Shown here one piece after another: positions 1-36,964 of a stretch of DNA of 36,964 nt. The position numbers and the translations under genes were made by a program. The stretch is from Alicyclobacillus sendaiensis NBRC 100866 (GTDB lineage Bacteria; Bacillota; Bacilli; Alicyclobacillales; Alicyclobacillaceae), in contig NZ_BCRQ01000028.1 in the NCBI RefSeq assembly GCF_001552675.1, forward strand, positions 1 through 36,964. Reading direction: 5' to 3'. The notes under the pieces are model-generated. The model saw only the letters and a program-made list of their open reading frames with translations, was not told where the DNA came from and did not search any database. Numbering within the stretch: position 1 is the stretch's first letter; every line of letters starts with the position of its first letter.

Positions 1-1
1 C

Positions 2-148
2 GTGGAAAAGCTGAGATCTCAGTTTATCGACGAGGACGTGATGGAGCGCAGTGTCGATGAGTATGAGGATTGGCTCGTGAGACGCGCGGAGCGCTTGGCA
101 GAGGCTGCGAATGCGTTTTTCGCCGAGCTTCGGGGTCAAATGGTTTAA
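2..148 (+). CDS. C-terminal end of an unknown protein (5' cut by window edge)
   Basis: An open frame runs from the window edge to a TAA at 146-148 and gives 48 residues rich in Glu, Arg and Ala (ending AELRGQMV). It looks like an amphipathic, probably helical C-terminal tail. A GTG at position 2 could in principle be a start, but no ribosome-binding site is visible because the sequence begins there, so I treat it as the end of a longer gene. A hairpin with a following T-rich stretch at 226-267 would terminate it. No family is recognised. Confidence 0.5.
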   Translation: MEKLRSQFIDEDVMERSVDEYEDWLVRRAERLAEAANAFFAELRGQMV

Positions 149-225
149 CGCAAAATAAAGTTGCAGAACACCGACACGCAAATCTACACAGCGTGGCGGT
201 CTTCCATGGACGAGGTTCCCTTGGA

Positions 226-268
226 GGGAGGATTCCGCGACGAGTTGTCGAATCCTTCCTTGTCTCTA
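226..268 (+). terminator. Probable intrinsic terminator after the first gene
   Basis: Arms 226-235 (GGGAGGATTC) and 250-259 (GAATCCTTCC) pair over 10 bp with one G-U pair. A further GAC/GTC stem forms inside the loop. The T-rich TTGTCTCT follows. It lies between the truncated first gene and the lipoprotein gene. Confidence 0.45.
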
Positions 269-320
269 CCTTCATCTTCGCGCGCTGCATAAGGAGCGTC
301 GCGCACGGGAGTTACGTCAC

Positions 321-1268
321 GTGAATTGCATGAAACCTTGCCATCCCGCAACAGTACACAAGGGTGGCCAGAAGGCCGGAGCGCGGCGATCTGCGCTTCC
401 TTTCGCGCTCGTGATGATGGTCGCCATCGGTGTGGGAGGATGCGGGACTCCCCTGCAGGTGTCGGTTGGACACGTCACGAATGCTTCGAAAACCTCGACC
501 GCGGCGCATCAGCAGGTGCGCGGCGAGGAGGCGAATGGAACCTCCAGTTCCAATCGATCTGCCGGCGGGGACAAGGCCAAGCAGCACACGGCGAACGTGG
601 AGCAACCGTCGTCCAACACGCAAAGCAGCCTGCTGAACAATCAAAACTCGGTCCTCTTCATCGGCCGCGATGGGCAGCAGGTCCGCATTCCTGTGGTGCC
701 CATCGTGAACGCTCAATACGGGATTACGCCGGAGCAGCCGCTCCTGCCCTACCCCGCGGGAGGGTTTCATCCCATCCACTTCACCATTCCGCCGGACCAA
801 GTTTCGGATCTTAGTGTGTACTTTTTGAACAATGGCACCAACGACGGCGGCGTGGAACTCTTGGGCCCGCGGGGTTGGTGGGTCACGCGCGCTGGCGACG
901 GCGCCGATGGTTCTGTTGCCATCGATCTCGCCAGCGGAGACGGCCAAAGCACGCTCACATTCTTCGTGGACACAGCCATGGGAGGCATTGTGCAGGATGT
1001 CATGGCTTACTTTCCGAATTGGCAGCAACTCATTCCTCAGGACATGCAGGACGTCGGGCCCGTGACGTCGCCGACGTTTGCCGCTCGCGTTTTGCTCAAC
1101 CCGAACGCGCTCGCGTACGAGCTTGCGGATGGCACGAATGGCCTTGCCATTTTCGTTCACGGGCCGAACGTCAACTGGGACTTTGTCCAGGAAGAAGTGC
1201 GGGGGCTTCCGCACGACCTGGAGACCACCCTCCTGAACTACGAATTGTCCGTGACGCCGCACAGTTAA
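321..1268 (+). CDS. Secreted lipoprotein of unknown function
   Basis: The product has 315 residues. The N-terminus is basic (residues 5-23), followed by a hydrophobic stretch (about 25-38) and a lipobox ending GVGGC, with the lipidated Cys at residue 41. Residues 45-105 are a Ser/Thr/Asn/Gln-rich linker typical of surface proteins. The globular part (about 110-315) begins near NQNSVLFIGRDGQQ. I do not recognise it with certainty; the arrangement reminds me of DUF4850-type lipoproteins, which is a weak guess. The GTG start at 321 follows GGGAG (307-311) by 9 nt; ATG 330 is an alternative. The next gene starts about 60 nt downstream with its own strong ribosome-binding site, so the two are probably co-transcribed. 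Confidence 0.75.
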   Translation: MNCMKPCHPATVHKGGQKAGARRSALPFALVMMVAIGVGGCGTPLQVSVGHVTNASKTSTAAHQQVRGEEANGTSSSNRSAGGDKAKQHTANVEQPSSNTQSSLLNNQNSVLFIGRDGQQVRIPVVPIVNAQYGITPEQPLLPYPAGGFHPIHFTIPPDQVSDLSVYFLNNGTNDGGVELLGPRGWWVTRAGDGADGSVAIDLASGDGQSTLTFFVDTAMGGIVQDVMAYFPNWQQLIPQDMQDVGPVTSPTFAARVLLNPNALAYELADGTNGLAIFVHGPNVNWDFVQEEVRGLPHDLETTLLNYELSVTPHS

Positions 1269-1329
1269 TCGGCTCTGCGTCACGTTTCTCCGCGCCGCCT
1301 CTCCTCTCCTACATGAAGGAGATCTCGCC

Positions 1330-2463
1330 GTGATCGCGGGAATCGAACCGGAGGGCGCGCGCCTTCGCCTGACGGTGCACGTCGATCTCGTCAACGCGCG
1401 GGGGTGGATCACGGGGCAACGCTGGTACGCCGCGTCCTACTCGCTTGGCGACGAATTGAAATCCGGCGGTCTGCTGCCGGCACAGACGCAGCACACATAC
1501 CACGGGCCTGTTCGCCTCAACTTCCAGAGCGGCTTCCCGAGCGGGTTTCGGACGGAGCCGGTCACGGTCGAAGTGGCGGGCAAGCCGGCGGCCAAGTGGC
1601 CCTCGAGCATCCCGATGTATGGCTCGCTCGTAAATCCGGAGACGTGGCCGCCGGGATCGTGGGACAACCTGATCTTGGGCCAGGTGGGCCCATGGATCTG
1701 GGTGGCGCTCAAGGGGCCCGGGTCGCTGCCTTCGCCGCTGCGCGCGCTGCCCGTATCGTGGGGCTACCGCGTGTGGAACCGGCTGGTGGCGTTCAACGTG
1801 CAAACGGGCCAGGCCGCCGAGTACCCCATTCCGCGCAGCGTGTCCATCGGATCGTGGCTTGAAATGGAGACGCCGAACCTGACCGTGCCCACGTTGGCGG
1901 TTCAGGGCGACAAGGTTTGGGTGGGCGTGGGCGAATGGATCGGGTGTTTTCCGGCCAAGCCAACGCTTCCGCCGCGCGTCAGTGTGGCGGAGGTGAACGC
2001 GCCAGACATCCGTTCGCCGGATGCGTCATACACCGAGTCCGTGGGTCAAGCGGCGCTTGATGCCCTTCGGGCGGACGCGGTCGCGGGGGCGCAATCCCTT
2101 GCGAGTTATTGGAACCGTCTCGTGGGTGCGAAGGTACCGGGCGTGCCGCCGTTTTCGGACTATCAGTCGGGCAAGCTCGCCACCTGGAATCTATCTTTGC
2201 CCCCCTTGGATCACGGCAGCTTGCCTCCTTTGCTGCTCTGGTCGCTCACGTTTCCCTACGACGCGGGCAGCGCGGCCGATGGAGAGCGAAACGAGCTGGC
2301 GCGGACCATCGCGGCAATCGTTGCGTCGCCGCTCAACTTCGCGGCGAAAGACGCGTCATCCGAGTCGGCTGTCGAGGTGCTCGCCGAGTTTCATCATCGC
2401 CCGCCTATGGCGCTTCCCGGCTTCGTCATCCGGGGCGACGCCTACTGGCCGGCGAACGGTTGA
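1330..2463 (+). CDS. Protein of unknown function, partner of the upstream lipoprotein
   Basis: The product has 377 residues. GTG 1330 is preceded by GAAGGAGAT (1316-1323) at 6-7 nt, an excellent ribosome-binding site. There is no signal peptide or membrane segment, so the protein is probably cytoplasmic unless exported in another way. The first 210 residues are rich in Trp, Pro and Gly with alternating hydrophobics (WVALKGPGS, DKVWVGVGEWIG), suggesting beta structure. The last 150 are more helical (AALDALRADAVAGAQSLASYW). No catalytic motif is recognised. Its only context is the lipoprotein gene before it and an unrelated GntR/ABC operon after it. Confidence 0.7.
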   Translation: MIAGIEPEGARLRLTVHVDLVNARGWITGQRWYAASYSLGDELKSGGLLPAQTQHTYHGPVRLNFQSGFPSGFRTEPVTVEVAGKPAAKWPSSIPMYGSLVNPETWPPGSWDNLILGQVGPWIWVALKGPGSLPSPLRALPVSWGYRVWNRLVAFNVQTGQAAEYPIPRSVSIGSWLEMETPNLTVPTLAVQGDKVWVGVGEWIGCFPAKPTLPPRVSVAEVNAPDIRSPDASYTESVGQAALDALRADAVAGAQSLASYWNRLVGAKVPGVPPFSDYQSGKLATWNLSLPPLDHGSLPPLLLWSLTFPYDAGSAADGERNELARTIAAIVASPLNFAAKDASSESAVEVLAEFHHRPPMALPGFVIRGDAYWPANG

Positions 2464-2523
2464 TGCGCTGGCCCGATCGCCGCGTGCGGAGGGAAACCGC
2501 CGAGGGGCGGCGCCTCGCGGCGT

Positions 2524-2547
2524 GCGTGAGCCGCCATGGGCTCGCGC
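2524..2547 (+). terminator. Possible terminator hairpin
   Basis: GCGTGAGCC (2524-2532) pairs with GGCTCGCGC (2539-2547), 9 bp with one wobble, around a 6-nt loop. No T-tract follows. It lies in the 219-bp gap before the GntR operon. Confidence 0.25.
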
Positions 2548-2617
2548 TGCGCGTCGGCCGGATCGCTCGCGCGTGCGGCTCATGGCGAGCCGTTTGTTCG
2601 AGGCTGACAGCGCGGTC

Positions 2618-2647
2618 TTGCGGGCCAAGTGTATCATGTGATTTAAT
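2618..2647 (+). promoter_or_regulatory. Probable promoter of the GntR/ABC operon
   Basis: A weak -35 (TTGCGG, 2618-2623) and a good -10 (TTTAAT, 2642-2647) are separated by 18 nt. The -10 lies inside the operator palindrome at 2627-2653, so a bound repressor would cover it. Confidence 0.5.
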
Positions 2648-2653
2648 ACACTT
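2627..2653 (+). promoter_or_regulatory. GntR (YtrA-type) operator, perfect inverted repeat
   Basis: AAGTGTAT (2627-2634) and ATACACTT (2646-2653) form a perfect 8-bp inverted repeat around 11 nt. It sits 30 nt upstream of the gntR start and overlaps the predicted -10. The GTGTA...TACAC form fits operators known for YtrA-subfamily regulators, so autorepression by the next gene is the likely role. Confidence 0.7.
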
Positions 2654-2682
2654 AAGACATCCGGCTGCGAGGGGGAAGCGGC

Positions 2683-3093
2683 ATGACGTTGGATCCACCT
2701 TGGCGACCTCCCGCGTGGGAGCTCGATCCGTCGCAGCCGTTGTACGAGCAGATTGCCCATCGCATCCGGGTGGAAATTGCCGCCGCACGCCTGCCGAAGG
2801 GAACTCGCCTGCCCTCCGTGCGCGATCTCGCCGCCAGTCTTCGCGTGACGCCAAACACCGTCATGCGGGCGTACGCCGAGCTGGAGCAGGACGGGCTGCT
2901 CGAGACGTTTCGCGGCCAGGGCACGTTCGTCGCGCGGGAACCGGGCGTCGAGGCGCGGGCGCGGGCGCGCATCGCCCGCCAGGCGTTTGAACACGTGCGG
3001 CGCGTCGCGGCCGATCTCGGCATGCGCGTGGAAGATTTGCTTCGGCTCGGCGCTGAAGAAGAGGGAGGAGACGAGGATGCGCGCAGCCATTGA
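2683..3093 (+). CDS. GntR-family (YtrA-type) transcriptional repressor
   Basis: The product has 136 residues. A winged helix-turn-helix of GntR type occupies about residues 18-85: PLYEQIAHRIRVEI, then the recognition region LPSVRDLAASLRVTPNTVMRAY, then the wing GLLETFRGQGTFVA. A short C-terminal helix of about 45 residues follows in place of a large effector domain. This size is typical of the YtrA subfamily, which regulates adjacent ABC transporter operons. The gene overlaps the ATPase gene by 17 nt. A perfect palindrome upstream is the likely autoregulatory operator. Confidence 0.92.
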   Translation: MTLDPPWRPPAWELDPSQPLYEQIAHRIRVEIAAARLPKGTRLPSVRDLAASLRVTPNTVMRAYAELEQDGLLETFRGQGTFVAREPGVEARARARIARQAFEHVRRVAADLGMRVEDLLRLGAEEEGGDEDARSH

Positions 3094-3775
3094 GTGTGAC
3101 CGGGTGGGATTCGCGTATGCCAAGCGCCCCATTCTCCACGAGATTTCCCTTCGCATCCAAGCCGGCGAGATGGTGGGCCTGCTAGGGCCAAACGGCGCAG
3201 GCAAGACGACCCTGCTTTGGATCATCGCGGGGATACTCCGGCCCGAGGCGGGTCACGTTCGGGTGCTCGGGCAGGCACCTGGCTGGCGAACGCTCTTCCA
3301 CACGGCGCTCTTGCCCGAGCGCGGTCATTTGCCCGGCTGGCTCACCGTCGGCGAGTGGTTCACGCATGCTCGCCGCCTGTATCCCGACTGGAGCGAGGAG
3401 AGCGAACGCCGCCTGGTGGCCGATCTCGCCCTTCGCCTCGATCGCCCCATCGCCCGCCTTTCGCGCGGCGAGGTGACGCGCGTCGGGCTCATCACGTGCC
3501 TGGCGCGCCGCGCGGAGGTCGTGCTGCTCGACGAGCCGTTCACGGGCATCGATCCCTTGGGGCGTGAGATCATCGCGAGCGCCATGGTGCGCGAGTGCGG
3601 CGAACTTGGGCGAACGGTGCTCATGGCCACGCACGACGTGCGCGAACTGGAGCCACTCTTCGATCGCGTCCTGTTTCTCAAGGACGGCTCCATTGCGGCG
3701 GACGAAACGGCCGACGCCATTCGGGCGCGCGGCCTGTCGGTCGCCTCGCGCTACCGGGAGGTGTTTTCGCCGTGA
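3077..3775 (+). CDS. ABC transporter ATP-binding protein
   Basis: The product has 232 residues and is the cytoplasmic ATPase of an ABC transporter with the next gene as membrane partner. Walker A GPNGAGKTT is at residues 37-45, the signature is a variant LSRGE at 128-132 (instead of LSGGQ), Walker B VVLLDEP is at 148-154, and the switch His (ATHD) is at 186. Start ATG 3077 was chosen because GGGAGGAG (3063-3070) precedes it; a longer frame upstream lies inside gntR. The GntR-ATPase-permease order suggests an export or antimicrobial-response transporter of the YtrABC kind. The substrate is not evident. Confidence 0.93.
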   Translation: MRAAIECDRVGFAYAKRPILHEISLRIQAGEMVGLLGPNGAGKTTLLWIIAGILRPEAGHVRVLGQAPGWRTLFHTALLPERGHLPGWLTVGEWFTHARRLYPDWSEESERRLVADLALRLDRPIARLSRGEVTRVGLITCLARRAEVVLLDEPFTGIDPLGREIIASAMVRECGELGRTVLMATHDVRELEPLFDRVLFLKDGSIAADETADAIRARGLSVASRYREVFSP

Positions 3776-5310
3776 CGCAGGCCGAGCGATGGATGGCGCT
3801 GTGGCGATTCGAGTGGTCCAGGGGACGGGGAATCCGGAGTTCATGGAAGCGGCGACTCGCGTGGATCCTCGTCGCGGCGGGGGTATCGTTGGTCGCGGGC
3901 CTGACCCTCTCGGTGAGCACCTCCGCTTCGCCGGATCGCGTTGGCGTGGCGTCGCTCTCGGTGTGGCTCTTCCTCGGTTCGTTTTCCCTCGCGAGCTGGG
4001 CCGGTGGGGGAGACGGGGTCGGGGCGACGGCGATGCTTCCGTATGCGCGCGTCACGGTGGTGTGCGTTCGCGCCGCGGCGGCGTATGTCAGACTGATGGG
4101 CTGGCTCCTTCTTGGCGCGGCTCTCTCCGCCGGCGTCCATGCCGCGCACGGGCTTTTGGGGAATCCGCAGGTTCTCGGTACGTGGTTGTCCCTTCTGGCT
4201 GTGGCAGTCCTTGCGTATGCGGGCCGCGCCTGCGTCTCCGCCGTGCTCGCTGCGCTGCGAAGCTCGCCCTATCGCTGGCTGGGAACCGTGGGCGATGGCA
4301 TGTGGACGGGCCTGATGGTGTTCATCGTCGACGACATCGCCAAGCGTGGCCCCCTGTCCGGAACGCATGAGAGTTGGATGGTGTTCGCGGCGGCTTACGC
4401 GGCGTATGGGCTCATCTGTGCGGCAGTCGGCGTGCGATGCCTCGCCCGCGGCACTTGGCTCCATGCGGCGCGGCGGGACGCCGCGCCCGGGCGGGCGGAA
4501 GGGGTGCGTCGAGCGCCTCGCTTCTCTCGTCCGCCGGATCACGACGCGCTCGCCCGCGGTTTGGAGCCACACGTGACGAATACGGGTGCGGAGATGGTCC
4601 GGACCGCACTCGCCATCTTTCGCATGGCGATTGGGCGCGCGCTCTGGCCGACCGGCGCGAGGTCAGTTTGGCGGGCTGTGGCCGTTCACCTCACCATTCC
4701 CATCGTGGCCGCTTTGGTTTTCGTGATGTTGCAGTGGACGTCTCCGCATCTGCACCTCTCGTTCGCACGCCTCGAGGGCGGAATGCTTGGCGGCGCGTGG
4801 TTGTGGTCCATGTTTTGCGGCTTTGCGGTGACGGCGCTTTTCGATCACCTCGGCGACTGGGCGCGCGGCTGGCCCGTGCGCAGGGAGGGCGTGATCGTCG
4901 GGTTTGCGCTGGCCGAAAACCTCACCACGTGGTTCTGGGTGACCGCGGGCGCGCTGGGCGGGCTTGTGCTTTGGGCGCATGCCGCGATGGAGCGCGCGGC
5001 AAGAGGCGCGGATCTGCGGGAAATGCTGATCGCGTGGGCGGTGGCGGGCCTCTGTGGGACGTGGAACACGGTCTGGTCCGCGAGCGTGACGCTTCGGCGC
5101 AATCGCGGCGGGATGTCCGCTTGGTTCGGGCTGGAGGTGTTCCTGGCGGGCGTGTGGTTCATCGAGGGCGGACGCGTGGTGGCGTGGCTCGACAGCGCCT
5201 CCTGGCCGAAGGTGGCGGGGGTGTTTGTGGCGTCCCTCGTGCTCGCGGCGGCCATCCTCGCTCTTCACCTGCGCGCGGCTGCGCGGGCGCTCGTCTCGCC
5301 GGAACGCTGA
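3772..5310 (+). CDS. ABC transporter permease, about 12 membrane segments
   Basis: The product has 512 residues. GTG 3772 overlaps the ATPase stop by 4 nt (GTGA) and follows GGGAGGTG (3756-3763) at 8 nt. Hydrophobicity suggests about six segments in the first 220 residues, a basic hydrophilic loop (about 225-280, rich in Arg and Pro), then about six more. This is a two-block architecture, as in fused ABC-2 type permeases. No solute-binding protein is encoded nearby, which fits an exporter. The family assignment rests on context and topology, because I recognise no diagnostic motif. Confidence 0.8.
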   Translation: MTQAERWMALWRFEWSRGRGIRSSWKRRLAWILVAAGVSLVAGLTLSVSTSASPDRVGVASLSVWLFLGSFSLASWAGGGDGVGATAMLPYARVTVVCVRAAAAYVRLMGWLLLGAALSAGVHAAHGLLGNPQVLGTWLSLLAVAVLAYAGRACVSAVLAALRSSPYRWLGTVGDGMWTGLMVFIVDDIAKRGPLSGTHESWMVFAAAYAAYGLICAAVGVRCLARGTWLHAARRDAAPGRAEGVRRAPRFSRPPDHDALARGLEPHVTNTGAEMVRTALAIFRMAIGRALWPTGARSVWRAVAVHLTIPIVAALVFVMLQWTSPHLHLSFARLEGGMLGGAWLWSMFCGFAVTALFDHLGDWARGWPVRREGVIVGFALAENLTTWFWVTAGALGGLVLWAHAAMERAARGADLREMLIAWAVAGLCGTWNTVWSASVTLRRNRGGMSAWFGLEVFLAGVWFIEGGRVVAWLDSASWPKVAGVFVASLVLAAAILALHLRAAARALVSPER

Positions 5311-5340
5311 AATGGCATCCGCGCCTTCGCATCGAAATGG

Positions 5341-5365
5341 AGCGGCCGGGAACCTCGCGGCCGCT
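5341..5365 (+). terminator. Possible terminator hairpin after the ABC permease
   Basis: AGCGGCCG (5341-5348) and CGGCCGCT (5358-5365) form a perfect 8-bp stem with a 9-nt loop, followed only by TTGTCG. The right arm abuts the -35 of the next promoter. Confidence 0.35.
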
Positions 5366-5393
5366 TGTCGATCTCGACGGCTTGTCGTATACT
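5365..5393 (+). promoter_or_regulatory. Sigma-A promoter of the rhodanese/thioredoxin genes
   Basis: -35 TTGTCG (5365-5370), 17-nt spacer, -10 TATACT (5388-5393). The start of transcription would fall inside the inverted repeat at 5393-5410, about 40 nt before the rhodanese ATG. Confidence 0.7.
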
Positions 5394-5410
5394 ATACCCA
5401 GTAAGGTATA
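5393..5410 (+). promoter_or_regulatory. Inverted repeat at the transcription start, likely operator
   Basis: TATACC (5393-5398) and GGTATA (5405-5410) are a perfect 6-bp inverted repeat with a 6-nt spacer, placed directly after the -10. The ATACC...GGTAT form recalls operators of the CsoR/CstR family, which control rhodanese and persulfide genes in other Firmicutes. The assignment is inference, and no such regulator is encoded in the window. Confidence 0.5.
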
Positions 5411-5439
5411 ACAACGCAGAGCCTGTCGAGGAGTGAGAT

Positions 5440-5832
5440 ATGTCCATGTCGTGGATCTGGATTGTCGCGGTGGCGGTCGTCGTAGGCGTGTGGATCTGGA
5501 GAGCGCTTCCCGCGAAAGGCGTTCGGCCCATCTCGGCGGACGAGCTGAAGGACCTCCTGCGAGACAAAAGGTCAGGCGCGCAGCTGGTTGACGTGCGGGA
5601 GCCTTCGGAATTTCGGGGAGGCCATATTCAAGGGTTCAAGAACATTCCGCTCGGCGAGTTGCCGCATCGCAGCGCTGAATTGGACAAGGAGAAGCCCGTC
5701 GTCGTCATGTGCCGCTCCGGGGCGCGCAGCGCTCGTGCGGCCAAGTGGCTGGCACGCCACGGTTTCCGGGACGTGCGCAACCTCACGGGCGGGATCATGG
5801 CCTGGAATGCGGCGAAGCGGCGTTCGTCCTGA
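5440..5832 (+). CDS. Membrane-anchored rhodanese-like sulfurtransferase
   Basis: The product has 130 residues. One N-terminal membrane segment (residues about 4-20, WIWIVAVAVVVGVWIW) is followed by a single rhodanese domain (30-127). The active-site loop CRSGARS has the catalytic Cys at residue 91. The DVREPSEFRGGHIQGFKNIP stretch is the conserved first half. Such proteins carry sulfane sulfur as a Cys persulfide. The ribosome-binding site GAGGAG (5428-5433) fixes the ATG. A thioredoxin gene follows 36 nt downstream and could act as its reductant. Confidence 0.93.
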   Translation: MSMSWIWIVAVAVVVGVWIWRALPAKGVRPISADELKDLLRDKRSGAQLVDVREPSEFRGGHIQGFKNIPLGELPHRSAELDKEKPVVVMCRSGARSARAAKWLARHGFRDVRNLTGGIMAWNAAKRRSS

Positions 5833-5868
5833 CGGAGCAGATGCTACGGGAAAGGCGGCGATGTGGAC

Positions 5869-6210
5869 ATGGCCACGTTGACGCTGTCGGAGTCGTCCTT
5901 CACGCGGCTTCTTCGCGACGCCGAGACCCCGGTGCTCGTGGACTTCTGGGCGCCGTGGTGTGCGCCCTGTCGGCTGATGGCGCCGGTGGTCGAGGCGGTC
6001 GCTCGCCAGTTCGAAGGCGAGCTCATTGTGGGCAAACTGGACGTGGATGAGAGTCCGCGCGTTGCACAGGCTTACGGGGTGATGAGCATTCCGACGCTCA
6101 TGGCGTTCCGGGATGGAGTCCCGGTGATGCGGCTTCAGGGCCTCGTGCCCAAGCGCGCCGTGCTTCAAGCCCTGGAGACCGTGTGGAACGATGGGAGGAA
6201 TGGAGAATGA
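5869..6210 (+). CDS. Thioredoxin
   Basis: The product has 113 residues and a single thioredoxin fold. The redox motif WCAPC has Cys at 31 and 34, and the cis-Pro loop reads SIPTLM. The CAPC dipeptide differs slightly from the classical CGPC. ATG 5869 is preferred because the AAAGGCGG at 5851-5858 lies 10 nt upstream; GTG 5863 is only 4 nt from it but is possible. It follows the rhodanese gene and overlaps the DUF302 gene by 4 nt (ATGA). A role in reducing the upstream rhodanese persulfide or general protein disulfides is inferred. Confidence 0.93.
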   Translation: MATLTLSESSFTRLLRDAETPVLVDFWAPWCAPCRLMAPVVEAVARQFEGELIVGKLDVDESPRVAQAYGVMSIPTLMAFRDGVPVMRLQGLVPKRAVLQALETVWNDGRNGE

Positions 6211-6605
6211 GCGAAAGCTGGGCTCGCGTGTACGATTCCCCCTACGCGGTGGACGAGACGGTCCATCGCGTGACGGAGGCGCTCAAAGAGCAGCAGTTCG
6301 GCGTGCTTTGGCAAATGGACGTCCCCGAGACGCTTCGCGCCAAAGGCATGCCGTTTTCGACGCCGTACCGCATTCTCGAGGTGTGTAACCCGAAGGCCGC
6401 GAACGAGGTGTTGTCGCAAAACCTTCAGGTCGGGTATTTTCTCCCGTGCAAGGTCGTGGTGTATCAGGACGGCGATGGGACGAAGGTGGCGTTTCCCAGA
6501 CCCACCGCGCTCATCGGATGGATACAAGATCCCGCCCTCGATCCCGTCGCGGCGCGCGTCGAAGACGCGCTCGATCGCGCCATCGCGAAGGCCATCGAGT
6601 CGTGA
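6207..6605 (+). CDS. DUF302 domain protein
   Basis: The product has 132 residues. The start overlaps the thioredoxin stop (ATGA), with GGGAGG upstream, so translation is coupled. The whole protein matches the DUF302 pattern as I remember it: an N-terminal beta-alpha unit (TVHRVTEALKEQQFGVLWQMDV), a central region with a Cys (YRILEVCNPKAANEVL), and a conserved second Cys in the GYFLPCKVVVYQD strand. Its biochemical function is not established. DUF302 genes often sit beside rhodanese and thioredoxin genes, as here, which suggests a role in sulfur or redox handling. A terminator follows. Confidence 0.85.
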   Translation: MSESWARVYDSPYAVDETVHRVTEALKEQQFGVLWQMDVPETLRAKGMPFSTPYRILEVCNPKAANEVLSQNLQVGYFLPCKVVVYQDGDGTKVAFPRPTALIGWIQDPALDPVAARVEDALDRAIAKAIES

Positions 6606-6624
6606 AGTCCTAGCAGGAATGCGG

Positions 6625-6676
6625 GCCGCGCTGGCGAAGCGTTTCAACATCGCTTCCCAGTCGCGGCATTTTGTTT
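6625..6676 (+). terminator. Intrinsic terminator after the rhodanese-thioredoxin-DUF302 genes
   Basis: Three stacked stems make 16 bp with two single-base bulges: GCCGCG/CGCGGC (6625-6630 with 6662-6667), CTGG/CCAG (6631-6634 with 6657-6660) and GAAGCG/CGCTTC (6636-6641 with 6651-6656). The run ATTTTGTTT follows. Confidence 0.75.
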
Positions 6677-6697
6677 ACCGTTGGAGGCGGTTCGGAC

Positions 6698-7453
6698 GTG
6701 ATTGTCGTGGATGCGGAAAACGCGTTTCGGATGATTGGGCAGTACGATCACAGCCTGCACGCGGGCGAGATGGGCGCGTGGCTGCGAGACGAGGTGTTCT
6801 CAGCCGTCGAGCGGCGCGCTTCGGTGCTCAAGGCCGCGGCCGAGCACGACCTGGCATGGAAAGCTATGGACAAGGTGCCCATGTGGAACGACGCGCGCGG
6901 CGCGCCGTACTCGTTTCTCGACCTTCCCGATTCGTGGAAGCTGGCTCACTATCACTGCGGCGTCGACCAGCTCGAGGATCGAGATCCGTACGCGGGTCTC
7001 CTCGCCAGTCGGCACTACGCGGCCTTTTTCGAGCATGCCGCAGATGCCGATGCGCTGGCGTTTCTGGCGCGCGAGCAATCTCGCCAGGCGCGCCTCCTGG
7101 GGGAACTGGGCGTTGCCGAACGAGACGTCGCGCGCGATGTGCGCGTCGTCCAGTTTCTCGATAAACTATCCCTGTACGTGTGCCTGAGCCATCCGCGCTG
7201 CGGGATGGGGCCGGTTGTTCCATGGCTTCGCGGGCCGTTTCGAGAGCTGGAGTCCATCATGGGCGAGCCCATCGAGGTTCAGTGGGAGGGGCCTGGTCGC
7301 ATTCGGTTGAAACCGTTTCCCTTCCGAGCGGCGTTCGCGTGCGACGTCCCGCTGCGGCGGGTGGACAAGCGGCAGATCGCCGCGGTCGGGATCGCCAAGG
7401 CCTACGTCCAGGCAGCTGTGGAGCGGGAGCGCGTGACCATGGCACCTGCCTGA
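6698..7453 (+). CDS. DUF3891 family protein
   Basis: The product has 251 residues. The opening MIVVDAENAFRMIGQYDHS and the later HYHCGVD and SRQARLLGEL segments match DUF3891 as I know it. No catalytic role is established. GTG 6698 was chosen because GGAGG (6683-6687) precedes it by 10 nt; the in-frame TTG 6671 lies in the T-tract of the terminator. The Gln-x-Asp-His near the N-terminus and the His pair further on (LAHYHCG) could bind a metal, which is speculation. A dehydrogenase gene follows 40 nt later, so the two are probably co-transcribed. Confidence 0.8.
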   Translation: MIVVDAENAFRMIGQYDHSLHAGEMGAWLRDEVFSAVERRASVLKAAAEHDLAWKAMDKVPMWNDARGAPYSFLDLPDSWKLAHYHCGVDQLEDRDPYAGLLASRHYAAFFEHAADADALAFLAREQSRQARLLGELGVAERDVARDVRVVQFLDKLSLYVCLSHPRCGMGPVVPWLRGPFRELESIMGEPIEVQWEGPGRIRLKPFPFRAAFACDVPLRRVDKRQIAAVGIAKAYVQAAVERERVTMAPA

Positions 7454-7493
7454 CGAGGCACAGCGGAGCGAAGAGAAGGAAAGGGTGGGCGGA

Positions 7494-8384
7494 ATGCAGT
7501 TTCGGAACATCGCGGTCGCCGGTGGCGGTGTCTTGGGAAGCCAAATCGCGTACCAAACGGCGTTTCACGGTTTTCCGGTCGTGATCTACGACATCTCGGA
7601 CGAGGCGCTCGCCAAAGCGCGGGATCGGCTCGAGAAGCTGAAGCCAAATTACATGCGGGATCTCGGTGCGTCGCAGGAGCAGGTCGACGCGGCGATGGAC
7701 AGAATACGCCTGACGGCCGATCTCGCCGACGCCGTGCGCGAAGCGGACCTCGTCATTGAGGCGGTGCCCGAGATTCCGGAGGTCAAGCGCGAGTTTTACG
7801 AGCGGCTGGCCAAGGTCGCGCCGCCCCACACCGTGTTCGCCACCAATTCATCCACGCTGCTCCCGAGCCAATTCGCGGAGGCCACGGGGCGACCCGAGCG
7901 GTTTCTCGCGCTGCACTTTGCCAACGCCATCTGGCGGCACAACACGGCGGAGGTCATGCGCCACGGCGGAACCGACGAGCAGGTGTTTCAGGACGTGATG
8001 GAGTTCGCGCGGGCGATTGGCATGGTGCCGCTGCCCCTGCGCAAAGAGCAGCCGGGCTACATCCTGAATTCGCTGCTCGTGCCCTTCCTGGAGGCCGCGC
8101 AGATGTTGTGGGTCAACGAGGTGGCCGATCCGGAGACCATCGACAAGACGTGGATGATTGCGACGGGGGCGAAGGAGGGGCCGTTTGCCATCCTGGACAC
8201 CGTGGGTATTCGAACCGCGTACAACATCGCGTCCGGCAAGGCGAAGGCGGGTAACGAGGCGTACGCGAGGCTTGCGGAGAAGCTGAAGGTGATGATTGAC
8301 CAGGGCAAGCTCGGCCGCGAGACCGGAGAGGGCTTTTACCGCTATCCGAATCCCCGGTTTAAACAGCCCGACTTTCTCCGCTGA
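7494..8384 (+). CDS. 3-hydroxyacyl-CoA dehydrogenase family protein
   Basis: The product has 296 residues. The NAD-binding Rossmann motif GGGVLG is at residues 10-15 and the acidic residue ending beta-2 is YD (32-33). The NSST motif lies around residue 118, and the probable catalytic His-Glu pair is H141 and E153. A C-terminal helical domain ends ETGEGFYRYPNP, the hallmark of the family. It would oxidise a 3-hydroxyacyl-CoA, or reduce acetoacetyl-CoA, with NAD. The HFFNP motif of classical enzymes reads HFANA here, so the substrate may differ. ATG 7494 is favoured over GTG 7485 by spacing from AAAGG (7480-7484). No other beta-oxidation gene is adjacent. Confidence 0.88.
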   Translation: MQFRNIAVAGGGVLGSQIAYQTAFHGFPVVIYDISDEALAKARDRLEKLKPNYMRDLGASQEQVDAAMDRIRLTADLADAVREADLVIEAVPEIPEVKREFYERLAKVAPPHTVFATNSSTLLPSQFAEATGRPERFLALHFANAIWRHNTAEVMRHGGTDEQVFQDVMEFARAIGMVPLPLRKEQPGYILNSLLVPFLEAAQMLWVNEVADPETIDKTWMIATGAKEGPFAILDTVGIRTAYNIASGKAKAGNEAYARLAEKLKVMIDQGKLGRETGEGFYRYPNPRFKQPDFLR

Positions 8385-8396
8385 GGCAAGGATTAA

Positions 8397-8418
8397 GGGG
8401 CCCGCACGCGCGGGCCCC
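8397..8418. terminator. Bidirectional terminator hairpin between convergent genes
   Basis: GGGGCCCGC (8397-8405) and GCGGGCCCC (8410-8418) form a perfect 9-bp GC stem with an ACGC loop. It lies between the dehydrogenase and the convergent wrbA-like gene. No T-tract is present on either strand. Confidence 0.5.
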
Positions 8419-8423
8419 TGATC

Positions 8424-9044
8424 TCACGCCGTCACGGCTTGCCCTTGTTTCACCCAAGATGCGATGGTCACCGTTCGGCGCGCCTGATGGCGAATCGCGT
8501 CCTGAGTCCCTGGGTCGATCTCGCCGGTTTCCGACACCGTCACACTCGTGCCGTAGGGGTTTCCGCCGGATGCATACGCGGAGGCATCCGTGAATCCTGG
8601 CGCGGCGATGATGGCGCCCCAGTGGTACATCGAGGTGTAGAGCGAGAGAATCGTCGCTTCCTGGCCGCCGTGTGGATTCTGAGCGCTGGACATGGCACTG
8701 ACGACCTTGTTGGCGGTCAAGCCCTTGGCCCACAGGGGGCCCAGCGTGTCCAGGAATTGCTTCATCTGCGATGGGATGTTGCCGAACCGGCTTGGGACGC
8801 TGAAGATGACCGCATCGGCCCAAGCGACGTCGTCGGGTGTGGCCACTGGGACGTGCGCAGTCGCCTCGACATGCGCCTTCCACGCGGGAGACGTCTCAAT
8901 CACTTCGCGCGGCGCGAGTTCCGCCACTTTGCGCACCCTCACTTCAGCGCCGAGTTCGCGCGCGGCCTCCGCTGCAATTTGCGCCATTCGATAGTTGGTC
9001 CCCGTTGCACTATAGTAAAGGATAGTCAAACGGACGTTGGACAT
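8424..9044 (-). CDS. wrbA: WrbA-like NAD(P)H:quinone oxidoreductase (flavodoxin fold)
   Basis: The product has 206 residues. The FMN phosphate loop is SATGTN (residues 12-17), and later loops match the WrbA pattern: FSVPSRFGNIPSQMKQFLD, and GGQEATILSLYTSMYHWG with the flavin-contacting Tyr/His/Trp cluster. WrbA enzymes reduce quinones by two electrons with NAD(P)H and protect against oxidative stress. GGAGG lies about 6-10 nt upstream on the minus strand. The gene is divergent from a FadR-type regulator, and a perfect palindrome (9081-9099) lies in its upstream region, suggesting controlled, perhaps quinone-responsive expression. Confidence 0.92.
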   Translation of the reverse strand: MSNVRLTILYYSATGTNYRMAQIAAEAARELGAEVRVRKVAELAPREVIETSPAWKAHVEATAHVPVATPDDVAWADAVIFSVPSRFGNIPSQMKQFLDTLGPLWAKGLTANKVVSAMSSAQNPHGGQEATILSLYTSMYHWGAIIAAPGFTDASAYASGGNPYGTSVTVSETGEIDPGTQDAIRHQARRTVTIASWVKQGQAVTA

Positions 9045-9080
9045 GATGTTTCCTCCACTCCCACTCTCTGATTTCTCATC

Positions 9081-9099
9081 TACTTACCAATCGTAAGTA
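9081..9099. promoter_or_regulatory. Perfect inverted repeat in the wrbA/gntR divergent region
   Basis: TACTTAC (9081-9087) and GTAAGTA (9093-9099) are a perfect 7-bp inverted repeat with a 5-nt spacer, 37 nt upstream of the wrbA-like start and 73 nt upstream of the gntR start. Its form is like sites of MarR/HxlR-type redox regulators rather than FadR-type GntR sites. I infer an operator. Confidence 0.6.
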
Positions 9100-9171
9100 T
9101 GTGCGATGTCGATGATAGAGGTTTGAAGCGGCGATGTCAACTGTCTGAAGGCTTCGAAAAGGAGGGGTACG

Positions 9172-9870
9172 GTGAAGCGGCACGCAGGAGGGGAGAGGAC
9201 GCTCGGGGACGCCGTCGCGGACGCGCTTCGTAGGGAGATCGTGTGGGGAGAGTGGCCGAAGGGGCATGTGTTCAGTGAAAACGCCTTGGCGCGCCGCTTC
9301 GGTACGAGCCGCTCGCCGGTGCGCGAGGCTTTGCGACAGTTGGCGCACGAGGGCTTGATTGCGCTTGGCCGAAACGGGGCGCAGGTGGTGGGGTTGGACC
9401 TGGGAGATGCGTTGGAATTGTACGACGTCAGGAGCATGATTGAGCAGTTCACCGCGTCACGCGTGTGTGAACGGCCGCGCGCCGAGCGCGCATCCCTCGC
9501 TCTGATGCTTTCGGCGCTTGTCTCGGCCATGGAGGAGGCGGTTTCCCGGAAGGACTGGAAGGACTTGTCCAACCTCGACCTGGCCTACCACGACGCGATC
9601 GTGCGCGCGTCGGGCCATCGCCGCGTGTCGCGCATGTGGGAAGAGATGAGGAGCCTCGTCGAACTCACGCTCGCGCTCGTCATGCGCAGGCGGATGCAGC
9701 GCGGAGACGCGGATATGCGAAGCGCGCTCGCGCAGCACCGAAGTCTCGCGGAGGCCATCCTCGCCGGCGATGCGGCGTGGGTAAAGCGCGTCATGCAGTC
9801 TCACGTCGAGGAGACGCGCAGGTTGCTCGAGAGCGGTCTGCACGAGAAGCTTGTCGACGACGAGCGTTGA
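9172..9870 (+). CDS. GntR-family regulator with FCD (FadR-type) domain
   Basis: The product has 232 residues. An N-terminal winged helix of GntR type covers about residues 10-78 (FSENALARRFGTSRSPVREALRQLAHEGLI). A helical FCD effector domain follows (about 85-220) with likely metal-binding His residues in AYHDAIVRASGH and in the QHRSLAEAI and QSHVEETRR helices. Such regulators sense carboxylates or sugar acids. GTG 9172 has AAAAGGAGGGG just upstream. It is divergent from wrbA and convergent with the acetate transporter. Its targets are not evident; the acetate genes nearby are one possibility. Confidence 0.9.
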   Translation: MKRHAGGERTLGDAVADALRREIVWGEWPKGHVFSENALARRFGTSRSPVREALRQLAHEGLIALGRNGAQVVGLDLGDALELYDVRSMIEQFTASRVCERPRAERASLALMLSALVSAMEEAVSRKDWKDLSNLDLAYHDAIVRASGHRRVSRMWEEMRSLVELTLALVMRRRMQRGDADMRSALAQHRSLAEAILAGDAAWVKRVMQSHVEETRRLLESGLHEKLVDDER

Positions 9871-9919
9871 CGAAGCGCAGGGTGCAGGTGGGCGGATGAG
9901 GCTGAGGTCGCCATGCGCA

Positions 9920-9944
9920 AAGGCGGCCTGGCAAGGGCCGCCTT
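9920..9944. terminator. Hairpin between gntR and the convergent acetate transporter
   Basis: AAGGCGGCC (9920-9928) and GGCCGCCTT (9936-9944) form a perfect 9-bp stem with a 7-nt loop. It probably stops transcription from both sides, although the T-tract is minimal. Confidence 0.5.
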
Positions 9945-9996
9945 GCACGGGCTATACATGGGGAACGAGAAAGGCAAGCGAATTCTTCGCGATGAA

Positions 9997-10581
9997 TTAA
10001 GCGCTTACACCGGTTGCAGAAGTGCGCTTTAGGACAAACGGTTGCCCCACGGGCATGAAGACATGGCCCATGGTCTCGTTGAGCACCGTGGCAAACGAGG
10101 TATAGAGTGCGCTCAAACCGCAGATAAAGCCGACCCAGCCACCGGCCGTGCTGCTGCCGATGATGCCAAAGGCGTGAGCCGCGAGCAGGAAGAACGTGAT
10201 CCAGAGCGTCAAGAACACGAACCAGAGCGCCTTATTCAGGTAGAAGGTGCCGAACCACAAAAACAGCGTGAGGATGCCGAAGAACAGGAGGAAGAGACCC
10301 AGGCCTGCCGTGGGCGCGAACTTGTTGATGAGGTAGAACGCCCACCAGAACGCGCCATACGAGCAAAATGCGGTGGCGCCGAACGTGTTGCCCTTGCGGA
10401 ACTCCCAAAGTCCGGCGATGAACTGCGCCGCACCGCCGTACGCGATGGCGAGTCCCAGGACGACGCCGAGTGCGCCTGCACTCGTCACGCCCGCGTTGAT
10501 GAGGCTCAGGATGCACGTTGTGATGCCAAACCCGGCGAGCCCAAGCGGACCAGGATCTGCGATTTTCGCCTGATCAGACAT
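9997..10581 (-). CDS. satP: Acetate uptake transporter, GPR1/FUN34/SatP family
   Basis: The product has 194 residues and six membrane segments. It opens with the family signature variant DPGPLGLAGFGITT (usually N-P-A-P-L-G-L) and contains GGAAQFIAGLWEFRKGNTFGATAFCSYGAFWW, described here by its parts: the AQ..AG..EF..GNTFG block and the YGAFW block are conserved. Members are acetate/succinate-proton symporters. ATG 10579-10581 (MSDQAK) has AGAGGGTG upstream. It lies about 130 nt downstream of acs on the same strand, so uptake and activation of acetate are linked. An unusual hairpin occupies the gap. Confidence 0.92.
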   Translation of the reverse strand: MSDQAKIADPGPLGLAGFGITTCILSLINAGVTSAGALGVVLGLAIAYGGAAQFIAGLWEFRKGNTFGATAFCSYGAFWWAFYLINKFAPTAGLGLFLLFFGILTLFLWFGTFYLNKALWFVFLTLWITFFLLAAHAFGIIGSSTAGGWVGFICGLSALYTSFATVLNETMGHVFMPVGQPFVLKRTSATGVSA

Positions 10582-10650
10582 TCTGTTCACCCTCTTTTCC
10601 ATCTCTTTTTCACGGGTTGACAACGGCTCGGCAAACGACGAGTGGGCGTC

Positions 10651-10684
10651 CTGCGCCTGCCGGATCACCTCCTTCCAGGCGCAG
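10651..10684 (-). other. Hairpin presenting a 13-nt perfect Shine-Dalgarno sequence, no start codon
   Basis: CTGCGCCTG (10651-10659) and CAGGCGCAG (10676-10684) are a perfect 9-bp inverted repeat. On the transcribed minus strand the 16-nt loop reads GAAGGAGGTGATCCGG. Its AAGGAGGTGATCC complements the 3' end of bacterial 16S rRNA over 13 contiguous bases. No ATG, GTG or TTG follows at a usable distance. It lies between acs (stop 10711) and satP (start 10581). Confidence 0.6.
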
Positions 10685-10710
10685 GATTTCACAGGCGCCG
10701 GGCATTCACA

Positions 10711-12660
10711 TCATTCCTGATCCTTGTACTGCGCTTTGAGCTGCTCCACGATGGCCGGATCCGCCAGCGTGGTGGTGTCGCCGACCACGCGGCCCTCCGC
10801 GATGTCGCGCAGGAGGCGGCGCATGATCTTACCGCTGCGCGTCTTGGGGAGATCGGCCGTGAAGATGATCTCCTCGGGCCGGGCCATCGCGCCGATTTGT
10901 TCGACAACGAATTGCTTCAGTTCTGCGACGAGATCGTCCGAACCGGTGTGGCCCTCCTTGAGGATGACGAATGCGGTGATGGCCTGCCCCTTCACCTCGT
11001 GGGCGCGTCCGATGACGGCCGCCTCGGCGACTGCGGGATGCGCCACCAGGGCGCTCTCCACCTCTGCCGTGCCGATGCGGTGGCCGGACACGTTGATGAC
11101 GTCGTCCAAGCGTCCGACAATCCAGTAGTAGCCGTCCTGATCTCGGTAGGCTCCGTCCCCAGGCAGGTAGATGCCTTCGAACTTGCCGAAGTACGTCTTG
11201 CGGAACCGCTCGTCATCGCCCCACACGGTGCGCAGCATGGAGGGCCAAGGCTTGGTGATGACGAGGTTGCCGCCGTGCCCGGGCGGGACAGGATGGCCGT
11301 CGTCATCGAGAATATCGACGGAGATGCCGGGCACGGGCTTGGTAGCGGAACCCGGCTTGGTGGTGATGATGCCCGGAAGTGGAGCGATCATCGCACAACC
11401 CGTCTCCGTCTGCCACCACGTGTCCACGATGGGGCACCGCTCCTGGCCGACGTACTTGTGGTACCACATCCACGCCTCCGGGTTAATGGGCTCGCCGACG
11501 GATCCGAGCAGCCGGAGCGTGCTGAGATCGTGCTTTTCGACGTACTGCGGGCCCCACTTCATGAACATGCGGATGGAGGTCGGCGCGGTGTACAGGATGG
11601 TCGCGCCGTACTTCTCCACGATGGCCCAATAGCGGTCGCGATCCGGATAATCGGGCGATCCTTCGTACATCACGACCGTCGCGCCGGCCGACAGCGGCCC
11701 ATACACGATGTACGTGTGGCCGGTGATCCAGCCGATGTCCGCCGTGCAGAAGAACACGTCATCGTCCTTCAGATCGAAGACGGTCCGCATGGACGTGTTG
11801 ACGCCCACCAAGTATCCGCCTGTGCTGTGGACGATGCCCTTCGGCTTGCCGGTGGTGCCAGACGTGTAGAGCAAGAACAGGTAGTCTTCGGCGTCCATGG
11901 GTTCGGCCGGGAACGGTTGCGTCGGCGCGCTCGCCATGGCCTCGTGCCACCAGATGTCCCTCGCGGGGTTCATGGTTGCCTGCGCCGCTTCGCCGATCCG
12001 CTGGACCACCACCACCTTTTCGATGGGCGTGCCCGCGACCGCCTCGTCCGCGTTCTGCTTGAGCGGAATGACTTTGCCGCGGCGCCAGCCGCCGTCCGCG
12101 GTGATGAGCAGCTTGCTGCCGGCGTCCAGGATGCGGTCCTTGAGCGACTGCGCGGAAAATCCGCCGAACACGACCGAGTGCATGGCGCCGATTTTCGCGC
12201 ACGCGAGCATCGCAATAGGCAGCTCCGGCACCATGGGCAGGTAGATGGTGACGCGATCGCCCTTCTTGACGCCGAGCTTCGTGAGCATATGTGCGGCTTT
12301 GTCGACTTCGCGCCGCAACATGTCGTACGTGAGGACGCGGCTGTCACCCGGTTCGCCTTCCCAGATGATGGCCGCCTTGTTCTTGCGGTGGGTGAGCGTG
12401 TGGCGATCCACGCAGTTATATGCGGCGTTCAGCTTGCCGCCGATGAACCATTGCGCGTGCGGCGGGTCCCATCTGCAAACGCTTTCAAATTCATGAAACC
12501 AAGTGATATGTTCAGCTTGCTTCGCCCAGTAACTCTCGGGATCACGCGCCGCTTCCTCGTAAATGCTTTCATCGTTGTAATTCGCTTGACGGCGAAATTC
12601 TTCCGGCGGGGCAAAGGTGCGTGTTTCACGGAGTAGTGCGTCGAGATCATTCGGGGTCAT
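10711..12660 (-). CDS. acs: Acetyl-CoA synthetase (AMP-forming)
   Basis: The product has 649 residues, full length for Acs. It converts acetate, ATP and CoA to acetyl-CoA through acetyl-AMP. The adenylate motif [11 protein letters not shown] is at residues 265-275. The DTWWQTETG block and the hinge region [17 protein letters not shown] are present. The catalytic Lys, the usual site of regulatory acetylation, is K611 in [14 protein letters not shown] at 12658-12660 has AAAGGAG 8 nt upstream. A good sigma-A promoter lies at 12720-12748 and a consensus cre site in codons 58-62, so carbon-catabolite control by CcpA is likely. satP follows. Confidence 0.97.
12473..12488 (-). promoter_or_regulatory. 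CcpA cre site inside acs
   Basis: Read on the acs strand, TTGAAAGCGTTTGCA fits the cre consensus WTGNAANCGNWNNCW at every position. It overlaps codons 58-62 of acs, about 225 nt after the predicted transcription start. A block of elongation by bound CcpA would repress acs when sugar is available. acsA of B. subtilis is a known CcpA target. Confidence 0.7.
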
Positions 12661-12719
12661 GGTCTGGCTCCTTTCTCTGGCCGCGGCAATCACGGCGACA
12701 ACTTGAATGGGTCAATTTC

Positions 12720-12748
12720 ATCATAGAATAAGTTGTTCAAAAAGACAA
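12720..12748 (-). promoter_or_regulatory. Sigma-A promoter of acs
   Basis: On the minus strand: -35 TTGTCT (12743-12748), 17-nt spacer, -10 TATGAT (12720-12725). Transcription would start near 12713, about 53 nt before the acs ATG. Confidence 0.75.
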
Positions 12749-12860
12749 TCTCCAAACGGCGTCAATGCCTATATATTCGAAATTCGCTGCGATTTATGCC
12801 CCTCATTTCTAGGGAATGAACGCGTGCGCACGTGTGGCCGAAGGACTTCACGAGGGCATG

Positions 12861-12897
12861 AAAAAACCGTTTCGCGGTGTTTCACACCACGAAACGG
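12861..12897 (-). terminator. Strong intrinsic terminator after the DUF1292 gene
   Basis: On the minus strand a 13-bp stem (12885-12897 with 12867-12879, one wobble) with a 5-nt loop is followed by six T residues (12861-12866). It ends the DUF1292 transcript, 16 nt after its stop codon. Confidence 0.9.
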
Positions 12898-12912
12898 CGA
12901 TGGAGAGGAAGC

Positions 12913-13206
12913 TCAATCTTCGTCCTCTTCTTCGCTGTCGTCAAACAGCTCGTCGTTGTAGGCGTCGACGACGCGCTGCCATTCTTCGTCGTCCTCGATC
13001 TCTGACAACACCATTTGCTCGCCGTCTTCTCCGTCGATGCGGAAAATGACGCCTTCCTCCATGGAGTCGTCGAGCGGCAACAACACCGCGTAATCCTTGT
13101 TGTCGACCGTCAAGACCTCGCCCAACACGAACTGATGCTCTTCGCCGTTTTCGTCCTCCAGGACGATGACCTCGTCCTCGTGATCGAGAAACTCGTCATG
13201 AGCCAT
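12913..13206 (-). CDS. DUF1292 family protein (YrzB-like)
   Basis: The product has 97 residues and is strongly acidic. It opens with DEVIVLEDENGEEHQFVLGE and continues DNKDYAVLLPLD, both characteristic of DUF1292 (B. subtilis YrzB). The C-terminal 12 residues are almost all Asp or Glu. The function is not known. In many Firmicutes it follows yrrK and yrzL, but here it stands alone with its own promoter (13259-13287) and a strong terminator. The ribosome-binding site (GGATGGGAATGAG) is weak. Confidence 0.88.
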   Translation of the reverse strand: MAHDEFLDHEDEVIVLEDENGEEHQFVLGEVLTVDNKDYAVLLPLDDSMEEGVIFRIDGEDGEQMVLSEIEDDEEWQRVVDAYNDELFDDSEEEDED

Positions 13207-13258
13207 GTCGTCTCATTCCCATCCGCTATCCAGATTTGGCCTGCGCCATGCTTGCATC

Positions 13259-13287
13259 AACATAACACCATGTGTCCATGGTGTCAA
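13259..13287 (-). promoter_or_regulatory. Sigma-A promoter with a palindrome filling its spacer
   Basis: On the minus strand: -35 TTGACA (13282-13287), 17-nt spacer, -10 TATGTT (13259-13264). The perfect inverted repeat ACACCATG-N4-CATGGTGT (13265-13284) fills the spacer and overlaps the -35. This placement suits a repressor that blocks RNA polymerase. The promoter drives the DUF1292 gene; the untranslated leader would be about 45 nt. Confidence 0.75.
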
Positions 13288-13301
13288 CGCGTCCGCGGGG
13301 G

Positions 13302-13655
13302 TCACCGCGGGGGCGGCGACGACAATCCCTTTTGCAGTCGTTGGGAGACCGCGTCGAGCAGCTGGTTAAGTTCGCGCTCCGCCTCTTCAAACGACGCAAT
13401 CTCCGGGATTCGCCGCATATCCGCGAGCAGACGATCCGCCTCTTCGATCACGTGCCGATAGTGCATCGGCGGGACGCGGCGCGCCTGAAACTCCTGCACC
13501 GCCTCCTGGAGTTCACGAAATCGGCGGAGCAACGACTGGGCTTCCGGCGAGTCGTCGAGTTTGGCCTTCGCGTCCCGGTAACGCCGCGCCTGCTCGGAAT
13601 CGGCGATGAGACGGGCGAGTTCTGACGCCTTCTCCCAGAGCGCTCCTCGGTCCAT
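13302..13655 (-). CDS. YlbF/YmcA family protein
   Basis: The product has 117 residues, nearly all helical and charged, with the pattern of the Com_YlbF family (formerly DUF964): LWEKASELARLIADSEQARRYRDA at the N-terminus, then SLLRRFRELQEAVQEFQ. B. subtilis YlbF and YmcA form, with YaaT, a complex that affects RNase Y, sporulation, competence and biofilm formation. This protein is shorter than either and could also be the YheA-type paralogue. ATG at 13655 has GAGGAG 7 nt upstream. It lies downstream of the UPF0302/IDEAL gene. Confidence 0.82.
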   Translation of the reverse strand: MDRGALWEKASELARLIADSEQARRYRDAKAKLDDSPEAQSLLRRFRELQEAVQEFQARRVPPMHYRHVIEEADRLLADMRRIPEIASFEEAERELNQLLDAVSQRLQKGLSSPPPR

Positions 13656-13706
13656 CCCATCACTCCTCATCCTGAGCGTTACCTGGACTCCACCGCGCTA
13701 TACTTC

Positions 13707-14195
13707 CTACGTGGCGCTCGGGGCTGGGCCCACCGTCGAATCCTCTTCGCGCATCAGCTCTTCGAGCTCCTTGACGGCGCGGTCAAAGGCTTCGCGATTC
13801 CGCTCGTCGAGGGCGCGGTCGATCTTCATCCGGATTTCCTCGCGGCGCATGGCTCGCGCCTCGACCTCCGACAGCACTTGCTGCACTTCCGGCGGAATCG
13901 GAAGTTCCGGTAGATTGATGAAGACAAACAGCTTGTCGGTCGAGGACGCGCTGTTGAAATACGCATGGAGAGCGGGCAGGATCTCCTCCGCCTGGCTCAC
14001 CTTTTTGATGCGGCCATTCAGCGGCAGGCGGGCGATCATGCCGTGACGCCCAATGATGAGAAGCGGCACGTTCTCCAGCACGATGTTCGTCGACTCCAGT
14101 TGGCTATGGCGAGCAGCGAGAAAATCGATGACGGCTTCTGCTCCGGGCGGGAGCAGCTTAGTCTTGAGCAACAGGATGTCATCCTTCGTCATCAT
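13707..14195 (-). CDS. UPF0302/IDEAL-domain protein (YpiB-like)
   Basis: The product has 162 residues. The C-terminal part (about 115-150, RREEIRMKIDRALDERNREAF followed by a helix) fits the IDEAL domain. The N-terminal 110 residues resemble the UPF0302 domain of B. subtilis YpiB in layout: a helix, a strand pair around VLENVPLLIIG, and the FVFINLPELP strand. YpiB has been linked to assembly of the menaquinol:cytochrome c reductase region by gene context, but its function is unclear. AAAGGAG precedes the ATG by about 10 nt. Confidence 0.65.
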   Translation of the reverse strand: MMTKDDILLLKTKLLPPGAEAVIDFLAARHSQLESTNIVLENVPLLIIGRHGMIARLPLNGRIKKVSQAEEILPALHAYFNSASSTDKLFVFINLPELPIPPEVQQVLSEVEARAMRREEIRMKIDRALDERNREAFDRAVKELEELMREEDSTVGPAPSAT

Positions 14196-14348
14196 CGCGC
14201 GTTCACTCCTTTGCCGGAGTTGCCTCTTGACGGATCATACGCCTGGTTTCACGCGACCGCGATCGTGCTGATGGACAAGCTCCGATGCCAAGGCGACCCG
14301 CAGATCATCTGATGACCGGCGCTTCGCCCCCACCGAAGTGGTGCAAAT

Positions 14349-14354
14349 ATTGTA
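14349..14354 (-). promoter_or_regulatory. Possible -10 element of the UPF0302/YlbF genes
   Basis: Minus-strand TACAAT lies 155 nt upstream of the UPF0302 gene. The -35 (TTTTCT at 17 nt) is poor. The rest of the 275-bp gap 14196-14471 shows no gene. Confidence 0.3.
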
Positions 14355-14471
14355 GCAAAAGGTCCGGAGAAAGAAAATGAGGCGACCGCCATTTTCCCAT
14401 GCGTCACATCGATTCCCTGCGTCTGCGCCCGAACCGAGCCTCATACTACACGTGCAGGGGAGGGAAGGCGC

Positions 14472-14672
14472 ATGGGCGATTGGGTGTACTTCGCGGGCGT
14501 GTACGATACGAAATTCGAAGCGTATTGCGCTGTCATGTGGGTCGAAGCCGACGAACGAATTCGGCGCTCGGCCCGCCCGAGCCAGGTCGAGGTGTACCGC
14601 CTTCGCAACGGCAAATACGGCGTCCGCTTCCTTCCTCAACGCGATGTCGTGGAGCGGGCACGCGCGGAATGA
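14472..14672 (+). CDS. Small protein of unknown function (66 aa)
   Basis: ATG 14472 is preceded by GGGGAGGGAAGG, a good ribosome-binding site, and codon use matches the surroundings. The sequence (MGDWVYFAGVYDTKFEAY, then PSQVEVYRLRNGKYGVRFLP) looks like a compact alpha/beta fold with repeated Tyr and Phe. There is no membrane segment. A 17-bp perfect hairpin follows 18 nt after the stop. No family is recognised. Confidence 0.65.
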   Translation: MGDWVYFAGVYDTKFEAYCAVMWVEADERIRRSARPSQVEVYRLRNGKYGVRFLPQRDVVERARAE

Positions 14673-14690
14673 AGGGGACAAGGGGTGTAC

Positions 14691-14733
14691 GCGGAAGAAG
14701 ACAGCCATCCGCGCGGTGGCTGTCTTCTTCCGC
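14691..14733. terminator. Bidirectional terminator, 17-bp perfect stem
   Basis: GCGGAAGAAGACAGCCA (14691-14707) pairs perfectly with 14717-14733 around a 9-nt loop. The stem carries purine/pyrimidine tracts (GAAGAAGA, TCTTCTTC) that could supply a weak U-tract in both directions. It separates the 66-aa gene from the convergent DUF2892 gene. Confidence 0.7.
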
Positions 14734-14742
14734 GCCTGCACG

Positions 14743-15156
14743 TCAAGCGTTATCCTCATCGCTCGGCTCGCGCTTGTTGTCTTCCACCAAGAACTTCGCC
14801 ACCTCATCCGGGATGGGCGTGTCCGACTTTGCCTGGACGAGATCGGCCGCCTGCTTCGCCGAGTCTTGCGCTTTCTGCATCGACCGTTTTGTGCCATCCC
14901 CCACGGCCCTGGATGCTTTTTGGACCCACTGGCGGGTCGACTCGGCGGACACGCCCGATGGCTTGGCCAAGCGCTCCACCGACGCCTTCATCGGGCAGAA
15001 TCCTGTGACGGCTTCCGCGATTTTCATCGCGCCGAACCCGGCGAGCAGCGCGCGCGTGAGTGCGGATTGACGGCGGCCATAGACCGCGGAAGACAAGCTC
15101 GCGACGCCGGTGGCAAGGCGCAGGTATCGATCCGCAGGATGCATCTTGCTCTGCAT
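14743..15156 (-). CDS. DUF2892 (YgaP-like membrane domain) protein
   Basis: The product has 137 residues. Residues 5-55 fit DUF2892: HPADRYLRLATGVASL, a hydrophobic stretch, and the ending EAVTGFCPM with the typical G-F-C-P. This domain forms two short membrane helices in YgaP, where it is fused to a rhodanese; here it has no rhodanese but a hydrophilic, Lys/Glu/Asp-rich tail (about 56-137). ATG at 15156 was chosen because AGGAGG lies 6 nt upstream; an ATG two codons earlier abuts that site. It diverges from clpP. Confidence 0.75.
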   Translation of the reverse strand: MQSKMHPADRYLRLATGVASLSSAVYGRRQSALTRALLAGFGAMKIAEAVTGFCPMKASVERLAKPSGVSAESTRQWVQKASRAVGDGTKRSMQKAQDSAKQAADLVQAKSDTPIPDEVAKFLVEDNKREPSDEDNA

Positions 15157-15260
15157 GACCATCCTCCTCTCGCGGGAATATCCACAGTATCCCGCGCACC
15201 GGGGATTGGCATGCCGAGAGCACATCCCTGCATTGGAAACTTAGTTGACTTTGACTTACC

Positions 15261-15289
15261 TTGATGAAATGGCAAGACGGTGGCATAAT
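15261..15289 (+). promoter_or_regulatory. Sigma-A promoter of clpP
   Basis: -35 TTGATG (15261-15266), 17-nt spacer, -10 CATAAT (15284-15289), about 35 nt before the start codon after allowance for the start of transcription. Two abutting TTGACT hexamers (15245-15256) lie just upstream. No standard CtsR box (tandem TTTGACC heptads 3 nt apart) is present. Confidence 0.7.
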
Positions 15290-15329
15290 GGTTATTGTAG
15301 TACCGTAGACGAAAAGGAGGCTTGAGCGC

Positions 15330-15908
15330 ATGAGTCTCATCCCGTACGTAATCGAGCAGACGTCGCGAGGAGAGCGAAGCTACGACATTTACTCGCGCCT
15401 GCTGAAGGATCGGATCATCTTCTTGGGCACGCCCATCGACGACGATGTCGCGAACGCGGTGGTCGCGCAGCTTCTGTTCCTCGCCGCGGATGATCCGGAC
15501 AAGGACATCCAGATGTACATCAATAGTCCGGGAGGATCGGTGTCCGCAGGCCTCGCGATATATGATACCATGCAGCACATTAAGCCCGACGTGAGCACCA
15601 TGTGCGTCGGAATGGCGGCGAGCATGGCGGCCGTTCTCTTGGCCGCGGGTGCGAAGGGCAAGCGGTATGCGCTTCCGAATTCCGAGGTGATGATCCACCA
15701 ACCGCTGGGCGGCGCGCGTGGTCAGGCCTCGGACATTGAAATTCACGCACGGCACATCCTGAAGACGCGGGAACGCCTCAATCGGATTTTGGCGGAACGG
15801 ACGGGACAACCGCTCGAGCGGGTCGCGCAGGACACGGATCGCGACAACTTCATGTCGGCGGAGGAAGCAAAGGCGTACGGATTGATTGACGAGGTCATTT
15901 ACCGCTGA
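15330..15908 (+). CDS. clpP: ATP-dependent Clp protease proteolytic subunit
   Basis: The product has 192 residues, standard for ClpP. The catalytic triad is visible at canonical positions: Ser98 in GMAASMA, His123 in MIHQP and Asp172 in TDRDNF. ClpP forms a double heptameric barrel that degrades proteins fed by ClpX or ClpC. The hydrophobic pocket residues and the handle helix ([15 protein letters not shown]) are intact. AAAAGGAGG lies about 9 nt before the ATG. It is monocistronic, closed by a hairpin at 15923-15953. Confidence 0.98.
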
Positions 15909-15922
15909 CACGAAATCCGCTC

Positions 15923-15953
15923 ACGGCCGAGGCGCGTCAGTTGCCTCGGCCGT
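15923..15953 (+). terminator. Terminator hairpin after clpP
   Basis: ACGGCCGAGGC (15923-15933) and GCCTCGGCCGT (15943-15953) form a perfect 11-bp stem with a 9-nt loop, followed by CTGACTT. It ends just before the ribosome-binding site of the cysteine desulfurase. Confidence 0.6.
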
Positions 15954-15975
15954 CTGACTTCAGGGGGGAGTCAAG

Positions 15976-17127
15976 GTGGCGGACGAGCTGTATTTCGACT
16001 ATGCGGCGACCGCGCCGGTGCGCCCCGAGGTGCGAGAACGGATGGCCGAGTGGTTGGACATCTACGGAAATCCGTCTTCGCTTCACCGGATGGGGATGCG
16101 CGCCGAGCGCGCTCTGCGGCGCGCGCGGGACCAAGTGATGCAGAGCCTCGGGGCGCGAGATGGCCGCGTGGTGTTCACCGGTGGGGGGACGGAGGCGAAT
16201 AACCTCGCCGTCTACGGCGTCGCGCGCGCCTATGCGCAGCGCGGACGCCACATCGTGACATCGGCCATCGAGCATCCGGCGGTCCGCGAGGCGATGGCGG
16301 ATCTGGAGCGCGAGGGTTTCGAGATCTCCTACGTGCGCCCCAACCGGCGCGGCGATGTGTCCGCCGAAGAGGTCCTGCGCCACGTCCGGGATGACACCAT
16401 CTTGGTTTCCGTGATGCATGTGAACAACGAGACCGGGGCCGTGCTGCCCGTGGAACGGATTGCGGATGAACTCCAAGCACATCCCAAAGTGGTGTTTCAC
16501 GTCGACGGGACGCAGGCGCTGGGGAAAATTCCTGTTTCGCTCGCGCGCACGCGCATCCACCTGTACGCCGCTTCCGGGCACAAACTGGGGGCGTTGAAAG
16601 GCGTCGGCGCGCTTTACGTCCACGGCAGCCTTCGGCTGAAACCGCATGTGGTTGGCGGGGGCCAGGAATTCGGCCTGCGGTCGGGCACGGAAAACGTCCT
16701 CGGTGCCCTGTCGTTTGGGGAAGCCGCCTCGCGTGCGGTCCGCGAGATGGAGAGCGACGTGGACGCCGAGCAGAAGCGAGAGCGCCTGGCGCGCGCCCTC
16801 GAGGAACTCGGTTACGTGCTTGTGAACCCTGACCATCACTCGCCGTACATCCTGTGCGCGGCGTTGCCCGGGGCGCGTGGGGAAATCTTGGTGCACGCTT
16901 TTGAGGAAAAGGGCCTCTATGTGTCCGCAGGGAGTGCCTGTTCGAGTGGCAAACATGGACGGGAGCCCAGTCACGTTCTCACGGCCATGGGTGTCAAACC
17001 GGAACTGGCACTTGCGGCGATTCGTTTCTCGTGGCATCCTGGCACTCGAATGTCGGAGATCGAGCACGCCATTGAAGTTGTCCGCGAACGGACGGCTTGG
17101 GTCAAACAAGCGCTAGGCATACGGTAG
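15976..17127 (+). CDS. Cysteine desulfurase (NifS/IscS class, NifZ-like)
   Basis: The product has 383 residues. It is a PLP enzyme that takes sulfur from cysteine as a persulfide. His100 (AIEHPAV), the PLP Lys203 in SGHKLGALKG, and the catalytic Cys322 in SAGSACSSGKHG are present. The RSGTEN substrate loop is intact. GTG 15976 follows GGGGGGAG. It lies directly upstream of thiI with only 12 nt between them; this matches the B. subtilis nifZ-thiI pair, in which the desulfurase supplies sulfur for 4-thiouridine in tRNA. No iscU or sufU is adjacent, so a dedicated NifZ role is the best inference. Confidence 0.93.
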   Translation: MADELYFDYAATAPVRPEVRERMAEWLDIYGNPSSLHRMGMRAERALRRARDQVMQSLGARDGRVVFTGGGTEANNLAVYGVARAYAQRGRHIVTSAIEHPAVREAMADLEREGFEISYVRPNRRGDVSAEEVLRHVRDDTILVSVMHVNNETGAVLPVERIADELQAHPKVVFHVDGTQALGKIPVSLARTRIHLYAASGHKLGALKGVGALYVHGSLRLKPHVVGGGQEFGLRSGTENVLGALSFGEAASRAVREMESDVDAEQKRERLARALEELGYVLVNPDHHSPYILCAALPGARGEILVHAFEEKGLYVSAGSACSSGKHGREPSHVLTAMGVKPELALAAIRFSWHPGTRMSEIEHAIEVVRERTAWVKQALGIR

Positions 17128-17139
17128 GAGGAACGGGAT

Positions 17140-18342
17140 TTGTTGTACGATCATCTCTTGGTCCGGTACGGCGAATTGACGACGAAGGGCGCAAACCGCG
17201 CCGAGATGGAACAGCTTTTGGAGCGCAACGTGCGGCGCGCGCTGTCCCAATGGCCGGACGTGAAGGTGACGCGCAGTCAGCAGCGCATCGTCGTTCAGCT
17301 CAACGGGGCCCCGGTCGATGCGACGCTGCAAAAGCTGCAGCAGGTGTTTGGGATCTCGTCCATCTCGCCCGTCGCGGTCGCGCCGCTCGATCTCGCGGCC
17401 ATCCAGCGGACGGCCGTCGAGGTCGCCAAGCGCGAGCTCATGGACAAGTCCACGTTCAAAGTGGAGGCCCGGCGGGGATTTAAAGGATTTCCCCTGGACA
17501 GCCCCGCGCTTCAGAAGGCCGTCGGAGCGGCCGTTCTGCGCGCGCTGCCGCACATTCGCGTGGACGTTCATCACCCTGACGTGGTGATTGAGGTGGACGT
17601 CCGCAAGTCCGCCGCCTACCTGTATCCCAGCCGGGTGCCAGGGCTCGGCGGCTTTCCGGTCGGCATGAGCGGCAAGGGACTGGTTTTGCTCTCCGGCGGG
17701 ATCGACAGCCCGGTGGCGGCTTGGAAGGCGATGAAGCGAGGACTGGCCCTGGAGCTTGTCCATTTTCACAGCTTCCCCTTCACCAGCGAGCGAGCGCAGC
17801 AAAAGGTGGAGGACCTCGCGGCCGTGCTGACGCAGTGGGGCGGGCCGATGAAGCTCCATCTCGTGTCCGTCACGGCCATTCAGGCGGAGATCCAGCGGGC
17901 TGCGCCCGAGGGACTCAGGACCATCCTGCTCCGCCGCATGATGGTGCGCGCGGCGTCGCGAATCGCGGACGAAGTGGGCGCCGGAGCGCTCGTGACCGGG
18001 GATAGCCTCGGACAAGTCGCGAGCCAGACCCTCGCCGCATTAAATGCTGTCGATCGCGTCACGGATTACACGATCCTGCGGCCGCTCATTGCGGAGGACA
18101 AGCTCGAGATCATTGAACTGGCCAAGCGTATGGGGACCTATGAGATCTCCATCCTCCCGTTTGACGACTGCTGCTCGCTGTTTGCGCCGAAGCATCCGAA
18201 GACGAATCCGAAACAGAGCGACTTGGAGCGAGCGGAGGCGCGCATGGATGTGGAAGGGCTCATCGCAGAAGCGGTCGCCTCGCGCGAAGAGAAGCTCGTG
18301 CGCGCGGATGAAGATGTGTCCGCGAGCGCAACCTATCGGTGA
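17140..18342 (+). CDS. thiI: tRNA 4-thiouridine synthase ThiI
   Basis: The product has 400 residues. It has an N-terminal ferredoxin-like domain, a THUMP domain (about 60-165, KVEARRGFKGFPLDS) and a PP-loop ATPase domain with SGGIDSP at 185-191. ATP adenylates U8 of tRNA before thiolation. It has no C-terminal rhodanese domain, as usual in Firmicutes; a CC pair in DDCCSLFAPKHP may take part in sulfur transfer. TTG 17140 lies 8 nt after AGGAGG (17126-17131). It forms a unit with the cysteine desulfurase upstream. Confidence 0.96.
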   Translation: MLYDHLLVRYGELTTKGANRAEMEQLLERNVRRALSQWPDVKVTRSQQRIVVQLNGAPVDATLQKLQQVFGISSISPVAVAPLDLAAIQRTAVEVAKRELMDKSTFKVEARRGFKGFPLDSPALQKAVGAAVLRALPHIRVDVHHPDVVIEVDVRKSAAYLYPSRVPGLGGFPVGMSGKGLVLLSGGIDSPVAAWKAMKRGLALELVHFHSFPFTSERAQQKVEDLAAVLTQWGGPMKLHLVSVTAIQAEIQRAAPEGLRTILLRRMMVRAASRIADEVGAGALVTGDSLGQVASQTLAALNAVDRVTDYTILRPLIAEDKLEIIELAKRMGTYEISILPFDDCCSLFAPKHPKTNPKQSDLERAEARMDVEGLIAEAVASREEKLVRADEDVSASATYR

Positions 18343-18367
18343 CTCGTCTTGCCGTGGAGGGATGCGG

Positions 18368-18613
18368 ATGCGATGGCTTCGGCTCGCGTTTCGACTGTTC
18401 CGCGTGGCGTCGACCGTCTACGCGTTATCGAACGCATCGCGCCTCACGCGGGCGCTGTACCTCGGCAGGCTGGCCTGGCGAGCCATCCGCCGAAAGCCGC
18501 TGTTGGATCGCCCGCCCCGGGTCGTCATTGAATACGTGGGCGCGAAATCGCCGTACATCTATCGGCGGCGCGGTTGGCGCAGAATTCGCCCAGGCCATCG
18601 CGCAGAACCGTAG
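18368..18613 (+). CDS. Small basic protein of unknown function (81 aa)
   Basis: ATG 18368 is placed 6 nt after GGAGGG (18356-18361), 25 nt after the thiI stop, so it is probably the last gene of the thiI unit. The protein is very rich in Arg (about one residue in four) and ends YRRRGWRRIRPGHRAEP. A mildly hydrophobic N-terminal half (LRLAFRLFRVASTVYALS) might be an amphipathic membrane-binding helix. Strong composition bias makes chance possible in this GC-rich DNA; the good ribosome-binding site is the main support. No family is recognised. Confidence 0.45.
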   Translation: MRWLRLAFRLFRVASTVYALSNASRLTRALYLGRLAWRAIRRKPLLDRPPRVVIEYVGAKSPYIYRRRGWRRIRPGHRAEP

Positions 18614-18665
18614 TCGCCTCGAGCCCTTGCTTCTGTTTAAGTCTCCTCGCCGATGGGAATAACAA

Positions 18666-18708
18666 ATGGTAGCGTCGGAATAATTCCGACTGGCGACCAT
18701 CGTTTTGA
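18666..18708 (+). terminator. Terminator-like interrupted palindrome before the rsfA-like gene
   Basis: The inner repeat GTCGGAAT-A-ATTCCGAC (18674-18690) is perfect, and ATGGT (18666-18670) pairs with ACCAT (18696-18700) outside it. CGTTTTG follows, so it can act as an intrinsic terminator for the thiI unit. An operator role for the next gene is also possible. Confidence 0.5.
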
Positions 18709-18725
18709 AAGGCCGGTGAGACCCG

Positions 18726-19391
18726 ATGAGCGAGACGAGACAGAAGGACAGGGCGATGCGCCAAGACGCGTGGACGACAGAAGACGACGAGATTCTAGCG
18801 GAGATCGTCCTGAAACACATCAAGGAAGGTAGCACCCAGCTGGCCGGTTTCAACGAAGCGGCGAGGCGGCTCGGAAGAACGGCGGCCGCGTGCGGCTTCC
18901 GCTGGAACGCGTGCGTGCGCAAGCAACAGCGTTACCGGATTGAGCTGGCCAAAGAGGAACGCAAGAAGAACAAGTCGCAGCGCGTGCAGGCGCAGCTCGA
19001 AGGAGGCGACGCCGATCACCCGACGGCGACGCTCATGACGTGGGCTCAGGTGCTGCGCTTCTTGCGCCAGGAGAAAAACACTGCCCAAGAGTGGGCGTCG
19101 AGGTGGCGCAGCGCAGAACGGCAGTTGAACGAGTGGAAGGCGAAGTACGAGGCGCTCGAGGCCGACTACAAGCGCGTCTGCGAAGAACTGCGCGAACTGA
19201 AGTCTACGCACGACGCCATCACTCGGGACTACAAAGCGCTTGTGGAGATCATGGATCGGGCGCGAAAAGCCGCGCTGTTGGATGATGATCTCCTCGGTGC
19301 GAAGTTCGCCGAAGGGTTTATGTATCGAATTGACGAGTACGGCAATCTCGAGCGGATTATGACCGGTGAGCGCATGGAGCAGGCTGAGTAG
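18726..19391 (+). CDS. RsfA-family (Myb-like) prespore transcriptional regulator
   Basis: The product has 221 residues. The N-terminal Myb/SANT-like domain (about 11-70: RQDAWTTEDDEILAEIVL, then LGRTAAACGFRWNACVRKQ) is the hallmark of RsfA and its paralogue YlbO. A coiled coil follows (about 105-190, EWKAKYEALEADYKRVCEEL). In B. subtilis RsfA tunes sigma-F genes in the forespore. ATG 18726 has an acceptable upstream site; ATG 18756 (MRQDAW) with GAAGGA before it is an alternative. The next gene, a germination protein, is 95 nt downstream. Confidence 0.88.
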   Translation: MSETRQKDRAMRQDAWTTEDDEILAEIVLKHIKEGSTQLAGFNEAARRLGRTAAACGFRWNACVRKQQRYRIELAKEERKKNKSQRVQAQLEGGDADHPTATLMTWAQVLRFLRQEKNTAQEWASRWRSAERQLNEWKAKYEALEADYKRVCEELRELKSTHDAITRDYKALVEIMDRARKAALLDDDLLGAKFAEGFMYRIDEYGNLERIMTGERMEQAE

Positions 19392-19485
19392 GCTTGCTCC
19401 TTTTTTGATGCCGGCGCTGTGCCACTCGGTTGGCGCATGCGATGATACGCCGCGAGCCATCCTACGAGCGAGGATGGTGAGAGGC

Positions 19486-20775
19486 ATGCGGCTTGCGTTC
19501 CGTTGGCCACGCGCGGCATCACGATGGCTCACGCTCGGCCTGGCCCTGTTCGCGCCGTGGACGACGACGGGTTGCTATGATCGCCAGGAACTGGAGCAAC
19601 AGGCGTTTGTGAGTGTGCTCGGGATCGACAAGGCGCCAGGCGGCCTAATCGACTGCACGCTTCGCATCGCGCAGCCGGTCAACCCGACCGGGGCGAATTC
19701 GCGTTCCGGAGCTCAGCCACTCGCCGGCAAGGAGCCGGTCACGGTGCGCGCGCGGAGCATCCCCGAAGCGATGATGATAGCGAACGGCTCGGTGGAACGT
19801 TCCATCACGTTTTCGCACCTGTCCCTCATCGTGTTCGGAGAAGACCTGGCGAAGGAGGGCGTGGAGCCGTACATTGAGGCACTCACGCGTTACCGCGAGT
19901 TTCGACGGACGGTGCCCGTGTCGGTGTCGAAGGGCAAGGCGAGTGAGTCGATGAAGGCCTTTCAGCCCATGCTCGATTCGGCCATCACCCGTATTGCGGA
20001 TGGGGTGGCCCTTGTCTCGCAGCGGACCGGGATTGCGCCGGTGTGCCCGATTCAATCTCTGATTGACGGCATGGAGAACCCGCACGAGGATGCCATTGCG
20101 CCGATCTTCGCGGTCAACCAGAACGTACAAAAAGGTGAAATGCCGGATACGCCTGGACTGTCGTACCGCGCGGGCGAGGTGCGCCGAGAAGGCGGCAATC
20201 CCGTGGATTGGATGGGAGCGGCCGTGTTTCGCGAGGACCGCATGGTGGACGAGCTGACGGGGACCGACTGCCTCTACCTGCGCCTGCTTCAGGGCGGGGT
20301 GCACCACGCCACGCTGACCCTGCAAGATCCAGAGGATCCCTCGCGAGACATCGGCCTGGAGCTTCACAAGGAGCGGCCGGCGGAGTACCAGGTGAAGCTA
20401 TCCAATCCCATGATCATCACCGCGCATGTGCCGGTGGACGTGGACGTGATCAACATCTCGTCGACGCGCAATTACGCCGATCCGGCCGCGCGCCAGAAGC
20501 TCGAGGCCGAGCTCGACAAGCAGGTGTCCGATCGCATGGAGCGGCTTTTGAAGCGATTGCTCGTCGTCGATCACGCCGACGTGATCCCGGTCTCGAAGGC
20601 CATCCGCAGCCAGTTCATGACCTATCAACAGTTCGCGGCGTTTCCGTGGGAAGAAAAGCTGAAAACGGCCAAGATCCAGGTGGACGTTCAGATACATGTT
20701 CGCCGTTTCGGCGTGCAGCTTGAGCCCATCGAGAAAAAGCCGGGGTCTAGCCCATCCAGCCTCCGTCCACGGTGA
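19486..20775 (+). CDS. Ger(x)C-family spore germination lipoprotein
   Basis: The product has 429 residues. A basic N-terminus and hydrophobic stretch lead to a lipobox ending TTGC, with lipidated Cys near residue 30, followed by [19 protein letters not shown], the conserved opening of GerAC/GerBC/GerKC proteins. The C-terminal domain ends [16 protein letters not shown]-subunits act with GerA- and GerB-type membrane proteins in nutrient germinant receptors of the spore inner membrane. No A or B subunit lies beside it, so it is an orphan here. ATG 19486 was chosen; ATG 19474 is an upstream alternative. Its 3' end overlaps the convergent reductase gene by 29 nt. Confidence 0.9.
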
Positions 20776-21496
20776 GAACTTGACCGGTGATGTAGGAGGC
20801 CCGCGGGTTCAAGAGAAACGATACGGCCGCGGCCACGTCCTCGGGACGCCCGATTCGTCCAAGCGGGATCTCACGTCGCAGCGCATCGTACTCACCAGGG
20901 TCCAGGTGTTGAAGCATTCGCGTCTCGATGGGACCCGGAGCGACCGCGTTGACCCGCACCGGGACGGACGCCCACTCGCGCGCGAGCGACTTCATCCAGG
21001 CCACGACGCCTCCCTTGGCGGCCGCGTACGCGGCTTCCATGGCCGCGCCCCGGAGCGCGTACACGGAGGAGACAAAGACGCACGAGGCGTGGCGGGATCG
21101 GCGCAGGTGAGGGAACGCTGCGCGCGCAAGGTAGAACGCGGAAGAAAGGTGCTCGTCCACCACCTGGCGCCATGCCGACGTCGACATCTCGTGCACGAGC
21201 GCCCGTAGATCGCTGCCCGCGGCGTGAACGAGCAAACTCGGCGTGCCGAGCTGCGTCGCCGCGGTCACGAGCGTGACGGCCCCGGCTTCGTCCGCGAGAT
21301 TGGCCTCTACGGCAAGCGCCTCGGTGCCGAGGGCCGCGCACGCCGCGGCCGTCTGTTCGGCTTCGGCCTTTCTTCTGAAGTATCCGCACACTACTTTGGC
21401 GCCCTGCTCGGCCAGCTCGATGGCGATGGCGCGCCCAATGCCGCCCGACGCGCCCGACACGATGGCCACGCGATCCGCAAGCGCTTTTTGCTCCAT
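20747..21496 (-). CDS. SDR-family oxidoreductase, FabG-like
   Basis: The product has 249 residues. The NADP-binding motif GASGGIG is at 15-21 and the catalytic residues are Ser144, Tyr157 and Lys161 (YAAAK). The tail [14 protein letters not shown] is typical of classical 3-oxoacyl-ACP reductase-like enzymes. It might also be the YmfI-type enzyme that completes EF-P modification; the sequence alone does not decide. No fatty acid synthesis gene is adjacent. It is divergent from bshC; its own ribosome-binding site AAGGAG is rather far (13 nt). Confidence 0.88.
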
Positions 21497-21520
21497 GAGG
21501 TTTTCTCAACTCCTTACGGT

Positions 21521-21549
21521 TTTACATCCCTAGCTCCGGTTGTTATGAT
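21521..21549 (+). promoter_or_regulatory. Sigma-A promoter of bshC
   Basis: -35 TTTACA (21521-21526), 17-nt spacer, -10 TATGAT (21544-21549). Transcription near 21556 starts after the in-frame ATG at 21552, which supports the TTG start at 21591. Confidence 0.75.
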
Positions 21550-21590
21550 GAGTGTGGCCATTTTGGGTGGAGCAAAGGGGCGAGTTCTCC

Positions 21591-23228
21591 TTGAAGTGTA
21601 CGGTATACGAGGCGCCGACCGGAAATCCACTAGCCGACGCCCATTTGTTCTCCTTCGATCGCGTCCATCATCTCTACGACGATCAAGATCCGCGCGATAT
21701 CGCGACCTATCGCGCGCGCGCCGCGGATATCCTGCGCACCTACGCGCCCGACACGCGCGCGTCCTTGGTTCAAGCCTTGCGCTCGTTTCACGACGAGATT
21801 GGCGCATCGCCTGCGCAAAATCGGGCGCTTGACCGCCTGGCCCAGCCTGACGCGTTGGCGGTCGTCACGGGGCAACAGGCGGGCTTATTCACCGGCCCCA
21901 TCTACAGCCTCGCCAAAGCGCTCACCGCCATCGGCGTCGCGCGCGAGCTCGAACGCCGCCTCGAGCGCCCTGTGGTGCCGGTGTTTTGGATTGCCTCGGA
22001 GGATCACGACGCGGAGGAGGTCAACCACGCCCACGTGGTGGACCGCCTGGGCGAAGTCGCGCGCATCGAGCTTCCGCACCGGTTTCAGCCACACCAAATG
22101 ATGTACTGCGAGGTGCTGACGGCGCACGATGTGCGAGCCGCGTTGAACCAAGCCGATGCGCGGCTTTACGACGCGAGCCACAAGCTCGAGGCGCTTCACG
22201 CGGTCTGGTCCGCGTGGCGAGAGGGAGATTCCCTCGCGATGTGGTTCGCGAGATTGATGGCCCGGCTTCTCGCGGAACAGGGACTCGTGTTCTTCGATCC
22301 TTGTCTGCCGTCGATCCGGCGCCTCGCGTGGCCCGTGTTCCGCCGCGCGCTGGAGGGCGTGGAAGAAGTTGTGCGGCGGCTCGACGATGCGTACGCCGAA
22401 GTCGAACGGGCGGGCTTCGTCCCCGAGGTGATTCGCGATCCGAGGCATTCGACCGTGTTCGCCGTGATCGACGGCAAGCGGTTCGTCCTGGAGACCAACG
22501 GCCGAGGGTTTGTTGCGCGCGGCCACGGCGAAGCCGGCGAGCTGTCCAAATGGCTGGCGCGCGGCGATGTCGATCCGACCGGCTTCTCTGCCAACGTGCT
22601 TCTTCGGCCCGTCGTGCAGGATGTGGTGTTGCCCACCCTGGCGTACGTCGGAGGGCCGAGCGAGATTGCGTATTACCCACTTGCGCGCGGCGTGTTCCAC
22701 GCGCACGGGCGGCGCATGCCGCCGGTCATCCTGCGGCAGCGCATGCGCCTGGTCCCCCCCAGTGTCGCCCGCCTGCTGCGAAAGCACGACCTGTCTCTCG
22801 ACGAACTGCGCGACTCCTGCGATCTCGTGGCAACGCGCGCGATGGCCGATGTGACGGAACCGCTTCGGCGCGACATCGACGGTTGGATGGAGCGCGTGCG
22901 CTCGACGCTTCGCAGCTTGGAGGCGTCCTACGGCGCGGCGGGTCCAGATGTTCGCGCCATCCTCGAGCGACAGGAGCAGGTGGAGGAGCGCGCCTGGAGG
23001 GATCTGGAGCGGCGCATCGTTCGCGCGTGGAAGCGGCGGCGTCAGGACCAGATCCGGCAGTTGCGCCAGATTGAGCGATGTCTGTTTCCGGATGGGTATC
23101 CTCAGGAGCGGCGCCTGTGCCCGCTCAACTTCTGGAGCGAGGTCGGGACGCGAGCGTTTTCTGAGTTGCCGACGTGGAGCTCCATTTCGCAGATGGGCCC
23201 TGTAATCGACGTCGTCATGGACAACTGA
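21591..23228 (+). CDS. bshC: Bacillithiol biosynthesis cysteine-adding enzyme BshC
   Basis: The product has 545 residues, the family length. It joins cysteine to GlcN-malate in the last step of bacillithiol synthesis. Family blocks visible are VVTGQQAGLFTGPIYSLAKA (about 85-105), PVFWIASEDHDAEEVNH (about 125-142), and VLLRPVVQDVVLPTLAYVGG followed by EIAYY. The last 120 residues hold a long coiled coil. The TTG start follows AAAGGGG by about 10 nt and sits 35 nt after the predicted transcription start. No bshA or bshB is present here. A GC hairpin closes the gene. Confidence 0.95.
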   Translation: MKCTVYEAPTGNPLADAHLFSFDRVHHLYDDQDPRDIATYRARAADILRTYAPDTRASLVQALRSFHDEIGASPAQNRALDRLAQPDALAVVTGQQAGLFTGPIYSLAKALTAIGVARELERRLERPVVPVFWIASEDHDAEEVNHAHVVDRLGEVARIELPHRFQPHQMMYCEVLTAHDVRAALNQADARLYDASHKLEALHAVWSAWREGDSLAMWFARLMARLLAEQGLVFFDPCLPSIRRLAWPVFRRALEGVEEVVRRLDDAYAEVERAGFVPEVIRDPRHSTVFAVIDGKRFVLETNGRGFVARGHGEAGELSKWLARGDVDPTGFSANVLLRPVVQDVVLPTLAYVGGPSEIAYYPLARGVFHAHGRRMPPVILRQRMRLVPPSVARLLRKHDLSLDELRDSCDLVATRAMADVTEPLRRDIDGWMERVRSTLRSLEASYGAAGPDVRAILERQEQVEERAWRDLERRIVRAWKRRRQDQIRQLRQIERCLFPDGYPQERRLCPLNFWSEVGTRAFSELPTWSSISQMGPVIDVVMDN

Positions 23229-23243
23229 ACGCGAGTGACATGG

Positions 23244-23272
23244 GAGGCGATCGCGCTGCGCGCGGTCGCCTC
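23244..23272 (+). terminator. Terminator-like hairpin after bshC
   Basis: GAGGCGATCGCGC (23244-23256) pairs with GCGCGGTCGCCTC (23260-23272), 13 bp with one wobble, and a TGC loop. No T-tract follows. Confidence 0.45.
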
Positions 23273-23338
23273 GCTGCGTGAATGGGCGCGAAAAAATCGA
23301 GAGAGCGAGCAGGAGATCCGCGACGGACCGCGAAGAGG

Positions 23339-23344
23339 TATGAT
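23339..23344 (+). promoter_or_regulatory. -10 element of the mraZ (dcw) promoter
   Basis: TATGAT at 23339-23344; no convincing -35 lies at 16-18 nt. It directly precedes the MraZ boxes, so binding there would block initiation. Confidence 0.5.
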
Positions 23345-23346
23345 TG

Positions 23347-23371
23347 TGGTGGAAAGTGGGGCAAAGTGGGG
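23347..23371 (+). promoter_or_regulatory. MraZ operator: tandem AAAGTGGGG repeats
   Basis: AAAGTGGGG occurs at 23353-23361 and again at 23363-23371, with an exact 10-nt period; TGGTG at 23347-23351 is a degenerate third copy in phase. MraZ proteins bind direct TGGG[A/G]-type or AAAGTG[G/T] repeats with this period upstream of their own gene, so this is the autoregulatory site of the dcw cluster. Confidence 0.85.
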
Positions 23372-23399
23372 GACACGCGCGAGCGGGTGGTGAAGGCCG

Positions 23400-23831
23400 T
23401 TGTTCATGGGTGAGTACGAACATTCCCTCGACAGCAAAGGGCGGCTGACCATCCCGGCAAAGTTTCGGGAAGGGCTGGGGGATTCGTTCATCGTCACTCG
23501 CGGCCTTGACCAGTGCCTGTTCGCCTACCCGGTCGATGAGTGGCGCGCGCTCGAAGTGAAGCTCAAGTCTCTCCCCATGACGCGATCGGACGCGCGGGCG
23601 TTTGTGCGCTTCTTCTTTTCGGGCGCGTCCGAATGCGAAGTGGACAAGCAGGGCCGCATTCTCCTGCCTCCTAAGTTGCGCGAGTACGCCAAGCTCGAGA
23701 AGGAGTGCACGCTGATCGGCGTGTCGAATCGAGTTGAAATTTGGAATACGAGGGTCTGGGAACACTATTCGAGCGACGCGGAGCAATCGTTTGCGGAGAT
23801 TGCGGAAAACCTCGTCGACTTTTCGTTCTGA
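23400..23831 (+). CDS. mraZ: Transcriptional regulator MraZ
   Basis: The product has 143 residues. Two AbrB-type DNA-binding repeats are visible, each with a DxKGR core: [14 protein letters not shown] (about 11-24) and [15 protein letters not shown] (about 82-96). MraZ forms a ring-shaped oligomer and regulates the dcw cluster. The start is given as TTG 23400 (TTG TTC ATG, giving MFMGEY as in homologues); ATG 23406 is possible. Tandem MraZ boxes precede the gene, which heads the cell division and wall cluster and abuts rsmH with no gap. Confidence 0.96.
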
Positions 23832-24800
23832 ATGGCGGGGGATGAGACGTTGGCGTTTGCCCACGAGACCGTGTTGTTGGAGGAGGCTGTGGACGCGCTA
23901 CAGCCGCGGCCAGGCGGTGTGTACGTGGATGCGACCCTCGGCGGAGGAGGACATACTACTCGCCTACTCGAGCGGTCCGCGCCGGATGGGGCCGTGATCG
24001 CGTTTGATCAGGACGAGACGGCCATCGCGCACGCCGAACCGCTCAAACAGCGGTATCGCGGGCGTCTGACGCTTGTGAAGGCGAATTTCGCTGAGATGGA
24101 GGAACGCCTGAGGGACCTTGGGGTCGCTGCGGTGGACGGGGTCCTGTTTGATCTCGGCGTGTCCTCCCCGCAGTTTGACCGCCCGGAGCGGGGATTCAGT
24201 TACTGGCACGAGGGGCCGCTCGACATGCGCATGGACAGGGATCGGCCGCTCGATGCGCGCGCGATCGTCAATGAGTGGGATGAGCAGGAATTGGCCCGCA
24301 TCATCCGGGAGTACGGCGAGGAGAAGTTTGCGGCGTCCATTGCGCGCGCCATTGCGCGGGCGAGATCGAAGAAGCCCATTGAGACGACGACGGAACTGGC
24401 GGAAATCGTCAAGGGCGCCATTCCGGCGGCCGCGCGGCGCAGCGGTCCGCATCCGGCCCGGCGCACCTTTCAGGCCATCCGCATGGCGGTCAACGACGAG
24501 TTGGGCGCGCTGGAGCGCGGCCTGGAAGCGGCGTTTCGCGTTCTGAAGCCGGGAGGGCGGCTTTCGGTCATCACGTTTCATTCCCTCGAGGACCGAGCGG
24601 TCAAACGGCTGTTTCAGACTTGGGCGAAGGGGTGTGTTTGTCCACCGGAGTTTCCGGTGTGTCAATGTGGCCGCAAACCCCTGGGACGTATGGTGTCGCG
24701 AAAGCCCGTGACGCCTTCGAGCGAGGAGTTGGAAAGGAATCCGCGCGCGCGATCGGCGAAGCTGCGCGCTTTCGAAAAGCTGGATGATGGGGAGCGATGA
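23832..24800 (+). CDS. rsmH: 16S rRNA (cytosine1402-N4)-methyltransferase RsmH
   Basis: The product has 322 residues. It methylates N4 of C1402 in the 16S rRNA decoding centre. The SAM-binding motif VDATLGGGGHT lies at residues 32-42. GVLFDLGVSSPQFD and the ARRTFQAIRMAVNDEL and SVITFHSLEDRAVK blocks are family markers, and four Cys residues occur in GCVCPPEFPVCQC. The ATG follows the mraZ stop directly. The ftsL start overlaps its stop by 4 nt, so translation is tightly coupled. Confidence 0.97.
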   Translation: MAGDETLAFAHETVLLEEAVDALQPRPGGVYVDATLGGGGHTTRLLERSAPDGAVIAFDQDETAIAHAEPLKQRYRGRLTLVKANFAEMEERLRDLGVAAVDGVLFDLGVSSPQFDRPERGFSYWHEGPLDMRMDRDRPLDARAIVNEWDEQELARIIREYGEEKFAASIARAIARARSKKPIETTTELAEIVKGAIPAAARRSGPHPARRTFQAIRMAVNDELGALERGLEAAFRVLKPGGRLSVITFHSLEDRAVKRLFQTWAKGCVCPPEFPVCQCGRKPLGRMVSRKPVTPSSEELERNPRARSAKLRAFEKLDDGER

Positions 24801-25189
24801 ATGCCATGTCTGCCGTGCAACAGGAACTTCGCACGCGTCGCGAGGCGTGGGGGCACACGACGCCAAGGCGTGAACAGGATGCGCGACAGGAAGAACGGCG
24901 CGCCGCTCGCCGGCGCCTCTGGAACCGGGTGAGCTTTGCTGTGTGTTGCGTCGTCAGCTTCGGAGTTGTGTGGTGGGTCGCCGCGAAAGGTGCCGAGGTC
25001 TACGTATTGAACGACGAGCACGCCAAACTCCAGGCGGCCATTGCGGCGCAGCAAGCGGTCAACGCCAACCTGCAAATGCAGGTGTCCGAGCTGGAGCAGC
25101 CCGCGCACATTCTGAACGTCGCCATCAATCAGCTGCACATGGTGTACAAAAATCCAGTGATGATCCCGACGCAAGGAAACGGCGAGTGA
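24797..25189 (+). CDS. ftsL: Cell division protein FtsL
   Basis: The product has 130 residues. A basic cytoplasmic N-terminus (residues 1-42) is followed by one membrane helix (about 45-66, VSFAVCCVVSFGVVWWVAA) and a short extracellular coiled coil (about 70-112, KLQAAIAAQQAVNANLQMQVSEL shown by its heptads). FtsL forms a complex with DivIC and DivIB at the septum and activates the septal synthases. Identification rests on topology and position between rsmH and pbpB. It overlaps rsmH by ATGA. Confidence 0.9.
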   Translation: MNAMSAVQQELRTRREAWGHTTPRREQDARQEERRAARRRLWNRVSFAVCCVVSFGVVWWVAAKGAEVYVLNDEHAKLQAAIAAQQAVNANLQMQVSELEQPAHILNVAINQLHMVYKNPVMIPTQGNGE

Positions 25190-25193
25190 TGGC

Positions 25194-27386
25194 ATGAACC
25201 GACGAATCAGACGAACGGGCAGGCAAAGCAGTTGGAAACGCCCGAAACGGCGGTTCTGGGCGCTTCAGCTCGCGATGGTGGCGACCCTCGGCGCCGTCGT
25301 CTGGCGCATTTACGACGTGCAGCGCGTGTACGGGGGGACGCTGAAGCGGGATGCGGCCAAGGTGATGGACGTGACCGAGCCCCTGCTCGCGCCCCGAGGA
25401 GCCATCCTGGACGCACAAGGCCATCGCCTCGCCTACGATGTCCCGGCCTACTACGTCGACATCGAGCTTGCACCCCTTCGTCCGTACGCAGACGAGGCCG
25501 CTCGAACGCTCGCGCCAATTTTGGGGACCCGCGCGGCGGATCTCGCCGCACTCCTCGCGAAGCAAGCCTCCTGGATTCAGCTGCCCACGCCCGTGGAGGC
25601 CATCGTCAAATCGAAGCTCGAGGCGGCTTTCGCGGCGCACCCGTGGGCGCCGGATGACCGGCGCACGGCGTGGACGAATTGCGTGACCTTCACGCCGACG
25701 GAGTTGCGCGTATATCCGTACGGGGATTTCGCGTCGAATGCGATCGGCTACGTGGTCAAAGGGGTAGGCGAAAGCGGCGTGGAGCTCGAGATGAACACGG
25801 CCTTGGCGGGACAGAACGGGCTCATCGCTTACCAGCAGGATCCGACGGGCGTACCCATCCCGGGCAGCGTGAGAATCGTCAAAGCCCCCAAACCGGGCGA
25901 CAACGTGCAGTTGACCCTCGACGACACCATCCAGGGCTACGTCGAGGATCAGATGAACGCGCTCGTGCAAAAGTACCATCCGCAGCATGCCGCCATCGTG
26001 GTGTCCGACCCCCAGACGGGCGCGATTCTCGCCATGTCGAGCTGGCCCAATTTCAATCCGAATCAATATTGGAAAGCGAGCCTCGAGGCGCTGTCTTCCA
26101 ATTGGGCGGTATCCAGCTCGTTTGAGCCGGGATCGACGTTCAAACCGTTTGTGCTTGCGGCTGCGCTCGCGACGAATTCCATCAATCTCTACGACACGTT
26201 TCAGTCCGGTCAAATCACCATCGACGGCCGCACGATTCACGACTGGAATCACGTCGGCTTCGGCGTCCTGACGTATCAGCAGGCGTTGGAAGAGTCGTCG
26301 AACGTCGGCTTTGCCCGCATCGCGATGGCGTTGGGATGGCCCAACTTCGACAAGTACCTGCAGTTGTTCGGGTTTACCAAGCCTACAGGGATCGACCTTC
26401 CGAACGAAGCGACCTCCATCCTGTTTCCTCCGTCGGAACAGGGGCAGCTCGAGTTGGCGACGGCCGGGTTTGGCCAGGGCATCGCGGTCACGCCCATGCA
26501 GCAGATCATGGCCATGGACGCGATTGCGAACGGCGGACGGCTGCTCAGGCCCTACATCATCAGCAAGGTGATCTCGCCATCGGGCAAGGTGATTCAAGAG
26601 AATCGCCCGACGGTGATTCGCCAAGGCTTTCTGCCCGAGAGCGTCATTCAAGAGGTACGGGACACGATGGTCCTCGACGTGTCCGATCCGAAGCACGGGA
26701 TCGACACGGGCGCCGCGATACCTGGCTACGAAGTCGCCGGAAAGACCGGCACCGCGCAAATTGTGGATCCCGCGACAGGCGCGTACTATGCAAGCAAGTT
26801 CGAGACGTCCTTCATCGGATTCGTGCCGGCGCAGGATCCGAAAGTTGTGGTGTACGTCACGGTGTACGATCCCCAGGTGGCCCCGGATGAAGCTTGGGGT
26901 AGCACGGTGGCCATTCCGGTGGCGCGGGCCATTATGCAGGAGTGCCTGAACTACTACCACATTCCGCCGACGGGCGCGGTCAAGTCGCTTCAAACCGAAC
27001 CCGGCGCGGGTCAGGTGACTTACGTGGAAACGCCGAATCTGGTCGGGATGTCCCAGGCCGAGGCGCAAGCCGTGCTCGCGCAGGACGGCCTTCAGGGGAT
27101 GTTTACCGGATCGAGCGGTGCGATTGTTCGGCAGTGGCCGGCGCCCGGCGTGGAGGTGCCGAGAGGCTCCAAGCTGTACGCTCTGCTCGACCATCACGAG
27201 TCCGCCGCATTTCCCATGCCGGATCTGACGGGCCTGACGCTTCGGGAGGCGGCCAACCTGCTCGCCGCGATGGGGCTGAACGTCTCGCCGTCGGGATCGG
27301 GCTATGTGGCGAGTCAGTCCGTTCCTCCAGGAGCGCGTGTGCACGCGGGGGAGACCGTCGCGATTCGGTTGTCTCCGAAGGGCTGA
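25194..27386 (+). CDS. pbpB: Penicillin-binding protein 2B (septal transpeptidase) with two PASTA domains
   Basis: The product has 730 residues. It has one N-terminal membrane anchor (about 22-40), a dimerisation/pedestal domain, and a class B transpeptidase domain. The nucleophile Ser314 lies in STFK (K317), the SxN motif is SSN in the EESSNVGFA segment, and the KTG motif begins at Lys517. Two PASTA repeats form the C-terminus (about 617-730, starting VETPNLVGMSQAEAQ and FPMPDLTGLTLREAA). It crosslinks septal peptidoglycan. The stop codon lies inside the terminator stem at 27380-27402. Confidence 0.95.
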   Translation: MNRRIRRTGRQSSWKRPKRRFWALQLAMVATLGAVVWRIYDVQRVYGGTLKRDAAKVMDVTEPLLAPRGAILDAQGHRLAYDVPAYYVDIELAPLRPYADEAARTLAPILGTRAADLAALLAKQASWIQLPTPVEAIVKSKLEAAFAAHPWAPDDRRTAWTNCVTFTPTELRVYPYGDFASNAIGYVVKGVGESGVELEMNTALAGQNGLIAYQQDPTGVPIPGSVRIVKAPKPGDNVQLTLDDTIQGYVEDQMNALVQKYHPQHAAIVVSDPQTGAILAMSSWPNFNPNQYWKASLEALSSNWAVSSSFEPGSTFKPFVLAAALATNSINLYDTFQSGQITIDGRTIHDWNHVGFGVLTYQQALEESSNVGFARIAMALGWPNFDKYLQLFGFTKPTGIDLPNEATSILFPPSEQGQLELATAGFGQGIAVTPMQQIMAMDAIANGGRLLRPYIISKVISPSGKVIQENRPTVIRQGFLPESVIQEVRDTMVLDVSDPKHGIDTGAAIPGYEVAGKTGTAQIVDPATGAYYASKFETSFIGFVPAQDPKVVVYVTVYDPQVAPDEAWGSTVAIPVARAIMQECLNYYHIPPTGAVKSLQTEPGAGQVTYVETPNLVGMSQAEAQAVLAQDGLQGMFTGSSGAIVRQWPAPGVEVPRGSKLYALLDHHESAAFPMPDLTGLTLREAANLLAAMGLNVSPSGSGYVASQSVPPGARVHAGETVAIRLSPKG

Positions 27387-27411
27387 CGCCGAGCGTCAGC
27401 CCTTCTATTTC
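27380..27411 (+). terminator. Intrinsic terminator between pbpB and spoVD
   Basis: GGGCTGACGC (27380-27389) pairs perfectly with GCGTCAGCCC (27393-27402) around a CGA loop, followed by TTCTATTTC. The pbpB stop TGA (27384-27386) is inside the left arm. Confidence 0.75.
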
Positions 27412-27431
27412 AGGAAGAGCGCGCATAGGCT
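27404..27431 (+). promoter_or_regulatory. Possible sigma-E promoter of spoVD
   Basis: CATAGGCT (27424-27431) matches 6 of 8 of the sigma-E -10 (CATACAMT). A weak -35-like TCTATTT (27404-27410) lies 13 nt upstream. Sigma-E control of spoVD is known in B. subtilis; here the match is only suggestive. Confidence 0.3.
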
Positions 27432-27472
27432 AGTCTCAGCGAACAAGCTGTGCGACGTTGGGGGCGAAGTCT

Positions 27473-29449
27473 GTGCGCGTGACTCCTGGACTCATGAGGC
27501 GGCGGCTTGTCATGCTCCTGTTTGGCCTCTTTGCCGCCATCGGCGCGCTGATCGGCCGACTCGCGTATGTGCAGGGCTGGCAAGCCGCGTGGCTCTCGAA
27601 TCTGGCAAAGCAGTCGTGGGATCGCACCGTGCCGCTGTCCGGCATCCGCGGGAGCATCCTGGCGAGCGACGGACAGCCGCTGACGTACACGGCGAGCGCA
27701 CCCACGATTGTGGCGGTGCCGAGCCAAATCAAGGACAAGGCGGGCACGGCGGCCAAGCTGGCGCCCATTTTGCACATGAGTGTCGACAGCGTGCTGCGCC
27801 AGATCTCCCAGCGGGAACTCATGGTCTACATCCGCCCGGGAGGGCGGCAGATGTCGGAAGAGCAGGCGAACGCCGTCCGCAAGCTGGAGTTGCCTGGAAT
27901 CTACCTGACGGAGGACGGCAAGCGAGCGTATCCATACGGATCGCTGGCGGCGCAGGTGCTTGGCATCACGGGGTATGACAACGTCGGACTCACGGGGCTC
28001 GAGAAGCAGTACAACAGCGTGTTGAGCGGCAAGAAGGGAGGCATCACGTTTTACGCGAAAGCAAACGGAGAACTGATTCCCGGCGAGGGTCAATCGGTGG
28101 TCGAACCGACCGACGGCGACAATATCAAGACCACCCTGAACCTTCAAATTCAGCAGTTTGTGGAGCGCGAGATCGAGCAGGCCGTGGCCGCGTACCATCC
28201 GGATTCCGTGACGGCGATTGTGGAAAACCCGAAGACGGGCGCCATTCTCGCGATGGCCAACTATCCCACGTTCAACCCAGCCGACTGGCGCTCGGCCGAT
28301 CCGTCCACCTACAACCGCAATCTCGCCATCTGGCAGACCTTTGAGCCGGGATCCACGTTCAAGATTGTGACGCTGGCCGCGGCGTTGCAGGAAGACAAAG
28401 TGAACTTGAACGACCGATTTTACGATCCCGGCTACTACGAGGTCGCGGGGCACCGCATTCGCTGTTGGAAGGCGGGCGGACATGGGTCCGAGTCGTTTCT
28501 GAATGTGGTGGAAAACTCATGTAACCCTGGGTTTATCGCCCTCGGTGAGCGATTGGGCAAGGAGTCGCTGTTCTCGTACATTCGCGCGTTCGGGTTCGGG
28601 CAGAAGACCGGGATTGACCTTCCTGGCGAGGGGAACGGCATCCTGTTCAAGCTGAGCCAAGTCGGCCCGCTCGAGCTGGCCACCACAGCCTTCGGCCAAG
28701 GGGTGTCGGTCACGCCCATCCAGCAGGTGATGGCGGTGGGGGCGGTGGCCAACGGCGGCAAGCTGATGAAGCCGTATCTCGTGTCCGAAATCATCGATCC
28801 CGACACGGGGCGGGTGGTCTCCGTGACCAAGCCGACGGTCGTGCGCCAGGTCATCTCGCCCCAGGTGGCGGCCGAGGTGCGCGCCGCGCTCGAGAGCGTG
28901 GTGGCGAACGGGAGCGGCACCAGGGCGTATCGCGAGGGCTACCGGATCGCCGGAAAGACCGGCACGGCGCAGGTGGCGAAAAACGGGCGTTACGAGCCGG
29001 GGCATTACATCGTCTCCTTCATCGGCATGGCGCCCGCGAACGATCCGGCCCTGGTCTGCTACGTCGCCATTGACAACCCCCACCCGGAGCACGGCATTGT
29101 GTTTGGCGGTGTCATTGCTGCGCCCATCGTTGGCAACATTTTGGACGACGGCTTGCGCGAGCTCGGCGTGCCACCGCAGACGCAGGGACTGAAGAAGAAG
29201 TACCGGTATCCCGAGGTGCCGCCGGTGACGGTCCCGAATTTTGTGGGACTCACGATGAAGGAAGCTCAAAACCTGGCGCTCCAGAATTCCGCAAACCTCA
29301 GGGTGCAGGTATTGGGCCAGGGGGACGTGATCATCGCGCAGGCTCCGGCAGGAGGCGCTCAGGTGGAGCCCGGATCGACCATCCGCCTCTATCGCGGGCA
29401 GAAGGCGCCGTCGACCAACCAGGTGGCGGCCTTCGCGCTCGGAGGTTGA
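27473..29449 (+). CDS. spoVD: Stage V sporulation protein D (class B PBP, one PASTA domain)
   Basis: The product has 658 residues. It has a membrane anchor (about 11-35), the class B transpeptidase domain with Ser294 in STFK, SCN in the ENSCNPGF segment, and a KTGTAQ motif, then a single C-terminal PASTA repeat (VTVPNFVGLTMKEAQ). SpoVD makes the spore cortex with SpoVE. GTG 27473 is chosen because GGGGGCG (27460-27466) precedes it; TTG 27458 and ATG 27494 are alternatives. It is separated from pbpB by a terminator. The last 10 or so residues after the PASTA domain are not conserved in appearance. Confidence 0.94.
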   Translation: MRVTPGLMRRRLVMLLFGLFAAIGALIGRLAYVQGWQAAWLSNLAKQSWDRTVPLSGIRGSILASDGQPLTYTASAPTIVAVPSQIKDKAGTAAKLAPILHMSVDSVLRQISQRELMVYIRPGGRQMSEEQANAVRKLELPGIYLTEDGKRAYPYGSLAAQVLGITGYDNVGLTGLEKQYNSVLSGKKGGITFYAKANGELIPGEGQSVVEPTDGDNIKTTLNLQIQQFVEREIEQAVAAYHPDSVTAIVENPKTGAILAMANYPTFNPADWRSADPSTYNRNLAIWQTFEPGSTFKIVTLAAALQEDKVNLNDRFYDPGYYEVAGHRIRCWKAGGHGSESFLNVVENSCNPGFIALGERLGKESLFSYIRAFGFGQKTGIDLPGEGNGILFKLSQVGPLELATTAFGQGVSVTPIQQVMAVGAVANGGKLMKPYLVSEIIDPDTGRVVSVTKPTVVRQVISPQVAAEVRAALESVVANGSGTRAYREGYRIAGKTGTAQVAKNGRYEPGHYIVSFIGMAPANDPALVCYVAIDNPHPEHGIVFGGVIAAPIVGNILDDGLRELGVPPQTQGLKKKYRYPEVPPVTVPNFVGLTMKEAQNLALQNSANLRVQVLGQGDVIIAQAPAGGAQVEPGSTIRLYRGQKAPSTNQVAAFALGG

Positions 29450-29511
29450 CATCGGGCCGCGACTGCCCTAGATTTGCGAATGGCACGCCGCAGGTGGGGG
29501 AGGAAGGCGCC

Positions 29512-31008
29512 TTGCGATTGAGACAATTGTTTCAGCCTTTCGTCAATTTTCAGGTGACCAACGCGGAGAACCCGGATATCGTCCATATCACGACTGACTC
29601 GCGCGACGTCCAGTCAGGCAGTTTGTTTGTGGCCGTGCGCGGCCATAGGGTGGACGGACACCAATTCGCCCGGCAGGCTGTGGATCGCGGCGCCGTGGCG
29701 GTGATGGTGGAGGAGCCCGTCGCCGATGTGCCCCCGTCCATTCCTCAGGTTGTCGTCCCAGATACCCGCCACTGGAGCGCGCTCGTCGCCGATCGATTGT
29801 TCGGCCATCCGTCGCGCGCCATCCGGGTCATCGGGGTCACGGGCACCAACGGCAAGACGACGGTGACCCACATCGTGCGCCACTTGCTCGATTCGGCGGG
29901 GCGGAAGGCTGGGCTCATCGGCACGGTTGGCGCCAAACTGGGGCACACCTCGTGGCCCCTTCCCAACACGACGCCCGAGGCCGTGGAGGTTCACCGCTGG
30001 CTTCGGCGGTTCGTCGACGAAGGCGCCACGCACGCGGTCATGGAGGTGTCATCGCACGCGCTCGTGGAGCGGCGGGCGGCGGGCGTGTCGTTTGCCTGCG
30101 CCGCGTTCACGAACTTGACACAAGATCACCTCGATTTTCACGGTACCATGGAACGGTATGCAGCCGCCAAGGCGCTCCTGTTCTCTCGCCTCGGCAACGG
30201 CGCGGGGGACGACCCGGCCCGCTCCGTCTACGCGGTCATCAACGCGGACGATCCTTGGTCTTGGGTGATGGCGGAGGCGTCTGCGGCGCCCATCCTCACG
30301 TACGGGATCGAGCGCGCCGCGCACGTCACCGCCCGGGACGTGCGGCTGTCGGCCGATGGTGCGCGTTTCGTCGTCGAGTCTCCTGCTGGCGCGTTTGAGG
30401 TGGAGACGCCGCTCATCGGCCGATTCAACGTCTACAACACCCTGGCCGCCGTCGCCATCGCCCTCGTGGAGGACCTCACGCCGGCGGAGATTCAGGAGGG
30501 AATTCGCTCGTACCCAAGCGTGCCCGGGAGGATGGAGCGGATCGACGAAGGGCAGCCGTTTTCCGTCTTCGTGGATTACGCTCATACGCCGGACGGGCTC
30601 GAGAACGTGCTCACGGCGGTGCGCGAGTTCGCGCCGGCGCGCGTCCTGGTCGTGGTCGGTTGTGGGGGCGATCGCGACCGGACGAAGCGGCCCAAGATGG
30701 CGGAGGTCGCCGTGAGGCTGGCGGACCGGGCCATCTTCACGAGCGACAACCCGCGCAGCGAAGACCCTCTCGCCATCCTCGCCGATATGCGCCAGGGCGT
30801 GGACCCGGCGCAATCGCACAGGGTGCGGGAAGAGGTCGACCGCCGGCTCGCCATCGAGATGGCCATCGAGGAAGCGGAGCCTGGAGATGTCGTCGTGATT
30901 GCAGGCAAGGGACACGAGGACTACCAGATCATCGGCGCGGAGAAGCGCCATTTTGACGATCGCGAAGAAGCCCGTCGAGCCATACGCGCGCGGTACGGGC
31001 GGAACTAG
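29512..31008 (+). CDS. murE: UDP-MurNAc-tripeptide synthetase MurE (meso-DAP type)
   Basis: The product has 498 residues. It adds the third stem-peptide residue to UDP-MurNAc-L-Ala-D-Glu. The ATP loop GVTGTNGKTT has its Lys at residue 115. The substrate motif DNPRSEDP indicates meso-diaminopimelate rather than lysine. GKGHEDYQ near the C-terminus is also typical. TTG 29512 lies 8 nt after GGAGG (29499-29503), which decides the start. The 62-nt gap after spoVD shows no hairpin, so transcription probably continues from spoVD. Confidence 0.96.
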   Translation: MRLRQLFQPFVNFQVTNAENPDIVHITTDSRDVQSGSLFVAVRGHRVDGHQFARQAVDRGAVAVMVEEPVADVPPSIPQVVVPDTRHWSALVADRLFGHPSRAIRVIGVTGTNGKTTVTHIVRHLLDSAGRKAGLIGTVGAKLGHTSWPLPNTTPEAVEVHRWLRRFVDEGATHAVMEVSSHALVERRAAGVSFACAAFTNLTQDHLDFHGTMERYAAAKALLFSRLGNGAGDDPARSVYAVINADDPWSWVMAEASAAPILTYGIERAAHVTARDVRLSADGARFVVESPAGAFEVETPLIGRFNVYNTLAAVAIALVEDLTPAEIQEGIRSYPSVPGRMERIDEGQPFSVFVDYAHTPDGLENVLTAVREFAPARVLVVVGCGGDRDRTKRPKMAEVAVRLADRAIFTSDNPRSEDPLAILADMRQGVDPAQSHRVREEVDRRLAIEMAIEEAEPGDVVVIAGKGHEDYQIIGAEKRHFDDREEARRAIRARYGRN

Positions 31009-31020
31009 GGGGCGTTTCCG

Positions 31021-31986
31021 TTGGACATTCAGGCGCTTTTGCTGACGGCGCTCGCGGCATTCGTGATCGGCGTGCTCTTGGGGCCCATCGCCATCCCACT
31101 TCTGCGCCGCCTCAAGTTCGGCCAGTCGATTCGCGAAGAGGGACCGAAGCACCATCAGTCGAAAGCCGGCACACCGACGATGGGCGGCGTGATGATTCTC
31201 GTTGCGGTGGTCTTGACGACGCTCCGGTTTGCGTTCGGGAGCTTGGACACGGTGATGATGCTCGTCGCCACGGTGGGGTTCGGACTCATCGGCTTTGCGG
31301 ATGACCTGATTAAAATTGTGAAACGTCGAAACCTCGGCCTGACGGCCAAACAGAAGGTCATCTTCCAGGCCATTCTGACGGCCATCTTGTTTGTCCTCTT
31401 GTACCGGGCGCAGGGACAGGAAGCGCTGGCCGTGCACATTCCGTTCACGGACGACGTGGTTCGCCTCGGTTTCTTGTACATCCTGTTTCTGATGCTGGTT
31501 CTCGTGGGCACGACAAACGCCGTTAACCTCACCGACGGATTGGACGGGCTGTTGTCGGGATCGGCCATCATGGTGTTCGCAGCGTACGCCGTGTACGCCT
31601 ACTGGCACACGAGTTACGATGTCGCGCTGTATTGCGCGGCGATGGTGGGGGCGCTCGCGGCGTTTCTCGTGTTCAATCGCCATCCGGCGAAAGTCTTCAT
31701 GGGAGACACCGGGTCGCTCGCCATCGGCGGGGGGCTTGCCATGGCCGCCGTGTTGACGCACAGCGAACTGACCCTGGTCCTGTTTGGCCTGGTGTTTGTC
31801 ATGGAGGCTTTGTCCGTCATCATTCAAGTCTTCTCGTATCAGACGTTTGGGCGGCGCGTCTTTCGCATGAGCCCGTTGCATCACCACTTCGAGCTCGGCG
31901 GTTGGTCAGAGTGGGAGGTTGTCATCCTCTTCTGGCTCGCGTCGTTCATCTGCGCCTTTGGCACGCTTGCGATGGTGTCGCACTGA
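31021..31986 (+). CDS. mraY: Phospho-MurNAc-pentapeptide transferase MraY
   Basis: The product has 321 residues and about ten membrane helices. It transfers phospho-MurNAc-pentapeptide to undecaprenyl phosphate, making lipid I. The Mg-binding DD pair is D94-D95 (FADDLIK), the NAVNLTDGLDG loop ends at about residue 176, and the HHH motif appears in SPLHHHFEL. The start is TTG 31021, with AGGGGGCG about 8 nt upstream, 12 nt after the murE stop. The early TPTMGG motif is present. Confidence 0.97.
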   Translation: MDIQALLLTALAAFVIGVLLGPIAIPLLRRLKFGQSIREEGPKHHQSKAGTPTMGGVMILVAVVLTTLRFAFGSLDTVMMLVATVGFGLIGFADDLIKIVKRRNLGLTAKQKVIFQAILTAILFVLLYRAQGQEALAVHIPFTDDVVRLGFLYILFLMLVLVGTTNAVNLTDGLDGLLSGSAIMVFAAYAVYAYWHTSYDVALYCAAMVGALAAFLVFNRHPAKVFMGDTGSLAIGGGLAMAAVLTHSELTLVLFGLVFVMEALSVIIQVFSYQTFGRRVFRMSPLHHHFELGGWSEWEVVILFWLASFICAFGTLAMVSH

Positions 31987-31999
31987 GGGGGCCAACGAT

Positions 32000-33376
32000 G
32001 TGAACCGTGTTACACCTGAGATTTGGTTGGATTCGCCGGGCGAGGTGCTCGTCGTGGGCTTGGGCAAGAGCGGTACCGCCGTTGCCTCGTTCCTCGCCAG
32101 GCGGGGCTTTCGCGTGACCGCGACGGACGAGCGCCATCTCGATCCGTCCGATCCGCGCATGGCTTCGCTCGCCGCGCTTGGCGTGGACCTGGTGCTCGGC
32201 GGGCATCCGGAGACGTTGGTCGGGCATCCATGGCAGTTTGTGGCCAAAAGCCCCGGGATTCCGTACCACCAGCCGTTTGTTGCTCAGTTGCTCAAGGCGT
32301 CGCACGTGATGGTCACAGACGTGGAGATTGCCTCCTGGTTCGAACGAAGGCCGATATACGCCATTACGGGTTCCAACGGAAAAACCACGACCACGACGCT
32401 CGTCGGCGAGATGCTGAAGGCGTCGGGATGCAATCCCATCGTCGCGGGCAACATCGGCACGCCGGTGTGCGACGTGGTGGATCAACCGGGCGATCGGTTG
32501 GTTCTCGAGGTGTCGAGCTTTCAACTGGATGGCACGCACACGTTTCATCCGCGGGGCGGCCTTCTGCTCAACTTTTACCCCGCTCACCTCGACTATCACG
32601 GCACATACGAGGCGTATCAAGCGGCGAAGTGGAAGCTGTTTGCGAATCAGACGCCGGACGACGTCGCCATTCTCAACTGGGATCAGGCGCTCGTGCGCGA
32701 TGGGGCCAGGCGACTGGCGGCTCGCGTCCGCGGGTTCAGCCTGGAAGGGGCGCCGTTTGACGAAGGCGTTGGCGTGATCGACGGAGCGCTCGTCGCCGTG
32801 CGCGGGGGGGATCGGACGCCCATTCTGCCGGTGGACCGCGTTGCGCTGCCTGGCAGGCACAACCTGCAGAACGCTGCAGCTGCCGCGGCCTTGGCGCTCG
32901 CGGCGGGGGCAAGCGTGGAGGCGGTCGCGCGCGTGCTCGCCACGTTTCAAGGTGTCGAGCATAGGCTGGAGTTCGTGCGCGAGGTCGGGGGCGTGCGGTA
33001 TTACAACGACTCGAAGGCGACGAATCCGGATGCCGCGAGACAGGCGCTGCGGTCGTTCGGGGGCGGCGTGGTGTGGATTGCAGGGGGCCTCGACCGCGGG
33101 ATCTCGTTTGATCCGCTCGTGCCGGATCTCTCGGGGCGCGTCCGAGCCGCGGTCCTTCTTGGGGAGACCAAGGAGAAGCTCAGGGAAGTGCTCGCCCGGG
33201 CGGGCGTGGCGACCTGCGTGACTGTAGCGACGATCGAGGAGGCCGTGCGCGAGGCCAGCCGGTTGGCGAAGCCGGGGGACGTGGTCCTGCTGTCGCCTGC
33301 CTGCGCCAGTTGGGATATGTTTCCTTCCTACGAGGTGAGGGGCAGCATGTTCAAGGAGGCCGTGCATAGACTGTAG
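32000..33376 (+). CDS. murD: UDP-MurNAc-L-alanine:D-glutamate ligase MurD
   Basis: The product has 458 residues. It adds D-Glu to UDP-MurNAc-L-Ala. The N-terminal Rossmann-like domain has VVGLGKSGTA (about 17-26), the ATP loop GSNGKTT has its Lys at residue 128, and the C-terminal part contains YYNDSKATNPDA and the ending LLSPACASWDMF, all MurD markers. GTG 32000 follows GAGGGGGCC at a normal distance, 13 nt after the mraY stop. Two perfect palindromes follow the gene. Confidence 0.96.
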   Translation: MNRVTPEIWLDSPGEVLVVGLGKSGTAVASFLARRGFRVTATDERHLDPSDPRMASLAALGVDLVLGGHPETLVGHPWQFVAKSPGIPYHQPFVAQLLKASHVMVTDVEIASWFERRPIYAITGSNGKTTTTTLVGEMLKASGCNPIVAGNIGTPVCDVVDQPGDRLVLEVSSFQLDGTHTFHPRGGLLLNFYPAHLDYHGTYEAYQAAKWKLFANQTPDDVAILNWDQALVRDGARRLAARVRGFSLEGAPFDEGVGVIDGALVAVRGGDRTPILPVDRVALPGRHNLQNAAAAAALALAAGASVEAVARVLATFQGVEHRLEFVREVGGVRYYNDSKATNPDAARQALRSFGGGVVWIAGGLDRGISFDPLVPDLSGRVRAAVLLGETKEKLREVLARAGVATCVTVATIEEAVREASRLAKPGDVVLLSPACASWDMFPSYEVRGSMFKEAVHRL

Positions 33377-33382
33377 CAGCGT

Positions 33383-33406
33383 GTCCAAAGGCCGCGGCCT
33401 TTGGAC
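33383..33406. terminator. Perfect palindrome 1 between murD and spoVE/ftsW
   Basis: A 24-nt perfect palindrome with half-site GTCCAAAGGCCG begins 7 nt after the murD stop. As RNA it would form a stem of up to about 10 bp. No T-tract follows, so it may be an attenuator, a processing site or a weak terminator. Confidence 0.5.
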
Positions 33407-33410
33407 CACA

Positions 33411-33428
33411 CCGCGCCAGGTGGCGCGG
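33411..33428 (+). promoter_or_regulatory. Perfect palindrome 2, just before the spoVE/ftsW ribosome-binding site
   Basis: CCGCGCCA (33411-33418) and TGGCGCGG (33421-33428) are a perfect 8-bp repeat with 2 nt between. The GGGAGGGGAGGG ribosome-binding region starts right at its edge, so the fold could affect access of ribosomes. Confidence 0.45.
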
Positions 33429-33444
33429 GAGGGGAGGGAACGCG

Positions 33445-34572
33445 GTGTTGCGGTCTATGTCGGCGTCGCCGAAGCGAACGCCGGGTTCGTCGCCTGACTT
33501 CACGCTGATTGGCGTCATCCTGCTGTTGCTCGCATTCGGCGTGACCATGGTGCACAGCGCTTCGTCGATTATCTCGGCGACTCGGTTTCAGGATGCCTTC
33601 TACTTCTCCAAGCGGCAAGCGCTCTGGGCGCTGATGGGTGTTGGCCTGATGATCTGGCTCTCGCGCGTCGACTACCACGTGTGGCGCAGGCACGCGCCGA
33701 AGATTGCGCTGGCGAGCTACGCGCTATTGGTTCTCGTACTTGTGGTGGGTGTGAACCGCGGCGGATCCAAGGCGTGGCTCGGCATCGGTTCGCTCGGCAT
33801 TCAGCCGTCCGAGTTCGCGAAACTCGGCCTTGTCATGTTTCTCGCGCATTTGCTCGCCGAGTCGAAGGACCGGATGCACTCCTTCTGGCGCGGGTTCGTG
33901 CCGCCGATGGGGCTCGCGCTGGTGGCGGTGGGGCTCATCATGTTGGAGCCCGATCTCGGCCAGAGCGTCGTGATCATGGGGACGACGCTCATCATGCTGT
34001 TCGTCGCGGGCACGCGCTGGTCCCACTTGGCGACGCTGCTCGGCGCAGGCGTCGTCGGATTCGCAGGACTCGTCGCCATCGCGCCGTACCGCATGGATCG
34101 CATCTACGCCTTTTTGGATCCGTGGAAGTACCCGCTCGGAAAGGGTTACCAGATCATCCAGTCGCTCTACGCGCTCGGATCCGGCGGTATCCTGGGGCTC
34201 GGCCTCGGACAGAGCCGGCAGAAGTTTCTCTACCTGCCGGAGCCGCAAACCGACTTCATCTTTTCGATTGTCGGGGAGGAACTCGGGTTGCTCGGGACCG
34301 TCTCGGTCCTCCTCCTGTTTGCGGTGCTGATTTGGCGCGGCATCCGCACGGCGCTGTATGCACCGGACGACTTCGGAACGCTCTTGGCGACGGGCATCAC
34401 TGGGATGATTGCGGTGCAGGTCCTGATCAACATCGGCGTGGTGACGGGCTCCATTCCTGCAACGGGCATCACGCTGCCGTTCATCAGCTACGGCGGATCA
34501 TCCTTGACGTTGTTGCTGAGCGGCGTCGGCATCCTCCTCAATATTTCAAAGCAGGCGGGGATGGTAGAATGA
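33445..34572 (+). CDS. spoVE: FtsW/SpoVE family peptidoglycan polymerase (SEDS)
   Basis: The product has 375 residues and about ten membrane helices. SEDS proteins polymerise glycan strands from lipid II with a partner class B PBP. Family motifs are GSKAWLGIGSLGIQPSEF, LEPDLGQS, and YLPEPQTDFIFS with GEELGLLG, then PFISYGGSS near the end. The position between murD and murG equals that of spoVE in B. subtilis; whether it serves division, cortex, or both cannot be told from sequence. GTG 33445 lies after a long GGGAGGG run. It overlaps murG by ATGA. Confidence 0.95.
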   Translation: MLRSMSASPKRTPGSSPDFTLIGVILLLLAFGVTMVHSASSIISATRFQDAFYFSKRQALWALMGVGLMIWLSRVDYHVWRRHAPKIALASYALLVLVLVVGVNRGGSKAWLGIGSLGIQPSEFAKLGLVMFLAHLLAESKDRMHSFWRGFVPPMGLALVAVGLIMLEPDLGQSVVIMGTTLIMLFVAGTRWSHLATLLGAGVVGFAGLVAIAPYRMDRIYAFLDPWKYPLGKGYQIIQSLYALGSGGILGLGLGQSRQKFLYLPEPQTDFIFSIVGEELGLLGTVSVLLLFAVLIWRGIRTALYAPDDFGTLLATGITGMIAVQVLINIGVVTGSIPATGITLPFISYGGSSLTLLLSGVGILLNISKQAGMVE

Positions 34573-35675
34573 AGGTGTTGTTGACGGGTGGGGGCACGGG
34601 CGGCCACATCTTCCCCGCCCTTTCGCTTTGGCGGCACTTGAAGGCGAGATCGGAAGGCGCATCGGTTTTGTACGTCGGTACGGAACAGGGGCTCGAGAGC
34701 CGCTTGGTGCCGGAAGCCGGTTTGCCCTTCGCCTCGATTCACGCGGCAGGGCTTCGGCGAGACTTGTCTTTCGATGCCGTGCGCACGCTTGCCACCACAT
34801 ACCGAGGGTACCGGGAAGCGCTCCGCGTCGTGCGCGACTTCCGCCCCGACGTCGCGGTGGGCACAGGAGGATTTGTCGCGCTTCCCGTGATGTACGCCGC
34901 CACCAAGCTAGGCGTTCCGTCCGTGATATGGGAGGGCAATGCGCGGCCCGGGCTCACCAACCGGCTGCTGATGCGGCGCGTGGACGCCGTGGCCGTGTGC
35001 TTTCCCGAGAGCGAGGCGCTGTTCCCCCACGCCAAGCGCGTGGTGTTCACGGGGAATCCGCGCGCGAGCGAGGTGGTGGACGTCTCTGCGGAGGACAAGC
35101 GGAAGGCGCTTGACAAGTATCGCATTCTGCGCGATCAGCGCGTCATTCTGATCGTGTTCGGCAGCCGGGGCTCCGAGACCGCGAATCAGGTGGTCGCGAG
35201 TATCCTCCCGCGCTTTGCGGACCATCCCGCGTGGCGCGTGTTGTTCGTGACGGGCGAACGCCATTTTGAGGCCATTCGAGACAAGGTCGGGCCGCTCTCT
35301 CGGAATGTCACGCTCCATCCCTTCATTTCGGACATGCCTGCGCTTCTCGCTCACGTCGATCTGATGGTGAGCCGGGCCGGATCGAGCACCCTTGCGGAGA
35401 TCTGCGCGCTCGGCGTCGCGTCTATCCTCGTTCCGAGCCCGTACGTGACCGCGAATCACCAGGAGGAAAACGCGATGCAGCTTGCCCGCGCAGGCGCCGC
35501 CCGCGTCATCCGAGAAGCCGATCTCACGCCGGATGGTTTGTGGAACGAGATCTGCAGCATGATGGAGGGCGATCTCGGCGAAGTCCGGGCGCGGGCTCGG
35601 CGCTTTGGTCGGCCCGACGCGGTCAGGCGCTTGGGCGATCTCGTCCTCGAAGTGGCGGAAGCGCGCCGAACCTAG
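34569..35675 (+). CDS. murG: MurG, lipid II-forming GlcNAc transferase
   Basis: The product has 368 residues. It adds GlcNAc to lipid I on the cytoplasmic side of the membrane. The first glycine loop GGGTGGH is at 7-13, and the C-terminal donor-binding region reads SRAGSSTLAEICALG, then PYVTANHQEENA. Two conserved spots deviate: the usual H-E-Q-N reads W-E-G-N (121-124), and the second loop G-G-S-x-G-A reads F-G-S-R-G-S (197-202). All other hallmarks are intact, so it is probably functional. ATG 34569 overlaps the spoVE/ftsW stop. Confidence 0.95.
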   Translation: MKVLLTGGGTGGHIFPALSLWRHLKARSEGASVLYVGTEQGLESRLVPEAGLPFASIHAAGLRRDLSFDAVRTLATTYRGYREALRVVRDFRPDVAVGTGGFVALPVMYAATKLGVPSVIWEGNARPGLTNRLLMRRVDAVAVCFPESEALFPHAKRVVFTGNPRASEVVDVSAEDKRKALDKYRILRDQRVILIVFGSRGSETANQVVASILPRFADHPAWRVLFVTGERHFEAIRDKVGPLSRNVTLHPFISDMPALLAHVDLMVSRAGSSTLAEICALGVASILVPSPYVTANHQEENAMQLARAGAARVIREADLTPDGLWNEICSMMEGDLGEVRARARRFGRPDAVRRLGDLVLEVAEARRT

Positions 35676-35759
35676 GCACTCACCCTTCGCCCAGCGCGGC
35701 ATATGATGCGGTTGCGGCGGTGCGGTAGGTGACCCGTGAACGTTCGTGGAGGACCTGAC

Positions 35760-36710
35760 ATGGTGGACGATCCGTTTGTACACATGCTGATGGAGCAAGG
35801 GGTGAAGGTGACGCGGGGCGAGCCGATGAAACGGCACACGACGTGGCGGATCGGAGGACCCGCCGATTACTTCGTCGAGCCGGACTCGGTCGACGCCCTG
35901 CGCGCGAGCGTCTGCGCCGCGCGAGACCACGGCCTGCCCATCACCGTCATCGGCCGCGGTTCCAACACCCTCGTGTTGGACGGCGGCATTCGCGGCCTCG
36001 TGATCAAGTTGCACGACGCCTTCGCTTCGTACGAGGTGCGGGAAGATGAGCGCGCGGTCTACGCGATGGCTGGCCGCTCGTACGTCGCGCTCGCAAATGT
36101 GGCCATTCGCCACGGCCTCTCCGGCCTCGAATTCGCCACGGGCATTCCCGGTTCCGTCGGCGGTGCGGTCATGATGAACGCGGGCGCGTACGGCCGCGAG
36201 ACGTGCGACGTGCTCGCGTGGGCCGAGGTGATGGACGAGACCGGCGCCATTGCGCGGCTCTCGAAGGAAGACCTGCGCTTTGGCTACCGCTACAGCGTGC
36301 TCAAGGATCGCTTCGGCATCGTGACGTGGGCCAAGTTTCAGCTTGCGCCGGGCGATCGCGACGAGATGCGGCGCGTCGTGCGCGAGTGGTCCCAGCGCCG
36401 CATCGCGACGCAGCCGCTCAGTTTTCCGAACTGCGGATCGGTCTTTCGGAATCCCGAGGGCACCCACGCGGCCAGGCTGATCGAGGAGGCGGGGCTCAAG
36501 GGCCTGCGCCGCGGGCAGGCGATGATTAGCGACAAGCACGCGAACTTTATCATCAACCTGGGCAACGCGTCGGCGAGCGATGTGCTGTGGCTGATTCGGC
36601 ACGCGCAGTCGGTGGTTCGAGAGCGGTTTGGCATCGCCCTGGAAACCGAGGTCCGCGTGCTCGGTGAACCCTTGTTGGGAGGTGTGGACGATGGAATGGT
36701 TGCGGATTGA
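35760..36710 (+). CDS. murB: UDP-N-acetylenolpyruvoylglucosamine reductase MurB
   Basis: The product has 316 residues. It reduces the enolpyruvyl group to make UDP-MurNAc, using FAD and NADPH. The FAD-binding block IGRGSNTLVLDGGIRGLVI, the GIPGSVGGAVMMNAGAYG loop, the YRYSVLK segment and the catalytic Ser227 in GSVFRNP identify a type II-like Firmicutes MurB. ATG 35760 is placed 7 nt after GGAGG (35748-35752) and is preferred to GTG 35736. It overlaps murA by 20 nt. Confidence 0.96.
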   Translation: MVDDPFVHMLMEQGVKVTRGEPMKRHTTWRIGGPADYFVEPDSVDALRASVCAARDHGLPITVIGRGSNTLVLDGGIRGLVIKLHDAFASYEVREDERAVYAMAGRSYVALANVAIRHGLSGLEFATGIPGSVGGAVMMNAGAYGRETCDVLAWAEVMDETGAIARLSKEDLRFGYRYSVLKDRFGIVTWAKFQLAPGDRDEMRRVVREWSQRRIATQPLSFPNCGSVFRNPEGTHAARLIEEAGLKGLRRGQAMISDKHANFIINLGNASASDVLWLIRHAQSVVRERFGIALETEVRVLGEPLLGGVDDGMVAD

Positions 36711-36964
36711 GGGCGGCGTACCGCTGGCCGGCGAAGTCCGGGTGGCGGGCGCGAAGAACGCTGCCCTTCCGATTCTCGCCGCCACCGTCATGGTGGCGGG
36801 GCGTTCCGTGGTGAGAAACGTCCCCGATCTTGAGGACGTCCGGGTGATGTTACAGATTTTGAAGAGTCTCGGCGCAAAGGTGTCCATGTCAGCTGGCACC
36901 GTGACGGTCGACGCCTCGACGCTATCCTCGACGCAGGTCCCCTCCCACCTCATGCAGAAGATGA
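36691..36964 (+). CDS. murA: UDP-GlcNAc 1-carboxyvinyltransferase MurA (3' end cut by window)
   Basis: The first 91 residues are present. MEWLRIEGGVPLAGEV is followed by the conserved Lys22-Asn23 pair in GAKNAALPILAA, the substrate-binding residues of MurA. The enzyme moves enolpyruvate from PEP to UDP-GlcNAc, the first committed step of peptidoglycan synthesis, and is the fosfomycin target. Its active-site Cys region (about residue 115) lies beyond the window. GGGAGGTG precedes the ATG by about 8 nt. It overlaps murB and so is translated with it. Confidence 0.95.
   Translation, partial: MEWLRIEGGVPLAGEVRVAGAKNAALPILAATVMVAGRSVVRNVPDLEDVRVMLQILKSLGAKVSMSAGTVTVDASTLSSTQVPSHLMQKM

Follow-up and report, generated by a model that had tools for sequence, protein, structure and literature searches.

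Standby sites offer the 30S subunit a landing place upstream of a gene, typically in unstructured RNA that lies next to a folded start region. In B. subtilis, a polypurine stabiliser from the phage SP82 is said to protect downstream message. Strong Shine-Dalgarno (SD) sequences can stabilise downstream message in Bacilli even without a start codon, as stated in the accessible text of PMC3997798, and the effect of the cry3A STAB-SD is accounted for, in the available sections of PMC4113751, by a 30S subunit that blocks RNase J1. For mycobacteria, the accessible part of PMC2358910 describes a katG mRNA that arises by processing of a furA-katG transcript. Non-initiating, stabilising SDs are known from few leaders, chiefly that of cry3A. 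The comparison presented here yields a family of orphan SDs that are tied to one gene, satP, and located inside an apparent operon; in its extreme form, present in six species, the orphan SD is the sole full-tail complement of 16S rRNA found outside the 16S genes.

The acs-satP locus and its hairpin

The window analysed here is a 36,964-nt stretch of DNA from Alicyclobacillus sendaiensis NBRC 100866. Within it, acs and satP follow each other in line on the minus strand, which is the coding strand, with a gap of about 130 nt between them. The relevant features are as follows.

10711-12693, minus strand: acs, acetate-CoA ligase
9997-10581, minus strand: satP, acetate uptake transporter of the GPR1/FUN34/YaaH family
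10649-10686, minus strand: hairpin with a perfect 11-bp stem, TCCTGCGCCTG / CAGGCGCAGGA (arms 10649-10659 and 10676-10686), and a 16-nt loop
10660-10675, minus strand: hairpin loop GAAGGAGGTGATCCGG, 16 nt
10662-10674, minus strand: 13-mer AAGGAGGTGATCC, perfect complement of the 16S 3' tail GGATCACCTCCTT; an orphan SD without a start codon
10659-10676, minus strand: GGAAGGAGGTGATCCGGC, in which 18 consecutive pairs, two of them G-U, are possible with the 16S 3' end
10587-10594, minus strand: the weak SD region of satP itself, GAGGGTGA

In a site scan, the sole promoter-like site called on the minus strand within 9850-12900 lies upstream of acs. Neither a promoter nor a processing site was found in the interval from acs to the hairpin, and no terminator-like site was called between acs and satP; the two genes are probably co-transcribed.

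The 16S genes of relatives, and one 16S gene of the genome itself (L044), terminate in GGTGCGGCTGGATCACCTCCTTTCT, so that the 18 consecutive pairs with GGAAGGAGGTGATCCGGC are possible and the loop contains the exact complement of the 13-nt tail, which we take to be the stretch after helix 45. A first-pass annotation of this DNA had described a perfect 9-bp stem whose loop is perfectly complementary to the 16S 3' end. The complementarity was confirmed at 10674-10662 against the 16S gene ends, and the stem is indeed perfect, but it is 11 bp long; the 34-nt span reported earlier comprises its inner 9 bp. The remarks that the complementarity exceeds what translation needs and that no start codon follows 4-13 nt downstream also hold; no ATG, GTG or TTG occurs 4-12 nt after the GGAGG of the loop.

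Structure prediction, which had been proposed as a check, supports the stem: the inner ten pairs have a predicted probability of 0.83-1.0 at both 37 and 60 C in all six species that carry the hairpin. Within the loop a small helix of 3 bp can arise, which leaves the 13-mer only partially accessible by prediction (mean unpaired 0.54-0.60); opening this helix would cost approximately 5 kcal/mol. The predicted duplex between the loop and the 16S tail amounts to -26.1 kcal/mol, versus -11.2 kcal/mol for the SD of satP itself. Thirteen base pairs within a 16-nt loop are geometrically tight, and fewer pairs, or some opening of the stem, may be required.

Several other elements lie at or near the locus. 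A second small hairpin (CTCG-loop-CGAG, 10627-10642) occurs after the main one, with arms that are kept in five of the six species and a variable loop, as judged by eye. A sequence that we take to be cre-like, TGTAAGCGCTTAA, overlaps the satP stop codon (9997-10009, minus strand) and is also found at L003-L005; sites to which we give the same presumptive label are present upstream of several stand-alone satP genes as well. Between satP and a convergent gene at 9172-9870, which is GntR-like by eye, there is a GC-rich inverted repeat, AAAGGCGGCCTGGCAAGGGCCGCCTTG (9919-9945), that recurs at L003-L005. It looks like a candidate two-way terminator; the scan called no terminator there. The sequence GATCAG at the 3' end of acs (10717-10722) is complementary to CTGATC at the start of satP (10572-10577), with a matching double change at L006 (GACCAG/CTGGTC). 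L003 and L007 each break a pair, and support from ensemble folding is inconsistent. One minimum-energy fold brings the acs 3' end into long-range contact with the satP start, a pairing that was rejected as inconsistent across species.

Conservation and rarity of the hairpin

The stem with this loop is present in six of the 15 genus genomes, once in each, and was not seen in the other acs-satP gaps examined. These six species share a conserved block.

10640-10685, minus strand: conserved 46-nt block, including 9 nt 3' of the stem, with 45 columns invariant among the six species

The single variable column is C/T, where a C-G pair becomes U-G and pairing is kept, and the longest invariant run is 38 columns. 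In the flanking genes (the last 450 acs codons and satP), 59 of 304 four-fold sites (19%) are invariant in the same six species, and the longest invariant runs in coding sequence are 17 nt in acs and 12 nt in satP. The stretch from the acs stop codon to the block is mostly variable. The SatP proteins of the other five species are 94-97% identical to that of the window. By the first-pass annotation, a stem or loop not conserved in close relatives would have spoken against its reading; both are conserved, and with so many invariant columns the relic that it listed among its options is out for the six-species clade. The block extends 28 nt beyond the GGAGG, and its edge falls approximately where a 30S footprint of the size that we assume would end, a coincidence that is suggestive only.

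The 13-mer AAGGAGGTGATCC occurs at 72 sites across the 15 genus genomes. The 20 copies in the six hairpin species are six hairpins and 14 ends of 16S genes, each of the latter inspected individually. Of the remaining 52 sites, which lie in the other genus genomes, 16 were opened, and these proved to be 15 16S ends and one non-16S site (L039 in G004). A search for other copies of the loop in stems, also suggested earlier, yielded no second hairpin in the genome. The arms occur once more in both G002 and G003, around an unrelated loop. Pairing strength was scored as a simple sum (GC 3, AU 2, GU 0.8). The pairing score of the hairpin was not reached in any of 1000 dinucleotide-shuffled versions of the gap, and in 400 kb of one complete relative, sampled on both strands, only the antisense of a 16S end (65) exceeds the hairpin (43.6), with the next site at 32.6. 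On these comparisons, a chance origin can be regarded as excluded in the six hairpin species. In 61 genomes there is a sole 14-mer match outside the genus (G036); it lies opposite a 618-aa ORF and was taken as chance.

Orphan SD sequences in wider relatives

An orphan SD with full pairing to the CCUCC core and a score of at least 20 is present in 23 of the 26 acs-satP gaps that measure 75 nt or more, counts that come from related species and are thus not independent events; one further gap scores 19.8. On the antisense strand of the same gaps there is none (0/26), and in other co-directional gaps of 75-320 nt there are two among 57. This background derives from 58 gaps delimited by a crude longest-ORF caller in the window and 20 stretches of G003, one of which was deliberately placed to include the acs-satP locus; one of the 58 is the locus gap itself.

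The 26 gaps are the acs-satP gaps first surveyed plus L127 and L128. Not counted among them are L084, whose gap is identical to that of L058, L087, where satP has no adjoining acs, five gaps shorter than 75 nt (L079, L081, L082, L085 and L089), and the order-level loci. One of the latter, L156, lacks a site in a gap of about 190 nt, and its inclusion would give 23 of 27. L152 and L160 show partial core pairing only and are not treated as positives, and no satP piece was obtained for L158. Gaps that lack an orphan SD are found in three genomes with 14-18 nt between the genes and in two with 58-61 nt. Among the 26, L088 and L096 lack one; the acs match at L096 is only 43% identical.

At 22 of 24 sites, no start codon occurs 4-12 nt after the core, the exceptions being L058 (TTG) and L092 (GTG). 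Depending on the species, the orphan SD lies 74-245 nt from satP. Shuffle tests on single gaps with a site are modest outside the clade, with p from 0.001 to 0.34. The strength of the wider case is repetition, though among related species. A hairpin common to the whole family was considered and rejected as unsupported, since the SD has a mean unpaired value of 0.12-0.73 outside the clade. The SD, rather than the hairpin, is the wider feature, a point that the first-pass annotation overlooked.

The orphan SD goes mostly with satP and less with acs, which the first-pass annotation also missed. When acs lacks an adjoining satP, a clear orphan SD is found within 420 nt in one of 12 genomes (L102). 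Sites that score at least 20 at L106, L107 and L108, where acs also occurs without satP, were assigned by eye to the start of the next gene or to coding sequence, and terminator-like hairpins or other genes lie behind the other satP-less acs genes. In G029, where the two genes are apart, the 3' side of acs (L103) has no orphan SD and the satP leader (L165) has AGGAGGTGGT, 189 nt upstream of satP and approximately 40 nt past the start that a promoter-like TTGTAA-17-TATATT predicts. A stand-alone satP at the order level, L155, has AGAGGGGGTGG 82 nt upstream, with no fitting promoter called. In a distant relative (L160), AGAAAGGAG, with four of the five core bases, lies about 30 nt beyond the start predicted by TTGTCA-17-TATAAT. 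Promoter-like matches occur in these scans of satP leaders at a number near that expected by chance. Seven order-level satP leaders (L149-L151, L153, L154, L156 and L159) have no orphan SD, even though acs lies upstream of satP at L156.

At L102 (in G035), the orphan GGAGGTGAT begins 33 nt downstream of the first nucleotide of the acs stop codon, with no satP behind it. No satP remnant was found nearby by tblastn within 1.5 kb. The site is possibly a leftover from a lost satP.

Possible functions

It may be that the hairpin, and the orphan SD more widely, is a STAB-SD-like, 30S-binding 5' stabiliser of the satP message; this is the reading that we tentatively favour from the sequence comparisons. 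The loop would present the whole complement of the free 16S 3' tail, and a 30S subunit would bind to it. Since a start codon is missing after the SD of the loop, the bound subunit would be unable to initiate. It would instead stand in the way of RNase J degrading the message from 5' to 3', and the stem would add another obstacle. Cleavage or trimming of an acs-satP transcript from its 5' end would then remove the acs portion earlier than the satP portion. Genes for RNase J (628 bits) and RNase Y (783 bits) are present in the genome. Among the functional options of the first-pass annotation, it is the "mRNA protector" that fits best. Three central elements of this model are inferences: that the 30S binds the loop in living cells, that an mRNA has its 5' end close by, and that the satP message is stabilised.

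A more specific proposal is doubtful but worth stating. The hairpin might be a dedicated docking site whose loop has become adapted to grip the free 16S tail over its full length. A non-initiating 30S would be trapped within the operon, 5'-to-3' decay of the acs part would halt at satP, and the ratio of the two proteins would be set in this way and might vary with the availability of free 30S subunits. On this view, the family as a whole would rely on the orphan SD, and the hairpin would strengthen it in one lineage.

The first-pass annotation had put first a standby or loading site, at which the 30S would bind the loop, move about 75 nt to the weak satP SD and raise satP translation. Part of this fits: the SD of satP itself lacks full core pairing in all six clade species and at L008-L013, and the orphan SD outscores it in 24 of 24 gaps with a site. 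The remainder fits less well, and we consider a standby role unlikely. The distance to satP varies widely, and the region from the satP SD to its AUG has a mean unpaired value of 0.47-0.66 in the clade, about half open, and of 0.32-0.54 in four more species of the genus (L008-L010 and L013). A complement of the full tail should hold the 30S and slow its release, and an orphan SD is still present at L080, L090 and L127, where the SD of satP is strong.

Recognition by a factor in trans, either an RNA-binding protein such as CsrA or a C-rich small RNA directed at G-rich loops, is improbable. Purine-rich hairpin loops are a usual form in which targets are presented to CsrA and to small RNAs, and the conserved block does run 9 nt beyond the stem on its 3' side. 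However, the genome, which is 99.95% complete, has no CsrA match, while controls from E. coli, B. subtilis and T. maritima were positive, and no RsaE/RoxS RNA was found in it with the model used, for which a B. subtilis control was positive. The core position that faces the U of CCUCC is A at 13 sites and G at 11 (n = 24), which also speaks against such a factor, weakly so because the sites were selected for core pairing.

Alternatively, a trapped 30S could act as a silencer, repressing satP or uncoupling its translation from that of acs. According to the accessible part of PMC8470358, structured SDs can hold ribosomes non-productively, as in E. coli rpsO with S15. At 74-245 nt from satP, though, the site does not overlap the satP start, and silencing seems quite improbable.

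The orphan SD might also serve an overlooked small ORF or an N-terminally longer SatP, given that the satP frame is open upstream to 10692 in the window and that in several relatives the SD is immediately followed by an ATG. This is very improbable, as nearly all sites lack a start codon at a suitable distance, clade gaps of 129, 131 and 132 nt break the frame, and the mini-ORFs of relatives are mutually dissimilar by eye. Least probable of all is a transcription terminator, DNA operator or repeat element: the inverted repeat is perfect and GC-rich, but the stem is followed by CGCCCACTC rather than a U tract and was not called as a terminator, the stem with this loop occurs only once per genome, and the loop is invariant to the same degree as the arms. 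A search of Rfam gave nothing at the gathering threshold in the window, with one chance match (E 0.97, 14.6 bits versus the 45 needed).

If the favoured stabiliser model is correct, the hairpin would provide a compact natural 30S clamp with which to study the blocking of RNase J by bound subunits, and orphan SDs that annotation ignores could be a way of encoding differences in mRNA stability between parts of a Firmicute operon.

Comparison with known systems

No work on the acs-satP locus was found in titles and abstract openings retrieved for STAB-SD, orphan Shine-Dalgarno, and Alicyclobacillus with Shine-Dalgarno, from literature that includes few subscription papers. Compared with standby sites, whose start regions are typically folded, the satP start region is about half open.

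The E. coli rpsO leader, as presented in the accessible part of PMC8470358, is likewise a folded RNA able to hold a ribosome non-productively, but it requires protein S15 and includes the gene start, whereas the hairpin described here has no start codon and no known ligand. In the mycobacterial katG and gyrase mRNAs, purine-rich sequences complementary to 16S rRNA, or 5' hairpins, protect the downstream message (PMC2358910, accessible portion). The same portion of that paper places the katG sequence 4 bp from the start codon and makes stability dependent on translation; there is no start codon near the element here.

The closest described system is the cry3A STAB-SD of Bacillus thuringiensis, which is also an untranslated, SD-like RNA capable of pairing with the 16S 3' end and does not initiate; it lies near -129, as compared with 74-245 nt upstream of satP here (PMC4113751, available sections). 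With respect to these two properties, the element pairs with the 16S 3' ends of its own genome and of its relatives over 13 nt perfectly and over 18 with G-U pairs, and at the level of sequence it is non-initiating, as all six clade species lack a start codon 4-12 nt past the core. The present element differs from that of cry3A in that it is intercistronic, matches the whole tail and occupies the loop of an 11-bp hairpin. To our knowledge, no described STAB-SD sits in a hairpin loop. On its two shared sequence-level properties, the element is best filed as a putative STAB-SD variant rather than a proven member of that class.
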